NCBI RefSeq assembly: GCF_900116765.1
Contig: NZ_UETC01000005.1
Location: 62,001 to 126,000 of the forward strand
Source of the DNA: Jannaschia seohaensis
GTDB taxonomy: Bacteria > Pseudomonadota > Alphaproteobacteria > Rhodobacterales > Rhodobacteraceae
Direction of reading: 5' to 3'
Length of the DNA: 64,000 nucleotides
The translations under genes and the position numbers were made by a program. Below the pieces are notes generated by a model. The model was given only the letters and a program-made list of their open reading frames with translations. It was not told the DNA's origin and ran no database searches. This document shows positions 1 through 64,000 of this stretch, piece by piece (the stretch's first letter is position 1; each line of letters starts with the position of its first letter).

Positions 1-362
1 TCGAACATGCGGCGGGCGACCAGCGGCTCCAGACCGCCCAGCATGTGCTGACGCAGAGCCTCCTCTTCGTCGGTGAACCGAATGCGGCGATGCGCGATGT
101 AGCGGCGGGTCATGCCGCCCAGGGAGATGACGATCCAGCTTATCTGGACGATCGCGGAGTAGAGGTTGAAATTGGTGACGAGGCTCACGAGCACCAGCGC
201 CGAGGCCGTCAGGTTCAGCGCCGGGTAGAGATAGCCGGTCCCCTTTATCACCGCCGCTTGAAGCAGCAGGTAGGAGCCGAGATAGAAGCCGACGCCGATC
301 ATCCCGGCCAGATTGAACAGGCCGGGCGGCAGGGTTTCGGCAGCGGTCAGGATCGCGTCCAT
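1..362 (-). CDS. Membrane protein, probably with C-terminal cyclic-nucleotide-binding domain (3' part outside window)
   Basis: Reading from an ATG at 362 (GGAG a few bases upstream) gives an uninterrupted frame to the window edge. It starts MDAILTAAETLPPGLF and continues with about three hydrophobic helices (FNLAGMIGVGFYLGSYLLL; a stretch around YPALNLTASALVLVSLV; IVQISWIVISLGGM). A soluble part begins RFTDEEEALRQHML and ends LEPLVARRMF at the edge. In Rhodobacteraceae, proteins with this CBU_0592-like membrane start usually carry a Crp-type cNMP-binding domain after it. That domain lies outside the window, so its presence is inference. Open end at base 1. Confidence 0.72.
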   Translation of the reverse strand, partial: MDAILTAAETLPPGLFNLAGMIGVGFYLGSYLLLQAAVIKGTGYLYPALNLTASALVLVSLVTNFNLYSAIVQISWIVISLGGMTRRYIAHRRIRFTDEEEALRQHMLGGLEPLVARRMF

Positions 363-458
363 GCGGACTCCGTCGCGGATTCTGGGCCGGCGCGACGGAG
401 GGGTTCAGGGGCCGGGCCGTCGGCCTAACCCCTTGGCTGTCAACAATCCGACCTTGCG

Positions 459-1889
459 TCAACCGTGCCGGGCGGCGACCGTCTTGAGCTGGCTGAAGCC
501 ATAGAGCGCCTCGAAGCCCTTCTCGCGCCCATGGCCCGACTTGCCGACGCCGCCGAAAGGCAGTTCGACCCCGCCGCCCGCACCGTAATTGTTGAGAAAG
601 ACCTGGCCCGCCTTCAGGTCGCGGGCGAGCCGCATCTGGCGGCCGCCATCACGGGTCCAGACCCCGGCGACGAGGCCGTAATCGGTGCCGTTGGCGATGG
701 CCACGGCCTCTTCTTCCGTCTCGAAGGGGATCACGACCTGAACCGGGCCGAAGATCTCGGCCTGGGCGAGGCGGTGATCCGGGGCAACGCCGGTGAGCAG
801 GGTGGGCGCGACATAATGGCCGCCGCTGCCCTGGATCTGGCCCTGGGCGGCGACGGTCAGGTCGCCCGCCTGCGCCAGGAAGCCCTCGACGATCTCTTTC
901 TGGCGGGCGGAGATCAGCGGCCCGACCTCCAGATCGTCCAGCGCCGGCCCGACGCGCAGCGCGCGGTAGCGTTCGGCCATGCGGGAGACGACCGCGTCAT
1001 GCACCTCCCGCTGGACCAGGATGCGGGAGGCGGCGGAGCAGGTCTGACCCGCATTCTGGATCCCCGCATTCACCAGGAAGGGCAGCGCGGCGTCCAGGTC
1101 GGCATCGGCGAAGACCAGCTGGGGGGACTTGCCGCCCAGCTCTAGCGTGACGGGCACCACGTTGGCCCCGGCCGCTTGCTGGACCTTGGCGCCGGTGGCG
1201 ACGGAGCCGGTGAAGCTGACATGGTGGATGCCGGGATGGGCGGCCAGGGCGGCGCCGGCCTCATGGCCGAGCCCGGGGACCACGTTCAGCGCGCCGTCCG
1301 GCAGCCCGATCTCCTGCGCCAGACGGGCGAAGGCGAGCGCGGTCAGGCAGGCCTCCTCGGCGGGCTTCAGGACGCAGGCGTTCCCCATGGCGAGCGCGGC
1401 GCCGACCGAGCGCCCGATGATCTGCATCGGATAGTTCCACGGCACGATATGGCCGGTCACCCCATGGGGCTGGCGCAGGGTGTAGACGGTGTAGCCGTCG
1501 AGATAGGGGATCGTCTGCCCGTGCACCTTGTCGGCGGCGCCGCCGTAGAATTCGAGATAGCGGGCCAGGGCCACGGCATCGGCCCGGGCTTGGGTCAGGG
1601 GCTTCCCCACGTCCTGCGCCTCCAGCCGAGCGAGCTCGTCCACCCGGGTCAGGACCAGGCGGCCCAGGTCGGTCAGCAGCCGCCCGCGCTCCGTCGCCGT
1701 CACCCGGCCCCAGGCGCCGCGCCGGGCGTCGTGGGCGGCGGCGACGGCGGCGTCGATCTCGCCGGACTGGCCGCGGGGGATCGCGCCGATGGGTTGGCCG
1801 GTCGACGGATCCTCCAGCGTCAAGGTCTCGGCGGCGCGCACCCATTGGTCGCCGATCAGCATCTCTTCGGTGTCGAACCAGGCTGGCAT
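459..1889 (-). CDS. NAD(P)-dependent aldehyde dehydrogenase
   Basis: 476-residue member of the aldehyde dehydrogenase superfamily, which oxidises an aldehyde to the carboxylate in the cytosol. Visible hallmarks are the WNYP oxyanion segment (N152), the general base in TLELGGKSP (E250), the catalytic cysteine in NAGQTCSA (C284) and the EIFGPV motif near the C-terminus. Length is normal for the betaine-aldehyde/gamma-aminobutyraldehyde type. It lies downstream of the peptide-type ABC importer on the same strand, after a 110-base gap containing a family repeat, so it may be co-transcribed. The substrate cannot be read from the sequence. Confidence 0.93.
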   Translation of the reverse strand: MPAWFDTEEMLIGDQWVRAAETLTLEDPSTGQPIGAIPRGQSGEIDAAVAAAHDARRGAWGRVTATERGRLLTDLGRLVLTRVDELARLEAQDVGKPLTQARADAVALARYLEFYGGAADKVHGQTIPYLDGYTVYTLRQPHGVTGHIVPWNYPMQIIGRSVGAALAMGNACVLKPAEEACLTALAFARLAQEIGLPDGALNVVPGLGHEAGAALAAHPGIHHVSFTGSVATGAKVQQAAGANVVPVTLELGGKSPQLVFADADLDAALPFLVNAGIQNAGQTCSAASRILVQREVHDAVVSRMAERYRALRVGPALDDLEVGPLISARQKEIVEGFLAQAGDLTVAAQGQIQGSGGHYVAPTLLTGVAPDHRLAQAEIFGPVQVVIPFETEEEAVAIANGTDYGLVAGVWTRDGGRQMRLARDLKAGQVFLNNYGAGGGVELPFGGVGKSGHGREKGFEALYGFSQLKTVAARHG

Positions 1890-1932
1890 GTCGTTCCTCC
1901 CCTCTGCCGGTGGCGCTTGGTGGCACGGGGGG

Positions 1933-1986
1933 GAGCGAGGGGCCAGCCCCTCGCGCTCCCCGGGATATTTAAACAGGGAAGAAGAG
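1933..1986 (-). repeat. Intergenic repeat family, copy 1
   Basis: An imperfect inverted repeat (GAGCGAGGGGC ... GCCCCTCGCGCTC) runs into CCCGGGATATTT and ends ACAGGGAAGAAG. The same three-part design (GC hairpin, AT core, purine GAAGAAG end) recurs seven more times in the window, always outside recognised genes. It sits between the aldehyde dehydrogenase and the importer genes. Confidence 0.75.
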
Positions 1987-1999
1987 GGGCGGGGCTCGG

Positions 2000-3544
2000 T
2001 CAGGACGTGAGCCAGCTGTCCGGGATGGTGGGGGCGGCGGCGATGAGTTCGGCCGTATAGTCGGATTGGGGCGCGGACCAGACCTGGGCGATGGACCCGT
2101 CCTCGACGAACCGGCCGTTCTGCATCACGAGGACGCGGTCGCAGATGGCGCGGACGACCGTCAGGTCGTGGCTGATGAACAGATAGGCGAGGCCCAGCCG
2201 CGCCTGGAGATCGTCCAGCAGGCGCAGCACCTGGGCGCGAACGCGGACATCGAGGGCGGAGACGGCCTCATCGAGCACCAGCACCTCCGGCTCGGTGATG
2301 AGCGCGCGGGCGATGGCGATGCGCTGCCGCTGGCCGCCGGAGAATTCGTGCGGGTATTTGGCGAGGTCCGAGGCGCTCAGGCCGACCTGCTCCAGCGCTT
2401 TGGCGGCGCGGGCGCGGGCGTCCTGGGGACGGCCGGTCAGGTGGAACGGCTCGGTGACGATGCGGGCGACGGTCCAGCGGGGGTCGAAGCTGCCATAGGG
2501 GTCCTGGAACACGACCGAGAGGCGGGCGCGCTGGGCGTTGGTCATCGCGGTGCCGCCGGGCGCGCCCATGAGGGCGATTTCACCGCCCTGGACCGGCTCC
2601 AGCCCGAGCAGGGCGCGGGTCAGCGTGGACTTACCGCAGCCCGACTCGCCCACGAGGCCCAGGCTCTCGCCGCGATGGAGGGTGAAGCTGACGGCATCCA
2701 CCGCCGTCGTGGCGCCGTAGCGGCGGGTGACGGCCCGGGTTTCCAGCACGGGGGCGGTCGCATGGGCGCGGGGCTGGCGCGGGGCCGGGCGGGAGGCCGC
2801 GAGCAGGTCGCGCGTATAGGGATGGGCGTGGGTGCGGAACAGCGCCTCGGTCGCGCCCTGCTCGACGATCCGGCCCGTCTGCATGACCGCGACATGGTCT
2901 GCGGTGCGGGCGACGACCCCCAGATCGTGGGTGATGAGGAGGAGCGCCATGCCCTGCTCCTCGACGAGGTCGCGGAGCAGGGCCAGGATCCCGGCCTGGG
3001 TCGTGACATCGAGCGCCGTCGTCGGCTCATCCGCGATCAGCAGGCGCGGGCGGCGGGCGATGACCATGGCGATGCAGACCCGCTGGCGCTGGCCGCCCGA
3101 CAGCTGGTGCGGGTAGCGGTCCAGAGGCACATGCGCGAGGCCCACCCGGTCCAGCCGGTCGCGGGCGATCCGCTCCGCCTCGGCCCGGCCGGTGCCGCGC
3201 AGGCGTAGCGTCTCGGAGACCTGGGCGCCGATGGTCTGGACCGGGTTCAGCGCGGTCATCGGCTCCTGGAAGATCATGCCGATGTCATTGCCGCGCAGGT
3301 CCAGCCAGGCGCGCTCGGGCAGGGTCAGCAGGTCGCGCCTGTCGAGCGTGGCGGTGCCGGTGGTCTGGCTGCCTTCGGGCAAGAGGCCGATCAGGGCGAG
3401 CGCGGTCATGGACTTGCCCGAGCCGCTCTCGCCCACCAGGGCGGTGACGCGGCCCGGCGCGATGTCGAGCGAGACGTCCTGGAGGATCGGCATATCGTGG
3501 ATCGAGAGGCCAAGGCCCGCGACCCGGATCAGGGGTTCGGTCAT
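2000..3544 (-). CDS. Dipeptide/oligopeptide ABC importer, fused double ATP-binding subunit
   Basis: 514 residues with two complete ABC ATPase domains in one chain, equivalent to DppD plus DppF. Domain 1 (about 1-255) has Walker A GESGSGKS (38-45), signature LSGGQRQR and Walker B LLIADEP. Domain 2 (about 265-514) has Walker A GESGCGKS (299-306), signature FSGGQRQR and VLVLDEA. It energises import through the two upstream permeases. The ATG at 3544 overlaps the stop of the preceding permease gene by four bases, which fixes the start. A longer upstream reading frame is an artefact running over the permease gene. Substrate unknown (peptide, nickel or other OppA-class ligand). Confidence 0.93.
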
Positions 3545-4356
3545 AGGGCGCGGCGCCTCAGCCTCGGGTCGAGCGCATCGCGCAGCCCGTCGCCCAGGAG
3601 GTTGAGCCCCAGCACCATCGCGACGATGGCGAGGCCGGGCAGGACGGCGAGCTGCGGCTCGGTGTAGATCATGGTCTGCGCGTCGGCGAGCATCCGGCCC
3701 CAGCTGGCCGTGGGCGGCTGCGCGCCGAGGCCCACATAGGACAGGGCGGCCTCGGCCAGGATGCCCAGCGAGAACTGGATGGTGGCCTGCACGATCAGCA
3801 GGTTGGCGATGTTCGGCAGGATGTGCTCGGCGGAGATGCGGGCGCGGCCCTTGCCCGCCACCCGCGCCGCCATGATGTAGTCGAGCGTCCAGAGCGGCAG
3901 GGCCCCGCCCCGCGCGACCCGGGCGAAGACCGGGATGTTGAAGATGCCGATGGCGAGGATGGCGTTGACAGCCGAGGGGCCGAAGACCGCCGTGATCAGG
4001 ATCGCGATCACCAGCGAGGGGAAAGCGAAGATCAGGTCGTTGGCGCGCATGATGACTTCGTCCAGCCACCCGCCCCGATTGGCCGCGGCCCAGAGGCCCA
4101 GGGGCACGCCCGCGCCCACGCCGATGCCGACCGCGACCAGCGCAACGGCGATGGACGTGCGTGCGCCTTCCATCAGCATCGATACCATGTCCCGTCCGAA
4201 ATGGTCGGTGCCCAGCGGGTGAGCCAGCGACGGCGGCAGCAGGCGCTGCGAGATGTCCAGCCGGGCGACGTCATACGGCACCCAGGCCAGCGAGACCGCC
4301 GCAGCCAGCGTGAACACCGCCGTCAGCACGACGCCGATGGCCATCGCGCCCCTCAT
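3541..4356 (-). CDS. Dipeptide/oligopeptide ABC importer, DppC-type permease
   Basis: 271-residue inner-membrane permease with the DppC/OppC layout. A short cytoplasmic start (MRGAMAIGVVLTAVFTL as first helix) is followed by the periplasmic motif HPLGTDHFGRDMVSMLM, typical of the C-type partner. The EAA loop region around AARVAGKGRARI and further helices complete the domain. The ATG at 4356 overlaps the stop of the DppB-type gene (ATGA), and its own stop overlaps the ATPase start, so the three genes are translationally coupled. Confidence 0.92.
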   Translation of the reverse strand: MRGAMAIGVVLTAVFTLAAAVSLAWVPYDVARLDISQRLLPPSLAHPLGTDHFGRDMVSMLMEGARTSIAVALVAVGIGVGAGVPLGLWAAANRGGWLDEVIMRANDLIFAFPSLVIAILITAVFGPSAVNAILAIGIFNIPVFARVARGGALPLWTLDYIMAARVAGKGRARISAEHILPNIANLLIVQATIQFSLGILAEAALSYVGLGAQPPTASWGRMLADAQTMIYTEPQLAVLPGLAIVAMVLGLNLLGDGLRDALDPRLRRRAL

Positions 4357-5291
4357 CGGCGCAGCCTCGGGTCGGCGAGGGTGTAGGCGACCTCGACCAG
4401 GAAGGTCACGCAGATCACCGCGAAGACCAGCAGCATCGTCACCGATTGCACCACGATCAGGTCGCGCTGGGTGATCCCCTGGAAGATCAGGCGTCCGAGG
4501 CCCGGCAGGAAGAACACGTTCTCGATGATGATCGCGCCGGCCAGCAGGAAGGAGAATTGCAGGCCCAGGATCGTCAGCACCGGGATGGCCGCGTTGCGCA
4601 ACGCGTGGCGGAGGACGACGGCGCGGCGGCTCAGGCCCTTGGCGCGCGCGGTGCGGATGTAGTCGCGGTCCAGCGTGTCCAGCACCGCCGAGCGCAGAAC
4701 CCGCGCCAGGATCGACGCTTGCGGCAGGGCCAGGGCCAGCGCGGGCAGGGTCAGGGATTTCAGCGCCGCGCCCGGGTCCGACCAGCCCGGAAAGCCTCCC
4801 GCCGAGACCCACCGGAGTTGCACCGCGAAGACGAAGACCAGGAGCATCGCGAACCAGAAATTCGGCACCGCGATGCCGAGTTGCGTCGCCCCCATGATCC
4901 CCCAATCCGCCGGGCCGCCCCGGCGGGAGGCCGCGATCAGGCCTACGGGGATCGCGATCAGGATCGTCAGCGTCAGCGCATAAAGCGCAAGCGGCGCCGA
5001 GACGGTGATCCGGTCGGCCACGAGGTCCGCCACGGGGACGCGATAGGTATAGGAGGTGCCGAAATCGCCGGTGAGCATGCCGGCGACCCAATGGAGGTAG
5101 CGGTCGAGGAGGCTGCCCTCCAGGCCAAGCTCGGCGCGGAGGGCGGCGACGGCCTCGGGTTCCGCGTTGAGGCCCAGCATGAAGGCGGCCGGATCGCCGG
5201 GCACGGCTTGGAGCATCACGAAGATCACGACGCTCGCCACGGCCAGCGACAGGCTCAGGGACAGGGCACGGGTCAGGAGGGCGCGCGGCAT
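4353..5291 (-). CDS. Dipeptide/oligopeptide ABC importer, DppB-type permease
   Basis: 312 residues. An N-terminal signal-anchor helix (ALSLSLSLAVASVVIFVML) is followed by the family motif QAVPGDPAAFMLG, a periplasmic loop, and at least five more helices including the EAA region (RAKGLSRRAVVLRHALRNA). First gene of a permease-permease-ATPase operon on the minus strand. No periplasmic substrate-binding gene precedes it: upstream is a non-coding gap and then an opposite-strand heme oxygenase. The system must use a binding protein encoded elsewhere or have lost it. Confidence 0.92.
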   Translation of the reverse strand: MPRALLTRALSLSLSLAVASVVIFVMLQAVPGDPAAFMLGLNAEPEAVAALRAELGLEGSLLDRYLHWVAGMLTGDFGTSYTYRVPVADLVADRITVSAPLALYALTLTILIAIPVGLIAASRRGGPADWGIMGATQLGIAVPNFWFAMLLVFVFAVQLRWVSAGGFPGWSDPGAALKSLTLPALALALPQASILARVLRSAVLDTLDRDYIRTARAKGLSRRAVVLRHALRNAAIPVLTILGLQFSFLLAGAIIIENVFFLPGLGRLIFQGITQRDLIVVQSVTMLLVFAVICVTFLVEVAYTLADPRLRR

Positions 5292-5660
5292 GGCCGGACG
5301 CTAACCCCGGGCTCGCCCGGGGGAAAGGGCGGGCGTGGCGACCCCGGGGTGAGAGGGGCCGATTTGTGCCGCGCCCGCGGGAGAATTGCGCACCGTCCGC
5401 AGCTTTCGTCGCGCGTTATCGGTCCGTCAACCGATCGGCTGGTATTGGGACGCCCAGCGCAGCGCTCAAGGAGGCGACTTGGACCATCTGACTGACGTCC
5501 CGTCTCGGGCCGCCGCTCCGGTCATCGGGGGGCGGGGGGCGATGATCCACCTGCCTGGGTCGCGCGATCCGCGCAGCATCGTCTCGGGGCGTGCGCCTGC
5601 CCCGGCGAAACCGCGCGACAGCGGGGCGCCGGCCCATGCGGACAAGCGGCGGCGGGGAAC
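5292..5660. other. Intergenic region, no gene supported
   Basis: 369 bases between the divergent importer operon and the heme oxygenase gene. Open frames exist but have no recognisable protein features. A GC hairpin (CCCCGGGC/GCCCGGGG, near 5305-5322) lies just upstream of the dppB-type start. CGGTCCGTCAACCGATCGG near 5420 is locally palindromic. Both gene sets must draw promoters from here, but no convincing -35/-10 pair could be picked. Confidence 0.5.
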
Positions 5661-6194
5661 ATGATGGACGGCGGCGCGTCCGAGGATTTCCGCTTCGCTC
5701 TGCGCGCGGCAACGCGCGGGGACCATGACCGGGTCGACAGGCTCGTGACCGGACTCGACATCGCGACGCGCGCGGGGTTCGCGCGCTTTGCCCAGGTCCA
5801 TCTTGCCTGTTTTCGGGCGGTTCAGGACGAGGCGCCGTCGGCGACGCTGGCGGCGATGGTTTCGGCCCTGCGCGCCGATCTGGCCAAAGTCGCTCCGGCC
5901 GCTCGGGTCTCCGTCGCGGTCCTGGGGCCGGTCGATCCCTTGGCTGCCGCCTATATGGTCGAAGGCTCCCGCATGGGGACGCGCGTTCTGCATGGGCGGT
6001 GGGCCGCCTCCAAGGACGCTCTGGTGCGCGCGGCCGACCGCTATTTCGGCTTGCCGCCGGACAAGGGGGGCTGGCGCGCCGTGACCTCGGCGCTCGGCCA
6101 GGTCGCAATCGGTTCGCCCCGCGCCGCCCGGATCGAAGCCGACACGCGGCGCCTCTTCGCGCTCTTCGCCGACCGTCTGGAGGCCGAGGGCTGA
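5661..6194 (+). CDS. Biliverdin-producing heme oxygenase
   Basis: 177 residues of the HemO/BphO type, which cleaves heme to biliverdin, CO and iron in the cytosol. The N-terminal helix ALRAATRGDHDRVD carries the expected proximal heme histidine (H22), and YMVEGSRMGTRVL matches the distal-helix signature (E-G-S-x-x-G). Two adjacent ATGs (5661, 5664) could start it. In relatives the gene is often paired with a bacteriophytochrome. None is adjacent here, so biliverdin or iron supply from heme is possible. The distal-helix match gives good confidence in the family; the physiological role is open. Confidence 0.83.
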   Translation: MMDGGASEDFRFALRAATRGDHDRVDRLVTGLDIATRAGFARFAQVHLACFRAVQDEAPSATLAAMVSALRADLAKVAPAARVSVAVLGPVDPLAAAYMVEGSRMGTRVLHGRWAASKDALVRAADRYFGLPPDKGGWRAVTSALGQVAIGSPRAARIEADTRRLFALFADRLEAEG

Positions 6195-6198
6195 CGCG

Positions 6199-6238
6199 CT
6201 GTCACGGAACCGTCGCGCAGCCGTAATACGCCCGTCAC
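6199..6238 (+). promoter_or_regulatory. Probable PhoB box (four direct heptamers, 11-bp phasing)
   Basis: Four heptamers sit exactly 11 bases apart: CTGTCAC (6199-6205), CCGTCGC (6210-6216), CCGTAAT (6221-6227) and CCGTCAC (6232-6238), each separated by four bases. This is the architecture of PhoB operators (CTGTCAT-like 7-mers with 4-bp spacers). It lies about 45 bases upstream of a secreted phytase-type esterase gene, a plausible phosphate-starvation target. Two units are strong matches and two are weak. Confidence 0.68.
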
Positions 6239-6281
6239 CGAACCTGCCGACACCGCCCGCGACATGACCGAAGGGGGCCAC

Positions 6282-8441
6282 ATGGTTCGTCATCTTCTTC
6301 TGGGGGCTTCGGCCCTCGCCCTGGCCACGGGCGCGCAGGCGCAGGGCTTCAACCGCATCGCGAGCTTTCCGGTCACCGCCAACCTGCCCGAAGGCGCGGA
6401 CCCCGAGACCGAGACGGCGCCCGAGATCATCGCCGCCTCCGGCGATACGCTGGTCTATACCGACAGCCCGCTTGGGGCGCTGGGCTTCATCGACATTTCC
6501 GATCCGGCGAGCCCGCAGCCGCTGGGCGCGATGATGCTGGAGGGAGAGCCGACCGCCGTGGCCGTCGCGGGCGGCTTCGCCCTGGTCGGGGTCAACACCT
6601 CCGAGAGCTTTACCGACCCCTCGGGCCATCTGGTCGAGATCGACATCGCGTCCCAGACCGAGATCGGCCGCTGCGACCTGCCGGGCCAGCCCGACAGCGT
6701 CGCCGTGGCCCCGGGTGCGAGCTTCCTCGCCGTTGCCATCGAGAACGAGCGGGACGAGGACCTGAATGACGGGGTGATCCCCCAGATGCCCGCCGGCTCG
6801 GTCTTCATGGTGGACCTGACCGCCGAGGGCCTGATCGACTGCGGCACAGCGCGGGTGGCCGACGTCACCGGCCTGGCCGAGGTCGCCCCCTCCGATCCCG
6901 AGCCGGAATTCGTCGCCATCAACGCCGCGGGCGAGGTCGTGGTGACCTTGCAGGAAAACAACCACATCGTGGTTCTCGACCGGGACGGCGCGGTTCTGTC
7001 CCATTTCTCCGCTGGGGCGGTCGACCTGACCGGCATCGACGCGACCGACCGCGACGGCGCGGGCCGCGGCGCGCTCACCTTTGGCGAAGCGCAGCCCGGC
7101 CGCCTGCGCGAGCCGGACGCCGTAGCCTGGATCGACGATGACCATTTCGCCACCGCCAACGAGGGCGATTACGAGGGCGGCTCGCGCGGCTGGACGATTT
7201 TCAACCAGGACGGGACCGTCATCTACGAGAACGGCACCGGGTTCGAACACGCCATCGTCGAGATCGGCCACTATCCCGACCGCCGCAGCGATGCGAAGGG
7301 CGTCGAGCCCGAGAGCGTCGCCTTCGCTGAGGTGGCCGGCACGCCGATGGTCTTCGTCGGCTCGGAGCGGGGCTCGGTCGTCGGCGTCTACGACGTGACC
7401 GACCCGGCCGCGCCGGTTCTGGCACAGCTGTTGCCCTCGGGCGTCGGGCCGGAGGGCTATGCCGTCCCGGCCGATCGCGGCCTGCTGGTGACCGCGAACG
7501 AGGGTGACCTGACCGAGGATGGCGGCGCCCGCGCCCATGTCATGATCTACCGCTATGGCGCGGCCGCGCCGGTTTATCCGCATCTCACTTCGGAAGGTGC
7601 GGATGAGTTGATCGGCTGGGGCGCGCTCTCGGGCCTCGTGGCCGATGGCGACCGGCTCTATGCGGTCAATGACAGTTTCTACGGCATGCAGCCGCGGATC
7701 TTCACCATCGACCCGAGCCAGATCCCCGCCCGCATCACCGGCTCTGTCGACGTCACCCGCGGCGGCATGCCCGCGCAGAAGCTGGACCTGGAGGGGATTG
7801 CGACGGACGGGGAGGGCGGCTTCTGGCTCGCCTCCGAGGGGCGGTCGGACCGGCTGGTGCCGCACGCGCTCTACCGCGTCGATGCCGGGGGCGAGATCCA
7901 GGAGGAGATCGCGCTGCCGCAGGCGCTGCTGGACGTCGAGACCCGCTTCGGGATGGAGGGCGTGACCCGTGATGGCGAGACGCTCTACATCGCGATCCAG
8001 CGCCCCTGGCGGGACGATCCGGCGGATCACGTGAAGCTGCTGCGCTACGACATCTCCGCCAAGGAGTGGGCCGTCGCCCATTATCCGACCGAGCCTGCCG
8101 AGACCGGCTGGGTCGGCCTCTCGGAGATCGTCGCCCATGATGGCGCGCTCTATCTGATCGAGCGCGACGACCAGATCGGCGCGGCCGCCCGGATCAAGCA
8201 GATCACCCGGGTCGCGCTGGACGGGGTGGCGTTCGTTCCCCTCGGTGAGACGCCCAACGTCGTCGAGAAGGAGGTCGTGCGCGACCTGCTGCCCAACCTG
8301 CGCGCCACGGGCGGCTATGTCGTCGATAAGGTCGAGGGGCTGGCGATCCTGGCCGACGGCACGGCCTATGTCGTGACCGACAATGACGGGGTCGATGACA
8401 GCTCTGGCGAGACGCTGTTCTTCACGGTCCCGCTCAACTGA
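6282..8441 (+). CDS. Secreted esterase-like protein of the phytase family (beta-propeller)
   Basis: 719 residues from the ATG at 6282, chosen over an in-frame ATG at 6264 because GAAGGGGG precedes it and the product then begins with a clean signal peptide (MVRHLLLGASALALATGAQA, cut before QGF). The N-terminal 400 residues look like repeated propeller blades (SPLGALGFIDISDPASP; EGEPTAVAVAGGFALVG; GVGPEGYAVP). The C-terminal 280 residues carry the 'esterase-like activity of phytase' domain pattern (LSGLVADGDRLYAVNDS; QKLDLEGIATDGEGGFWLAS; FGMEGVTRDGETLYIAIQ). Probably periplasmic or extracellular phosphate-ester chemistry. The PhoB-like box upstream supports a phosphate-starvation role. Exact substrate unknown. 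Confidence 0.85.
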   Translation: MVRHLLLGASALALATGAQAQGFNRIASFPVTANLPEGADPETETAPEIIAASGDTLVYTDSPLGALGFIDISDPASPQPLGAMMLEGEPTAVAVAGGFALVGVNTSESFTDPSGHLVEIDIASQTEIGRCDLPGQPDSVAVAPGASFLAVAIENERDEDLNDGVIPQMPAGSVFMVDLTAEGLIDCGTARVADVTGLAEVAPSDPEPEFVAINAAGEVVVTLQENNHIVVLDRDGAVLSHFSAGAVDLTGIDATDRDGAGRGALTFGEAQPGRLREPDAVAWIDDDHFATANEGDYEGGSRGWTIFNQDGTVIYENGTGFEHAIVEIGHYPDRRSDAKGVEPESVAFAEVAGTPMVFVGSERGSVVGVYDVTDPAAPVLAQLLPSGVGPEGYAVPADRGLLVTANEGDLTEDGGARAHVMIYRYGAAAPVYPHLTSEGADELIGWGALSGLVADGDRLYAVNDSFYGMQPRIFTIDPSQIPARITGSVDVTRGGMPAQKLDLEGIATDGEGGFWLASEGRSDRLVPHALYRVDAGGEIQEEIALPQALLDVETRFGMEGVTRDGETLYIAIQRPWRDDPADHVKLLRYDISAKEWAVAHYPTEPAETGWVGLSEIVAHDGALYLIERDDQIGAAARIKQITRVALDGVAFVPLGETPNVVEKEVVRDLLPNLRATGGYVVDKVEGLAILADGTAYVVTDNDGVDDSSGETLFFTVPLN

Positions 8442-8512
8442 ATTCCAGCAGGGTCATTTTAGAAGGCGACGGGCCAAGCATACCCCATGCCGGGCCAATT
8501 TTCTTAAAGGGC

Positions 8513-8534
8513 GGTGGGCATGGTGATGCCCACC
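8513..8534. repeat. Perfect palindromic hairpin GGTGGGCAT/ATGCCCACC
   Basis: Nine-base perfect arms around a 4-base loop (GGTG), followed by CTACGC, between two convergent genes. It resembles the common GGTGGGCAT-type extragenic palindromes seen across bacteria. It may also end transcription from either side, but there is no clear T-run. Confidence 0.6.
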
Positions 8535-8572
8535 CTACGCGCACCGGAGCCCGGCCCTGTCTGGGGCGCGCC

Positions 8573-11094
8573 TCAGTCCTGCGCGCGCAGGATCCGGGCG
8601 GGCCGGGCGGCGAGGGGACGCCAGGCGAAGGCCAGACCGGCGAGCAGGGTCGCCAAGGCGCCGCCCAGCACGATAGCCAGCGCCGAGACGGGCTCGAAGG
8701 CATAGGGCGCTTCCATCACCAGCGTCAGCACGCCCCAGCCGGCGGCAGCGCCCCCGAGGATGGCCACGACCCCCGCCGCCGCGCCCAGAAGCGCGGAGCG
8801 GATCGCGAAGCTGGTCAGGATCGTCCCGCGCGTGGCCCCCACGGTCTTGAGCACCGAGGCCTCGAACACGCGCCCCCGCTCCCCCGCCGCCGCCGCGCCG
8901 ATCAGCACCACGAAGCCGGTGAGCAGGGTCGCGCCCGCGCCCCAGGAGGTGGCGGCGGCCAGGGCCGAGAGCGCCTCGGTCACGAGGTCGATGGCGTCGC
9001 GCACTCGGATCGCGGTGATGTTGGGCGCGTCGCCCGCCACGTCGCGCAGGATCTGCCCCTCGGCCTCCTGCTCGGCATAGACGGTCGAGAGCCAGGTATG
9101 CGGGGCGCCGCGCAGGGCCGCTTCGTTGAAGATCAGCACGAAGCCGATCCCGCCCGAAGAGAAATCCACTTCCCGGAAGGACGTCACCGTCCCCGCGACT
9201 TCGCGCCCCAGCACGTTCATCACGATCTCGTCGCCCAGTTCGACGCCCAGCTCGTCCGCCTCCTCCTGCGCCATTGAGATCTGGGGCGGGCCGTCATAGC
9301 CCTCGGGCCACCATTCCCCGCCGGTGATCCGGGTCCCGGGGGGCAGGGTGTCGGCGAAGCTGATGCGCCGGTCGCCGCGCGTCACCCAGTGATCGAACTC
9401 CCGCGCGGGGGTGCCGTCGATGGACTGGACCACGCCGCCCAGCATCGGCGCATAGTCGACGCGGCTGACGGCCGGGTCGCCTTGCACGCGGTCCAGGAAG
9501 GTCTCCAGCTGGTTGGGCTGGATGTCGACGAAGAAGTAGGAGGGCGCGACCTCGGGCAGGTCGCGGTCGATGGCGGCGCGCATATTGGCGTCGATCTGCC
9601 CCACGGCGGCCAGCACCGTCAGGCCCAGGCCGAGCGACAGCACCACCGCCGTCGCCTCGCCTCCCGGCCCGCCCACGGCGCCGAGCGCGAGGCGCAATGC
9701 CGGATTGCCCCGGGCAAGACGCGTGCGCGCGAGGCGCCGCGACAGCACCCGCACGCCCCAGGCCGCGCCGATCAGGACCGCCAGCGCCGCGAGGATCCCG
9801 CCCGAAGCATAGAGCGCCAGCTCCGGGATCCCCGACAGCCAGGCCGACGACCCGATCAGCACCAGCACGGCGACGGCCAGGGCGGCCATGTAGCGTTTGC
9901 GCGGGAACCCCCTCGCGGGACCGGAGGCATCGCGGAAGAGCGACGCGGCGCGCACCTGCTCGGTCCGCGCCAACGGCCAGAGCGTGAAGATCAGCGCCGT
10001 CAGCGCGCCATAGAGCGCGGCTTCGACCAGCGGGAAGGGGTGGACGCCCAAGGCGACCGGCACCGGCAGTTGGGCTTCGATGAAGGGCGCGGCGGCCAGC
10101 GGGATCAGCACTCCCAGGATCAGGCCCAGCAGGATGCCGATCCCGGCCAGCACCCCGATCTGCATCAGATAGGCCGCGAAGATCGTCCGCCCCTCGGCCC
10201 CCACGGTCTTGAGCGTCGCGATGACCGGCGTCTTGCGCTCCAGATAGGCGCGCACGGCCGCCGAGACGCCGACGCCGCCCACGGCCAGACCGGCGAGGCC
10301 GACCAGCACGAGGAACGACCCGATCCGCTTCACGAAGCGCTCCACCTGCGGCGCGGCGTTGCGCCGGTCGCGCCAGCGCGCGCCGGTGCCTTCCAACTCG
10401 ACCTCGACCTGCGCCCGCAGCACGTCCAGCGCCTCGTCGGTTGTGTCGGGCGGCAGCAGAAGGCGATACTTCGTCTCGAACAGCGAGCCCTCGGCCAAGA
10501 GGCCCGCCCCCGCCAGCGCCGCGCTGGACACCAGGGTGCGCGGGCCCAGGCCGAAGCCGTCGCCGCCCGCATCCGGCTCCCGCTGCAAGAGCGCCGTGAT
10601 CGTCAATTCCCGCGTGCCGAGCCAGAGCGCATCGCCGACTTCCAGCCCCAGCCGGTCGGCCAGGACCGGATGCACGATCACGCCGTTTCCGGCCAGCGCC
10701 TTGTCCAGGGAGATGTCGGGGGCAATCTCCACCGCGCCCACGAGCGGGTAGAGATCGTCCACCGCCTTCACCTGGGTCAGGGCGCGGTCGGCCTCGATCC
10801 CTTCGCCCGTGGCGGCCATGGAGCGGAAATCGTAGATCTCGCTCATCGTCCCGAGGCTCGCGAGATAGGCCCGCTCCGCCTCGCTGCCGCGGCGGAAGTC
10901 CCATTCGATCTCCGCGTCGCCGCCCAGGATATTGCGGCCCTCCCGCTCCAGGCCCTCGGTGATCGAGACGCGGACGGAGCCGACCGCGGCGATGGCGGCG
11001 ACGCCCAGGGCGAGACAGGCGAGAAAGATATAGAAGCCGCCCAGGCCGCCGCGCAGCTCCCGCCCCGCGATCCGGGCGGCTTGTGCGAGCCAGG

Positions 11095-11098
<4 letters not shown>
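8573..11098 (-). CDS. ybbP: ABC transporter permease, YbbP/FtsX-like
   Basis: 841 residues with the YbbP layout: an N-terminal helix (GGFYIFLACLALGVAAIAAVG), a large periplasmic MacB-like region, a cluster of helices around 260-430 and a second FtsX-type helix set at the C-terminus (WGAGATLLTGFVVLIGAAAAGERGRVFEASVLKTVGATRG). It overlaps the ATPase gene upstream by four bases, and the pair is divergent from a TesA-type lipase gene, the same arrangement as ybbAP-tesA in enterobacteria. The substrate is not established; a role in lipid or cell-envelope export is usually proposed. Confidence 0.87.
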
Positions 11099-11787
<689 letters not shown>

Positions 11788-11830
11788 GGGAAACCTCCGG
11801 GCGATGTGGCGTTTCGCTCGATATGGGGCG

Positions 11831-12496
11831 ATGCGGCGACTGAACAAGGCGGTTCAGTTTTGCGCGCTGCCCGTTGTTTTGGCATTCGCCGCGCCCGCCG
11901 CCGCCGAGCCCGTCACCGTGGTTGCCTTGGGCGACTCGCTGACGGCGGGCTACGGACTGCCGGAGGGGCAGGGCTTCGTCCCCCAATTGCAGGCCTGGTT
12001 GGAGGGGCAGGGGATCGCGGCGGAGATCGTCAACGCGGGCGTGTCGGGTGACACGACGGCGGGCGGTCTGGCGCGCCTGGACTGGGCGTTGTCGGAGGGC
12101 ACGGACGCGATGATCGTCGCACTGGGCGGCAACGACCTGCTGCGCGGCATCCCGCCGGCGGCGAGCCGGGCCAATCTGGCGGCGATCCTGACCGAGGTGG
12201 CCGAGGCGCGTGGCCTGCCCGTGCTGGTGATCGGGCTGGAGGCGCCGGGCAATTACGGCCCGGCCTTCCAGGAGGCGTTCGACGCCATGTATCCCGAGCT
12301 CGCCGCGGAATATGGCGCGCTCCACGAAGACTCGTTCCTGGGCCCGCTCGTGACCGAGCTCGACGCGGCCACCGCGCGCCAGCGCTACATGCAGGCCGAT
12401 GGCATCCACCCCAACCGCGAGGGCGTGGGGGTCATTGTCGAGGCGCTCGGCCCCAGCGTGGCCGAATTGGTCGCGCGCGCGGGGCAGAACCGGTAG
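11831..12496 (+). CDS. tesA: Periplasmic SGNH/GDSL hydrolase (arylesterase, TesA type)
   Basis: 221 residues with signal peptide (cleavage after FAAPAAA). Catalytic blocks are all present: VALGDSLTAG with nucleophile S36, the oxyanion glycine in AGVSGDTTAG, GGND in VALGGNDLLRG, and the DxxH pair in ADGIHPN. Known relatives are TesA/arylesterase/lysophospholipase L1, which hydrolyse acyl esters or thioesters in the periplasm. Divergent from ybbAP as in many proteobacteria, which supports the assignment. Confidence 0.9.
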   Translation: MRRLNKAVQFCALPVVLAFAAPAAAEPVTVVALGDSLTAGYGLPEGQGFVPQLQAWLEGQGIAAEIVNAGVSGDTTAGGLARLDWALSEGTDAMIVALGGNDLLRGIPPAASRANLAAILTEVAEARGLPVLVIGLEAPGNYGPAFQEAFDAMYPELAAEYGALHEDSFLGPLVTELDAATARQRYMQADGIHPNREGVGVIVEALGPSVAELVARAGQNR

Positions 12497-12513
12497 CCGC
12501 GCGCGGCGCCTCC

Positions 12514-12563
12514 CTTCTTCCCTGCCCAAATATCCCGGGGGTCCGGGGGCTGGCCCCCGGTCC
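12514..12563 (+). repeat. Intergenic repeat family, copy 2
   Basis: CTTCTTCCCTGC, then CAAATATCCCGGGGG, then a perfect hairpin CCGGGGGC-TG-GCCCCCGG. Inverted relative to copy 1. Lies between the convergent tesA- and cpdB-type genes, where the hairpin could also serve as a transcription stop. Confidence 0.8.
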
Positions 12564-12625
12564 TCCCGATCGATCTGGCGGGTCCGTCAGCGGCTAAATC
12601 GAGCCCGTCGCGCCCCCCGCCGCCG

Positions 12626-14584
12626 TCACATCGTCATTCGGAACCGCAGGAATCCGTCCTCCGAGACGTCCAACTCCTCCAGCGTCACACCGGGCACGCC
12701 GTCGGCATAGGCCGCGCCGCCCGGGCCGGTCTCGAAGATCGCGGTCGTGCCTTCCATCGGAACGAAGGACCAGTTCGCGTCGGCCGAGGGCGAGATCGTG
12801 CCCTGCTCCACGATATAGCGGACGATCACGTCGCGGTTCGTGTCCGGCGCCTCCAAGATGACGGTCGAGCCATCCGCCCCGGGGAAGCTGCCGCCGCCGC
12901 CCGCGCGGTAATTGTTGGTGGCGATGACGAATTCCTGCTCCGGGTCGATCGGGGCGCCCTGATAGGTCAGGTTCACGATCCGGTTCGCGTCCGGGTTCAC
13001 CACCGCGCCGTCGCGGTCGAAGCGGGCGGGCTGGCTCAGATCGATCTGATACTCCACGCCGTCGATCACGTCGAAATTGTAGGAGGGGAAGTCCGGGTTG
13101 AGCAGGACGGCATCCTGGGCGCCCGGCTCGATCTGGTTGAACATCCCGGCAGAACGCTCCAGCCAGTCCTTCACCTGCTGGCCGGTCACGCGCACGGCGC
13201 GCACCGTGTTGGGATAGAGGTAGAGGTCGGCCACGTTGCGGATCGCCACGTCGCCCGCGGGCACGTCGGTGAAGTATTCCGCGCCACCGCGCCCGCCCGC
13301 CTTGAAAGGCGCGGCAGCCGACAGGACCGGCAGCCCCTCATGCGCGGTGCCGACCAGCAGAGGCTCGACATACCAGCGCTGGGCGTTGGAGACGATCTGC
13401 ACCGACGGGTCGTCGGCCACCAGCGCGAAATAGCTGTGGAGCGGCGCGTCGGTCTTGCCGACCGCGCGGCGGACATAGGCGAGGGTGGCCTCGTGCTCCG
13501 CCTCGGTCGCGGCCAGGACGTCCGCCGCGCTCTCGACCTGCGGCTGCCAGGAGCGGTCCTCCTGCCGCACCGCGATGGGCCGCAGGGTCTGCTCCGAGGC
13601 GGCGATGCGCCAGCCCGTGCCGTCCCGCTCAAGCATCAGGTCGACCAGGCCCATATGCGAGCCCCAGAAGCCGGGCATGACGGCGGGCTTGCCGTGGATC
13701 GTGCCAGCGGCGGCGTCCACGCCCTCCACGCCCTTATAGGCGCTGCCCGGGAACTCCCGGTGGTGGTGGCCGGTCAGGACGACGTCGATGCCGGGCACGG
13801 CGGCGAGCGGGACGGAGGCGTTCTCCATCATCTCCTCATAGGCCGCTGGGCCGATCCCCGAGTGGCTGAGCGCGATGACGATGTCGGCGCCCGCCTCGCG
13901 CATCTGCGGCACATAGGCCTCGGCGGTCTTGACGATGTCGCGGACCGAGACGTTGCCCTCCAGATGGCGGCGGTCCCAAGTCATGATCTGGGGCGGGGTG
14001 AAGCCGATGATGCCGATCTTGATCGGCGCCGTCTCGCCGGCGCCATCTGTGATCTGGCGCTCAAGGATGACATAAGGCGGCACCAGGGTGTCGTCCTGGG
14101 CAGGGGTGGCGCCCATGGTCTTGGCGACATTGGCCAGAACCACCGGGAACTCGGCCCCGGCCAGGGCCTTCATCAGGAAGTCGAGCCCGTAGTTGAACTC
14201 GTGATTGCCGATGGTGGCCGCGTCGAAGCCGACCGTGTTCATGGCGGTGATGATGGGGTGCATGTCCCCCTCCTTCATCCCCCGCTCATAGGCGATGTAG
14301 TCGCCCATCGGGTTGCCTTGCAGAAAGTCGCCATTGTCGAGGACCAGGGCGTTGCCCGATTCGGCGCGAAGGTCGTCGATCAGGGCGGCGGTGCGGGCCA
14401 GGCCGACCGTATCGACCTGCCGGTCGCCGTAATAGTCGTAGGGCCAGACATGGACATGCAGGTCGGTCGTCTCGGCGATGCGCAGGTGGGCCTGCCCCGC
14501 CTGGGCGCGGGCGGCGAAGGGGTGGACCATGACGAGGCCGGTGGCGGCCGTCTTGGCAAGAAAGTCGCGGCGGGTGAAGGGCAT
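12626..14584 (-). CDS. cpdB: Bifunctional 2',3'-cyclic-nucleotide 2'-phosphodiesterase/3'-nucleotidase
   Basis: 652 residues from the ATG at 14584, which gives a twin-arginine signal (TRRDFLAKTAATGLVMVHPFAARAQ). The metallophosphatase domain shows TTDLHVHVWPYDYYGD, DNGDFLQGNPMGD, TIGNHEFNYGLDF, IALSHSGIG and TGHHHREFPG as metal ligands. The C-terminal 5'-nucleotidase domain covers about 350-652 (e.g. ATNNYRAGGGGSFPG). It releases phosphate and nucleosides from periplasmic cyclic nucleotides. Export via Tat of a folded metalloenzyme is consistent. Upstream, only a single TGTCAC half-site is visible, not a full PhoB box. Confidence 0.92.
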   Translation of the reverse strand: MPFTRRDFLAKTAATGLVMVHPFAARAQAGQAHLRIAETTDLHVHVWPYDYYGDRQVDTVGLARTAALIDDLRAESGNALVLDNGDFLQGNPMGDYIAYERGMKEGDMHPIITAMNTVGFDAATIGNHEFNYGLDFLMKALAGAEFPVVLANVAKTMGATPAQDDTLVPPYVILERQITDGAGETAPIKIGIIGFTPPQIMTWDRRHLEGNVSVRDIVKTAEAYVPQMREAGADIVIALSHSGIGPAAYEEMMENASVPLAAVPGIDVVLTGHHHREFPGSAYKGVEGVDAAAGTIHGKPAVMPGFWGSHMGLVDLMLERDGTGWRIAASEQTLRPIAVRQEDRSWQPQVESAADVLAATEAEHEATLAYVRRAVGKTDAPLHSYFALVADDPSVQIVSNAQRWYVEPLLVGTAHEGLPVLSAAAPFKAGGRGGAEYFTDVPAGDVAIRNVADLYLYPNTVRAVRVTGQQVKDWLERSAGMFNQIEPGAQDAVLLNPDFPSYNFDVIDGVEYQIDLSQPARFDRDGAVVNPDANRIVNLTYQGAPIDPEQEFVIATNNYRAGGGGSFPGADGSTVILEAPDTNRDVIVRYIVEQGTISPSADANWSFVPMEGTTAIFETGPGGAAYADGVPGVTLEELDVSEDGFLRFRMTM

Positions 14585-14769
14585 CGGATTCTCCGTCTCT
14601 GATGATGCGACGTTACATGCTTCGCCCGAATGCTCATCGGTTTTGTGACATGCGCTGGGTGGAACCGGGCCGAGGAGGGGCAATTGCCTGCTGAACGGGC
14701 AGACGACCGTTCATGCTCATCGACAGGACGTGTGCCGAGCGCCCGGAGCTGGCGGGGCGCGGGCGCGCG

Positions 14770-14854
14770 CCATGACGAGGCGCACTGCACCCGCTGCGCC
14801 AAGATGTGCGGCGACTGCGCCGACAACTGCCGGGTCGCGGCGGCGAACCTGTGA
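14770..14854 (+). pseudogene. C-terminal remnant of a DUF326 four-helix copper-binding protein
   Basis: The last 28 codons before the TGA at 14854 read RHDEAHCTRCAKMCGDCA then DNCRVAAANL. This is the cysteine-rich final helix (CxxC...C..C..C) of DUF326/Csp-type copper-storage proteins, which normally end with a His-Cys rich helix of this kind. The upstream reading in the same frame (from 14630) shows no DUF326 helices, so the rest of the gene appears lost. Next to it lies a long inverted repeat. Family call is by motif only. Confidence 0.5.
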
Positions 14855-14863
14855 GGCGGGGTT

Positions 14864-14899
14864 ATGTGAGTGTGCCGCTTTAAAGGCGGAGACTCACAT
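14864..14899. repeat. 36-bp interrupted palindrome
   Basis: Outer arms ATGTGAGT and ACTCACAT are perfect, inner arms CCGC/GCGG pair around TTTAAAG. It begins ten bases after the stop of the DUF326 remnant and precedes the pilus genes. It could be a transcription terminator, an operator or a scar of rearrangement. No T-run follows on either strand. Confidence 0.6.
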
Positions 14900-15219
14900 C
14901 ATCGGACGGTCTGCGCGTGTCCTGTCGCGCGCTCCGTGGCTTGGCTTTGGGATGACGCCACAGGGCAAGGGGCTGCCACGAAAGTGGTGTCGGGTCGGAC
15001 GTTTTCGAGAGCAGCCGCCGCCCCGGCGACGATTGATGCGTATTTTGCGCAAATCCGGTTTCCCATACAGCGCCAATGGCTCTCCGTGGCCCCCTTTGTC
15101 GCTCGGCCGGCGGGGGGACCTTTATTCTGCCCCGGCACTTTCCGCTTCAAGCCCTGAACCCGCCGCACTGATGTCCAATGGGAGAGACAGTAGTATTTCG
15201 TTCTGGTCGATAGAGTTGA
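14900..15219. other. Upstream region of the Tad-type genes, no gene supported
   Basis: 320 bases with lower GC in places. The palindrome TTTGCGCAAA lies at 15044-15053 inside an AT-richer patch, a possible regulator site. No reading frame here has protein-like features on either strand. Confidence 0.45.
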
Positions 15220-15645
15220 ATGATGATGGCTGACGTTGCCGATGACATGCTGCGGTTCGTCCGAGACGAGAGCGGGGGCATGGAGACGATATCGGTTCTC
15301 CTCTGGATGCCGCTCGTCCTGTCCCTGTTCATGCTTGTCGCAGACCTTTCCTATGTGCTCTTCAGCCGGTCCAACCTCATGAGGATTGCCGAGGACGGCA
15401 CGCGGCTGCGTTCGCTTGGTGTCTTCGAAACTGACCTCGAAGTGGTGGACTACATCGGGCAGAAGGTTGCGCCGAGCAGTACGCTGCCGCCGACGATCAG
15501 CAGCACGGTCAGTCTCGGCGTGGTGCGGACACAACTCCAGGTCAACGTCTCTTCGATCGAGATGCTCGGGATCATCTCGCGGCTCTCCAACGACGTGCAA
15601 CTCACGATCGCGGTCAGCCAGTTCAAAGAGAACCCGGAGGTCTGA
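15220..15645 (+). CDS. TadE/TadG-type pilus assembly protein
   Basis: 141 residues. The N-terminus RFVRDESGGMETISVLLWMP followed by LVLSLFMLVADLSYVLF is the pseudopilin-type processing site and single helix of TadE/TadG proteins, so the mature part should lie outside the inner membrane. Three consecutive ATGs begin the gene. First of three genes with the same architecture. Spacing to the next is three bases, and the CGGAGG near its end provides that gene's ribosome-binding site. Confidence 0.8.
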   Translation: MMMADVADDMLRFVRDESGGMETISVLLWMPLVLSLFMLVADLSYVLFSRSNLMRIAEDGTRLRSLGVFETDLEVVDYIGQKVAPSSTLPPTISSTVSLGVVRTQLQVNVSSIEMLGIISRLSNDVQLTIAVSQFKENPEV

Positions 15646-15648
15646 CAA

Positions 15649-16047
15649 ATGCGCGCGCGCCTCTTGGGCTTCATACGATCTGAAAGCGGCACTGCCACTG
15701 TGGAGGTGTTGTTCTGGGTCGTTCTCGTCGTTGGACTGCTGTTGACCACTTTGGGGGCGAGCCTCGCCCTGCAAGGCTACGTCGCCGTGACGCGCGGCAT
15801 CCATGAGGGCCACCGGCAACTCTCAATCGGTCAGTTCAAGACCGTGGAGGAGACCGAGACATATATCGAGACGCAAATCGCGTCGTTCTATGCGGGCGCG
15901 GATGCGACCGTGACTCTTGTCGGGAACATGGTCGATACGACGGTCACAATTCCTTGGAGCGCCATCGACCCCACCGGGCTTCTGGACGCCGTCGGGGTCA
16001 CGTCGGTCTCCTTCGCCGCCATGCATCGAGTGGAGTGGATACCATGA
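15649..16047 (+). CDS. TadE-like pseudopilin
   Basis: 132 residues with MRARLLGFIRSESGTATVEV followed by a hydrophobic helix (LFWVVLVVGLLLTTLGASLAL), the TadE signature of a short basic start, an E at about +5 of the cut site and one helix. The rest is a small extracytoplasmic domain. The stop overlaps the next ATG by four bases. Confidence 0.8.
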   Translation: MRARLLGFIRSESGTATVEVLFWVVLVVGLLLTTLGASLALQGYVAVTRGIHEGHRQLSIGQFKTVEETETYIETQIASFYAGADATVTLVGNMVDTTVTIPWSAIDPTGLLDAVGVTSVSFAAMHRVEWIP

Positions 16048-17375
16048 TACGAGCTTTCAGACCCTCCAAGCGGTCACGCCGCGCGTTCGCCACCGACGAA
16101 TCCGGGGGCATCACGGTCTTCGGGCTGTTCCTGTTCATGGCCTGCTGCGGGATGGCCGGCTTGGCGCTCGACGTCTCGCACGCTTTCCTGACGCGCACCA
16201 AGCTCCAGGCCGCCGCGGACAGCGCAGCGCACGCCGCGCTCGTGGCGCGTCAGACCCAGACCGAAACGGAGGCGGCGCAGATCGCACTGGACGTCGTGGA
16301 ACGGTCGCTTCCGGCCGCGGCGAACGGCCAGGTGATCACGACGGACGACGTGGTCTTCGGCCTCTGGGACGAGACGCTGCGCACCTTCGTCGCCTCCACC
16401 GGAGCTAAGGACGCCGTCATGGTCGACACCGCGCGCATCGAGGCCCGCGGCAATCCGGTCGGCGCGTTCCTTCTGCGGATCGTTGGTCAGGACTCCTTCA
16501 GCGTCTTGCGCAAGTCGGTCGCCTATACCTTCGAGCCGCGATGCATGCTCGAGGGCTTCGTCGGCGAGGAGTATGTCGACGTCACCAGTAACAACTACTA
16601 CACACAAGGTTTCTGCATTCATTCCAACGGTTATGTCGAGGTCTCGAGCAACAACACCTACGAGGAAGGTGTGATCGTCTCGATGCCCGACCGCAACGAC
16701 ATCGTGCTTCCGAGCAGCGGCTGGGAATCGAATGACGGCCTCCGGGAGGCCATGCGGGACTCCTATTACGAGATCAACGCGGCCGAGCGCGTCGCGATCA
16801 TGCGCGCCGGCCTGACCGATCCCACATCGCCGATCTATCCGGACTACCTCACGACCCATTTTCCGGTGACGCTCTCCTGGCAGAGCGTGATCGACGAAAC
16901 CACCTGGCAGCCTGGCCGGATCCACGAAGTCACGTGCAACAGTTCCAACCAGCGCGTGCGCGTCGCGGGCGGCACGGTCTTGCGCCGGGGCGTGCTAATT
17001 ACGAATTGCGAGGTCGCCTTCGGGGCCGACGCGGCGGCGGAGGACGTGAACCTGGTCACAACGAGCCCGTCGCTCGACTCGATCACCGGGGCGTCCGGCA
17101 TCCGGATGGGCCTCGACGATGACTGCGCCCCAGGTGGCGGCGCACAGTTCTTTACACTGGGGGGTATGCGCGTCCCCGCGAGCTTCCGGATCTTCGGTTC
17201 GCGTGTGATTGCGGGCGGTCCGGTCAGTTTCGTTGCCGATACCGGCGGCATCGATGGCGCGCACGTCGTCAGCGATGCGTACGTCTCCGCGACCGCAGGC
17301 GGCACGATCGGGTTCTGTGGAGTCGAAGGGCTCCCTGAATGGTACAAGCAGCGATACTACCGGATCGTGTTCTGA
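16044..17375 (+). CDS. TadG-like Flp pilus assembly protein
   Basis: 443 residues from the ATG at 16044 (ATGA overlap with the preceding gene). N-terminus FATDESGGITVFGLFLFMAC with a helix, then DVSHAFLTRTKLQAAADSAAHAAL, a strongly conserved TadG/DUF2134 stretch. The remaining 350 residues look like an extracytoplasmic beta-rich domain with an N/Y-rich part (VDVTSNNYYTQGFCIHSNGY). No tadA, tadB, tadC or rcp genes are nearby, so assembly machinery must be encoded elsewhere. Confidence 0.82.
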   Translation: MIRAFRPSKRSRRAFATDESGGITVFGLFLFMACCGMAGLALDVSHAFLTRTKLQAAADSAAHAALVARQTQTETEAAQIALDVVERSLPAAANGQVITTDDVVFGLWDETLRTFVASTGAKDAVMVDTARIEARGNPVGAFLLRIVGQDSFSVLRKSVAYTFEPRCMLEGFVGEEYVDVTSNNYYTQGFCIHSNGYVEVSSNNTYEEGVIVSMPDRNDIVLPSSGWESNDGLREAMRDSYYEINAAERVAIMRAGLTDPTSPIYPDYLTTHFPVTLSWQSVIDETTWQPGRIHEVTCNSSNQRVRVAGGTVLRRGVLITNCEVAFGADAAAEDVNLVTTSPSLDSITGASGIRMGLDDDCAPGGGAQFFTLGGMRVPASFRIFGSRVIAGGPVSFVADTGGIDGAHVVSDAYVSATAGGTIGFCGVEGLPEWYKQRYYRIVF

Positions 17376-17810
17376 CGCGTCGGAAGATCTTACTGGAACA
17401 GATTTGAGCGGAACGATCCCAGGCGCTCGGCGCGCCTGGGGCCGCGCGAAGGCCCGCCCCAGCTTGCAAGAGAAGACAGGCCGCAGATCCTTCCCGGACG
17501 GATATGGCAGGGGACCGGAGGGAAGACCGCTTCCGGAGCGCAGATTGACCCGGCTCGGAACCCGTCTCGCATCAGGAGAAGGTCAGGTCGCCGCTCGCCA
17601 CGAACTCGCGTGCGTCGGCCAATTCTCTCCCAGCATGCAACAAGGCACCCTCAACTAAGATCGCGCCAGACCGGCCGCCCATTGAAATCGGCTCCCCGTC
17701 GGATGTGCCTGCGAGGAGCAGGGCTGGACCATCCGCTGTCTCCGCGGCCCTGAGGACGAGCGCGTCGTCCGTCTTTTGGTCGGGGCCACCATCGGCGGCC
17801 ACTCCGTGCA
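17376..17810. other. Intergenic region, no gene supported
   Basis: Between the end of the TadG-type gene and the terminator of the ribosomal-protein operon. An 8-bp hairpin CCAGGCGC/GCGCCTGG (17419-17439) lies 44 bases after the stop and may end pilus-gene transcription. On the minus strand about 60 codons read protein-like (GPALLLAGTSDGEPISMGG), but the frame has no start of its own before the terminator, so I do not call it. Confidence 0.45.
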
Positions 17811-17814
17811 AGTC

Positions 17815-17848
17815 TCGAAAGAAAAAGGCCGCCCCGAAGGGCGGCCTT
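17815..17848 (-). terminator. Rho-independent terminator of the rpsF-rpsR-rplI operon
   Basis: On the minus strand AAGGCCGCCC-TTCG-GGGCGGCCTT forms a 10-bp stem with a stable UUCG loop, followed directly by a T-rich run (TTTTTCTTTC). It begins 23 bases after the rplI stop codon. Confidence 0.93.
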
Positions 17849-17870
17849 GCATCTCGCAAACTCCGATGCC

Positions 17871-18506
17871 TCAGACGTCCGGCTGGTCGTCGCCGCCGGA
17901 GCGGCCCTCGGGCGTCGACACCGGGCCGCTATCGTCGCCGAAATCGTCCGCGGCGCCGCCGATATCGTCGAACAGCTCCTGGATCTCGAACTCGGCCGCG
18001 GCCTCTTCCTCGGCGGCCAGCTCCTGGATGGACTTGCCGGCGGCCTGAAGCTCCGCTTCCTCGGGGGAGCGGGCGACGTTGAGCTCGATCTCGACCTCGA
18101 CCTCGGGGTGCAGCACCACGGTCACCTTGTGCAGGCCGAGATACTTGATCGGCGCTTGCAGCGCGACCTGGCCGCGATGCAGCGTGAAGCCGCCCTCGGT
18201 CGCCACCTCGGCCGCATCGCGGGTCGAGACGGAGCCATAGAGCGCGCCCGCGTCGGAGGCCTGGCGGATGACGACGAATTGCTGGCCGCCGAGACGGCCG
18301 GCCATCGCTTCGGCCTCTTTCTTCGACTCGAGGTTGTCGGCCTCAAGCTGGGCCTTGCGGCTCTCGAAGGCGGCGACATTGGCCTCGGAGGCGGTCAGCG
18401 CCTTGCCCTGGGGCAGCAGATAGTTGCGCGCATAGCCGGGCTTGACGTCGACGACGTCGCCCATCTGGCCGAGTTTGGCCACGCGTTCCAGCAGGATCAG
18501 TTGCAT
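17871..18506 (-). CDS. rplI: 50S ribosomal protein L9
   Basis: 211 residues beginning [20 protein letters not shown] and [16 protein letters not shown], the L9 N-domain that binds 23S rRNA, then the long connecting helix and the C-domain ([16 protein letters not shown]). The acidic C-terminal extension (about 155-211, rich in E/D/G) makes it longer than the roughly 150-residue norm, as is usual in Rhodobacteraceae. Last gene of the S6-S18-L9 operon. Confidence 0.97.
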
Positions 18507-18516
18507 CTCTGTCTCC

Positions 18517-18744
18517 TCACTTCACGGCGTAGGGCAGCAGCGCCAGGAAGCGCGCGCGCTTGATCGCCTGGGCCAGCTTGCGCTGGTTCTTAGCCGAGAC
18601 GGCGGTGATGCGGGACGGGACGATCTTGCCGCGCTCGCTGATATAGCGCTGCAGCAGGCGGGTGTCCTTGTAGTCGATCTTGGGCGCGTTGGGACCGGCG
18701 AAGGGATCGGTCTTGCGGCGGCGGAAGAAGGGTTTGGCAGCCAT
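18517..18744 (-). CDS. rpsR: 30S ribosomal protein S18
   Basis: 75 residues with the S18 core [20 protein letters not shown] then [20 protein letters not shown]; it pairs with S6 on 16S rRNA. Located 10 bases upstream of rplI and 12 bases downstream of rpsF, all on the minus strand. Confidence 0.98.
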
Positions 18745-18756
18745 TGTCCGGTCTCC

Positions 18757-19110
18757 TTAACGGCGCTCGCGGCGGGAATCCCGCTCGTCGCGCTTTTGCA
18801 TCTGGATCGAGGGGCCTTCCTCGTGGGCGTCGACCTTGACGGTCAGCACGCGCATGACGTCGTCATGCAGGCGGGCGAGGCGCTCCATCTCCTGCACGGC
18901 GGCCGAGGGCGCGTCGGTGCGCAGGAAGGCGTAATGGCCCTTGCGGTTTTTGTTGATCTTGTAGGCCATCGTCTTGACGCCCCAATACTCGCTGTCGACG
19001 ACGGTGCCGCCATTATCCGCGAGAACGGTGGAGAAGTGTTCGACAAGGCCTTCGGCCTGCGCGTTGGACAGATCCTGACGCGCGATCATGACATGCTCAT
19101 AGAGCGGCAT
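18757..19110 (-). CDS. rpsF: 30S ribosomal protein S6
   Basis: 117 residues from the ATG at 19110 (AGGAG seven bases upstream): MPLYEHVMIARQDLSNAQAE, YWGVKTMAYKINKNRKGHY, then a basic/acidic tail (DERDSRRERR). An in-frame upstream extension to 19215 lacks S6 similarity. First gene of the operon. Confidence 0.97.
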   Translation of the reverse strand: MPLYEHVMIARQDLSNAQAEGLVEHFSTVLADNGGTVVDSEYWGVKTMAYKINKNRKGHYAFLRTDAPSAAVQEMERLARLHDDVMRVLTVKVDAHEEGPSIQMQKRDERDSRRERR

Positions 19111-19210
19111 GTGTGCTCCTGTTCTTGTAACGCGTGTTTCATAGACCGGATCGAGGCCCGTCCTCCGGTCACGAGAGGCCACGCGGGTCATCGTGTCGAC
19201 GGGTCCGCGC

Positions 19211-19238
19211 TCCATACACGTCTGAGCGCCGCGCGCAA
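19211..19238 (-). promoter_or_regulatory. Candidate promoter of rpsF-rpsR-rplI
   Basis: On the minus strand TTGCGC (19238-19233) and TATGGA (19216-19211) are separated by 16 bases, about 100 bases upstream of the rpsF start. The -35 is good for the housekeeping sigma factor and the -10 is partial. No competing pair was seen closer to the gene. Confidence 0.4.
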
Positions 19239-19286
19239 GCCGTGCCGTCGCTGGACGCCGGCGCGGGGCGGCGGCAAGGTGCCGGC

Positions 19287-19913
19287 ATGGATGGCCTGCA
19301 TCAGGACGCGGACGGGGTGGTGCATTGCGCCTGGCAGCCGGACAACCCGGCCGTTCGCGCCTATCACGACAACGAATACGGGCGCCCCTCGGCGGACGAG
19401 ACCCGCATCTTCGAGAAATTCTGCCTGGAGATTCTTGCCTCGGGGCTCAATTTCGGCAACCTCCTGCGGCGCCGTGAGCTTGTGCGGGAGGCGTTCGACG
19501 GCTTCGCGCTGGACCGGGTGGCGGAGTATGGGGTGCTGGACCTGGCGCGTCTGATGCGCGCCGATGGGGTCGTGCATAACGAACGCAAGCTCCGCGCCTG
19601 CCTGCACAACGCCCGGCTCGCCCGCGCTCTGCGCGCCCGGCCCGGCGGCTTGCCCGGGCTGCTTTGGGCCCATGAGCCGGGGCCGGAGGAGCGCCCCGAC
19701 CGCATGACCCTCGACTGGATGCGGGCCAATCCGACCAACGCTTCGGCCGCGCGGCTGGCCCGGCGGCTCAAGGCCGAGGGGTGGCACTGGGTCGGTCCGG
19801 TGGTCTGCTACGGCGTGTTCCAAGGGCTGGGTCTGGTCAACGACCACCTGGAGGGCTGCCCGTTGCGGCCCGCCTGCTCTGCCGCGCGGGCGGATTTCGT
19901 CCCGCCGGCATGA
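19287..19913 (+). CDS. tag: DNA-3-methyladenine glycosylase I
   Basis: 208 residues that excise 3-methyladenine from alkylated DNA. The zinc-snap ligands are present: the cysteine in VVHCAWQ, the histidine in AYHDNEYGRP, and H and C in VNDHLEGCPL near the C-terminus. The helix-hairpin-helix region NPTNASAARLARRLKAEGW and VGPVVCYGVFQ also fit. Variation: the segment normally GLSWxxVLxKR reads GLNFGNLLRRR, so an aromatic pocket residue differs. The start at 19287 is the last ATG before the conserved block. Confidence 0.9.
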   Translation: MDGLHQDADGVVHCAWQPDNPAVRAYHDNEYGRPSADETRIFEKFCLEILASGLNFGNLLRRRELVREAFDGFALDRVAEYGVLDLARLMRADGVVHNERKLRACLHNARLARALRARPGGLPGLLWAHEPGPEERPDRMTLDWMRANPTNASAARLARRLKAEGWHWVGPVVCYGVFQGLGLVNDHLEGCPLRPACSAARADFVPPA

Positions 19914-19937
19914 AAAGGGGGCCCCGCGCGGGGCCCC
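19913..19937 (-). terminator. Terminator of the PRC-barrel gene, overlapping the tag stop
   Basis: A perfect 8-bp stem GGGGCCCC around GCGC (19918-19937). Read on the minus strand the stem is followed by CTTTTC, the usual order for an intrinsic terminator. It can act on both convergent genes. Confidence 0.8.
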
Positions 19938-19970
19938 GATCTCGTGGCGTCAGGGACGGGCTCAGTCGAA

Positions 19971-20399
19971 CTAGGCCTCATCCACGCTTTCCAGCGACTC
20001 CAGCTGCTCTTCGCTCAGCCGGGTGACATAGGCGTAATTCGCATCGTCGATCGCGACGAGGCGGACATCGCCCACCTCGACCATCACGTGCTTGTCGCCC
20101 GGGTCGAGGAAGCCGCCGATTTCGGCCACGACGCCGACCTTCTCGCCGGACGGGTTGAGCACGACGTCTTCGATCTCGCCGATCTGGTTGACTCCGTCGC
20201 CATTGATGTCGAACGCATCCCAAGAGCCTTCGGTTTCGCCCCAGGTTGTCTCGTCATACTGAGCGGCGATGGAATGGACCGGCGCGCCGGTGATGTCGCG
20301 GGTGCGGATCAACTCGGAAATGTCGACCATCTGAGCCTGAGCGGCCAGGGGCGCCACCAAGGCGGCGGCGAGTGTGGTGGAGGTCAGGAAGCGAACCAA
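19971..20399 (-). CDS. Exported PRC-barrel domain protein
   Basis: About 142 residues from a TTG at 20399, which gives a signal peptide (VRFLTSTTLAAALVAPLAAQAQ). The frame stays open to 20531, but the extra residues are hydrophilic and would bury the signal. The mature part is a PRC-barrel: LIRTRDITGAPVHSIA, INGDGVNQIGEIEDVVLNPS, VGVVAEIGGFLDPGDKHV, acidic C-terminus. A calcium-loop-like DINGDG is visible at the insertion. Periplasmic, function unknown. Start uncertain because no ribosome-binding site is visible at the TTG. Confidence 0.72.
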   Translation of the reverse strand: MVRFLTSTTLAAALVAPLAAQAQMVDISELIRTRDITGAPVHSIAAQYDETTWGETEGSWDAFDINGDGVNQIGEIEDVVLNPSGEKVGVVAEIGGFLDPGDKHVMVEVGDVRLVAIDDANYAYVTRLSEEQLESLESVDEA

Positions 20400-20527
20400 G
20401 TCGCGTGCCTGTCTGTTTGCGGGCTGGTGCGCAGACAACGTAGCTCGCCGCGCCTCAGTGCTGGCGGCGTTCGAGTCTGGAAGAAAATCTGTCGCAGTGC
20501 TGGGCGCGCGGTCAGGCCCCCTGGAAC

Positions 20528-20558
20528 GCAAAGCGGCGGCCCCCGGAGGGACCGCCGC
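20528..20558 (-). terminator. Terminator of the glutaryl-CoA dehydrogenase gene
   Basis: GCGGCGGTCCC ... GGGGGCCGCCGC on the minus strand, followed by TTTGCGTT, 45 bases downstream of the stop codon. Short T-tract, but stem and position fit. Confidence 0.7.
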
Positions 20559-20603
20559 CGACGCCGCGACCCGACAGGGTCGGGCGGCTCGTTCCGGCTG
20601 TCC

Positions 20604-21818
20604 TTAGAAGAACGCCTGAAGCCCGGTCTGCGCCCGGCCCAAGATCAGCGCGTGGACGTCATGGGTGCCTTCATAGGTGTTGACCGTCTCCAAGTTCATC
20701 ATGTGGCGGATCACGCCATATTCCTCGGAGATCCCGTTGCCGCCATGCATGTCGCGCGCCAGCCGCGCCACGTCCAGCGCCTTGCCGCAATTGTTCCGCT
20801 TCATCAGCGAGATGGCCTCGGGCGCGGCCGTGCCCGCCTCCATCATGCGTCCCAGCTGCAACGAGCCTTGCAGGCCCAGCGCGATCTCGGTCTGCATGTC
20901 GGCGAGCTTTTTCTGGACCAGCTGGGTCTGCGCCAGGGGGCGGCCGAACTGTTTGCGGTCCAGCGTGTATTGCCGCGCCTGGTGCCAGCACGCCTCCGCC
21001 GCCCCCATCACGCCCCAACTGATGCCGTAGCGCGCGCGGTTGAGGCAGCCGAACGGTCCCTTGAGCCCCGAAACCCCAGGCAGCAGAGCATCCTCGCCGA
21101 CCTCGACCCCGTCCATCACGATCTCGCCGGTGGTTGAGGCGCGCAAAGACTGCTTGCCCTTGATCGTCGGCGCCGAGAGCCCGGTCATGCCCTTTTCCAG
21201 CACGAAGCCTCGAATCTTGCCGTCATGGGCGTCGGACTTGGCCCAGACGACGAAGACATCGGCGAAGGGCGCATTGGAGATCCACATCTTGGACCCGGTC
21301 AGGCGGTAGCCCGTGTCGGTCTTCTCCGCCCGCGTCTTCATTCCGGCGGGGTCCGATCCGGCATCGGGCTCTGTCAGGCCGAAACAGCCGATCAGATCCC
21401 CGGCAGCGAGCCCCGGCAGATATTTCTGCTTCTGCTCCTCGGAGCCGTAGGCATGGATCGGATACATCACGAGCGAGGACTGCACCGACATCATCGAGCG
21501 GTAGCCGCTATCGACCCGCTCGATCTCGCGCGCGACGAGGCCATAGGTCACGTAACCGGCGCCGAGACCGCCATATTCCTCCGGAATGGTCACGCCCAGA
21601 AGACCGGCGTCGCCCATCTTCTTGAACAGGCCGGGATTGGACGTCTCCTTAGCATAGGCCTCGCGCACGATCGGCGCCAGCTCGGTCTCGGCGAAGGTGC
21701 GCGCCGCGTCGCGCAGCATCCGCTCCTCCTCGCTCAACTGGTCCTCCAGACGCAGCGGGTCGTCCCAGACGAAAGCGGACAGGTCGGGGCCGTGCCCCTC
21801 GGATGCGATATCCTTCAT
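20604..21818 (-). CDS. gcdH: Glutaryl-CoA dehydrogenase (acyl-CoA dehydrogenase family)
   Basis: 404 residues from the ATG at 21818 (AGGAG just upstream). It oxidises and decarboxylates glutaryl-CoA to crotonyl-CoA in lysine/tryptophan breakdown, using FAD. Specific features: [15 protein letters not shown] with the arginine (R107) that binds the distal carboxylate in this subfamily, the FAD motif [13 protein letters not shown], and the catalytic glutamate in [17 protein letters not shown] (about E383). Monocistronic on the minus strand, divergent from coxD. Confidence 0.93.
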
Positions 21819-21917
21819 GGCGTTCTCCTGTGGGTTGCGCCGCAAATAGACCGTCCGTGCCCTTCGCGCAACGCGCAGGCAGGTCGCAGGTTGACCCGCG
21901 CCCGCGCCCCATGCCCC

Positions 21918-22805
21918 ATGTCGGCCATGAACAGCATCGACGACGTGCAGGCCGCGCTGGCCGCCCAGAACTACGTATGCGGCCGGGCGCTGGCCACGGT
22001 GACCTTCCTGGCGCTGACGCTCCAGCGGCCGCTCTTCCTGGAGGGGGAGGCGGGCACCGGCAAGACCGAAATCGCCAAGGCCCTCGCCGCCGCGATGGGC
22101 CGCCGCCTCATCCGCCTGCAATGCTATGAGGGGCTCGACGCCGCCTCCGCCGTCTATGAGTGGAACTTCGCCGCACAGATGATCGCGCTGCGCCGGGCCG
22201 AGGCCACCGGAGAAACCCCGCCCGATCTCTTCTCCGACGAATTCCTGATCGCGCGCCCCCTGCTGGAGGCGATGCGCCCGCAGCCGGGCGGCGCCCCGGT
22301 CCTGCTGATCGACGAGATCGACCGCACCGACGCCCCCTTCGAGGCCTTCCTGCTGGAGGCGCTCTCGGACTTCCAGGTCACCATCCCCGAGACCGGCACG
22401 GTCAAGGCGCCCGAGCCGCCCATCGTGATCCTCACCTCCAACCGCACCCGCGAGGTCCACGATGCGCTCAAGCGCCGCTGCCTCTACCATTGGGTCGACT
22501 ATCCCAGCCATGAGCGCGAGATGGAGATCCTCGCCGCCCGCGCCCCCGAGGCGTCCGAACGCCTGAGCCGCGAGGTCGTGGCCTTCGTGCAGCGGCTGCG
22601 CACCGAGGATCTCTTCAAGAAGCCCGGCGTCGCCGAGACGCTCGACTGGGCGAAATGCCTTCTGGCCCTCGACATGATCGAGCTCTCGCCCGAGGTCATC
22701 TCCGACACGCTCGGCGCGCTGCTCAAATATCAGGACGACATCCAGAAGCTCCAAGGATCCGAGGCCAAGCGCATTCTCGACGAGGTCCGGGCGGAGATCG
22801 CCTGA
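21918..22805 (+). CDS. coxD: MoxR-type AAA ATPase, CoxD-like
   Basis: 295 residues: Walker [11 protein letters not shown], Walker [14 protein letters not shown], sensor [18 protein letters not shown] and a C-terminal lid. MoxR ATPases work with von Willebrand factor A proteins. In carboxydotrophs CoxD with CoxE helps insert the copper-sulfur site of CO dehydrogenase. The coxE-type gene follows 79 bases downstream and coxSLM 6 kb further on, which supports this name. In-frame ATGs at 21918 and 21927 are both possible starts. Confidence 0.85.
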
Positions 22806-22827
22806 TCGACATGGTCGCGCCCTCCCT

Positions 22828-22875
22828 CATCTTGCCTCAAATACCTTGGGGGTCCGGGGGCTAGCCCCCGGTCCG
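22828..22875 (+). repeat. Intergenic repeat family, copy 3
   Basis: CATCTTGCCTCAAATACCTTG, then GGGGTCCGGGGGC-TA-GCCCCCGG hairpin, ending ten bases before the coxE start. Same orientation as copy 2. The purine end is degenerate in this copy. Confidence 0.75.
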
Positions 22876-22884
22876 CCATCCGCC

Positions 22885-24117
22885 ATGGAGCACGCCCCCC
22901 TCGACCTCCCCGAGCACCCGAAGCTCGCCGGCAACATCGCCTATTTCGCCGCCGCGCTGCGCCGCGCGGGGGTGCCGGTCGGCCCTGACCGCTTGCTGCT
23001 CGCGACCGAGGCCGTCGCGGCGGCGGGCTTTACCGACCGCGCCGATTTCCACCATACGCTCCAGGCCGTCTTCGTGCAGCGACCCGAGCATCGCGCGATC
23101 TTCGACCAGCTTTTTCGCCTTTACTGGCGCGACCCGCGCTACCTCGAGCACATGATGGGCCTGCTGACCCCGACCGTGCGCGGCGTCCAGGAGGAGCGGC
23201 GCGCCAAGCCCGCCGAGAAGCGGGCCGCCGAAGCGCTGCTCGACCAGGCCGAGGAGCGCCCGCAGGAAAGCGACGAGGCGCCCGAGGAAGAGGTCGAGAT
23301 CGACGCGACCGCCACCGCCTCCGGCAAGGAACGGCTCCGCACCCTCGATTTCGAGCAGATGTCCACCGCCGAGATGGCCGAGGCCAGGCGCATTCTCTCG
23401 ACGCTGGCGCTGCCGGTCCGTCCGCTGCCCTCGCGCCGAACCGAAGCCGCCCCAAAGGGCCGAATCGATCGCCGCGCCACGCTGCGCGCCGCGCTTCGCC
23501 GGGGCGAGATCCAGGCGCTCAAGCGCGCGCGGCCTCGGACGCGCTGGCCCAATCTCGTCGCGCTCTGCGACATTTCGGGGTCGATGTCGTCCTATTCGCG
23601 GGCGCTGCTGCACTTCCTTCATGCCGTGGCCAACCGGCAGGGGCAGGGTTGGGCCGAGGTGCATGCCTTCACCTTCGGCACCCGGCTGACCAATATCACC
23701 CGCCATCTGCGCACCCGCGACGTGGATGCCGCATTGGCCGCCGCCGGCGCGGAGGCCCAGGATTGGGAGGGCGGCACGCGGATCGGCGACGCGCTACACG
23801 CCTTCAACCGGGACTGGTCGCGGCGCGTGCTGGGGCAGGGGGCCGTGGTCCTCCTGGTGACGGATGGGCTGGACCGGGGAGATCCCGCCATGCTGGAGCA
23901 CGAAGCGCGGCGCCTGCACCTGACGGCGCGCAAGGTGATCTGGCTCAACCCGCTCCTGCGCTGGGACGGCTTCGCGCCCAAGGCCCAGGGCATCCGCGCC
24001 CTGCTGCCCCATGTCGACAGCCTGCGGGCGGGCCACTCGATCGGCGCGCTGGAGGGCCTGGCCGAGGCGTTGTCGCGCCCGGATGACGTGGGCGAGCTGG
24101 CGCGTCTGCGCGGCTGA
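22885..24117 (+). CDS. coxE: VWA-domain protein, CoxE-like
   Basis: 410 residues, CoxE family. The N-terminal part (about 1-200) ends in a charged linker (EEERPQESDEAPEEEVEID region). The VWA domain (about 225-410) carries the metal-ion site DISGSMSSYSR, the second ligand threonine in GGTRIGDAL and VVLLVTDGLDRGD. Partner of the MoxR ATPase just upstream in cofactor maturation of molybdenum hydroxylases, by analogy with Oligotropha CoxDE. ATG at 22885; no strong ribosome-binding site because the repeat occupies that position. Confidence 0.85.
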   Translation: MEHAPLDLPEHPKLAGNIAYFAAALRRAGVPVGPDRLLLATEAVAAAGFTDRADFHHTLQAVFVQRPEHRAIFDQLFRLYWRDPRYLEHMMGLLTPTVRGVQEERRAKPAEKRAAEALLDQAEERPQESDEAPEEEVEIDATATASGKERLRTLDFEQMSTAEMAEARRILSTLALPVRPLPSRRTEAAPKGRIDRRATLRAALRRGEIQALKRARPRTRWPNLVALCDISGSMSSYSRALLHFLHAVANRQGQGWAEVHAFTFGTRLTNITRHLRTRDVDAALAAAGAEAQDWEGGTRIGDALHAFNRDWSRRVLGQGAVVLLVTDGLDRGDPAMLEHEARRLHLTARKVIWLNPLLRWDGFAPKAQGIRALLPHVDSLRAGHSIGALEGLAEALSRPDDVGELARLRG

Positions 24118-24188
24118 TCGCGCAGGATCCGGGTCGCGCGACGCCCGCGCCCTGCGCCAGGCACGGGGCCTCAGAGAAAGGACGCCCC

Positions 24189-24650
24189 ATGCGCATCACC
24201 CCGCTTGACCCCGCCTTCGTCGCCGCCATTCGGGCCGGCGGCCCCGACGCCAACGGACAGCCCCCGGAGCGGGCCACCTCTCCGGGCGCGGGCACCCCCT
24301 GCCGCAATTGCCTGCACGACATCTCGGAGGGCGACGAGATGCTAATCCTCGCGGCGCGGCCCTTTCCCGCGCCGCAGCCCTATGCCGAGACCGGGCCGGT
24401 CTTCCTGCATGCCGAAGCCTGCACGGCCTGGAACGCGCCCGGCCTGCCGCCGGTCATGGCGGTCTCCCCGGACTATCTGATCAAGGCCTACTCGGCCGAT
24501 CATCGGATCCTCTATGGCACAGGCGCCGTCGTGCCCTCGGGCGCGCTCGGCGCAGAGATTGAGGAGCGACTCGAGCGCGAGGATGTGGCCTTCGTCGATA
24601 TCCGCTCCGCCCGGAACAACTGCTTCCTCGCCCGTGCCGTGGCCGGGTAG
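24189..24650 (+). CDS. DUF1203 protein
   Basis: 153 residues matching the DUF1203 pattern: CRNCLHDISEGDEMLILAAR, PYAETGPVFLHAEACTAW, DYLIKAYSADHRILYGTG and VAFVDIRSARNNCFLA. No biochemical function is known for the family. The CRNC pair and FLHAEAC suggest a possible metal site. GAGAAAGGA precedes the ATG. Lies between coxE and an OmpA-type gene. Confidence 0.85.
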   Translation: MRITPLDPAFVAAIRAGGPDANGQPPERATSPGAGTPCRNCLHDISEGDEMLILAARPFPAPQPYAETGPVFLHAEACTAWNAPGLPPVMAVSPDYLIKAYSADHRILYGTGAVVPSGALGAEIEERLEREDVAFVDIRSARNNCFLARAVAG

Positions 24651-24784
24651 CGGTGGGGCGGAACCGGCCGCGCCCGGGCGGCGTTGGGTCGCGCGCACGG
24701 CCGCTATCGCATATCCAACCGGCCACGCATAACCCTGCCAATGGGGGCACACGCCCCCGAACATGTTCCTTCAGGAGGTCGCAT

Positions 24785-26956
24785 ATGCGCCGTCCCGTCT
24801 CTCATCTCGCTGCCATATGCGCCTCGCTCGCGCTGGCGGTGCCCCCCGTCACGCTACCGCTGCACGCGCAGGAGCGGCTCAATCGCGAGCAGGCGATTCA
24901 GCTCTGCGTGGAAAAGACCGGCTCCCGGGATCGCCAGACCGTGGGGGCCTGCGTGGTCGAGGAATTCGAGGCCCGCGGACAGCAGGGCGCCGCCGACGAG
25001 GCACGCCGCATTCTGGAGCAGGAGGCCGCCGATGCCGCCGCCGCCGAAGAGGCGGCCCCCCCGATGGACCGCGACCGCGCCATCCAGATCTGCCGGGAAC
25101 GGCTCGAGTCCGACGACCGCCAGACGGTCGGCGCCTGCGTCGCCGATGAACTGGAGGCCGCGGGGCAGGTCGAGCAGGCGCAGCGGGTCCGCGAGGTGCT
25201 CGCCGAAGAGCGGCGTCAGGCGGCGCGGGCTGCCCAGGAGGCGCGCGAGGCAGAGGAACGGCGACAGGCCGAAGAGGCCCGCGCCGCGGAAGACCGCCGG
25301 CAGGCCGAACAGCGTGCCGCCGAGGAAGCCCGCGCCGCCGAAGAACGCCGCCAAGCCGAGCAGCGCGCCGCCGAGGCGGAAGCCGAGGCCGCCCGTCGCG
25401 CCGCCGAGGAGGCGTCCCGCCTCACCCGGGACGAAGCCATCCGCATCTGCGTCGACCGGCTGAACACCCGCGACCGCCAGATCGTCGGCGCCTGCGTCGC
25501 TGACGAGTTCGAAGCGGCGGGTCAGACCCGCCAAGCCGAGCGCGTCCGCACGGTCCTCGCCGAGGAGGCCGCCGCCGCCGAGGCCGCCGCCGCGCGCGCG
25601 GCCCAGGCGCAGGCCGAGGCGGAGACGCCGCCGGACCCGGATCGGATGCCGCTGACCCGTGAGGCGGCGCTGGAGGCCTGCCGCGCCGAGCTGGGACAGG
25701 TCCGCCGCACGACTCTGCGCGCCTGCATCGCCGACAAGCTGGAGGAAGACGGCCAGATCGCGGTGGCCGAGCGGATCCGGGCCAATCTGCCGGAGAGCCG
25801 CATCGCCGACGAGGTCGCCCAACGCGGGGAACCCGAGCTGACCGAGGCCGAACGCCAAGCGGCGGAACGCGCCGCCGGGGCCCTCGACGGTCAGGCCGCG
25901 ACCGCCGCCGCCGCCGGTGGTGCCAGCACCGAGGTCGTGGAAGAGACGGTCGCGCTGGGCGAGGTCCGCTCTTCCGCGGACGATTTCGACACCACCGCCG
26001 TCGTGACCGACGACGATGATGGCGGCCTGTCGCGCAGCCAGAAGCTGGCGCTGGGCGCGCTGGGCGCCTTGGCTGTCGGGACGCTGCTGAGCAACCGCAA
26101 CCGCGTCGTGTCGAATTCCGGCGACCGGGTGGTGGTGCAGCGCGACGATGGCGATCTGCAGGTGCTCAAGGATGACGACGCTTTGCTGCGGCAGCCGGGC
26201 TCCAACGTACGCACGGAAAACTTCGAGGACGGCTCGACCCGTACCACCTTCACCCGCGAGGATGGCAGCAAGGTCGTCACGATCCGCGACGCCTCGCTGC
26301 GCGTGCTGCGCCGGACGCTGATCGAGCCGAATGGCGAGGAATTCGTGCTGATCGACGACACCCGGGAGGTCGCGCCCGTCGATGTCTCGCAGCTGCCGGA
26401 TCAACCGGTGGTGGCCCGGGCGGGCTCGGCCTTGGACCCGCTTGCGGGACTCGGCGTCGCGCCCAGCGACGACCCGCTGCGGGACGCACTGATGCGCGAG
26501 GCCGGGCTGACCTCGCCCGCAGTCGACCGCCGCTTTTCGCTGGCCCAGGTGCGCAACATCCCCGAAGTGCGCGCGCTGGCCCCGGCCTTCGAGGTGGCGG
26601 ATGTGACCTTCGCCTCGGGCTCCGCCGCCATCGCGCCGGAGCAGGCCCGCAACCTGACCGACCTCGCCCGTCTCGTGCTGGAGGCCATCCGCGAGAACCC
26701 GCGCGAAGTGTTCCTGATCGAGGGCCACACGGATGCGGTGGGCGACGCGGCCTACAACCTCGCCCTCTCGGATCGCCGGGCGGAAAGCCTGGCGCTGGCG
26801 CTGAACGAGTATTTCGGCGTTCCGGTCGAGAATATGGTCGTGCAGGGCTATGGCGAGCAGTTCCTGAAGGTTCAGACCCTCGGCGATGAGCGGGCCAACC
26901 GCCGGGCCACGGTGCGGCAGATCACCGGGCTGCTGCGCACGGCGGCGGCGAACTGA
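24785..26956 (+). CDS. OmpA-family protein with four N-terminal cysteine repeats
   Basis: 723 residues, start at 24785 behind CAGGAGG, signal peptide to about residue 29. Residues 32-80, 94-141, 212-260 and 289-336 are four copies of a 48-residue unit (LxRExAIxxC...R..T/V.ACVADE.EA.GQ..QAERVR..L). Each has two cysteines 18-19 residues apart, so one disulfide per unit is likely. Between units 2 and 3 lies an A/E/R coiled coil. After an acidic part there is one hydrophobic helix (SQKLALGALGALAVGTLL), a beta-rich stretch, and a C-terminal OmpA peptidoglycan-binding domain (FASGSAAIAPEQARNL; IEGHTDAVGDAAYNLALSDR; ERANRRATVR). Probably an envelope anchor; the repeat unit is not one I recognise. 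Confidence 0.85.
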   Translation: MRRPVSHLAAICASLALAVPPVTLPLHAQERLNREQAIQLCVEKTGSRDRQTVGACVVEEFEARGQQGAADEARRILEQEAADAAAAEEAAPPMDRDRAIQICRERLESDDRQTVGACVADELEAAGQVEQAQRVREVLAEERRQAARAAQEAREAEERRQAEEARAAEDRRQAEQRAAEEARAAEERRQAEQRAAEAEAEAARRAAEEASRLTRDEAIRICVDRLNTRDRQIVGACVADEFEAAGQTRQAERVRTVLAEEAAAAEAAAARAAQAQAEAETPPDPDRMPLTREAALEACRAELGQVRRTTLRACIADKLEEDGQIAVAERIRANLPESRIADEVAQRGEPELTEAERQAAERAAGALDGQAATAAAAGGASTEVVEETVALGEVRSSADDFDTTAVVTDDDDGGLSRSQKLALGALGALAVGTLLSNRNRVVSNSGDRVVVQRDDGDLQVLKDDDALLRQPGSNVRTENFEDGSTRTTFTREDGSKVVTIRDASLRVLRRTLIEPNGEEFVLIDDTREVAPVDVSQLPDQPVVARAGSALDPLAGLGVAPSDDPLRDALMREAGLTSPAVDRRFSLAQVRNIPEVRALAPAFEVADVTFASGSAAIAPEQARNLTDLARLVLEAIRENPREVFLIEGHTDAVGDAAYNLALSDRRAESLALALNEYFGVPVENMVVQGYGEQFLKVQTLGDERANRRATVRQITGLLRTAAAN

Positions 26957-27026
26957 TCTTGCCGTGATGCGCGCCGGGCGGCCCGTCTCTGGAAAGAGGC
27001 GGGCCGTTCCGCGTATGGATGGGACG

Positions 27027-27076
27027 GGACCGGGGGCCAGCCCCCGGACCCCCGGAGTATTTTCGGCCAGAAGAAG
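27027..27076 (-). repeat. Intergenic repeat family, copy 4
   Basis: Hairpin CCGGGGGC-CA-GCCCCCGG, then ACCCCCGGAGTATTTTCGGCC and AGAAGAAG. The purine end is followed by a second AGAAGAAGGGG six bases before the xdhC start, so this copy supplies the Shine-Dalgarno-like tract of that gene. Confidence 0.82.
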
Positions 27077-27096
27077 GGCCAGAAGAAGGGGAAGAC

Positions 27097-28062
27097 ATGC
27101 GGGAGAGCCTGGACGACGCGCCCAAGGCGGCGCTGGACTGGCACCGCGCGGGCAAGGGCGCGGCGCTGGCGACCGTGATCGAGACCTGGGGCAGCGCGCC
27201 CCGGCCGGTCGGATCGCAGCTCGCTATCTCGGAGGACGCGGAGCTTGTCGGCTCCGTCTCGGGCGGCTGCGTCGAGGGCGCGGTCGTGGCCGAGGCGCTG
27301 GACGCGATGGGCGACGGGCGGCACCGGGTGCTGGAATACGGCGTCTCTGACGACGAGGCGTTCGCGGTGGGCCTCGCCTGTGGCGGCACCATCCGCATTC
27401 TGCTGGAGCCGGTGGGCGGCACGCTGCCTCCCGACCTGCTGGAGGAACTGACCACCCGCCGCGACCGCTCCGAGCCCGTGGGGCAGGTCGTCGATATCGA
27501 GACCGGCGCGACGCATCTGACCTCCGACGTGGCCGAGCGGCTGCGCGCCACCGGCAGCGGGTTCGAGCCCGAGAGCGCGCGCTTCGTCACCCTGCACGCG
27601 CCGCCGCTCAGGCTTGCGGTGGTGGGGGGCGTGCATATCGCCCAGGCGCTGGTCCCGATGGCGCGGCTGGCGGGCTATGCCCCGACCGTCATCGACCCGC
27701 GCGAGGCGTTCGCCTCCGCCGCCCGGTTCCCGGAGACGCCCCTGGTCCATGACTGGCCCGACGAGGCCATGCGCGCCTTCGCCCCGGACGCCCGCAGTGC
27801 CGTGGTTCTGCTGACCCATGACCCGAAGCTCGACGACCCCGCGCTGATCGAGGCGCTGCGCTCGCCTGCCTTCTATGTTGGCGCGCTCGGCTCCACCCGC
27901 ACCCATGCCAAGCGCGTGGCGCGGCTTGCCGAGGCCGGGCTCACCGCCGAGGAGATCGCCCGGATCGACGCGCCCATCGGCCTTGATATTGGCGCGCGCA
28001 GCCCGGGCGAGATCGCCGTCGCGATCCTGGCGGCCATGATCCAGGCCCTGCGCCGCCCATGA
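27097..28062 (+). CDS. XdhC/CoxI family protein
   Basis: 321 residues with the XdhC_CoxI N-domain (VIETWGSAPRPVGSQLAI; VGSVSGGCVEGAVVAEA; ACGGTIRILLEPV) and the C-terminal Rossmann domain (LRLAVVGGVHIAQALVPMAR; FYVGALGSTRTHAKRVARL; IGLDIGARSPGEIAVAI). XdhC proteins bind and sulfurate or deliver molybdenum cofactor to xanthine dehydrogenase-class enzymes. Its stop overlaps the start of the next cofactor gene (ATGA), and coxSLM follow, so it should serve that enzyme. Start at 27097 follows the repeat-derived AGAAGAAGGGG. Confidence 0.9.
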   Translation: MRESLDDAPKAALDWHRAGKGAALATVIETWGSAPRPVGSQLAISEDAELVGSVSGGCVEGAVVAEALDAMGDGRHRVLEYGVSDDEAFAVGLACGGTIRILLEPVGGTLPPDLLEELTTRRDRSEPVGQVVDIETGATHLTSDVAERLRATGSGFEPESARFVTLHAPPLRLAVVGGVHIAQALVPMARLAGYAPTVIDPREAFASAARFPETPLVHDWPDEAMRAFAPDARSAVVLLTHDPKLDDPALIEALRSPAFYVGALGSTRTHAKRVARLAEAGLTAEEIARIDAPIGLDIGARSPGEIAVAILAAMIQALRRP

Positions 28063-29051
28063 GATTCGGGCCCGTCCCGGTGGCCGAAGCCGAGGGCCAT
28101 GTGCTCGCCCATGCGGCCGAGGGCCGGCCGGGGGATGGGCGCATCCCCAAGGGCACCGTGCTGACGGCGGATCACATCGGCGCCCTGATCGCCGCGGGCC
28201 GGAGCGAGGTGATCGTGGCCCGGCTCGACCCCGGCGACGTGGACGAAGACGCCGCCGCCGACCGGTTCGCCCTCGCCATCGCCGGACCAGGGCTGGAGCC
28301 GAGCGCCGCCGGGACCGGGCGCGTGAACCTGCGCGCCAGGGGGTCGGGCATCGTCGCCATCGACACAGCCGCCATCGACGCGGCCAACCGCGTCGATCCC
28401 GGAATCACCGTCGCCACCGTGCCCTCCTGGCAGCGCCTGCCCGAAGGCGGCCTCGCCGCGACGATCAAGATCATCCCTTTCGCGGTGCCGGGCGACGCGC
28501 TGGATGCGGCCTGCGCCCAGGCGGCGGGGGCGATGACGCTGCTTGGCCCGGCCCTCGCCTCCGCCACGCTGATCGAGACGCGGCTGGGGGCCGAGCCGCT
28601 CCCCGACAAGGGGCGGCGCGCCATGGCGGCGCGCCTCGACCGCTTCGGCGTGGCCCTTTCGGAGCGGGTCACCGTGCCCCATGCCGCGCGGGATATCTCC
28701 GAGGCGCTGCGGGCGGCGCCAGGCGAGCTTCTGCTGATCCTGACGGCCTCCGCCACCAGCGACGTGCGCGACGTGGCCCCCGAGGGGGTGCGGGGCGCGG
28801 GCGGGTGCGTCATCCATTACGGGATGCCAGTCGATCCGGGGAACCTCCTGTTCCTCGGCATGCTGGGCGACCGGCCGGTAATCGGCTTGCCGGGCTGCGC
28901 CCGCTCGCCGGCGCTCAACGGGGCCGATTGGGTGCTGGAGCGGGTGATCTGCGGCCAGTCTCCGTGCGAAATCGACATTCCCGCGATGGGCGTCGGCGGC
29001 CTGCTCAAGGAAATTCCGACGCGCCCGCAGCCGCGGGAACGGCGGCGCTGA
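28059..29051 (+). CDS. Molybdopterin-binding MoeA/MoCF-like protein
   Basis: 330 residues: an N-terminal MoeA-like part (FGPVPVAEAEGHVLAHA; RIPKGTVLTADHIGAL) and a C-terminal MoCF-type domain (ISEALRAAPGELLLILTASA; FLGMLGDRPVIGLPGCARS). In many relatives this half is fused to a MobA-like cytidylyl/nucleotidyl transferase; here that half is missing and the protein ends normally. Co-translated with xdhC (4-base overlap), 84 bases before coxS. Likely role is processing or handing over molybdenum cofactor for the CODH-like enzyme. Confidence 0.8.
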   Translation: MRFGPVPVAEAEGHVLAHAAEGRPGDGRIPKGTVLTADHIGALIAAGRSEVIVARLDPGDVDEDAAADRFALAIAGPGLEPSAAGTGRVNLRARGSGIVAIDTAAIDAANRVDPGITVATVPSWQRLPEGGLAATIKIIPFAVPGDALDAACAQAAGAMTLLGPALASATLIETRLGAEPLPDKGRRAMAARLDRFGVALSERVTVPHAARDISEALRAAPGELLLILTASATSDVRDVAPEGVRGAGGCVIHYGMPVDPGNLLFLGMLGDRPVIGLPGCARSPALNGADWVLERVICGQSPCEIDIPAMGVGGLLKEIPTRPQPRERRR

Positions 29052-29135
29052 ACGCGGCCTGCGGGCTGCGGCGAATTTGCGGTTCCCCACCCGCTTCGCC
29101 TGTGCTTACCTACGCCCAACAGGGAGGATTCAGAG

Positions 29136-29627
<492 letters not shown>

Positions 29628-29668
29628 CGAGATAGGGGCGGGCCAGCCGCACGGGCCAGCCCCTGCCC

Positions 29669-29698
29669 GGGGGCGCGGACGGGAGGAGCCGCGCCCCC
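29669..29698 (+). other. Strong hairpin between coxS and coxL
   Basis: GGGGGCGCGG/CCGCGCCCCC, a perfect 10-bp stem with a 10-base loop. No T-run follows, so rather an mRNA-stability or processing element within the coxSLM transcript than a terminator. A second, weaker GGGCCAGC pairing lies just upstream (29640-29664). Confidence 0.55.
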
Positions 29699-29774
29699 AC
29701 CCTTAGCCATCAGTCGCCCCCTCGAGGAGAGGGCGCGCGCGCCGCGACCGGCGCCGCCACACAGGGAGAGAGAC

Positions 29775-32144
29775 ATGCCGAAGGATCACGGAATCGGAGC
29801 GAGCTCCAAGCGCCGGGAGGACGCGCGCTTCCTTACGGGCAAGGGCCGCTACACCGACGATATCAACGTCGCGGGGCAGGCCCATGTCGCCTTCCTGCGC
29901 TCGGACGTGGCCCATGGCCGTATCAACGGGATCGACACCTCGGCGGCGGAGGGAATGCCTGGCGTGCTCCGCGTCTTCACCGCCAAGGATTTCGAGGGCG
30001 TCGGCGGCCTCCCCTGCGGCTGGCAGATCACCTCGATCGACGGCAATCCCATGCAGGAGCCCAAGCACCCGATCCTGGCCGATGGCAAGGTCCGCCATGT
30101 CGGCGACCCCATCGCCGCCGTCGTCGCCGAGACCGCCGCGCAGGCCCGCGACGCCGCCGAGGCCATCGTTCCCGACATCGAGACGCTGCCCGCCGTCATC
30201 GACATGAAGGCCGCCCTGGCCGAGGGCGCGCCCAAGGTCCATGACGACCTGACCTCGAACCTCTGCTACGACTGGGGCTTCGTCCAGGAGAACAAGGAGG
30301 CCGTCGATAAGGCCGTGGCCGAGGCCGCCCATGTCACCACGCTGGAATTGGTAAACAACCGCCTCGTCGCCAACCCGATGGAGCCCCGCGTCGCCGTTGG
30401 CGACTACGCGCTGCATTCCGACGAGTCGACGCTCTACACCACCTCGCAGAACCCCCATGTGATCCGCCTGCTGATGGGCGCCTTTGTCCTCGGCATCCCC
30501 GAGCACAAGCTGCGCGTGGTCGCCCCCGATGTGGGCGGCGGCTTCGGCACCAAGATCTTCCACTACGCGGAGGAGGCGTTCTGCACTTTCGCCGCCAAGG
30601 AGTTGCAGCGCCCGGTCAAGTGGACCTCGACCCGCTCCGAGGCGTTCATGTCCGACGCCCATGGCCGCGACCATGTCACCAAGATCGAACTGGCGCTCGA
30701 CGCGGACAACAACTTCACCGCGATCCGCTGCCAGACCTACGCCAACATGGGCGCCTATCTGTCGACCTTCGCGCCCTCGGTCCCGACCTGGCTGCACGGC
30801 ACGCTCTTGGCGGGCAACTACAAGACGCCGCTGATCTACACCAACGTGAAGGCGGTCTTCACCAACACCGTCCCTGTCGATGCCTATCGCGGCGCGGGCC
30901 GGCCCGAGGCCACCTTCCAGCTGGAGCGGGTCATCGACATGGCCGCGCGCGAGCTGGGCGTCGATCCGGTGGCACTCCGCCGTCAGAACTTTATCACCGA
31001 GTTCCCCTATGCCACCCCCGTGGCCGTCGAATACGACACCGGCGACTACGAAGGCACGATGACGAAGCTGCTCGCGATGATCGACCGCGACGGCTTCGCC
31101 GAACGGCGCAGGCAGAGCGAGGCCAACGGCAAGCTCCGCGGTCTCGGCATCAACTGCTATATCGAGGCCTGCGGGATCGCGCCCTCGCAGCTGGTGGGCC
31201 AGCTCGGCGCTCGCGCGGGTCTCTACGAATCCGCCACCGTCCGCGTGAACGCGACCGGCGGCCTGGTCGTCATGACAGGCTCGCACAGCCACGGGCAGGG
31301 ACACGAGACCTCCTTCGCCCAGGTCGTGGCCGACATGATCGGCATCGACGAGGGCCAGGTCGAGATCGTCCATGGCGACACCGCCAATACGCCCATGGGC
31401 ATGGGCACCTACGGCTCCCGCTCGCTGGCGGTGGGCGGCTCGGCCATGGTGCGCGCGACCGAGAAGATCATCGCCAAGGCCAAGAAGATCGCCTCCCACC
31501 TGATGGAGGCCTCCGCCGACGATATCGAGCTCAAGGACGGCAAGTTCACCGTCGCCGGCACCGACAAGGAACTGGCCTGGGGCGATGTGACCCTCGCGGC
31601 CTATGTGCCCCACAACTACCCGCTGGACGAGATCGAGCCCGGCCTGGAGGAGACGGCGTTCTACGACCCGAACAACTTCACCTATCCCGCCGGCGCCTAT
31701 GCCTGCGAGGTGGAGGTCGATCCCGAGACCGGCAAGGTGGACATCCTCGCCATGGCCGCCGCCGACGATTTCGGCAATGTCGTCAACCCGATGATCGTCG
31801 AGGGTCAGGTCCATGGCGGGCTGGCCCAGGGCATCGGACAGGCGCTCCTGGAGAACTGCGCCTACGACGCCGACGGCCAGCTGCTCAGCGCGTCCTACAT
31901 GGATTACGCGATGCCGCGGGCCCATGACATGCCGATGTTCCAGGTCGACCACTCGTCGCAGACGCCCTGCACCCACAATCCGCTGGGCGTGAAGGGCTGT
32001 GGCGAGGCGGGGGCCATCGGCTCGCCCCCCTCGGTCGTCAACGCGGTGATCGACGCCCTGCAATCGGGCGGCCATGACGTGCGCCATATCGACATGCCCC
32101 TGACCCCGGCGCGGGTCTGGTCGGCGATGAACGCCGCGAAGTGA
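29775..32144 (+). CDS. coxL: CO dehydrogenase-like large subunit, form II (molybdenum)
   Basis: 789 residues with MCD-binding motifs throughout (e.g. [36 protein letters not shown]) and the catalytic glutamate in [15 protein letters not shown]. The active-site loop reads AYRGAGR (370-376). Form I, proven CO dehydrogenases, have AYxCSFR with the Cu-binding cysteine, whereas AYRGAGR defines form II. Form II enzymes are found in many roseobacters; their CO-oxidising ability is disputed and another substrate is possible. GGGAGAGAG precedes the ATG. Confidence 0.94.
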
Positions 32145-32200
32145 GTCCTCGGGGCGGCCAGAACGCCGCCCCGCCCATCGCAGGAAGGAAAGGCCCCTTT

Positions 32201-32250
32201 TTCTTCCCTGCTCAAATATCCCGGGGGGTCCGGGGGGCTGGCCCCCCGGC
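32201..32250 (+). repeat. Intergenic repeat family, copy 5
   Basis: TTCTTCCCTGCTCAAATATC, then CCGGGGGG-TC and the hairpin CCGGGGGGC-TG-GCCCCCCGG. It lies inside the coxL-coxM gap, 26 bases before the coxM start, so it must be transcribed with the operon. Confidence 0.8.
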
Positions 32251-32275
32251 CACGCCGGTCACGGAGAGACCACCC

Positions 32276-33076
32276 ATGTACGACTTTACCCTCACCCGCC
32301 CGACCACCATCGCCGACGCGGTCAGCGCGCTTCAGGGCGAGGACGCGCAGCCCATCGCTGGCGGCCAGACCCTGTTGCCGACGATGAAGGCCCGGCTCGC
32401 CCAGGCCGAGACGTTCGTCTCGCTGACCGGGATCAGCGAGATGCGCGGCATCTCCGCCGCGGATGGCGTCCTGACCCTAGGCGGCGGCGCCACCCATGCC
32501 ACCGTCGCGCGCGAGGCGGCGGCCAGCTACCCGGCGCTCGCCTCCCTCGCGGGCCGGATTGGCGACCCGGCGGTGCGCACCCGCGGCACCGTGGGCGGCA
32601 GCATCGCCAATAACGACCCCTCCGCGTGCTATCCCGCCGGCGCGCTGGGCTCCGGGGCGACGATCACCGCGACCGGGCCGAACGGATCGCGCGAGATCGC
32701 GGCGGACGATTACTTCCAGGGCATGTTCGCCACCGCCTTGGAAGAGGGCGAGATCATCACCAAGGTCGCTTTCCCGATCCCGGAGAAGGCCGCCTACGAG
32801 AAGATGCTCCAGCCCGCCTCCCGCTTCCCGCTGGTCGCGGTCTTCGTAGCGAAATACGCTGACGGCGTGCGCGTCGCGATCACCGGGGCCTCGACCGATG
32901 GCGTCTTCCGTTGGTCCGAGGCGGAGGCGGCGCTGAGCGGCGATTTCTCCCCAGCCGCGATCGAGGGCCTGACCCCGCCCTCCAATGACATGATTTCGGA
33001 CCTGCATGGCACGCCGGAATACCGGGCCCATCTCTGCAAGGTGCTGACCGCCCGCGCCGTTCGCTCTGCGCAGTGA
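32276..33076 (+). CDS. coxM: Aerobic CO dehydrogenase-type medium subunit (FAD)
   Basis: 266 residues with the flavin signatures of this family: PIAGGQTLLPTMKARLA and RTRGTVGGSIANNDPSA (pyrophosphate contacts). The C-terminal CO_deh_flav_C domain includes YEKMLQPASRFPLVAVFVAK. Takes electrons from coxS and passes them to quinone or the respiratory chain. ATG at 32276 preceded by GGAGAG. Third gene of the S-L-M set. Confidence 0.94.
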   Translation: MYDFTLTRPTTIADAVSALQGEDAQPIAGGQTLLPTMKARLAQAETFVSLTGISEMRGISAADGVLTLGGGATHATVAREAAASYPALASLAGRIGDPAVRTRGTVGGSIANNDPSACYPAGALGSGATITATGPNGSREIAADDYFQGMFATALEEGEIITKVAFPIPEKAAYEKMLQPASRFPLVAVFVAKYADGVRVAITGASTDGVFRWSEAEAALSGDFSPAAIEGLTPPSNDMISDLHGTPEYRAHLCKVLTARAVRSAQ

Positions 33077-33085
33077 AGCATCCCC

Positions 33086-33107
33086 GCCGCGCGCCCCGGC
33101 GCGCGGC
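33086..33107. terminator. Hairpin between convergent coxM and lipoprotein genes
   Basis: GCCGCGCGC-CCCG-GCGCGCGGC, a perfect 9-bp stem ten bases after the coxM stop. Lacks a T-run, so its terminator role is probable rather than shown. Confidence 0.5.
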
Positions 33108-33154
33108 TCCGCCCGCATGGCGATCACGTCGGAGGTGGTCGACGCGCGCCCCGC

Positions 33155-33520
33155 TCACGCGCGGACGTTCACCAACCCTTCGCGCGCTTTCCTGCATCCG
33201 ACCGCGGCCATCCCTCCGGTGATATGCGCGACGTCGACGAGGCCCTCGCGCAACCGCACGTAATAGGGCGTGTAGCCGACATAGCCGCCAAACCCGTTGG
33301 TCGCGTTGTATTCCCCGCAGATGATCTGATCCCCGCCCGCGGTCGCGAATTGCCGGGCGTTGCGAAAGCGCGCGCCTTCGGGATCGCGCAGGGCTTCGCG
33401 AATATGGGTCTGCGCGATCTGGGCGTCCTCCGCGCGCAGCGCGACCGGGCTCACGGAGACCGGTTCGCTCGCGACGCAGGCCGAGAGGAGAGGAAGAGCG
33501 AGGAGGACGAGGCGCGACAT
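33155..33520 (-). CDS. Small lipoprotein of unknown function
   Basis: 121 residues. Lipobox LPLLSAC directs lipid attachment at C15. The mature part has a pattern common to short uncharacterised proteobacterial and phage-associated proteins: EALRDPEGARFRNARQFA, ICGEYNATNGFGGYVGYTPY, and a final cysteine (VGCRKARE). The two mature cysteines could form a disulfide. Outer-membrane lipoprotein, function unknown. Confidence 0.8.
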   Translation of the reverse strand: MSRLVLLALPLLSACVASEPVSVSPVALRAEDAQIAQTHIREALRDPEGARFRNARQFATAGGDQIICGEYNATNGFGGYVGYTPYYVRLREGLVDVAHITGGMAAVGCRKAREGLVNVRA

Positions 33521-33594
33521 GACGCCACCCTCCCCGTAATAGGGTTACGAAACGGTTAACGCCGCCCCCGGCAGGCGCGGCGTCATGGGGACGG

Positions 33595-34161
33595 TCAGAC
33601 CATTTTCGGATGCAGCACGACCCGCGAGCGGAGCGGCACCCGGTTGTAGAGGTCGATCGCCTGGTCGTTCACCAGACGCGCGCAGCCGTTCGACACAGCG
33701 GACCCGATGGTCGATGGGGCGTTCGTGCCGTGGATCCGCAGATAGGTGTCGCCGCGTCCCGGCTCGAATAGATAGAGCGCGCGCGCGCCGAGCGGGTTGT
33801 CCGGCCCGCCGGGCATCCCGTCTTCCCACTCCTTGTAGGCGGGGTTGCGTTCGATCATCGACTTGGTCGGCGTCCAGGAGGGCCATTCCTTCTTCGCGCC
33901 GACATAGAATTCGCCGCTCTCGTAAAGGCCCGGCCGGCCGACCCCGACCATGTAGCGGATCGCCCGCGCCCCCGGCAGGGTCCAGTAGAGCATGAAGCTG
34001 TCGGGAATCACGTGCAGCTCGTTGGCGGGGATCTCCGGCCGGATATCGACCTCGACCGGCAAAAGCGACGCGGGCGAGGTCTGTGCCCCGGCCGGTTCCA
34101 CGGCCGCGAGGCCCAGAAGGCCGACGGCCGCACCGCCCATCAATACGTCACGTCTGTGCAT
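33595..34161 (-). CDS. L,D-transpeptidase (YkuD family)
   Basis: 188 residues from the ATG at 34161, giving a Tat-like or Sec signal (MHRRDVLMGGAAVGLLGLAA). Catalytic motif HGTNAPSTIGSAVSNGCARL holds the essential His, Ser-x-Gly and Cys. It cross-links peptidoglycan by 3-3 bonds or attaches proteins to peptidoglycan in the periplasm. Upstream in-frame extension is hydrophilic and unlike the family. Confidence 0.92.
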   Translation of the reverse strand: MHRRDVLMGGAAVGLLGLAAVEPAGAQTSPASLLPVEVDIRPEIPANELHVIPDSFMLYWTLPGARAIRYMVGVGRPGLYESGEFYVGAKKEWPSWTPTKSMIERNPAYKEWEDGMPGGPDNPLGARALYLFEPGRGDTYLRIHGTNAPSTIGSAVSNGCARLVNDQAIDLYNRVPLRSRVVLHPKMV

Positions 34162-34327
34162 CTCAATCGCTCCTTCCAAGAACCCGAACACCCCTGGCAG
34201 GGGGGCATGCGGAGGGGTCGTCCCGCAGGTTGTCTTTCTATCACGGAAACGCGCGGCGGCGCGCAAGGTTTCGCCGTTCACGATCCCGCGTATCGGGGCG
34301 GAGCCGTGCCCGCAGCGCCGCAGCAGG

Positions 34328-35425
34328 TCAGGTGTTGAACAGGAAATGCAGCACGTCGCCGTCGCGTACGGTGTATCCCTTGCCCTCGGCCCGCATCTTG
34401 CCCGCCTCCTTGGCGGCCTGCTCGCCGCCCAGCGCGACGAAATCCTCGTAGGAGATGGTCTCGGCCCGGATGAAGCCTTTCTCGAAATCGCCATGGATCA
34501 CGCCCGCCGCCTTGGGCGCGGTCGTGCCGACGGGAATCGTCCAGGCCCGCGCCTCCTTGGGGCCGACGGTGAAATAGGTCTCCAGCGACAGGAGCGCATA
34601 GCCTGCGCGGATCAGCCGGTCGAGCCCGGCCTCCTCCAGCCCCATCTCCGCCAGGAACTCCGCCGCCTCCTCGTCGGAAAGCTGTGCGATCTCCTCTTCG
34701 ATCTGGGCCGAGATGACGACATGCGCGGCGCCCTGCGCGGCGGCCATCTTGGCGACCGCTTCGGAATGCGCATTGCCACTCGCGGCCGAAGCCTCGTCCA
34801 CGTTGCAGACGTAAAGGATCGGCTTCGCCGTCAGCAACTGCAACAGGCTCCAGGCGCGCGCGTCCTCCGGGTCGATCTCCAGCGAGCGGGCCGGGCGCCC
34901 CTCTTCCAGCGCGGCCAGTGCGGCCTTCAGCAGCCGCTCCTGCTGGACCGCGTCCTTGTCGCCGCCGCGTACCTTGCGGCTTAGGCCCTGGAGCCGCTTC
35001 TCGATCGATTCCATATCGGCGATCATCAGCTCGGTCTCGATCACCTCGGCATCCTCGACCGGGTTCACGCGGCCCTCCACATGGGTCACGTCCCCATCCT
35101 CGAAGCAGCGCAGCACATGGGCGATGGCGTCGGTCTCGCGGATGTTGGCCAGGAACTGGTTGCCCAGCCCCTCCCCCTTGGAGGCCCCCTTCACCAGACC
35201 GGCAATGTCCACGAAGGTCATGCGGGCCGGGATCTTCTGCTTGGACTTGGCGATCTCGGCCAGGGTGTCGAGCCGCGCGTCGGGCACGGCCACGTCGCCC
35301 ACATTCGGGTCGATCGTGCAGAACGGAAAATTGGCCGCCTGCGCGGCGGCGGTCTTGGTCAGCGCGTTGAACAGGGTCGACTTGCCGACATTCGGCAGAC
35401 CCACGATGCCCATCTTGAAACCCAT
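34328..35425 (-). CDS. ychF: Redox-regulated ATPase YchF
   Basis: 365 residues, Obg-related: P-loop [15 protein letters not shown], switch region [24 protein letters not shown] in place of the GTPase NKxD ([11 protein letters not shown], the ATP-preferring change of YchF), coiled-coil insertion and C-terminal TGS domain ([32 protein letters not shown]). GGAGAG precedes the ATG at 35425. Ribosome-associated ATPase linked to stress response. Confidence 0.97.
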
Positions 35426-35506
35426 GACGCTCTCCTTCGCGGCCCGCGCCCGCTTAGCCTCGCGCCCTGGCAGGGGCAAGTGGACCTCCCGCTCCGAGGC
35501 GCCCCT

Positions 35507-35559
35507 CTTCTTCCCTGTAAAAATATCCCACGGGGGTCCGGGGGTGTGAAACCCCCGGC
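35507..35559 (+). repeat. Intergenic repeat family, copy 6
   Basis: CTTCTTCCCTGTAAAAATATC, CCACGGGGGTCCGGGGGT, GTGAAA, ACCCCCGG. Lies between ychF and the small membrane-protein gene. The hairpin loop is longer than in copies 2-5. Confidence 0.78.
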
Positions 35560-35578
35560 GCTCTCCGCCTGTGCGGCG

Positions 35579-35764
35579 CTAGAGAGGCTTGTTGCGCCGC
35601 TCGAAGATGATGAACCAGGCCAGCAGGATGAACATCGGATGGGTCAGGCCGCCCGAGAAGAACAGCGCCGGGACCCAGATGAAGAAGACGACGATCCCCA
35701 GGATCGGCCGCCTGGCGAGCAGGATCGACAAAGGGGGCAGCAGGAGGGCGAGCAGATAGTTCAT
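35579..35764 (-). CDS. Small two-helix membrane protein, Pmp3/YqaE-like
   Basis: 61 residues, almost entirely hydrophobic: [20 protein letters not shown], then a loop and a second helix ending [11 protein letters not shown]. The LLPPL motif in helix 1 and the two-helix hairpin resemble Pmp3/YqaE proteins, which affect membrane potential under stress. The match is by pattern only. Divergent from trpA, about 110 bases apart. Confidence 0.65.
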
Positions 35765-35875
35765 ATGGGTGACATGGGCACGGGCTTCCCCCCCGTCCAG
35801 AGCCTTGGCGCCTGTCCACGATTGACCTTGCCGCCCGGCTCGGGCACCCCTCGGCCAGCCAGACCGGAGCGTTCC

Positions 35876-36667
35876 ATGACCCGCATCGATGCCACCTTCG
35901 CCCGCCTCGCCCAGGAAGGCCGCCGCGCCTTCGTCGCCTATGTGATGGCCGGGGACCCGGATGCCGAGACCGCGACCGAGATCGTCAAGGGCCTGCCCGC
36001 TGCCGGCGTCGACGTGATCGAGCTGGGCGTGCCCTTCACCGATCCGATGGCCGACGGCCCGACCATCCAGCTTGCCGGGCAGCGCGCGCTGGAGGGGGGC
36101 ATGACGCTCGACCGCACGCTCGACATCGTCCGCGCGCTCCGGGCGGAGGACGACACCACGCCCGTCGTGTTGATGGGCTACTACAACCCGATCTATTCCA
36201 AGGGCGTCGACCGCTTCCTGGCCGAGGCGACCGAGGCCGGGGTCGATGGGTTGATCGTGGTGGACCTGCCGCCCGAGGAAGATGACGAGCTCTGCCTGCC
36301 CGCCCAGGCGGCGGGGATGAACTTCATCCGGCTCGCCACGCCCACCACCGACGACAAGCGCCTGCCCAAGGTGCTCCAGAACACCTCCGGTTTCGTCTAT
36401 TACGTCTCGATCACCGGGATCACCGGGACGGGCGCGGCCTCGGCCGCGAAGGTCGGACCCGAGGTCGCGCGGATCAAGGCGAAGACCGACCTGCCGGTCA
36501 TCGTGGGCTTCGGCATCAAGACGCCCGAGGCCGCGCGCGAGATCGCGGGCGTGGCCGATGGCTGCGTCGTCGGCTCCGCCATCGTCGAGCGCATCGGCAA
36601 GGGCGACAGCGTGGCCGACGTGCTGGCCTATGTGAAATCGCTGGCGGACGGGGCGCATTCCGCCTGA
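35876..36667 (+). CDS. trpA: Tryptophan synthase alpha chain
   Basis: 263-residue TIM barrel that cleaves indole-3-glycerol phosphate. The catalytic E49 and D60 are in place ([20 protein letters not shown]), as are the phosphate-binding segments ([36 protein letters not shown]). trpB is not adjacent within the window: trpA stands alone between divergent and convergent unknown genes. GGAGC upstream of the ATG. Confidence 0.97.
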
Positions 36668-36677
36668 CGGCGGCGGG

Positions 36678-37952
36678 TCAGCAGTTCTCCGACGGGTTCT
36701 CCAGCGGGCAGCTCTGGTCGCCCGCCTCACAGAGCGCGTCCACGAAGTCGGCCAGGCTTTCGCAATAGCCCGTCCCGTCCTCGCCCTCTTCCCAGGCCTT
36801 CGCGATGGCTTTGATCAGATCCGCGATTTCCGGCTTGAAGTAGTCCTTCGGCTTCAGCCCGGGCTGGAAGGGCGTCTCCAGCGGAACGTTGTGGTTCAGG
36901 AAGGCGACCTCGCTGGCCAGATCGGCCACGAAGGTCCGGTTTGGTGGCCCGCCCGTGCTGGTGTCGGTGAGGGGGAAATCGAAGCGCCAGGGGTCGTTCG
37001 ACCCGGCGCAGGCGCCCATCGGTCCCGTGAAGGTAACGCCCGAGAGCGCGAAGGTCTCAAGCTCGGTCGACGCGCTGTAATCGACGGTCGGAAAGGACGG
37101 GTTCGGGGATTGCGGCGTGTCGATCGTATGGTTGTCCTCGTCGAGCCAGAGCGTCCGATCGGGGTCGAAGATCCGCAGCCCGCAGAAATTGTCCGGCATC
37201 ACCGGAAAGCCCGTCTCGTCCAGCGGCAGAACCGGCAGCTGGTCGACATGGAGCGACAGGCGATAATTCGGCGGCGGCAGCGTCGGGCTGAAGCGGATCG
37301 TGATGTCCCGGCTTCCGGCCCCGGAGCGGAACTCGATCCAGTCGGGCGTATCGGGGAAGTCGGCGGTGCTGACGCCGGTCGGAGGCGGCTGCTGATCCGG
37401 GACGACGCGGCGCAATTCCAGATCGGCCAGGGTCCGGCCCGCCGCCGTCTGCTCGGCGGCGAAGGGCCCGAACGCACCGAAATCGCGCAGCGCGGAGACG
37501 GCGCTCGGCCCATCTCCCTGCCGCCAGAGGCCGACATAGAGGACTTCGCCGCCGATCTCGACCGTTTCCATGTCGACCAGTTCCTGGCCATCGGCGATCC
37601 GCGTATCGCGCTCCGCGGTGAAGGCCGGGCGCGGCATCGGCGGGGACATCTTGGTCGTGCTGTTTGTGACTTCGGTGCGGAACACCCCGTGATAGAAGGT
37701 TTCGCCGTTGAACCGCTCCAACTCGACATCGAACAGGAACATCCCCGATTGCGCGATCTGCTCGCCGGTGGCGAGGACGTCGTCGAGCGGCAAGGCCGCG
37801 CCGGCCTGTGCGGCGATGCTGCCGTCATTCCAGACGGCTTCGAATTCGATGTCATCGGCCAGGGCCGGGTTCGGAATCAGGAAAGTGCAGGGATGGGCGA
37901 ATCGGATCGCGCTCTTCGGAAAATCCTCGGGTTTCAATGGAACTGGGGGCAC
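36678..37952 (-). CDS. Large protein of unknown function
   Basis: About 424 residues; the start is uncertain (GTG 37952 or TTG 37937; the frame stays open to 37991, no clear ribosome-binding site). No signal peptide is evident (KPEDFPKSAIRFAHPCTFLI). Three stretches share a pattern G-x-x-(L/I)-x-D-x-E...Y-x-G-x-(W/F)-R: IAQSGMFLFDVELERF/YHGVFR, ADGQELVDMETVEI/YVGLWR and AAGRTLADLELRRV. This recalls bacterial tandem-repeat (BTR-type) modules but is too weak to name. The C-terminal part has five cysteines. Convergent with trpA, ten bases apart. Confidence 0.6.
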   Translation of the reverse strand: MPPVPLKPEDFPKSAIRFAHPCTFLIPNPALADDIEFEAVWNDGSIAAQAGAALPLDDVLATGEQIAQSGMFLFDVELERFNGETFYHGVFRTEVTNSTTKMSPPMPRPAFTAERDTRIADGQELVDMETVEIGGEVLYVGLWRQGDGPSAVSALRDFGAFGPFAAEQTAAGRTLADLELRRVVPDQQPPPTGVSTADFPDTPDWIEFRSGAGSRDITIRFSPTLPPPNYRLSLHVDQLPVLPLDETGFPVMPDNFCGLRIFDPDRTLWLDEDNHTIDTPQSPNPSFPTVDYSASTELETFALSGVTFTGPMGACAGSNDPWRFDFPLTDTSTGGPPNRTFVADLASEVAFLNHNVPLETPFQPGLKPKDYFKPEIADLIKAIAKAWEEGEDGTGYCESLADFVDALCEAGDQSCPLENPSENC

Positions 37953-38059
37953 AAGAAAAACGCGAGCCTTGCGGTGCGGACCGCAGGCCAAAGATGACGT
38001 TTCGTAAGCCTACACCATCGGCCGGTTTCGATCACGTGAAGATTTCCGCACCCGGTGGC

Positions 38060-38404
38060 TCAGCGCAGCGGGAGGGTGAAGGGCGCACCCCAGCCATGCA
38101 CGCTGTCATGGGCGCGCAGGGTCACGTCCATCACGCCCTCGGGCACGGCGACGCCACTCAGCGACCGGGTAAAAGGTTGCTCCGTCTCGTGAGGATGGAG
38201 CAGCTTGCGGTGGCCCAGCTCGGTGCCGTCGGGGGAGAAGACCGACCAGCCATCGGCATAATGCTCCCACCCCGAATCGGGATGGCTGACGGTGACGGAG
38301 AAGGTCCAGCCGCTCGGGACTTGTCGTGCCGTCGCGCCTTCGACGATGGGCGCATCGGCCAGGGCCGGCATGGCGAAAAGGAGGAAAGGGAGTGCGTAGC
38401 GCAT
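38060..38404 (-). CDS. Conserved exported protein of unknown function
   Basis: 114 residues with a signal peptide (MRYALPFLLFAMPALA) and a small beta-sandwich-like domain: WTFSVTVSHPDSGWEHYADG, WSVFSPDGTELGHRKLLHPH, VMDVTLRAHDSVHGWG. The histidine-rich HPHETEQ could bind metal. Follows the DUF599 gene by three bases on the same strand, so translated with it. I recognise the type from Rhodobacteraceae but know no function. Confidence 0.72.
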   Translation of the reverse strand: MRYALPFLLFAMPALADAPIVEGATARQVPSGWTFSVTVSHPDSGWEHYADGWSVFSPDGTELGHRKLLHPHETEQPFTRSLSGVAVPEGVMDVTLRAHDSVHGWGAPFTLPLR

Positions 38405-38407
38405 GGC

Positions 38408-39097
38408 TCAATCCTCCATCAGGACGCCCCGGGAGGTCGATGCAAATTCCCGTGACAGCACCGTCCAGACCGTCACCGCGACGGCCGCCAGCAGGCCCCA
38501 GGGGCCCAGCAGCCAGCCCAGCGCCGCGAAGGCGAAATAGACCGCCCGGAGCCCGCGATTGAAATTCAGTGCCGCGCGTACGTTCAACTCCGCCGCCTGT
38601 CCGGCCCGGGGCAGGGTGCGCGGGTCCGACGGGTCGTTGGGCACGGAGGCCATGACCACGGCGCAATAGCCGAACAGGCGGTTCGACCAGACGAATTTGA
38701 ACGCGCCGTAGACCAGCAGCAGCGCGACGACGGCGAGGCGCAGTTGCAGGACTTCCTCCGGCGGGGCGTCGAGGCCCACGCCCATGGCCAAGCCGTCCAG
38801 CCGCTCCGCGTTTCCGGCCAGCGCCAGCACGCCGCCGACCGAGATCATCGCCGCCGAGGTCAGGAAGGTCGTGCCCTGGCGCAGGCTGGCCAGGATGGTC
38901 GCGTCGAAGATGCGGGGCTGGCGGGTGGTCATCTCCACCATCCAGTCCCGGCGATAGGCCTGCATCAGCCGCGTGACCGAGGCCCGCCCGGGGGGCGGAT
39001 GCTCGATCACCCAGCCGCTCCCGATCCAAGCCAGGAGCAGCACGGCAAGGGCAAGCAGGTCGGGCGGGGTCAGGGGGACGGGCAGAACGGCGAGCAT
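38408..39097 (-). CDS. DUF599 membrane protein
   Basis: 229 residues with about four helices (PDLLALAVLLLAWIGSGWVI; TFLTSAAMISVGGVLALAG; LAVVALLLVYGAFKFVW; a C-terminal hydrophobic span around AALGWLLGPWGLLAAVAVTV). Family pattern includes RRDWMVEMTTRQPRIFDATI and ELNVRAALNFNRGLRAVYFA. Inner-membrane, function unknown. Shares an operon with the small exported protein downstream. Divergent from glcD. Confidence 0.87.
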   Translation of the reverse strand: MLAVLPVPLTPPDLLALAVLLLAWIGSGWVIEHPPPGRASVTRLMQAYRRDWMVEMTTRQPRIFDATILASLRQGTTFLTSAAMISVGGVLALAGNAERLDGLAMGVGLDAPPEEVLQLRLAVVALLLVYGAFKFVWSNRLFGYCAVVMASVPNDPSDPRTLPRAGQAAELNVRAALNFNRGLRAVYFAFAALGWLLGPWGLLAAVAVTVWTVLSREFASTSRGVLMED

Positions 39098-39139
39098 GCC
39101 GCACCCTTATCAGGGCAGTCCCGCCTTGCCTTCGGAGAA

Positions 39140-39162
39140 ATTGGTTATATTATTTTACCAAT
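39140..39162. promoter_or_regulatory. Candidate GntR/FadR-type operator upstream of glcD
   Basis: ATTGGT and ACCAAT, perfect 6-bp inverted arms around an 11-base AT-only centre (TATATTATTTT), 21 bases before the glcD start. TNGT...ACNA palindromes are typical of FadR-subfamily GntR regulators such as GlcC and LldR. AT richness in a high-GC setting marks it as a promoter/operator. The regulator gene is not in the window. Confidence 0.6.
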
Positions 39163-39183
39163 CCAGACTAGGGAGGCCGTCCG

Positions 39184-40617
39184 ATGGAAATGCCAAAGCC
39201 CGATCCCTTCGTGCTCGATCGCAAGGCGGAGCTGATTTCCCGCTTGCTGACGGTGCTGCCCGAGGACGCGGTCATCTCCGATGTTGAGGAAACCCGCGCA
39301 TACGAGTGCGACGCGCTGACCGCTTATCGCTGTCCTCCGCTGGCCGCGGTGCTGCCCCGGTCGACGCAGGAGGTGTCGGACGTGCTCCGCATCTGCCACG
39401 AAATGGACGTGCCTGTCGTCCCCCGCGGCTCTGGCACGTCGCTGGCCGGCGGGGCGTTGCCGACGGCCGATAGCGTCATCCTTGGCGTGTCGCGCCTGAC
39501 GGATGTGCTTGAGACCGATTACGACGATCGCATCATCCGGGTGCAGACCGGCCGCACGAACCTGTCGGTCACCGGCGCGGTGGAAGCGGACGGCTTCTTC
39601 TACGCACCCGACCCGTCCTCGCAGCTGGCCTGCGCCATCGCGGGCAATATCGCGATGAATTCGGGCGGGGCGCATTGCCTCAAATACGGGGTGACGACCA
39701 ACAACCTGCTTGGCGTGACGCTGGTGCAGATGGACGGCACCGTGGTCGAGATCGGCGGCGCGCATATGGACGCGGGCGGGCTGGACCTGCTGGGCGTGAT
39801 CTGCGGCTCGGAGGGGCAGCTGGGCATCGTCACCGAAGCCACCCTGCGCATCCTGCCCAAGCCCGAAGGCGCGCGCCCCGTGCTGATCGGCTACGATTCG
39901 CTGGAGGTGGCGGGGGCCTGTGTGGCCGACATCATCAAGGCGGGCGTCCTGCCGGTGGCCATCGAGTTCATGGACCGGATCATCATCCGCATCGTCGAGG
40001 ATTACGCCAAGGCGGGCTATCCCGATTGCGAGGCGCTGCTGATCGTCGAGGTCGAGGGCTCCGAGGACGAGATCGAGGAGCAGCTGGCGCTGATCGAAGA
40101 GATCGCCCGCCGCCACGACCCGGTCGAGCTGCGTCGCAGCCAGGGCGAGGACGAGAGCGCCAAGATCTGGCTGGGCCGCAAATCGGCCTTCGGCGCGACG
40201 GGGCGGATCAGCGACTACATGTGCCTGGACGGAACCATTCCCGTCAGCGAGCTGCCCCGGGTGCTCGGCGGCATCGACCGGCTGTCGAAGGAATATGGGC
40301 TGGCCGTGGGCAATGTCTTCCACGCGGGGGACGGCAACATGCATCCGCTGATCATGTATGACGCCAACACCCCGGGTCAGTTGGAAACCTGCGAGGCGTT
40401 GGGCGCCGAGATCCTGAAGCTTTGCGTCGAGGTCGGCGGGTGCCTGACCGGCGAGCATGGCGTGGGCATCGAGAAGCGGGATCTGATGACCCATCAGTTC
40501 GCGCCCGAGGACATGGAGGCGCAGATGCGCGTCAAGGATGTGCTTGACCCGAAATGGCTGTTGAACCCCGCCAAGGTCTTTCCGTTGAGCGTCACCCAGG
40601 AGCGGCGCGCGGGCTGA
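39184..40617 (+). CDS. glcD: Glycolate oxidase FAD-linked subunit GlcD
   Basis: 477 residues of the PCMH-FAD class: PRGSGTSLAGGALPTADSVI (flavin pyrophosphate loop), ACAIAGNIAMNSGGAHCLKY, LVQMDGTVVEIGGAHMDAGG, and the C-terminal VFHAGDGNMHPLIMYD and LTGEHGVGIEKRDLM metal/FAD contacts. Oxidises glycolate to glyoxylate at the inner membrane with GlcE and GlcF. GGGAGG seven bases before ATG. First gene of the glc operon. Confidence 0.96.
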   Translation: MEMPKPDPFVLDRKAELISRLLTVLPEDAVISDVEETRAYECDALTAYRCPPLAAVLPRSTQEVSDVLRICHEMDVPVVPRGSGTSLAGGALPTADSVILGVSRLTDVLETDYDDRIIRVQTGRTNLSVTGAVEADGFFYAPDPSSQLACAIAGNIAMNSGGAHCLKYGVTTNNLLGVTLVQMDGTVVEIGGAHMDAGGLDLLGVICGSEGQLGIVTEATLRILPKPEGARPVLIGYDSLEVAGACVADIIKAGVLPVAIEFMDRIIIRIVEDYAKAGYPDCEALLIVEVEGSEDEIEEQLALIEEIARRHDPVELRRSQGEDESAKIWLGRKSAFGATGRISDYMCLDGTIPVSELPRVLGGIDRLSKEYGLAVGNVFHAGDGNMHPLIMYDANTPGQLETCEALGAEILKLCVEVGGCLTGEHGVGIEKRDLMTHQFAPEDMEAQMRVKDVLDPKWLLNPAKVFPLSVTQERRAG

Positions 40618-40618
40618 G

Positions 40619-40660
40619 GGGGCGGGAGCCTCCGGCGGGGATATTTTTACAGGAAAGAAG
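40619..40660 (-). repeat. Intergenic repeat family, copy 7
   Basis: Reduced hairpin (GGGAGCCTCCGGCGGGG), then ATATTTTTACAGG and AAAGAAGGAGGGGG, directly before the GTG of glcE. As at xdhC, the purine end acts as the ribosome-binding site of the next gene. Confidence 0.7.
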
Positions 40661-40669
40661 GAGGGGGCC

Positions 40670-41761
40670 GTGCTTCGACCCGAATCCGAGCAGCAGATGG
40701 CCGAGATCGTGCGCGGGGCCAACGGGCCGCTCAGCCTGCGCGGCGGAGCCACGCGACATGTGCCGGGGGCCGGCGAGGCGGTGACCACTGCCGGTCTGAC
40801 GGGCATCACGCTCTATGAACCGGGCGCGCTGACGCTGGTGGCGCGGGCGGGCACGCCCATGGCCGAGATCGAGGCGGCGCTGGCGGCCGAGAACCAGCGG
40901 CTGCCGTTCGAGCCGATGGACCATCGCTTGTTGCTGGGCACCGAGGGGGTGCCGACCATCGGCGGCGCCGTGGCGATGAACGTCTCCGGCCCGCGCCGGG
41001 TGCAGGCGGGCGCCTGCCGCGACTCGCTCATTGGGGTGCGCTTCGTCGACGGAACGGGGGCCATCGTCAAGAATGGCGGCCGGGTGATGAAGAACGTCAC
41101 CGGCTATGATCTCGTCAAGCTGCTCGCCGGGTCGCTGGGGACGCTGGGAGTGCTCACCGAGGTGAGCTTCAAGGTGCTGCCGGCGGCGGCGATGCAAGCG
41201 ACGCTCGTGCTGGATGGGCTCTCGGTCGAAGACGCGGTGCGCGCCATGGCGGCGGGGCTGTCGTCGCCCTTCGAAGTGACGGGCGCGGCGCATGATCCGG
41301 CGGCGGGAAAGACCTGGCTCCGGATCGAGGGGCTGGAGGGCTCCGTCGATTATCGCGCCGGGGAACTGGCGCGGGTGCTGGCCCCCTTCGGAGCGGCGGA
41401 GCGGTTGGACCCGAATGAGTCCGACACCGTATGGCGGGCCGTGCGGGATGCGGAGGCGATGCTCGGCGAGGGCGATGTCTGGCGCGTCCATGTCCGCGCG
41501 AGCCATGCGCCGCAGGTCGTCGCGCGGGCCCAGGCGCAGGCGGCGCTGCTCGACTGGGGCGGCGGGCTCGTGTGGCTGCGGCTGCCGGCGGGGACGGACC
41601 TGCGCGCGCGGCTCGACGGTGTGCCGGGGCACGCGACGCGCGTCCGGGGGCAGGGGCCGGGGGCGCTGCCGCCCGAGGCGCCCGCGCTGGCGGCGCTGAC
41701 CCAAGGCATTCGGGCGAAATTCGATCCGCGTGGTATCCTGTCCGGCGCCGCCGAGGCATGA
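40670..41761 (+). CDS. glcE: Glycolate oxidase FAD-binding subunit GlcE
   Basis: 363 residues starting at GTG 40670, preceded by AAGAAGGAGG. Shows the GlcE pattern: LSLRGGATRHVPGAG, GAVAMNVSGPRRVQAGACRD and GGRVMKNVTGYDLVKLLAGS (FAD domain). The C-terminus QGIRAKFDPRGILSGAAEA ends as in the family. The ATGA overlap couples it to the small membrane protein that follows. Confidence 0.94.
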   Translation: MLRPESEQQMAEIVRGANGPLSLRGGATRHVPGAGEAVTTAGLTGITLYEPGALTLVARAGTPMAEIEAALAAENQRLPFEPMDHRLLLGTEGVPTIGGAVAMNVSGPRRVQAGACRDSLIGVRFVDGTGAIVKNGGRVMKNVTGYDLVKLLAGSLGTLGVLTEVSFKVLPAAAMQATLVLDGLSVEDAVRAMAAGLSSPFEVTGAAHDPAAGKTWLRIEGLEGSVDYRAGELARVLAPFGAAERLDPNESDTVWRAVRDAEAMLGEGDVWRVHVRASHAPQVVARAQAQAALLDWGGGLVWLRLPAGTDLRARLDGVPGHATRVRGQGPGALPPEAPALAALTQGIRAKFDPRGILSGAAEA

Positions 41762-42087
41762 CCTTCCCGCCAGCCTTCTCTGTGGCTGTCCTGATGCGGC
41801 AGGCCCTGGTGCTGCGGCTCTGCGCGGCTCGCGCGCCGCTCCTGGGCGACAGCATCGCCCTGGCCGCGCTGCTGGTCGCTTCGGGCCTGCTGGCCGTCGC
41901 CGTTTCGGTCGGCGGAGGCGCGCCGGGGATGTTCGCGCTGATCCTGGCTGCCGCGACGCTGGGCCTGGCCGGGGCCTTCTACTCCTTCCGTTTCGTGTCC
42001 GACGCGGTGCCGCGCGCCGTCGCGGCCTTCGTTCTCGCGTGCCTCCCGATCCCCGCGATCGAGCTGGTGCCACGCCTTCCGATCTGA
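41758..42087 (+). CDS. Small membrane protein between glcE and glcF
   Basis: 109 residues with about three hydrophobic helices (LLGDSIALAALLVASGLLAV; MFALILAAATLGLAGAFYSF; AVAAFVLACLPIPAIELV). Starts by ATGA overlap with glcE and ends seven bases before glcF, so it is translated within the glycolate oxidase operon. I do not recognise a family. It might anchor the complex in the membrane, which is inference from position only. Confidence 0.72.
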   Translation: MTFPPAFSVAVLMRQALVLRLCAARAPLLGDSIALAALLVASGLLAVAVSVGGGAPGMFALILAAATLGLAGAFYSFRFVSDAVPRAVAAFVLACLPIPAIELVPRLPI

Positions 42088-42094
42088 GGTTTCC

Positions 42095-43489
42095 ATGCAG
42101 ACCACCTTCACACCCGAACAGCTCGCCGATCCGCAGACCGCCCGCTCCAACGAGATCCTTCGGTCCTGCGTGCATTGCGGGTTCTGCACGGCGACGTGCC
42201 CGACCTATCAGGTGCTGGGCGATGAGCTCGACAGCCCCCGTGGCCGCATCTACCTCATCAAGGACATGCTGGAGAACGACCGGCCGGCGGATGCCAAGAC
42301 GGTCAAGCATATCGACCGCTGCCTCTCCTGCCTCGCCTGCATGACGACCTGCCCCTCGGGCGTGCATTACATGCACCTCGTCGACCACGCGCGGGAGCAT
42401 ATCGAAAAGACCTACAAGCGGCCCCTGATGGACAGGCTGCTGCGCTGGACGCTGGCGCAGATCCTGCCCTATCCGTACCGCTTCCGGCTGGCGCTGCTGG
42501 GCGCGAAGATCGGACGGCCCTTTGCCTGGGCGATGCCCGACGCGCGGCTCAAGGCGATGCTGGCCATGGCGCCCAAGACCATCCCGCCGGTGAGCCGCAA
42601 CGACGACCCGCAGACCTTCCCCGCCAAGGACAAGAAGGTTCGTGTCGCGCTGATGACGGGCTGCGCGCAGAAGGCGCTGAACACCGACATCAACGACGCG
42701 ACCATCCGGCTGCTGACGCGGCTGGGGGCCGAGGTCGTGGTGGCCGAGGGCGCGGGCTGCTGCGGGGCGCTGACCCATCACATGGGCAAGACCGACGACA
42801 GCCACGCCTTCGCCGCGAAGAACATCAAGGCCTGGGTGAAGGAGGCGGATGGCGCGGGGCTGGACGCGATCGTGATCAACACCTCGGGCTGCGGCACGAC
42901 GGTCAAGGATTACGGGCATATGTTCCGTAACGATCCGCTGGCCGAGGACGCCGCGCGGGTGAGCGCCCTGGCCAAGGATGTCTCGGAAGTGCTGCTGGAG
43001 CTTCTGCCCAAGGACCACCCGTTCCAGACGCCGCCGCGCCCCGCCCGGGACGGCGTGGGCGGCGTGCCGACGGGGCGCGTGCCGGAGGACGCGGGGGCGG
43101 GGCCCCTGCATGTCGCCTACCACGCCGCCTGCTCGCTTCAACACGGCCAGCAGATCAAGGGCGCGCCGAAGGAGCTGCTCAAGCGCGCGGGCTTCACCGT
43201 GCTGGAGCCCAAAGACCCGCATCTCTGCTGCGGCAGCGCGGGCACCTACAATCTGATGCAGCCGGAGATCAGCCAGGAGCTGAAACGCCGCAAGGTCGCC
43301 ACCCTGGAGGCGCGGCAGCCGGACGTCATCGCCGCCGGCAATATCGGCTGTATGATGCAGATCGGTTCGGGCACGGAGGTGCCGATCGTCCATACCGTCG
43401 AGCTTCTGGACTGGGCGACGGGCGGTCCCGTGCCTCCTGCGATCGCGCGCGGGGGCCAGTCTGCCCCGCCGGTGCCACAATTGCGCTGA
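42095..43489 (+). CDS. glcF: Glycolate oxidase iron-sulfur subunit GlcF
   Basis: 464 residues with two [4Fe-4S] ferredoxin motifs, CVHCGFCTATCPTY and CLSCLACMTTCPSGVHY. Two CCG domains of the heterodisulfide-reductase type follow (EGAGCCGALTHHMGK; DPHLCCGSAGTYNLMQPEI). Takes electrons from GlcD/GlcE towards quinone. Between the CCG domains a loop rich in P/R/G (PPRPARDGVGGVPTGRVPED) is longer than usual. Last gene of the operon. Confidence 0.95.
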   Translation: MQTTFTPEQLADPQTARSNEILRSCVHCGFCTATCPTYQVLGDELDSPRGRIYLIKDMLENDRPADAKTVKHIDRCLSCLACMTTCPSGVHYMHLVDHAREHIEKTYKRPLMDRLLRWTLAQILPYPYRFRLALLGAKIGRPFAWAMPDARLKAMLAMAPKTIPPVSRNDDPQTFPAKDKKVRVALMTGCAQKALNTDINDATIRLLTRLGAEVVVAEGAGCCGALTHHMGKTDDSHAFAAKNIKAWVKEADGAGLDAIVINTSGCGTTVKDYGHMFRNDPLAEDAARVSALAKDVSEVLLELLPKDHPFQTPPRPARDGVGGVPTGRVPEDAGAGPLHVAYHAACSLQHGQQIKGAPKELLKRAGFTVLEPKDPHLCCGSAGTYNLMQPEISQELKRRKVATLEARQPDVIAAGNIGCMMQIGSGTEVPIVHTVELLDWATGGPVPPAIARGGQSAPPVPQLR

Positions 43490-43549
43490 CCTCGCGCCAT
43501 ATCGGCCTGTCATCGAACGAGGCAGATGCCCGTTTCCTGGACAGTGTCG

Positions 43550-44398
43550 ATGCGAAATCTCCTTCTCGCTTTCGGGTTGTGCCTCTGCCTGTCCTGCGTG
43601 TCAGCCGCCGCCGAGGGGCTTCAGGCGCTGGAGACGGAGGCGGAGATCTTCGGCTTTGAGGCGGTCGGGCGCATCGACTATGTCGGTGCCCGCGAAAGGG
43701 GCTTTTGCACCGGCACGCTGATCGCCCGGGATCTGGTGCTGACGGCGGCGCATTGCGTCGTCGATGAGGCCGGGACGGCGCGCGCGCCCTCGGATCTGAC
43801 CTTCCTCGCCGGTCTGCGTCAGGGCCGCGCCAAGGGCGAGCGGGGGGTGCGCCGCATCTCCATCCACCCGGATTATACCTATAGCGTCGATCCCTCCCGC
43901 GACATCGTCGCCTCGGATCTGGCCCTGTTGGAGCTCGACCGGCCGATCGACTATTGGTCGATCCCACCGCTGCCCACGGGCCGGACGCTGGACCGGGGGC
44001 AGGGTGTGCAGGTCGTCAGCTATGCGCGCGGGCGTGACGATACCTCCTCGCGGGAGGCGGACTGCTCGGTTCTGGACCGGCAGGACCGGGTGATCGTGCT
44101 CGATTGCCAGGCGACCTTCGGCGCGTCCGGCTCTCCGGTCTTCGTGTCGACCTCGGCCGGGTTGCGCGTCGTCTCGGTGGTTTCGGCCATCGGCACATAT
44201 GACGGGGCGCCTGCAACCTATGCCGTCACTGTGACCGATGCGATGCCCATCCTTCTCAGCGCGTTCCAATCCTCGCCGACGGGGTGGAGCGCGCCTGCGA
44301 GAGCGGCGGTCGCGGCCCCCTCGGGGCCGCGCCTCCTGCGCCCCGGCAACCGGAGCGGCGCGAGCGGCCAGATCCGGTTCCTGCGTCCGGGCCAGTGA
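43550..44398 (+). CDS. Trypsin-like serine protease, secreted (copy A)
   Basis: 282 residues from the ATG at 43550, which gives the signal peptide (RNLLLAFGLCLCLSCVSAAA); an in-frame ATG at 43526 is possible. S1 protease triad: H68 in VLTAAHCV, D123 in SDLALLEL, S193 in FGASGSPVF. Six cysteines, among them the pair flanking the histidine (GFCTGTL/AAHC). Specificity not deducible. The C-terminal 50 residues are a low-complexity A/P/R/G tail. A paralogue follows 119 bases downstream. Confidence 0.9.
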   Translation: MRNLLLAFGLCLCLSCVSAAAEGLQALETEAEIFGFEAVGRIDYVGARERGFCTGTLIARDLVLTAAHCVVDEAGTARAPSDLTFLAGLRQGRAKGERGVRRISIHPDYTYSVDPSRDIVASDLALLELDRPIDYWSIPPLPTGRTLDRGQGVQVVSYARGRDDTSSREADCSVLDRQDRVIVLDCQATFGASGSPVFVSTSAGLRVVSVVSAIGTYDGAPATYAVTVTDAMPILLSAFQSSPTGWSAPARAAVAAPSGPRLLRPGNRSGASGQIRFLRPGQ

Positions 44399-44517
44399 AG
44401 ATCTGGCGACAATGCCGCCGTCCGCGCCCTGAAAGTTTCCAACACTGGTAACAATCGCGGCCCGCTCCTGCCGCCTTCGCTCCCTAGTCAGGGGAAAAGA
44501 CAGACAGGGGGCAAGGC

Positions 44518-45318
44518 ATGCGAACGACCTTGAGCAAGATCACGATCGCCACGCTCGGCGCGTTTCTCTTTCTTTCTTCGCCGGTCTCGTCCGAGGGCCT
44601 GCGGACGCTGTCGACCGCCGACGAGAATCGCGGCTGGGAGGCGGTGGGCCGGCTCAATTTCGGGGCGGCCGGGTTTTGCACCGCCGCGATGCTGACCTCC
44701 GATATCGTGCTGACGGCGGCCCATTGCCTCTATGACAAAGGCACCGATCTGGCCGTGCCCGCGGACGAGATCGAGTTCCAGGCCGGCCTGCGCTTTGGCC
44801 GGGCCGAGGCCGCGCGGGGCATCCGCCGCATCGTGATCCATCCCGACTACGATTTCGCGGATCCGGATCGGCTGGGGCGCGTCGGCTCCGACGTGGCTCT
44901 GCTCGAATTGGACCGCCCGATCCGCGACGGCCATGTCCGCCCCTTCCGCACCCAGTTCCGGGTGGGGTCCGGGCAGGAGGTCCAGGTCGTCAGCTATGCC
45001 AAATCCCGTGCCGACGCGCCCTCGCGCGAGGAGGCCTGCGAGATTCTCACCCGCGACGAAGAGATTCTCGTTCTGTCTTGCGAGGCGGATTTCGGCTCCT
45101 CCGGAGCGCCGGTCTTCGCCAATTTCGACGGCGAGATCCGCATCGTCTCGGTGATCTCGGCCAAGGCCGTCTGGGAGGGCCGCCCGGTCGCCCTGGCCGC
45201 CGTGATGGAGGGCGAATTGAGTGCCTTGCTGGCGGAGTTCGCGCAGACGCCGGCCTTCACGCCGGTCGAGCAGGGGATCGCGCCGGGGGAGACGATCGAC
45301 ACGCGCGCGACCCAGTGA
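44518..45318 (+). CDS. Trypsin-like serine protease, secreted (copy B)
   Basis: 266 residues, signal peptide (TTLSKITIATLGAFLFLSSP). Triad: H69 in VLTAAHCL, aspartate in GSDVALLEL, serine in FGSSGAPVF. The arrangement EVQVVSYAKSRADAPSREEA parallels VQVVSYARGRDDTSSREAD in copy A, so the two arose by tandem duplication and then diverged. CTAAM replaces CTGTL before the histidine. The stop codon lies inside an 8-bp tandem repeat. GGGGGC precedes the ATG. Confidence 0.9.
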   Translation: MRTTLSKITIATLGAFLFLSSPVSSEGLRTLSTADENRGWEAVGRLNFGAAGFCTAAMLTSDIVLTAAHCLYDKGTDLAVPADEIEFQAGLRFGRAEAARGIRRIVIHPDYDFADPDRLGRVGSDVALLELDRPIRDGHVRPFRTQFRVGSGQEVQVVSYAKSRADAPSREEACEILTRDEEILVLSCEADFGSSGAPVFANFDGEIRIVSVISAKAVWEGRPVALAAVMEGELSALLAEFAQTPAFTPVEQGIAPGETIDTRATQ

Positions 45319-45351
45319 CGGCTTGACGGCTTGACGGCTTGACGGCTTGAC
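45316..45351 (+). repeat. 8-bp tandem repeat (TGACGGCT, 4.5 units)
   Basis: Four perfect TGACGGCT units plus TGAC, beginning at the stop codon of protease B. Because 8 is not a multiple of 3, successive TGA triplets close all three forward reading frames. Confidence 0.95.
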
Positions 45352-45381
45352 CCTGGGGCAGGGCGCGCCACCATTCCGCGC

Positions 45382-45936
45382 ATGCTCCGACCGATCCTCG
45401 CCGCCCTGTTCGCCGCTTCTCCCGTCTTGGCCGAGTGCCCGCCCGCGCCCGACATCTCCGCCGAGATGGACGCGCTGATCGCACAGATCGGCGAGGTGGA
45501 GAACGAGATGGCTGCGCGGCCCCTCTCCAACGCCATGTGGGAGCAATGGCTGCGGGCCCCCGACCGTCGGGCGCAGGAGCTGCTGGATGAGGGTATGTCC
45601 CGGCGCAGTTCCTATGATTTTCTAGGGGCGATCGCCGCCTTCGACGCGCTCATCGAATACTGTCCGAACTATGCCGAGGGCTACAACCAGCGGGCCTTCG
45701 CCAATTTCCTGCGCTCCGATTTCGCGGCGGCGCTGCCCGATCTCGACCGCGCCATCGCGCTGCGTCCGCGCCACGTCGCCGCCATCGCGGGCAAGGGGTT
45801 GACGCTGATCTCCATGGGCCGGGTGGCCGAGGGGCAGGACGCCATCCGCGAGGCTGTGGCGCTGAACCCCTGGCTGTCCGAGCGGCGCCTTCTGGACATG
45901 CCCGCCGAGCCGCTGCGCGACGGGATCGACCTCTAG
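45382..45936 (+). CDS. Exported TPR-repeat protein
   Basis: 184 residues with signal peptide (MLRPILAALFAASPVLA). Tetratricopeptide units at about 75-160: SYDFLGAIAAFDALIEYCPN, YAEGYNQRAFANFLRSDFAA and HVAAIAGKGLTLISMGRVAE with conserved A/G/Y/P positions. Periplasmic protein-protein adaptor of unknown partner. Conserved near tRNA-Leu in related genomes as far as I recall, but that is not checked here. Confidence 0.85.
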   Translation: MLRPILAALFAASPVLAECPPAPDISAEMDALIAQIGEVENEMAARPLSNAMWEQWLRAPDRRAQELLDEGMSRRSSYDFLGAIAAFDALIEYCPNYAEGYNQRAFANFLRSDFAAALPDLDRAIALRPRHVAAIAGKGLTLISMGRVAEGQDAIREAVALNPWLSERRLLDMPAEPLRDGIDL

Positions 45937-45977
45937 GCTTGCCAGCCCGCTTGCGCGACCCTAGGCACGGAGGCCGT

Positions 45978-46063
45978 GCAGGCGTGGTGGAATCGGTAGA
46001 CACAGCGGACTTAAAATCCGCCGGGCCCAGCCCATGCGGGTTCGAGTCCCGCCGCCTGCACCA
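45978..46063 (+). tRNA. tRNA-Leu (anticodon TAA)
   Basis: Acceptor GCAGGCG pairs with CGCCTGC, discriminator A, encoded CCA (46061-46063). Class II with long variable arm. Anticodon stem GCGGA/TCCGC encloses CTTAAAA, anticodon TAA. T-arm GCGGG-TTCGAGT-CCCGC. Downstream DNA is anomalous, so this gene may have served as an integration site. Confidence 0.97.
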
Positions 46064-46435
46064 TTGAAATCGTTAAGGGATTTTTGCTGCGCCGCCTTGG
46101 CGCTCCGGGGGCGAACGGTCTCTGGGTGCCTCATGGCTGCCAGTCAACGTGTAGACTGTCCTGGGGCTTGGCTCTGCAACCGCTGCAATGCGCTGGTGAC
46201 ACGCCCGGCGACGGACGCTCTGAGCATGCACCCCCACCAGCATGAGGTTCTCCGCCATGTTCCGATCCGTTATCTCAGACCACCTGACGCTCGTCCGCGG
46301 AATTGGCGTGGATCATGATCCGCTGCCGCCGGTCGGAGCGAAAAACGGTTGTCACTCGGCCAGATTTAGGGGATCTAGCCGTCAAACGACATGCCACTTG
46401 GGGAATGTAGGGTACATGCAGGATTTAGTCAGTTC
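46064..46435. other. Non-coding stretch downstream of tRNA-Leu
   Basis: 372 bases with no supported gene. Short frames on both strands lack any recognisable feature. No copy of the tRNA 3' end (an att repeat) was found here or further right. GC content falls towards 46350, where the QueC-like gene begins. Confidence 0.5.
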
Positions 46436-47560
46436 ATGAAGCGGCGGGTAGTTGTATGGCCGAGCGAGTCTTTGCGAGCGGGGGTCAAGAGACGCGAATT
46501 TGTTTCGGAATATTTTGACGGAGACCGGCTGGTCACCAAGAGAAATGTGTTTTTTGAGACGACGTCTGAGGGGGCTGGCGCTTCACTCCCTACAGCGGAT
46601 TGGGCACTGCTAAGCGTTCTGTTTAACGCGATGCTGTACAAAAGAGATATCTTCATCAAGGCGCCAATATCGAGGCAGCTCGTTCACAACCTGGATGAGT
46701 TTCAAAGGGCCTTTAACATGTGGGCCCCACAGCTAACCGTAGTTGATATTCGTGCGGACCAAGAACTGGATATTGTACCAAAGCACTCAACCAATGAAGC
46801 GGTTATGACTTTTTCAGGCGGCGTGGATGCTAGCTTCGCCGCCTACAGGCAAATTTTCAAAAAGCCGGGGTATCGTCATAGAGACTTAAAAGTCGCGATC
46901 CTCGCTCATGGATTTGACTTTTCGCTGGGAAAACAGGAGCCATTCGACGTTGCTCGAGCGGCTGCAGAGCAGATGTTGGAAGGGACAGGGGTTGAAGTCG
47001 CCGTTGTTCGCACGAACGTAAGAACAATAATGAAGAATTGGGAACTCGCGCATGGCTTAGCGCTTGCTGCATGCTTGCACCTGTTTAGCCAACGATACCA
47101 ACACGGCCTGATCGCGGGGGATGAGCCCTATACAAATCTGCAATTTCCTTGGGGTTCCACGCCCTTGACGAACCACCTTCTCTCGAACTCCAATTTTTCA
47201 ATCGAGACAGACGGCTCGGCCTACACGAGAACTACCAAGGTGATGCACCTTTCAAGCTGGAAAGCCGCGGTTAATAATGTCCGTGTGTGTTGGGAGGGGC
47301 CAAAGACAGGGAGAAATTGCGGGAAATGTGAAAAGTGCATTCGTACAATTTTGAATTTTCGCGCTTGTGGGCTTAGCTTGCCGTCGGCTTTCCCTTGTGA
47401 TGTAACCGACGAGCAGATCAGCCTCATCAAAGTAAGGAACAATATCCAGCGCGATTACCTTGAAGACATCTTACGTGTAGCTCGCGAGAGATATGGTGAT
47501 GTCCGTTGGGTACAGCTCCTTAACGACGTGATCGTTAAATACAATGCTCGCGTTGGTTGA
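46436..47560 (+). CDS. QueC-like PP-loop ATPase of unknown function
   Basis: 374 residues from the ATG at 46436 (an upstream in-frame start at 46391 is possible; no good ribosome-binding site for either). It contains an ATP-pyrophosphatase PP-loop, FSGGVDASFAAY (S127-S133), and a C-terminal zinc site with C285 (RVCWEGP), C295, C298 and C301 (NCGKCEKC). The same C-x(9)-C-x2-C-x2-C layout is found in 7-cyano-7-deazaguanine synthase QueC. Between them lie VAILAHGFDFSLGKQEPF and LIAGDEPYTNLQFPWGSTPL. It is longer than QueC (about 230) owing to a 120-residue N-terminal part. Codon use is AT-richer than every neighbour. No queD, queE or queF beside it. Related proteins of this length are annotated only as hypothetical or deazaguanine-synthase-like. 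Function unknown. Confidence 0.85.
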   Translation: MKRRVVVWPSESLRAGVKRREFVSEYFDGDRLVTKRNVFFETTSEGAGASLPTADWALLSVLFNAMLYKRDIFIKAPISRQLVHNLDEFQRAFNMWAPQLTVVDIRADQELDIVPKHSTNEAVMTFSGGVDASFAAYRQIFKKPGYRHRDLKVAILAHGFDFSLGKQEPFDVARAAAEQMLEGTGVEVAVVRTNVRTIMKNWELAHGLALAACLHLFSQRYQHGLIAGDEPYTNLQFPWGSTPLTNHLLSNSNFSIETDGSAYTRTTKVMHLSSWKAAVNNVRVCWEGPKTGRNCGKCEKCIRTILNFRACGLSLPSAFPCDVTDEQISLIKVRNNIQRDYLEDILRVARERYGDVRWVQLLNDVIVKYNARVG

Positions 47561-47732
47561 AGCTGAGGAGATGTCTAGACCCCATGATCGGGCCCTGAAC
47601 TGACTGGGTTGGTGGCCTCTCCCGCAGCATTCTTCGTTCGAGGGTTGCGCCCGGTTGGCGGGCGCCAAGCCTCAAGAATGGGGGAGAGACCAGATGCAGA
47701 ATAGCACGTTCATTGGACTTGATCCGTCCTGA
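47561..47732 (+). mobile_element. 5' end of an IS110-family element (fragment)
   Basis: GGGGGAGAGACCAG leads into an ATG (47694) reading MQNSTFIGLDPS and a stop at 47730. The start ...FIGLD(V)H is the beginning of IS110-type DEDD transposases, in which the first aspartate follows within a few residues of FIGL. The untranslated left end (from about 47590) is kept; the rest of the transposase is gone, cut at the junction with an IS66 piece. Confidence 0.6.
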
Positions 47733-47945
47733 CGCTTCAGCATGTAGGCCATTGCCTCGCCGAGGTCCGACTTGCGCGAGAGGCGGGCGGCCTGCGCCTT
47801 CAGCCAGGTGAAGAATTCATCGACCAATGGTCGGGACATCTCCTGCCGGACAGCCCGGCGGTGGTCCGGGTCGGACCCACGAATTGCATCCCGAAGCTTG
47901 TAAAGTGCCGCGATGCGCAAGAGCGCCTCGTCGTAAGCATGCGCC
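47733..47945 (-). mobile_element. IS66-family transposase (TnpC) internal fragment
   Basis: Minus-strand reading AYDEALLRIAALYKLRDAIR, then DPDHRRAVRQEMSRPLVDEF, FTWLKAQAARLSRKSDLGEA, MAYMLKRQ. This is the conserved helical part of IS66 transposases (ALY.IE..IRG....R..RQ...PL...L..WL......LS.KS.LA.AI.Y.L.R). Around 70 codons survive of about 500, abutting the IS110 fragment on one side and an IS66 tnpA piece on the other. Confidence 0.75.
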
Positions 47946-47992
47946 GAGGGCCGTCTGGTGGGGATGCTGTCTTGCGGGTTACCGGCGTCCTT

Positions 47993-48111
47993 ATGGACGC
48001 ACACGAAGACACCCCCCGCATTCAGGTTTTGCCGGTTTCCGACATGGGGCGCCGTCGCCGTTGGACGGATGCCGAGAAGGTCCGGATTGTTGAGGAGAGC
48101 TACAGGCCAGG
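47993..48111 (+). mobile_element. IS66-family accessory gene tnpA, N-terminal fragment
   Basis: From the ATG at 47993: MDAHEDTPRIQVLPVSDMGR, RRRWTDAEKVRIVEESYRPG. This is the start of IS66 TnpA (OrfA) proteins, whose helix-turn-helix begins RRRW..E.K..IV.ES. The frame then runs without a stop into an unrelated amidohydrolase tail, marking a deletion or recombination joint at about 48111. Confidence 0.75.
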
Positions 48112-48385
48112 CATGACGCCGGCCGCGCTCCAAGCCCTGGCGTCCGCCGATCCCGATGGCTTGGAGGGCGCCGGGCGGCTGGTCTCGTCCAATCCGGCGC
48201 GGGCCCTGGGCCTCGCCGATCTCGGCGTGCTGCGGGCGGGCGAGCGGGCGGACCTGTTCGTGACGGATCGGGCGGGGCGCGCTGTCCTCACCCTCTCCGA
48301 AAGCGAGGTCATCCACCACATCGACACGCTCGACCTGAGCCTTGCGAGCCAGCCCGCGCGGGCGCCCTTTAAGAAAGTATCATGA
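48112..48385 (+). pseudogene. C-terminal fragment of an amidohydrolase, possibly PhnM-like
   Basis: AALQALASADPDGLEGAGRL, VSSNPARALGLADLGVLRAG, ERADLFVTDRAGRAVLTLSE. NPARALGL.D.G.L..G.RADL is the closing motif of metal-dependent amidohydrolases including PhnM (ribose methylphosphonate triphosphate diphosphatase). The catalytic part is absent. Adjacent decayed phn genes on the same strand make a PhnM-type origin likely but not certain. Joined in frame to the IS66 tnpA start, so a chimeric 174-codon frame exists by accident. Confidence 0.6.
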
Positions 48386-48452
48386 ACGGGTCCGTGAGCT
48401 GTTACGTCCAAAGCAGATGGTCGGTTCAAGGAATTCATTCGGATGAATCGCC

Positions 48453-48795
48453 ATGAGCTCAGCCCTGATCCTCAGCTCGGTCTCGCGCCATTTCGCTGAC
48501 ACCCGCGCGGTCGATCAGGTGTCGCTGTCGATCACATCCCGATAGTTCGTCGGCGTGATCGGCCACTCCGGCGCCGGTAAGTCCACCCTGCTCTGCGTCG
48601 TCAACCGGCTCATCGCCCCCAGTTCGGGGTCGAGTCCGTTTGGCGAGACCGAGATCACGACGCTGATGGGCCGGGCGCTGCGGAATTGGCGGCGCGACTG
48701 CACGATGATCTTCCAGTAGTTCAACCTCGTCGACCGCCCGGGCGGACCAACGTCCAGATCGGTCGTCTCGGCTCCTCCTCCTGTGCGACGGCCTA
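48453..48795 (+). pseudogene. phnC: phnC remnant (phosphonate ABC transporter ATPase)
   Basis: From the ATG at 48453: SSVSRHFADTRAVDQVSLSI, stop TAG at 48543, then [20 protein letters not shown] (Walker A), [14 protein letters not shown], stop TAG at 48717, FNLVDR, then a frameshift into TNVQIGRLGSS. PhnC normally reads ...[18 protein letters not shown] and ...MIFQQFNLVDRL.VLTNVLIGRLG, so both TAGs sit where a CAG glutamine is expected. Only the first 40% of the gene remains. No functional ATPase can be made. Confidence 0.85.
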
Positions 48796-48814
48796 AACGG
48801 CGACCCATGGCGGA

Positions 48815-49427
48815 CTCATCCCGACGCTGAACACGCTCAAGCAGGACGGCAAGACTGGCTACTATTCGATCATAGTGGCCCGCTGCGACAGCGGCATCGA
48901 CACCCTTGGACGACGCCCAGGGCTTGATCCACACCATCGCCGACCCCGATAGCACCTCGGCTATGCCGTGCTTTTCTTTCAACATGGTGGAGCGCGTCGG
49001 CCTGGTGCCCGAGGAGTTCTTCGGCACCGTCCCCTTGTCTGGCTCCCATGAGGCGACCCTCTCCTGCGTCTTCAACGGCACCTCCGACACCGCAGCGACC
49101 TATCAGGATAACGAGGCCAACGGCGTCTATCAGCGCATGGAAGACAAGAGCGCGATTGCCGCCGGCGAGATCTTCAAGATCTGCGACAGCGCCTAGATCA
49201 CCTCTGGCCTCTGGACCTTCCGCGCGAACCTGCCGGCCGCGCTGATCGAGGACATCACCACCGCCATCAAGGCGTTTCCCGAGGCCGCCCCAGATGGCTT
49301 CAAGCTCAATTCCTCCTGGAGTGCCGAGGATCCGAACGCGGATCTGGGTGTCACCCGCGTCGACCATCAACGCCACGAGTGGATCATCAACATGGGCGCT
49401 TGGCTGCGCGACGAGCGCCGGGGCTGA
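48815..49427 (+). pseudogene. phnD: phnD remnant (phosphonate-binding protein)
   Basis: Lacks the signal peptide and first third. KQDGKTGYYSIIVARCDSGI is followed by a one-base insertion (about 48905), then DDAQGLIHTIADPDSTSA, VPEEFFGTVPLSGSHEATLS, VFNGTSDTAATYQDNEANGV, stop TAG at 49194, ITSGLWTFRANLPAALIEDI and a normal-looking end (HEWIINMGAWLRDERRG). Periplasmic phosphonate-binding fold by pattern (SG.D....L......ADP.STS; FNG..D.A.T). Directly follows the phnC remnant, as in intact phnCDE operons. Confidence 0.85.
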
Positions 49428-49498
49428 GACGCCGGGCAGGGCGCGGGAGACACCCTCGTGCCCTGCTTGCCGCCCCAAGGGGGCCGACGTGACCGCTT

Positions 49499-49979
49499 TC
49501 GCTGATCCGTCCCTGTCCGAGGCGCCCCGCCCTCGGCCCGGATCGCTCGGTTCGAGGCCGATTTCGCCGACCGCTGCCGCCGCGCGCCTGGCTGATTGAG
49601 ACGGGGCTGTTTGTGATCGTCTTCTATGTCACGGCCCTGCTTGGCGACTCCTTCAAGGTCACCCAAGTCACGATGCCGGACGGCGCGCGCGAATGCCGTT
49701 GGAGCATCTCGGCCGGCATTCCGCGCCTGACCGAATATGTCGAAAAGACGGTCCCCTTGACTCGGTGGGAGAGCTTCTTCGCCGATATCGCGGGCGTGGT
49801 TCTGGCGCTTCGACAAATGGATGCGCCTGCGGCTGAAGACGATCCTCATCGCCTTCATGGCGACGGTGCAGGGCGTGGTCGGCGGGTTCCTTCTGTCCTT
49901 CGCGTCGTCGCGGAGCCGCGTCGCGTTCAGCCTGCCCATCTTTCGCTTCGTCGGGGGCGTTGCCTTGCTGATCCTGTGA
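49499..49979 (+). pseudogene. phnE: phnE remnant (phosphonate ABC permease)
   Basis: GTG 49499: TAFADPSLSEAPRPRPGSLG, frameshift, then LIETGLFVIVFYVTALLGDS (first helix), VTQVTMPDGARECRWSISAG, TRWESFFADIAG. A second frameshift (near 49800) leads into WFWRFDKWMRLRLKTILIAF, MATVQGVVGGFLLSFASS (second helix), then stop TGA at 49977. This is the N-terminal half of PhnE. An unidentified 30-codon stretch (GRFAGAKPRVIALEQISGKA) follows to 50080. Confidence 0.82.
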
Positions 49980-50174
49980 GGCGCCCTCGCGGGGCGCTTT
50001 GCCGGAGCGAAGCCCCGTGTCATCGCACTCGAACAAATCTCGGGCAAGGCGCACCCGAGCATCTTCGGTGAGCCGCGATGAAGACGACCAGCGCTCGACA
50101 GGAACCGACCCAAGGGCGGAGCGGCCCGAGCCCTCCCAGAACGCGGATCGGACCGTCCCGACAGCAGGTCGCGC

Positions 50175-51288
50175 ATGACCCGCACGTTCCAAGGCGCGAC
50201 CGTCTGCCTGCCGGACCAGATCGCCGAGATCGGCGGACCGGCGCAGGGGTCCGCGCAGGGGGAAATCGTCGACGCGAGCGGCCGCATCCTGGCCCCGGCC
50301 GTCATCGATCTCCATGGCGATGCGTTCGAGCGGCAGGTCATGCCGCGGCCGGGCACCTATTTCCCGCACGACGTCGCGGCGCTCGACACGGACCGGCAAC
50401 TTGCGGCCAACGCCATCGCCACCGCATATCTCGCGATTACGCTCGGCTAGGAGGCGGGCCTGCGCGCGGCGTCGCGCGGGCGCGCCCTGATCGAAGCGAT
50501 GCGGGCGCTGGCGCCGCGCTTCCTGGTGGAGAACCGCGTTCAGCGCCGCTGGGAAAGCATCGCCTATCCGGAAGCGGCGGAGACGATGGCCTGGGCGCTA
50601 CAAGACCCGCTAACGCCGTGGATCGCCTTCAATGACCACACATCGCTGACGATGCGGGCCTTCGAACGCGGCCCAGACTTCACCGCCGCCGCGCTCGATT
50701 ACGACCGGCTGCGGCAGCGCAGGGCGGGCCATGCCAAACGCTCCGGCCAGACCGAGGACGAATATCTCGCGCGCCTCCGAACCGTCTGGGACAGGCGCGC
50801 CGAGGTGCCGGAGCTCGTCGCGCGGGTCGCCGCCATGGGCAGGGCCCATGGGGCGCCGATGCTGAGCCATGACGACACGAGGGCCGAGACGCGCGCCTGA
50901 TTCCGCGCCATCGGCGCCCAGACCGCCGAGTTCCCGATGGCCCTTGGAAGCCGACCAGGCCGCGCAGGAAGGGGGGCGACACGATCGTCTTAGGCGCGCC
51001 AAACGCGGCGCGCGGGGGCAGCCATATCGGCTCGCTCGCGGCGAGGGGCATGGTCGAGGCGGGGCTCTGCGATGCGTTGGCTTCGGATTACTTCTACCCC
51101 GCGATGCTGGCCGCCGTGGCGCGGCTGGATGCGGAGAAGCGGGCGGATCGGCTGGCCCTCTGGTCGCTGATTTCCTCTGGCATGTGCGCGGATTTGGTGC
51201 TGCTCGACTGGCCAAGGGGGCAGGGCCGGCGATCCTCTGCGCCTCGCTCCAGGGCCGCACGGCATTCTTGGGCCGACCGCCTGGATGA
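50175..51288 (+). pseudogene. phnM: phnM remnant (ribose methylphosphonate triphosphate diphosphatase)
   Basis: Reads LAPAVIDLHGDAFERQVMPR, DTDRQLAANAIATAYLAITL, stop TAG 50448, ...FLVENRVQRRWESIAYPEAA, GRAHGAPMLSHDDTRAETRA, stop TGA 50898, a frameshift about 50940, TIVLGAPNAARGGSHIGSLA, EAGLCDALASDYFYPAMLAA, ADRLALWSLISSG, an internal deletion, CADLVLLDWP, a frameshift, and AGPAILCASLQGRTAF to the end. Metal-site histidines (DLHGD, SHDD) are recognisable. In intact C-P lyase pathways PhnM releases pyrophosphate from the ribose methylphosphonate triphosphate. No phnG-L, phnN or second phnE is visible. Confidence 0.85.
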
Positions 51289-51936
51289 TCGCCATCCCCG
51301 ATTGGGCCTCCAGGCACACCGAACGATCCCGAGCCCAAGCGACAGACAGAGGCGCGCCGTGACGCTCGGTGCCCGACTGCCGTGTGATCGCCGCGCATCG
51401 TGCCTGGCCGATCTTGGCTGACGGCTGCGGCGGGCCGGATGGGCCTGCACGGCCCCCTTACCTCTGGCTCCGGAAAGAGGTGTTCCGTGTTCCGGACGAT
51501 CCGTCGCGGTGGCTGGACCGCATTCAGATGCCCGCGCGTGTGGGGGAGGCGGAGAGTTGGAGGGTTATCGAGAATGGTCGGCACCTGCGCCGCCAGGGCC
51601 CTCGCGAGAGGATCGAGAGCAACCGATCGGGGTCGAGCGCCCGCGGCGTCGCTCCGCATCTAGGGCAGGAGCCCCGGGTGACTGGTGACAGCCCGAAGGG
51701 CTCCGGGCCGCCCGCGACGCCGGGCGTGGCAGGCTGAGACCCCGGCGATGTCGCTCCCTAGAAGCCCAGTATGCCGCCAGGCAAGCGGCAAGGGGGACGC
51801 TAAAGGCTTCTCCAAAGGGACGATGCGGCGACCCCGCTGTGCGGTCACGACCGAGGCAACGCCTCGCCAATCGCGAGCGAGGCGGGGCCGGGCCTCTCCG
51901 GGTCCGGATCAGACGGCCCCCGAGGGCCCCCCACCG
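51289..51936. other. Decayed or non-coding stretch between phnM remnant and lytic transglycosylase
   Basis: 648 bases. Several overlapping short frames, none with recognisable features. By position it may hold further decayed island DNA. A perfect 8-bp hairpin CGCCTCGC/GCGAGGCG lies at 51860-51884, downstream of the mltB-type gene, and could end that transcript. The right-hand limit of the anomalous segment is probably here. Confidence 0.45.
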
Positions 51937-52740
51937 TCAGTTGATCTTCGCCGCGGATAGGGCGATGGCCTGTTGATACACCGTCGCCGCGTTCCACTCG
52001 TTGAGCACGCGGAAATTGGGCGTCCCCTCCTGGAAGGGCTGTCCCGGCTGCCAGCCCTTTTGCCGCAGGAAGTTGGCGGTGGAGGCCATGGCATCGGCCA
52101 TGTTGTAGAAATCGACCCGCCCGTCGCCATTCCCGTCGGCCCCATAGCGCATCGCGTTGCCCGGCAGGAACTGCGTATGCCCGAGCTCTCCGTGGGCGGC
52201 GCCCGACTGACTGGGTGACAGCATCCCCCGGTCCACCATCCGCAGCGCGGCCAGCGCGTGGGGCGTGAAGAACTCCGAGCGGCGGCAATCATAGGCCACC
52301 GTCAGGATCGACGAGACGACGTTCTCCGACCCCATGTTGCGGCCGAAGCCGGTCTCCATCCCGTGGATCGCCAGCAAGATGCCCGCGGGCACCCCATAGC
52401 GTTGCTCCAACGAATTGAAGAACGCCCGGTTCTGGTCCAGCCGCCGCGTCGCCTGCGCCGCGAACCCGTCGATGGACCCCAGGCGGATGCGGATGAAGTC
52501 GTCCAGCGCATAGCGGACGCCTTTCTGGTTGCGATCGGCGGCGATGGTGCGCCTAGCGTAGCTGGCGCCCGCCAGCGCCTGCAAGCCCGGCTGGCCGATC
52601 CCCGCCGCCGCGGCCTCTTGGGCGAATTGCTGCTTCCAGCGCTCCCATCCGCTGGCGTCGTTGCCGCATTGCGCGGCAAGCGCCGGCGTGGCCGCGAGGC
52701 CGAGGGCAAAGGCCAAGGATCTGAAAAGGGTCGGTCGCAT
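51937..52740 (-). CDS. Lytic murein transglycosylase, MltB/SLT_2 type
   Basis: 267 residues from the ATG at 52740, with signal peptide (LFRSLAFALGLAATPALA). The catalytic glutamate is E129 in LAIHGMETGFGRNMG. Family segments also include ALRMVDRGMLSPSQSGAAHG ELGHTQFLPGNAMRYGAD (split here for length) and a DGNGDGRVDFYN calcium loop. Cleaves peptidoglycan glycan strands to 1,6-anhydro products in the periplasm. One cysteine near the N-terminus is not a lipobox, so probably soluble. Confidence 0.92.
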   Translation of the reverse strand: MRPTLFRSLAFALGLAATPALAAQCGNDASGWERWKQQFAQEAAAAGIGQPGLQALAGASYARRTIAADRNQKGVRYALDDFIRIRLGSIDGFAAQATRRLDQNRAFFNSLEQRYGVPAGILLAIHGMETGFGRNMGSENVVSSILTVAYDCRRSEFFTPHALAALRMVDRGMLSPSQSGAAHGELGHTQFLPGNAMRYGADGNGDGRVDFYNMADAMASTANFLRQKGWQPGQPFQEGTPNFRVLNEWNAATVYQQAIALSAAKIN

Positions 52741-52815
52741 GGCTGCGGTCTCCGGTCTGTATGACGGTCTGGTCTGTTGGCGATAGGGTAACAGACGGAG
52801 ATGGCGCGGCAATCG

Positions 52816-54273
52816 TTATGCGATGACATCGCCCGCGAGGGCGTGGATGCGGTCGCAGTCGAGCGCTCGCGCCAGATGATCCGCCAAATCGTCCAGCGCC
52901 GCCTCGACCCCCGCGCCATAGCTCACCTCCCCTGGCGCCGCGCCCAGCCGCGCGAGCGCGGCGGCGCGGAAGGCATCTCCGGCAAAGAGCCCGTGCACGT
53001 AGCAGCCGCGCACCCGCCCGTCGGCGCTTTCGGCACCCACACGCACGCCGTTCCGCTCCAGCCAGCCGCGCGCGGTGTCGGGGCCGGTGGTCTCGCCCAG
53101 ATGGATCTCATAGCCGGACACCTCGGCGCCCGACCCCAGATCCCGCGCCGTGACCCGCGCCAGATGCTTGCGCGGCCGCATCACCGTGTCGACCGCCAGA
53201 TGCCCCAGCCCCGGCACGGTCCGGGCGGGCCCCTCCAATCCCTCCGGGTCCGCGATACTCCGTCCCAGCATCTGATAGCCGCCGCAGATCCCCAGCACAT
53301 GCCCGCCCCGCCGGACATGGGCGGCGAGGTCGATATCCCATCCCTCCGCCCGGAACGCGTCCAGATCGGCGATGGTGGTCTTGGAGCCCGGGATCAGCAC
53401 CAGGTCGCAGACGGGCAGGGGGCGGCCCGGCGCGACGATGTCGAGCGACACGCCCGGCTCCGCCGCAAGCGGGTCGAGATCGTCGAAATTGGCGATCCGG
53501 CCCAGCCGGGGCACGGCGATGCGGAAGCCCTCGGCTCTTGGCGTCGAGCGGATGTCGAGAATGTCTTCGGCCGGCAGGCGATGCGCGCCGTCGAACCAGG
53601 ACACGATACCCAGGGGGGGCCAGCCCGTCCGGTCCGCGATCTGCCGCATGCCCTCGTCGAAAAGGGTCACGTCGCCTCGGAACTTGTTGACCAGGAACCC
53701 CACGATCCGCGCCGCGTCGCCAGGGTCCAGGACCGCCTGCGTGCCGACCAGCTGCGCGATGACGCCCCCGCGGTCGATATCCCCCGCGAGGATCACCGGC
53801 AGACCGGCCGCCTCGGCGAAGCCCATATTGGCGATGTCGCCGGCGCGCAGATTGATCTCGGCCGGGCTGCCGGCGCCCTCGACGATCACGAGGTCGGCAT
53901 CCCGCGCCAGGCGCCGGAAACTCTCCAGACAGTCGCCCAGCAGCCGCGGCTTCAACGCCGCGTAGTCCCGCGCCCGCACGGTCGCCACCCGCTGTCCGCG
54001 CACCACCACCTGCGATCCCGTTTCCGACTCAGGCTTCAACAGAACCGGGTTCATGTCCACGCGCGGCGCCACCCCGCAGGCCATCGCCTGCAACGCCTGC
54101 GCCCGCCCGATCTCGCCCCCGTCTTCGGTGACGGCGGCGTTGTTCGACATGTTCTGCGGCTTGAAGGGCCGCACCCGCAGCCCCGCGCGCGCGAAGTGAC
54201 GGCAGAGCCCCGCCACCAGCAGCGACTTGCCGACATTGGACCCCGCGCCCTGCATCATGATCGCTCGCGCCAT
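52816..54273 (-). CDS. cobQ: Cobyric acid synthase (glutamine-hydrolysing)
   Basis: 485 residues that amidate cobyrinic acid a,c-diamide to cobyric acid in B12 synthesis. N-terminal P-loop-like dethiobiotin-synthetase fold: [41 protein letters not shown]-terminal class I glutamine amidotransferase: C330 in [15 protein letters not shown], and a histidine in [12 protein letters not shown]. No cobalamin riboswitch was recognised upstream, and no other cob genes are in the window. Confidence 0.95.
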
Positions 54274-54684
54274 CGCCGCACCTCCTGCGCCGTCTCTCCG
54301 GGGCGCGGCGACGCGCGTCAACCACCCCCGTCTTCTGGCCGGAAATACTCCGGGGGAGCGAAGCGGGGGCAGAGCCCCCTCCGCGCTCTCGACCGGATCC
54401 GGACTGGTGGACCAGGGCGCCGCGCGCCAGCGCCGCTCGGAGGGGGGCTCGATGCCCCCGTCCGAGCGTGCTCCCGGCCAGGCGCCGCGATGCCTAGCTG
54501 ACCCGGGCGCCGCTGGGCACGAACACGCTCCGCCGATCGACTTTTCGATCTCGCCGCCTTCGGCCCGCCGCACCGGGAGGCGGACTTGCCCGGACCCTGG
54601 CCTCGGGCCAAGCGCCGCTGCGATGGTCCGTGGAGCCGCGCGGCTGCCGATCGCCGCGCGGCTCCCCTCGAAAATCGCCCGGGC
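54274..54684. other. Intergenic region with stem-loops between cobQ and plsC
   Basis: 411 bases without a supported gene. Contains repeat copy 8 (54331-54380), a 33-base hairpin (GCTCGGA-GGGGGC / GCCCCC-TCCGAGC, 54435-54467) and a perfect 12-bp stem (GAGCCGCGCGGC / GCCGCGCGGCTC, 54633-54664) 20 bases after the plsC stop. The last one is well placed to end plsC transcription on the minus strand, though no T-run follows. Confidence 0.55.
54331..54380 (+). repeat. Intergenic repeat family, copy 8
   Basis: TCTTCTGGCCGGAAATACTC, CGGGGGAGCGAAGCGGGGGC, AGAGCCCCCT. Core AAATACTCC and TCTTC end agree with copy 4 (read on the other strand); the hairpin part is rearranged. Confidence 0.7.
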
Positions 54685-55467
54685 CTATTTCTTGCGCGCC
54701 GCCGCCCGGGCGGCCTCGACCACCGGATCGCCGTGGAGATGGGGCATCGGCGGCACCGGAAACCCCGCCTCTTCCATCAGCCGGTTGGATCCGCCCTCGA
54801 TCCGTTGCTCCAACACCGCCATGAAGGTCGCCCGGTCGAGACCGGGTGGGATCGGCTCCAGGAATTCCAGCACGCCCAGGCCGCGGCGGCGGGTCACCCC
54901 GCGCTTGGGCCAGAACAGGCCGACATTGGTGGCCACCGGATAGCAGGGCTGTCCGAGCTGTTCGTACATCGCAAAGGTGCCGATCTTGTAGGGCGCGCTC
55001 GTTCCGGGCGGGACGCGGGTGCCCTGAGGATAGATCAGCAACTGCCCGTCGGCGCGTTTGCCGGAGCGGATCTCGGCCAGCATCTTCCTGATCGCCTCGC
55101 CCCGTTTGCCGCGCTCCACCGGGATGCACCCGGCCCGCAACGCGTATTGGCCCAGCATCGGCGCGAAGCGCAGGATCGACTTCATGACGAAGAACGGCCG
55201 GGGCACCGCCGCCCAGAGCACCAGCACGTCGAGGAAGGACTGGTGCTTGGACGCCACGAGCGCACCGCTCTCGGGCGGCGTGCCCCGCACCTCGGTACGC
55301 AGGCCCGTCATCACCGCCAGCATCTTTACGGTCGAGCGGGCGTAGAAGCTCATCACCCGCCGGGTCGCGTCGGCGGAGACGGCGAGCGCCGGCAGCCCGG
55401 CGAGGCCGACGATGCCCATCCAGACATACATCAGCGCATTGAAGATCAGGGATCGGAGCATTTGCAT
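54685..55467 (-). CDS. plsC: 1-acyl-sn-glycerol-3-phosphate acyltransferase
   Basis: 260 residues. An N-terminal membrane helix (LIFNALMYVWMGIVGLAGLP) is followed by acyltransferase motif I KHQSFLD (H75, D80), motif II around YALRAGCIPVERGKRGEA, and motif III LLIYPQGTRVPPG. Makes phosphatidic acid at the inner membrane. 12 bases downstream of ftsX on the same strand, so it probably forms one transcript with ftsE-ftsX. Confidence 0.93.
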   Translation of the reverse strand: MQMLRSLIFNALMYVWMGIVGLAGLPALAVSADATRRVMSFYARSTVKMLAVMTGLRTEVRGTPPESGALVASKHQSFLDVLVLWAAVPRPFFVMKSILRFAPMLGQYALRAGCIPVERGKRGEAIRKMLAEIRSGKRADGQLLIYPQGTRVPPGTSAPYKIGTFAMYEQLGQPCYPVATNVGLFWPKRGVTRRRGLGVLEFLEPIPPGLDRATFMAVLEQRIEGGSNRLMEEAGFPVPPMPHLHGDPVVEAARAAARKK

Positions 55468-55479
55468 CGTGGGACGATC

Positions 55480-56412
55480 CTATTCGAAACGTGCCAGCGC
55501 GCGAAGAGCCGCCCGGCGCGTGGCGAGGAAGGCCGCGAGGCCGGCGAAGAGGGGCACGAGGATCGGGGCAAGCCAGCCCGCCCCCGAAAACCCGAGATAG
55601 GTGAGAAAGCCGCCCGTCGCGGGCTCGGACGGCAGCAGGGTCACGGCGATCATCCCCAGCACCGTGCCGCCCGCCGCGCCGGCCAGCGCGCGCAGCGTGA
55701 CGCGGCGCGTGAAGGCGCGGGCGACATAGAAATCCCGCGCGCCGATCAGGCGTAGGACGCGGATGACCTCGGCATTGGCCGCGAGCGCCGCTTGCGCGGC
55801 CAGGGACACGACCGCCCCCATCACCCCCGCGATCAGCACCAGCGCCAGCCAGCCCAGCATCCGCAGCCGGTCCGCCGCCGCGACCAGCGGCGCGCGCCAG
55901 TCGGTGTGGTCGTCCAGGACGGCGCCGGGCACCTCTCCGGCGAGCCTCAGGCGCAGGCCCTCCACGTCCAGATCCTCGCCGCCCACCAGGTCGATGAGCC
56001 GGGGCAGGGGCAGGCGGTCCAGCGGAAGGTCCGGGCCCAGCCAGGGCTCCAGCAGGGCGGCCTGTTCGGCGGGCGTTAGGGCGCGGGCCGAAGCCACGCC
56101 AGGCGTCTCGGCCAGGATGGCGAGCACCGCCGCCTGTTGCGCGTCGGCCTCGGCGGCGGGCGCGGCGAGTCGGATCGTCATGGACTGCGCCAGATCCTCG
56201 GCCCAGGCATCGGCCAACCGCCCCGTGGCCTGGGTCAGGGCCAGCGCGAAGACCGCGAGGAAGGCCATCGCCGCCGCGCTCAGCACCGTCAGCCAGACGG
56301 TATGCCCGGTGGGCGGCACGACCCGGTCCGAGGCGCGGTCGCCCAGGGCGAGTTCGGCCAGATCGGCGAGGCGCTGGCGCAGCGCGTCGAGGAGCGGGCG
56401 CAGTCGGGTCAC
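55480..56412 (-). CDS. ftsX: Cell division protein FtsX
   Basis: 310 residues: cytoplasmic start, helix (HTVWLTVLSAAAMAFLAVFA), periplasmic domain (about 60-170: QSMTIRLAAPAAEADAQQAA), and three C-terminal helices (LALVLIAGVMGAVVSLAAQA; GAAGGTVLGMIAVTLLP; LAPILVPLFAGLAAFLATRR) with the conserved EVIRVLRLIGARDFYVARAF loop. With FtsE it activates septal peptidoglycan hydrolases. The 4-base overlap with ftsE couples translation. Confidence 0.93.
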   Translation of the reverse strand: MTRLRPLLDALRQRLADLAELALGDRASDRVVPPTGHTVWLTVLSAAAMAFLAVFALALTQATGRLADAWAEDLAQSMTIRLAAPAAEADAQQAAVLAILAETPGVASARALTPAEQAALLEPWLGPDLPLDRLPLPRLIDLVGGEDLDVEGLRLRLAGEVPGAVLDDHTDWRAPLVAAADRLRMLGWLALVLIAGVMGAVVSLAAQAALAANAEVIRVLRLIGARDFYVARAFTRRVTLRALAGAAGGTVLGMIAVTLLPSEPATGGFLTYLGFSGAGWLAPILVPLFAGLAAFLATRRAALRALARFE

Positions 56413-57098
56413 AGCTCGGTTCCCGCCGCTTGCACCCGGCCATCCGCCAGCCGCAGCACCCGCGCCTGCACGAGCGGTTTCGCCGCCCGGATCAGGGCCA
56501 GGTCATGGGTGGCCAGCAGGACCGTCTTGCCCAGCCGGTTCAACTCGCCCAGCAGGGTCAGCAGGCGCTGGGACATCTCCCAGTCGACATTGCCGGTGGG
56601 CTCGTCCGCGATGATCACGTCCGGGTCCATGATGACGGCGCGGGCCAGGGCGGCACGCTGCCGCTCCCCGCCCGAAAGCGCCGGCGGATAGGCGGTCGCG
56701 CGGTGGCTCAGCCCGACCCAGCTCATCAGTTGCGACAGGCTCTCGGTTTCGCGGGCCGGGTCGCGCCCCGCGACCAGCAGGGGCAGGGCGAGGTTCTCTG
56801 CGAGGGTCAGGTGGTCCAGAAAGCGGCAATCCTGATGCACGACGCCGATCCGCTGGCGCACCAGGGCCAGCCCGTCGCGGCTGAGCATCCGGCTGTCCTT
56901 GCCGAAGAGAGCGACTTGGCCCTCGCTGGGCTTCAACTCCCCGTAGCAGAGCTTCAGCAGCGTCGTCTTGCCCGCGCCGGAGGGGCCGGTGAGGAAGTGG
57001 AACGACCCTGCAGGCAGCGACAGGTCGATGCCCGACAGCGCGCCGGCGCTGCCGCCATAGGAATACCCCGCTGCCCTCAGATCGATCACGATCGCCAT
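56409..57098 (-). CDS. ftsE: Cell division ATP-binding protein FtsE
   Basis: 229 residues from the ATG at 57098, with Walker A TGPSGAGKTTLLKL, Q-loop GVVHQDCRFLDHLTLAENLA, signature LSGGERQRAALARA and Walker B VIIADEPTGNVD. The RFLDHLT and GNVDWEM segments are typical of FtsE. Upstream in-frame codons to 57152 lack similarity. Divergent from the zinc-ribbon gene. Confidence 0.95.
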   Translation of the reverse strand: MAIVIDLRAAGYSYGGSAGALSGIDLSLPAGSFHFLTGPSGAGKTTLLKLCYGELKPSEGQVALFGKDSRMLSRDGLALVRQRIGVVHQDCRFLDHLTLAENLALPLLVAGRDPARETESLSQLMSWVGLSHRATAYPPALSGGERQRAALARAVIMDPDVIIADEPTGNVDWEMSQRLLTLLGELNRLGKTVLLATHDLALIRAAKPLVQARVLRLADGRVQAAGTEL

Positions 57099-57268
57099 TC
57101 CTTTCGCCGCACCGCCGCGTTCTGCCCGAAGCGGGAATCCGGTGCAATCCATGCATCCGGGTCCGGGCGGCCAGGCTCTTGGGCCGCGCGGGGTTGACAG
57201 CAGGTGGACGATCAGGCGCGGTATCCGCTACTCTTTCCTGGATAAAGCCCGAGATTCGCGTCGCCCTT

Positions 57269-58207
57269 ATGCGCCTGACCTGCCCCAATTGCAGCGCCCA
57301 ATACGACATCCCCGAGGAGATGATCCCTCCGGAGGGGCGCGAGGTGCAGTGCTCCGATTGCGCGACGGTCTGGATGCAGATGCGGCCCGGATCGGAAGCG
57401 CCGGCGCAGCCGGAGCCGGGACCGGCGGCGCCCTCGGCCCCACCCGCGCGCCGCGCCTTGGCCGATGAAGCAACCTTGGACATTCTCCGTCAGGAACGGG
57501 CGCATGAGGCGCGGGTGCGCGCGGCGGAACGTCGACGCTCCCGCCATGCGTCTTATCTGCGGCCCACGAGTCCGGCCGAAGCGGCTGTAATGACCGCGGA
57601 AGACGCCCCGCGAAGCGCCGCCGCGACCGAACGGGCGCGGGTGGCGGCGGCGGCGTCGGTTGCCCGGGCCCGCACCGTGACCGAAGAGGCGCCCGCCGAA
57701 GCCCCCGAGGACGATGACGATCGCGCGCCGGTGCCGGTCGTGGAAGACGACGTCAGCGCGGCCATCGCCCGCACCCTGCGGGAGATGGCGAGCGCGCCAT
57801 CCGAGGCGGGGCAGGCGGACCAGCCAGCGACGCCGAAGCGTCAGAGCGAAGGGGAGCGGCGTCAGGCCCGCCGCGATCTTCTGCCTGATATCGAGGAGAT
57901 CAATTCCTCCTTGCGGCCCGACGCGCGGGCGCTGGAGACGGCCGAACCCGACGACTCCGAGCCTGTGGGAGAGATCCCCGCGACCCGCCCCGGCGAAGGC
58001 AAGTCCGGCTTCAGCCTCGGCTTCACGGCGATCATGATCCTCGTGGGCATCGCGGTGGCGATCTATCTCTTCGCGACTCCATTGGGCGAGGCGGTGCCTC
58101 AACTCGACGCGCCTCTGTCGAGCTATGTTGCGACGGTCGATTCCGGCCGTATCGCCCTCGAACAGCGGGTCGACGCTCTGGCGGCGCGCATTCTCCCGGA
58201 ACAATAG
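57269..58207 (+). CDS. Zinc-ribbon membrane protein (MJ0042-type)
   Basis: 312 residues from the ATG at 57269. The N-terminal zinc ribbon MRLTCPNCSAQYDIPEEMIP with a second pair in VQCSDCATVW (CxxC...CxxC) is followed by 190 residues of charged, A/E/R/P-rich linker, one helix (GFTAIMILVGIAVAIYLFAT) and a short C-terminal periplasmic tail. This family is regularly next to ftsE in Rhodobacterales. Function unknown; a cytosolic zinc finger tethered to the membrane. Confidence 0.85.
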   Translation: MRLTCPNCSAQYDIPEEMIPPEGREVQCSDCATVWMQMRPGSEAPAQPEPGPAAPSAPPARRALADEATLDILRQERAHEARVRAAERRRSRHASYLRPTSPAEAAVMTAEDAPRSAAATERARVAAAASVARARTVTEEAPAEAPEDDDDRAPVPVVEDDVSAAIARTLREMASAPSEAGQADQPATPKRQSEGERRQARRDLLPDIEEINSSLRPDARALETAEPDDSEPVGEIPATRPGEGKSGFSLGFTAIMILVGIAVAIYLFATPLGEAVPQLDAPLSSYVATVDSGRIALEQRVDALAARILPEQ

Positions 58208-58222
58208 CCCGGGCCGGACCGG

Positions 58223-60808
58223 TCAGAACCGGTCCAGCAGGCGCCGCAGGTAGTCCAGCTCGATTTCGGGGCGTTCGCGCTCGCCGGAGCGGCGGCGGAT
58301 CTCGTCGAGCAGCTCGCGCGCACGGCGGGCGGCTTCGGCGCCGCCGAGCATCTGTTCCTCCGTGCCCAGCTGCCCGCCCTCGCCGGAGCGGCGGCCCAGC
58401 GGGTCGCGGCGGAAGCCCTGGCCCTCTTCCTGACCGGCCTGGCCCTGCTGCATCTGCTGGCCGTCGGGCCGCGCATCGGCCAGGGCACGCCCCAGCTCCT
58501 GCATGCCGTCGCGCAGGGCGTCCATGGCCTGGGCCTGATCGTCGAGCGCGCCGCCCAGATTGCCGTCCGCGAGATCGCGCTCCGCCTCGCGCATAGCGCG
58601 CTCGGCCCGTCCCAGCGCATCGCGGGCCGCATCCCCGGCCTCGGTGCCTTGACCCGGCAGGTTGTTCCGCAGGTTCTCGACGCCACGGCGGAGCTGTTCC
58701 TGCCGTTCGGCCAGGCTGCGTGCCGCACCCCGGTCGCCGTCGCCCAAGCCCTCCTGCGCATCTCCGCCCTGGCCATCCGCCTGTTCCTGGCCTTGCTGGC
58801 TCTGGCCTTGCTGCTGGCCGTTCTGCTGTCCCTGGCCCTGGTTCTGGCCCTGCTGCTGACCCTGCTGACCCTGCTGGCCTTGCTGACCTGGGTTGAATTG
58901 CTCCTGGAGGTCGCGGAACGCCTCGTCGGACAGCTCCTGCTGCTCGCGGAGCTGTTCGCGCAGCTCTTCCATAGCCTGCTCACCCTGGCCCGGCTGCCCC
59001 TGGCCGCCCTGGCCCGGTTGGCCCTGGGTGACCTGCATGTTCTCCATCATCTCTTGCAGCTGGCGCAGAAGCTCCTGCGCTTCGGCGATGCGGCCTTGCG
59101 CCATCAATTCCTCGATGCGCTGCATCATCTGGTCCAGCATGTCCGGCGTGATTTCCTGGGACTGGCCATTGCCGGCCTGTTGCTGCTGTTGGCCCTGCTG
59201 CCCTTGCTCGGCCAGCTGCCGGGTGTAGTCGTCCATCGCGCGGCGCATTTCCTCGGTCAGGCGCGCGATCTCGTCGGGGGAGGCGCCCTGGCGGATCGCC
59301 TCGGACAGGCGGTCCTGGGCTTGGCGCAGCCGCTCCAGCGCGCTGTCGAGGGAGTTCTCTTCCAGCCGGATCGCCGCCTGCCAGAGCAGTTCCGCCACCT
59401 CGTCGCGCGCCTCAGGGGTCAGCGGGCCTTCGTCCAGCCGGCGGATCGCCATGCGGACCAGCAGATAGGCGGACGGATTGTCGAAGATGTCGTCGGCCTT
59501 GTAGGTGACGGCCCGCAGGATGCGGGCGACGCGGCTGCGGTTCTCGCGCGACCAGAACAGGTCGCGCCGCTGCTCCACCAGGGCGGCGGCGACGGTGTCG
59601 TAGAAGGCGCGGCCGGGCAGGATGAAGGTCTCGACCGTCCGGCCCGTCTGTGCGGCGGCGTCGGTCGCCTCCAGCGTGGCCGTGACCGGCATGCCGGCCA
59701 GCGGATGTTCGGTGATGTCGGCGCGGAAGAAATCGGCGATCTGCCCCCGGTTTCCCGAGATGGGCAGCGCCATGTCGAGGGTCAGCGGTTCCATCGGCTC
59801 GGGCTCGATCGCGAGGCCATGTCGGCGCTCGGCTCCGTCGGGGTTCAGCGCGAAGGTCACCTGCGCCGCGACGATCCCGTAATCGTCGGTCGCGGCCCAA
59901 GGCATCACGACCATGTCGGGATGCTCGAAATCCGGCTCGCCGTTCAGAGCGATACTGGGCGCGGTGTCGGGCGTGGCGGTCAGCGTCCAGAGCGGCGAGA
60001 CCTGCGCGCCGCCTTCGGAGATCGACAGCGTGCCGGATTGCGTGACGGTGAAATCCTGGATCGGCGCGGATGGGTCGGTCACCTCGCGGCCGGACACGGT
60101 CTCGGTCACGGCGAGGGCGCCGACTTCGCCATAGAGCCGCAGGGTCACACGGGTGCCTTCGGGCACCTCCACGGCACCGGGCTCGATCTCGGCAAGGCTG
60201 AGCGTGGGCAGGCCGGTATGGCGCGGCGGCTCCAGCCAGCCTTCCCAGATCGGGCCGGAAGCGAGGGCCGGGCCGCCCGGGCCGGGCAGCAACGGCGCCT
60301 CGGGCGCGCGCAAAACGGTGCCGAAAAGCACCCCGATCGCGGCCAGCATCAAGGCCATGTAGCGCAGGGCATAGGGGTCGCGGCGGGACACGCGCAGGTC
60401 GGGGGCCACGGGTCGCGCCCCGGCGAGCCGGGCGGCCATGCGGCGGCGATGCGCCTGCCAGACCGCTTCGGAGGCGGCGTCGCCCGCGCCGACGGCCTGA
60501 TGGTCATCCAGCGTCGCCAGAGGGCGGCCGGGCATGGTCGCGTCCAGGCGGTCGCGGGCGTCTTGCGCGGTGGGAGCGCGAAAGGACCGGACCCCGATCC
60601 CCAGCGTCACCAGCAGCACCGCGCCCATCGCGATCAGCAAACTGCCCGACCAGAGCGGCGGCACCACCTCCAGCGACCAGATGGCCAGCAGGACGAACGC
60701 CACCGTCCAGGCCGGCCAGAAGGCCCGGGTGATCCGCTCGGCCCAGAGACCGGCGCGAGTGAGCGTCAGTTTGCGCCGCAGCGCGGGGTCGGTCTGGTGA
60801 TCGGTCAC
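58223..60808 (-). CDS. TIGR02302-family (DUF4175) membrane protein with Q/G-rich region
   Basis: 861 residues from a GTG at 60808 (GGAGA upstream); an ATG at 60856 would overlap the end of lysA. Two N-terminal helices (ITRAFWPAWTVAFVLLAIWS; GSLLIAMGAVLLVTLGIGVR) and a third near 170 (YMALMLAAIGVLFGTVL), then a beta-rich periplasmic part and a helical part (EEMRRAMDDYTRQLAEQGQQ). Between about 570 and 710 are glutamine/glycine tracts such as QGQQGQQGQQ. The family is widespread in alphaproteobacteria, with no proven function. Convergent with the zinc-ribbon gene, 15 bases apart. Confidence 0.88.
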   Translation of the reverse strand: MTDHQTDPALRRKLTLTRAGLWAERITRAFWPAWTVAFVLLAIWSLEVVPPLWSGSLLIAMGAVLLVTLGIGVRSFRAPTAQDARDRLDATMPGRPLATLDDHQAVGAGDAASEAVWQAHRRRMAARLAGARPVAPDLRVSRRDPYALRYMALMLAAIGVLFGTVLRAPEAPLLPGPGGPALASGPIWEGWLEPPRHTGLPTLSLAEIEPGAVEVPEGTRVTLRLYGEVGALAVTETVSGREVTDPSAPIQDFTVTQSGTLSISEGGAQVSPLWTLTATPDTAPSIALNGEPDFEHPDMVVMPWAATDDYGIVAAQVTFALNPDGAERRHGLAIEPEPMEPLTLDMALPISGNRGQIADFFRADITEHPLAGMPVTATLEATDAAAQTGRTVETFILPGRAFYDTVAAALVEQRRDLFWSRENRSRVARILRAVTYKADDIFDNPSAYLLVRMAIRRLDEGPLTPEARDEVAELLWQAAIRLEENSLDSALERLRQAQDRLSEAIRQGASPDEIARLTEEMRRAMDDYTRQLAEQGQQGQQQQQAGNGQSQEITPDMLDQMMQRIEELMAQGRIAEAQELLRQLQEMMENMQVTQGQPGQGGQGQPGQGEQAMEELREQLREQQELSDEAFRDLQEQFNPGQQGQQGQQGQQQGQNQGQGQQNGQQQGQSQQGQEQADGQGGDAQEGLGDGDRGAARSLAERQEQLRRGVENLRNNLPGQGTEAGDAARDALGRAERAMREAERDLADGNLGGALDDQAQAMDALRDGMQELGRALADARPDGQQMQQGQAGQEEGQGFRRDPLGRRSGEGGQLGTEEQMLGGAEAARRARELLDEIRRRSGERERPEIELDYLRRLLDRF

Positions 60809-60837
60809 GCCTGTCTCCCTGCCGTCACCCCTTTTAG

Positions 60838-62112
60838 CTAGGGCGTGTTCAACCATTCGGGAATGGTATCGCGGGAAATCATCTCTTCAAAGCTGGGCCG
60901 GGCGCGGATCACGGCCATGTCATCGCCGCTCACCAGCACTTCCGGGACGAGGGGCCGGGAGTTGTATTCGCTGGCCATGACGGCGCCGTAAGCCCCGGCG
61001 GAGCGGAACGCGATCAGGTCGCCCGCCCCCAGCGGCACCATGTCGCGCCCCTTGGCGAAGGTGTCGCCGCTCTCGCAGACGGGGCCGACGATGTCATAGG
61101 GCCGCCGCACGCTGCCGGGCGCGGGCTCCCGCACCGGCTCGATATCGTGATGGGCGCCATACATCGCGGGGCGGATCAGGTCGTTCATCGCCGCGTCCAC
61201 GATCAGGAAGTCGCGGCCCTCGCCCTCTTTGACGAAGATGGTGCGCGTGAGCAGGATGCCGGCGTTGCCCGCGATCAGCCGGCCCGGCTCGATCTCGATC
61301 TCGCAGCCCAGATGGCCGACCTCGTCGCGGATGACCTGCCCGTAATCCATCGGCACCGGCGGGGCGAGGTTGGAGCGGGCATAGGGAATGCCGAGACCTC
61401 CGCCCAGGTCCAGCCGCTCGATGGCGTGGCCATCGGCGCGGAGCGCCTCGGTCAGGTCGGCGACCTTGCGGTAGGCGAGGCGGAACGGCTCCAGATCGAC
61501 CAGTTGCGAGCCGATATGCACGTCGATTCCGACGACGCGCAGGCCGGGCAAGGCGGCGATCTCGCGATAGACCTCGCGGGCCTTGGCGATGGGAATGCCG
61601 AACTTGTTCTCGGATTTGCCGGTGGAGATCTTCTCGTGGGTCTTGGCGTCCACGTCCGGATTCACGCGCACGGTGACCGGCACCTCGACGCCCATCTCGG
61701 CGGCGATGCGGGAGAGTTGGCGCATCTCCGGCTCGCTCTCCAGGTTGATCTGGCGCACGCCGTCCGCAAGCACGTGGCGCATCTCGGCTTCGGTCTTGCC
61801 CACGCCGGAGAACACGATCCGCTCGCCTGGGACGCCCGCCGCCCGGGCGCGGCGATACTCGCCCTCGCTGACCACGTCCATGCCCGCGCCCGCATCGCCC
61901 AGCAGCTTGAGGATGGCCACATTGGAGGCGGCCTTGACCGCGTAGCAGACCAGATGCGGCCCCCAGGCCAGCGCCTCGTCGAACAGCCGGTAATGGCGCA
62001 GCAGCGTCGCCGCCGAATAGACATAGACCGGCGTGCCGACCTGCGCGGCGATCTCGGTCAGGGGGACGTCCTCGGCGTGGAGTATGCCGTCGCGATACAG
62101 GAAATGGTCCAT
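60838..62112 (-). CDS. lysA: Diaminopimelate decarboxylase
   Basis: 424 residues that make L-lysine from meso-diaminopimelate with PLP. K60 in VCYAVKAASN forms the Schiff base. Other family motifs are HIGSQLVDLEPF, ERLDLGGGLGIPYA, EIEPGRLIAGNAG and GPVCESGDTFAKGRDM (substrate-contact cysteine). The ATG at 62112 overlaps by one base the TGA of the upstream DUF2834 gene, so the two are co-translated. Confidence 0.96.
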   Translation of the reverse strand: MDHFLYRDGILHAEDVPLTEIAAQVGTPVYVYSAATLLRHYRLFDEALAWGPHLVCYAVKAASNVAILKLLGDAGAGMDVVSEGEYRRARAAGVPGERIVFSGVGKTEAEMRHVLADGVRQINLESEPEMRQLSRIAAEMGVEVPVTVRVNPDVDAKTHEKISTGKSENKFGIPIAKAREVYREIAALPGLRVVGIDVHIGSQLVDLEPFRLAYRKVADLTEALRADGHAIERLDLGGGLGIPYARSNLAPPVPMDYGQVIRDEVGHLGCEIEIEPGRLIAGNAGILLTRTIFVKEGEGRDFLIVDAAMNDLIRPAMYGAHHDIEPVREPAPGSVRRPYDIVGPVCESGDTFAKGRDMVPLGAGDLIAFRSAGAYGAVMASEYNSRPLVPEVLVSGDDMAVIRARPSFEEMISRDTIPEWLNTP

Positions 62113-62420
62113 CAGGCGCGCCTCAGCAGAAGATAGAGCGGCAGGCCCAGCGACACGCCGATCATGTAGGTTGCGGGGATGGCCAGCAGGCCGAGCCAGT
62201 TGCGGGTGCGCACCGTCTCCCAGACGATCCAGATCGTCAGCGTGACCGCCGCGACCGTCAGATCCCAGACGAGGCCCGACGCCGCGTCGTTGACATGCCA
62301 AGCGTCGAGCATGGCGCCCAGATCCCAGTCATTCGCCGAGAGCCAGGGCAGGAAGTAGCGGAACGGCAGGACCACGCCCAAGACGCAGAGCACGATCATC
62401 ACGATGCGGAACGGGGTCAT
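62112..62420 (-). CDS. DUF2834-like small membrane protein
   Basis: 102 residues with three helices (RIVMIVLCVLGVVLPFRYFL; LVWDLTVAAVTLTIWIVWET; GLLAIPATYMIGVSLGLPLY). FLPWLSANDWDL and GVSLGLPLYLLLRRA match DUF2834 proteins. Function unknown. Upstream partner of lysA by TGATG overlap. Confidence 0.8.
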   Translation of the reverse strand: MTPFRIVMIVLCVLGVVLPFRYFLPWLSANDWDLGAMLDAWHVNDAASGLVWDLTVAAVTLTIWIVWETVRTRNWLGLLAIPATYMIGVSLGLPLYLLLRRA

Positions 62421-62595
62421 TCTGGCGCCTCTCGACTGGTCCGGCCCCGCTTATCTGAGCCCGCGCCCCGGGGGAACCCGGGGACGGGACCGCGCGCGGC
62501 CTCGGGGGCGGCGTTTCCCGTGTAACTGCGTCGCTTCCGGCGTTGCGGCCCAGGCATGGTCGCGTAACGTCGCGGGGGACGGATGGGAGAATGGA

Positions 62596-63669
62596 ATGAG
62601 AGAGATACGGGCAGCAGTCTGCCGCAGCTTCGGCGCGCCCCTGGAAATCGAGACCCTGCGCCTGGCCGATCCCGGCCCAGGAGAAGTGCAGGTCGATATC
62701 GAGGCCGTGGCGATCTGTCACTCCGACATCACCTATGCCGATGGCGGCTTTGGCGGCGATCTGCCGGCGGTCTACGGCCATGAGGCGGTGGGCCGGGTGG
62801 CGGCGCTGGGCGAGGGCGTGACCGGGCTGGGGGTCGGCTCGCGCGTGCTGGTGACGCTGATCCGCGCCTGCGGCGACTGTCCCGCCTGCGCGGGCGGGCG
62901 CGCGACCCAATGCGCCACGCCCGGGGCCACGGCGCCGCTGACCACGCGCGAGGGCGACACCGTGCTGGCGGCGATGAATTGCGGCGCCTTCGCCGAGGCG
63001 GTGACGGTCGATGCCAGCCAGCTGGCGCCGCTTGGCGACGAGATCGCGCCAGAGGCGGCCTGCATCCTCTCCTGCGGCGTGGTGACGGGGCTGGGCGCGG
63101 CGGTGAACACGGCCAAGGTGCGCCCCGGCGACTGGTGCGTCGTGATCGGCGCAGGCGGCGTGGGGCTGAACACCATCCAGGGCGCACGGCTGGCGGGGGC
63201 GGCGCGGATCGTCGCGGTCGATGTCAGCGAAGAAAAGCTCGACTCGGCGCGCGCGTTCGGCGCGACGGACGGGGTTCTCGCTGGCGAGGATGGACATAGC
63301 GCGATGATGCGGATCGGGCGGCTCGCCGACCACGTCTTCGTCACCGTCGGCGCCAAGCCGGTGATCGACCGGGCGCTCGACTGGTGCGCGCCGCACGGCA
63401 CGGCCTATCTGGTCGGCATGCCCCATGTCGGCACGGTCGGGCATTTCGATCCGGTGAACGCTGCCTATTATGGCCAGGGCCTGCGCGGCACGCGGATGGG
63501 AGACGTCGTGCTGCGCCGCGACGTGCCATGGCTTCTGGACCTGCACGCGCAGGGGCGGCTGAAGTTGGAAGAGCTGGTCTCGGGCACCTATCCCCTGGAG
63601 GCGATCAACGAGGCGATGGCGGCGACCCGCGCGGGGCAGGGACGGCGCAACGTCGTGGTGATGGCGTGA
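62596..63669 (+). CDS. Zinc-dependent alcohol dehydrogenase (MDR family)
   Basis: 357 residues: catalytic zinc ligands C41 in AVAICHSDITYADGG, histidine in YGHEAVGRV, and C154-type cysteine in ILSCGVVTGLGAAVN. Structural zinc loop partly kept (RACGDCPACAGGRATQC). Rossmann motif VIGAGGVGLNTIQGA for NAD(P). Resembles the class III/S-(hydroxymethyl)glutathione and mycothiol-type group, but the substrate is not determinable. GGGAGAATGG precedes the ATG. The next gene starts by GTGA overlap. Confidence 0.9.
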   Translation: MREIRAAVCRSFGAPLEIETLRLADPGPGEVQVDIEAVAICHSDITYADGGFGGDLPAVYGHEAVGRVAALGEGVTGLGVGSRVLVTLIRACGDCPACAGGRATQCATPGATAPLTTREGDTVLAAMNCGAFAEAVTVDASQLAPLGDEIAPEAACILSCGVVTGLGAAVNTAKVRPGDWCVVIGAGGVGLNTIQGARLAGAARIVAVDVSEEKLDSARAFGATDGVLAGEDGHSAMMRIGRLADHVFVTVGAKPVIDRALDWCAPHGTAYLVGMPHVGTVGHFDPVNAAYYGQGLRGTRMGDVVLRRDVPWLLDLHAQGRLKLEELVSGTYPLEAINEAMAATRAGQGRRNVVVMA

Positions 63670-64000
63670 GGCTGGCCGATCTGGAGATCTTCGTCGTCGC
63701 GCCGCCCGCGCCGGGCTGGGGCGGGCGCTATTGGATCCTGCCCAAGCTGACGACGGCTTGCGGGATCGTCGGCTATGGCGAGTGCTACGCCTCGGCCGTT
63801 GGTCCCGAGGCGATGCGCGCCGTCATCGCCGATGTTTTCGCCCGCCACATGGAGGGCGAAAACCCGGAGAATATCGAGCTGATGGCCCGCCGGGTCTGGG
63901 GCTCGGGCTTCACCGGGCGGCCCGATCCGACCGTCTGGGGCGCCTTCGCGGGGCTGGAAATCGCCTGCTGGGACATCCTCGGCAAAGCGCGGGACCGGCC
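63666..64000 (+). CDS. Mandelate racemase/muconate lactonizing enzyme family, N-terminal part (runs off window)
   Basis: GTG at 63666 overlaps the stop of the alcohol dehydrogenase gene. It reads VRLADLEIFVVAPPAPGWGG, ACGIVGYGECYASAVGPEAM, RVWGSGFTGRPDPTVWGAFA, LEIACWDILGKARDR, the capping domain of enolase-superfamily sugar-acid dehydratases and racemases (GYGE, ...A.AGLEIACWDI.GK). The catalytic barrel is outside the window. Coupled to the dehydrogenase, so both may act in one catabolic route. Confidence 0.88.
   Translation, partial: MRLADLEIFVVAPPAPGWGGRYWILPKLTTACGIVGYGECYASAVGPEAMRAVIADVFARHMEGENPENIELMARRVWGSGFTGRPDPTVWGAFAGLEIACWDILGKARDR

Follow-up and report, generated by a model that had tools for sequence, protein, structure and literature searches.

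QueC-fold enzymes have so far been known from queuosine biosynthesis and, more recently, from protein deazaguanylation in phage defence. In QueC a carboxylate is activated with ATP and ammonia is added, and in Cap9 a protein amine is added (PMC13329287, PMC13279940; see also PMC11996544). CDG is the nucleobase used by both enzymes, and YxQxHxxE, VPxRN and YPDC are given as QueC motifs (PMC13329287). The original prediction for the gene analysed here was a lone QueC-like PP-loop protein, possibly acting in defence or in deazaguanine-like chemistry.

The window, i.e. the whole stretch of 64,000 nucleotides of Jannaschia seohaensis DNA that was analysed, contains an uninterrupted open reading frame at 46391..47560 on the plus strand. 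The family alignment favours a start at 46436, and the product predicted from this start has 374 aa (46436..47560, plus strand); we describe it as a QueC-fold PP-loop protein and putative surface-polysaccharide carboxylate ligase. All features of the gene lie on the plus strand. An N-terminal family-specific domain (about residues 1-110, 46436..46765), delimited by model secondary structure and conservation, consists in the model of three long strands followed by helix-strand-helix and contains the conserved W96 and, within the clade of the window protein, the conserved P98. The original prediction described about 120 unique N-terminal residues; the domain is real and predicted with high confidence, but is shared by the family. 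The predicted pyrophosphate-binding loop SGGVDAS is present, as claimed originally, at residues 127-133 (46814..46834); S127, G129 and D131 do not vary in an alignment of 21 members, and G129 and D131 occur in all 82 members of the larger set defined below. Conservation also delimits a TNxR motif (residues 193-196, 47012..47023), in which T193 and N194 are invariant and R196 is conserved in at least 90% of the 21-member alignment, N194 being present in 79/82 members, and a GS-x-P pocket-loop motif (residues 240-243, 47153..47164), which reads GSTP in the window protein, its third residue being most often histidine across the wider family. A conserved four-cysteine, zinc-site-like motif extends from C285 to C301 (47288..47338), and all four cysteines occur in 82/82 members; its layout, C285-x9-C295-x2-C298-x2-C301, had been compared with that of QueC, and the site is indeed present, but is one residue longer than the C(x)8CxxCxxC of QueC. 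All 19 columns invariant in the 21-member alignment occur in the window protein, which holds by definition because the alignment includes it. The gene has a GC content of 0.503, the remainder of the window 0.693, and in a scan in steps of 25 the 1125-nt stretch with the lowest GC content starts at 46426; the gene is thus AT-richer than its surroundings, as noted originally, and no other 1.1 kb of the window is as AT-rich. A scan for promoters and terminators at the gene found neither, and in particular no sigma-70-like promoter.

The AlphaFold model of the window protein has a mean pLDDT of 95.8. Its best Foldseek match in the PDB is QatC (9y02_B; E 1.3e-5, TM 0.45 by query, rmsd 9.4), which is the only match with E <0.001, followed by Cap9 (E 0.04, probability 0.99, TM 0.68 by target length); the modelled similarity to QatC is thus modest. 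The structure comparison proposed along with the original prediction therefore supports a QueC/QatC-like fold, nearest to QatC and then to Cap9. All Pfam matches are below the threshold (DUF6395, 8e-4; QueC, 0.002; CPSase_L_D1, 0.06): the protein scores 17.9 vs the 22 bits of the PF06508 cut-off, and 11.5 of the 150.3 bits needed for TIGR00364 (E 0.16), with no other NCBIfam match. The SGGxDS loop and the C(x)8CxxCxxC site of QueC are represented by the close variants SGGVDA-S and C(x)9CxxCxxC, whereas none of the QueC motifs YxQxHxxE, VPxRN and YPDC is present in the window protein, the family having the TNxR and GSxP loops instead. The zinc site C(x)19CGxCxxRR of QatC is not found either, the window protein having C(x)9CGKCEKC-IRT. 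Profiles of the family were compared with those of 13 QueC proteins and of seven QatC-like proteins, four of them over the cut-off of the QatC model. Local comparison aligned 35 columns with QueC (E 3e-4, probability 40) and 38 columns, those of the zinc motif, with the QatC-like proteins (E 3e-7, probability 93), while QatC and QueC aligned to each other over 208 columns (E 4e-15). Forced global alignment yielded E 6e-7 over 216 columns for the family and QueC, 3e-7 over 393 for the family and QatC, and 2e-20 over 232 for QatC and QueC. The family is therefore related to QueC and QatC but forms a separate, more divergent branch; in fold and zinc motif it comes nearest to QatC, although the distance from QatC to QueC is much smaller than that from the family to QueC.

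A scan of genome contigs with six short patterns identified at least 126 relatives, the best 80 of these 126 being kept, and the true number is probably larger. Conservation was calculated for 82 members, the window protein and 81 of 91 listed relatives. Conserved throughout the family are W96, SGGxD, G159, TNxR, GS[H/N]P, R265, K268 and NCGKCEKC; the last residue of SGGxDS is serine in 48, alanine in 28 and glycine in six of the 82 members, and the pocket loop has histidine in 50/82 and proline in 71/82. We propose SGGxD, TNxR, GSxP, R-x2-K, C-x(n)-NCGKCEKC and the N-terminal domain as marks of the family, and all of them are present in the window protein. QueC is matched by 10/82 members at E 0.01 (best 1e-4) and DUF6395 by 9/82 (best 7e-6); therefore a few members may pass a Pfam cut-off, but most would not. 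A tree of 123 of 127 proteins contains members from many phyla, while in the bacterial family of the host 15/394 genomes (its own included) have a member and the closest relatives of the window protein are about 35% identical to it. The family is thus broad, patchy and mostly below Pfam detection. Plasmid-borne members are labelled hypothetical protein in 15/15 records, and likewise among the 20 of 22 records listed. Two or more family copies occur together, fragments counted, at 15/108 loci.

Some branches of the family show other arrangements. At three Desulfobacterales-type loci (L030, L031, L033) a GNAT-like protein and a RimK-like ATP-grasp ligase are encoded directly upstream of the member; an ATP-grasp cluster is present in 23/81 loci and a GNAT-like cluster in 20/81, and this branch looks like another amide-forming system. 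A 936-residue ORF (L059:2986-5796) contains a QueC-like part at residues 562-923, its N-terminal part having no Pfam match. On a Priestia megaterium plasmid (L107), two tandem members, a pyruvyl transferase and a DUF6395 protein are encoded in a stretch of 15 kb; the zinc-motif family DUF6395 may be related.

The gene begins 372 bases after tRNA-Leu(UAA) (45978..46063, plus strand; ARAGORN, taa), in agreement with the earlier figure of about 370. This tRNA forms the left edge of an island of strain-specific DNA of about 5.9 kb (46064..51940, no strand, approximate limits), defined by comparison with six congeneric regions that were fetched around the gene upstream of the tRNA. The tRNA is present in 6/6 of these regions; in four of them (L165, L167, L168, L170) the match to the 51.94-56 kb part of the window begins about 115-240 bases after it, and in two (L166, L169) no match to this part was found. 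The roughly 5.9 kb after tRNA-Leu are considered extra in the window because four of the six regions are without them. Even with up to 3 mismatches allowed, the search for a repeat of the tRNA 3' end elsewhere in the window found none. Downstream of the gene, 47675..48319 (minus strand) contains a broken IS66 transposase remnant (Pfam DDE_Tnp_IS66, 8e-14 over 73 residues), and 47724-47933 is about 80% identical to DNA annotated as IS66 transposase in several plasmid records; it is followed by a fragment of a phosphonate-binding ABC protein (48906..49196, plus strand; PF12974, 1.1e-6), and the island also contains fragments matching transposase and amidohydrolase families, the latter below the cut-off. 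Hence the IS scars described near the gene were confirmed downstream but not upstream, where 46064-46440 is single-copy in the genome and unmatched by the 12 listed of 232 plasmid records, and the gene is indeed a full ORF among broken ones. Of 20 genomes of the genus searched (its own included), three others have a member, all distant (27-30%), standalone as judged by eye, and one with an internal stop; a close copy of the window gene is absent from the 19 other genomes.

Three further observations concern the flanks of the island. The 8-base unit TGACGGCT occurs in four copies at 45316-45347, in an intergenic stretch that precedes the tRNA by about 0.6 kb. Two adjacent ORFs at 43526-45318, trypsin-like serine proteases by eye, share their matching stretches in L166 and L168 and probably represent a tandem duplication. 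ARAGORN calls a tRNA-Ala with the AGC anticodon at 54398-54467, within the long ORF 52801-54501; such a tRNA is unusual in bacteria, and the call is probably a false positive.

To describe the neighbourhoods of the relatives, 101 of 154 neighbour ORFs were scanned in the clade of the window protein, all from 19 loci. Of the 53 omitted ORFs, 16 come from six short Rhodobacteraceae loci, and most of the others were either very long or more distant from the gene; for the Rhodobacteraceae, longer loci were substituted, and a separate scan covered 98 of their 130 ORFs. Nine near-duplicate loci were left aside (the Rickettsiales-like L008, L011, L013, L014 and L017, and L018, L102, L104 and L105). 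Polysaccharide pyruvyl transferase (PF04230) is the commonest neighbour family in the clade (13/101 neighbours), glycosyltransferases and flippases being next. A PF04230 gene lies at most 4 kb away at 13 of the 19 non-redundant loci (L002, L003, L004, L007, L009, L012, L015, L016, L019, L020, L045, L101, L103) vs 0.11 expected from genome-wide PF04230 counts, a figure that assumes independent loci, which they strictly are not; sequence was the sole criterion in choosing the loci, and PF04230 was singled out post hoc, after first being noticed. At nine of the 19 (L003, L004, L007, L015, L016, L020, L045, L101, L103) it is the neighbouring gene in the same orientation, separated by no more than 350 bases. 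At L012 the nearest family ORF encodes a fragment of 123 aa, and the clade member of full length lies 3,997 bases from the pyruvyl transferase. With the nine near-duplicates included, PF04230 is found at 16/28 loci, the five Rickettsiales-like ones having no pyruvyl transferase in the fetched DNA. Six of the 19 loci have none within 4 kb; since two of these, L006 (by cluster) and L010, have Polysacc_synt-type flippase genes without PF04230, a surface-polysaccharide gene is present at 15/19. At the other four (L005, L021, L022, L025) no such gene was recognised, L005 having an LpxB-like gene by eye.

The link is weak in the Rhodobacteraceae relatives (PF04230 in 3/98 neighbours), and in a wider set of 27 loci (122/126 ORFs scanned) family-2 glycosyltransferases lead with seven neighbours, PF04230 having two. 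A local profile, for which 12 of the pyruvyl transferase genes themselves served as input, detects such a gene in the fetched DNA of at least 20 loci among the complete 108 (near-duplicates counted), and it misses at least two seen otherwise (L106; near L087/L114). Plasmid contexts were examined for 8 of 15 matching annotated records: a pyruvyl transferase is directly upstream of the member in three Azospirillum records, one of them plasmid p4 of Azospirillum brasilense MTCC4038, glycosyltransferases and a pyruvyl transferase are near it in two Gloeothece records and on the Gemmobacter and Priestia plasmids, and a Nostoc plasmid has the member within a polysaccharide operon, without a pyruvyl transferase in the stretch shown. 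No glycan gene adjoins the window copy, but three PF04230 genes are present on other contigs of the host genome. In the Pfam scan of nine window ORFs, no qatA, qatB or qatD was recognised. The earlier statement that partners are missing thus holds for the window copy, but not for many close relatives, which adjoin genes for polysaccharide pyruvyl transferases, glycosyltransferases and flippases. The window gene does lie on strain-specific DNA at a tRNA, in support of the original prediction. Among the neighbours of relatives, tabulated as had been suggested, surface-polysaccharide genes recur, and no defence partner does among the 101 scanned.

Members of the family were also found on viral contigs. 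Scanning IMG/VR with the clade profile yielded five loci, and four further scans added only L183 and L184; the matches are L178-L181, L182 (identical to L185), L183 and L184. At L178, an intact member of 394 aa is followed by a polysaccharide flippase gene (Polysacc_synt_3, 3e-65), both running opposite to the adjoining phage genes, which encode an internal virion protein (phrog_511, 9e-149), a protein of an exonuclease family (3e-108) and a minor tail protein (5e-9). The member is likewise on the opposite strand at L179 and L180; it is flanked by an endolysin and a tail-fibre gene at L179, and at L180 by an endolysin on one side and matches to a phage structural protein and to Baseplate_J on the other. 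On the AT-rich viral contig L181, a weakly matching PF04230 gene (8.5e-8) is located directly upstream of the member. A tree of 47 members places L179 with L180 and separates both from L178; the window protein falls into a group of 25 rows with L178-L181 (support 88/83, not starred). The phage evidence comes from IMG/VR contigs alone; 50,697 annotated phage records, queried with the window protein (P0001) and the L180 and L178 proteins, yielded no member. A gene beside the member at L045 (L045:9108-9617) resembles, by eye, a phage tail-fibre protein, a possible further phage association.

The location of relatives in surface-sugar clusters, and of a few in phage-like contigs, suggests that the window protein modifies cell-surface sugars, which could change how phages recognise the cell. 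On balance we lean towards a QueC-fold, ATP-dependent ligase of surface-polysaccharide metabolism that spreads horizontally and is sometimes carried by phages. The glycan role is drawn from the genomic context of the relatives, and the reaction from analogy with QueC and Cap9: the enzyme would activate a carboxylate by adenylation, the most plausible substrate being the pyruvate ketal made by polysaccharide pyruvyl transferase, or a uronic acid, and the activated carboxylate would react with ammonia or an amine to give an amide, altering the charge and antigenicity of the glycan. A QueC-fold enzyme encoded beside a pyruvyl transferase would plausibly act on the very carboxylate that this transferase puts on the sugar. 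The confident model, the fold matches to QatC and Cap9 and the conserved PP-loop and four cysteines speak for this reading, in which the protein would use ATP and bind zinc. The gene would move horizontally, at times as phage cargo, and in the window it is located on the strain-specific island by tRNA-Leu; action of the window copy in trans is possible because of the three PF04230 genes on other contigs. Against this reading stand the lack of a glycan gene beside the window copy, the six clade loci without a pyruvyl transferase within 4 kb, the weak link in the Rhodobacteraceae relatives, the modest fold similarity to QatC and the pairing with GNAT and RimK-like genes instead in the Desulfobacterales branch. 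A more specific proposal, that the QueC/QatC fold has a further use in ligases which, together with pyruvyl transferases, amidate the pyruvate ketal on surface polysaccharides or conjugate it to amines, and which phages carry as glycan-conversion or superinfection-exclusion genes, is offered tentatively and is doubtful in its entirety.

A different reaction in the same setting would be conversion of an N-acetyl to an acetamidino group, or sulfur transfer, in place of carboxylate amidation. WbpG and PseA convert an N-acetyl group into an acetamidino group, and PseA is a PP-loop protein of surface-polysaccharide synthesis. The genomic setting is as for WbpG, a PP-loop O-antigen enzyme annotated as an N-sugar amidotransferase (PMC13329287). 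Nevertheless, such an activity appears unlikely, given that the only NCBIfam match of the window protein is TIGR00364 (E 0.16), that its cysteines are QueC/QatC-like and not the CxxC(x)6CxC of the WbpG cluster (PMC13329287), and that no glutaminase is found among the 25 of 93 neighbour families listed. The gene may instead be recently acquired cargo without a working role in this strain, an early pseudogene, as could be concluded from the broken genes around it on the island and from the lack of a recognisable sigma-70-like promoter and of a nearby partner; this reading is quite unlikely in view of the full-length ORF with all 19 clade-invariant residues.

The role in defence or deazaguanine chemistry considered in the original prediction is not supported. 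A Qat- or CBASS-like enzyme conjugating 7-carboxy-7-deazaguanine to a protein N-terminus could be expected from the best fold matches (QatC and Cap9), the island location, the HP dipeptide that the wider family has in its pocket loop and that resembles the HP motif of QatC (PMC13329287), and single neighbours of relatives that match PADLOC models, some of them strongly (NsnB, 8e-74; HEC-03B, 3e-60; PDC-M55A, 2e-46, the best among 25 of 57 families listed). Yet each of the 57 PADLOC families matched among the 101 neighbours was matched by one protein only, hence no defence partner recurs; the window protein itself has only a weak GajA match in PADLOC (E 0.032). The zinc spacing and pocket loop differ from those of QatC, whose model (NF041925), run on 289 genomes of the class, has no match in the host genome at E 0.001. 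The host genome (99.99% complete) has no PF06508 match over the cut-off, two partial matches being sub-threshold, and no PTPS/QueD match; of 14 genomes used as controls, the QueC search was positive over the cut-off in 12 and the PTPS search in 9, and full-length QueC proteins were recovered with PF06508 elsewhere in the class. As QueD is not found, the host lacks the known route to CDG, and the defence reading is improbable. The absence of queuosine-pathway neighbours, noted originally, extends for QueC and PTPS/QueD to the whole genome, Tgt being encoded on another contig; Tgt without QueC and QueD suggests salvage of a precursor. Tgt in a genome lacking QueC over the cut-off would also suit a replacement QueC in a host that has lost queC, but QueD/PTPS is not found either, the YxQxHxxE and YPDC motifs are missing, and a close copy occurs in 0/19 other congeneric genomes, which renders this explanation barely conceivable. 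A link to phages in the form of classical defence is thus not supported; it survives in another form, in which phages carry the gene as cargo and the surface glycan may be changed, in line with the surface-polysaccharide ligase that we favour.

In the literature searched, judged from listings, the family is not described, whether with polysaccharide, pyruvyl transferase or prophage conversion, and a search on DUF6395 returned nothing bearing on it. In the parts consulted, a 2026 survey of PF06508 mentions WbpG and not the present family, and the words pyruvyl, exopolysaccharide and glycosyltransferase are absent from its main text. The presence of the family in many phyla, its strong link to pyruvyl transferase in one clade and its occurrence on viral contigs point to a new chemistry of surface sugars beyond the known uses of the fold, and the family and pyruvyl transferase form a concrete, testable enzyme-partner pair. 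Our analysis also warns against naming lone QueC-like genes defence genes.

The viral copies share with prophage serotype-conversion genes their position by tail or lysis genes and the opposite strand. Known genes of this type usually encode glycosyl- or acetyltransferases, and a QueC fold in such a place was not found in the literature searched. The N-acetyl sugar amidotransferases of the WbpG/PseA type are likewise PP-loop proteins of surface-polysaccharide synthesis (for WbpG, PMC13329287), but have another pattern and order of cysteines, and the window protein has no NCBIfam or Pfam match to them. DUF6395 (PF19932, function not assigned) matches the window protein below the threshold over 33 residues at the zinc motif (8e-4), and only over this stretch. 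QueC (PF06508) has the PP-loop and the four-cysteine layout in common with it, but is about 222 aa long vs 374 aa, and its canonical substrate motifs are absent from the window protein. Cap9 of type IV CBASS shares the core fold, but has about 185 aa and adjoins a CD-NTase (PMC13329287), whereas the window protein has 374 aa with extensions and no CD-NTase-type neighbour was recognised among the window ORFs scanned. QatC combines, as the window protein does, a QueC core with N- and C-terminal extensions in about 400 aa, and shares the HP dipeptide with the pocket loop of the wider family; the relatives of the window gene, however, adjoin glycan genes and not qatABD.
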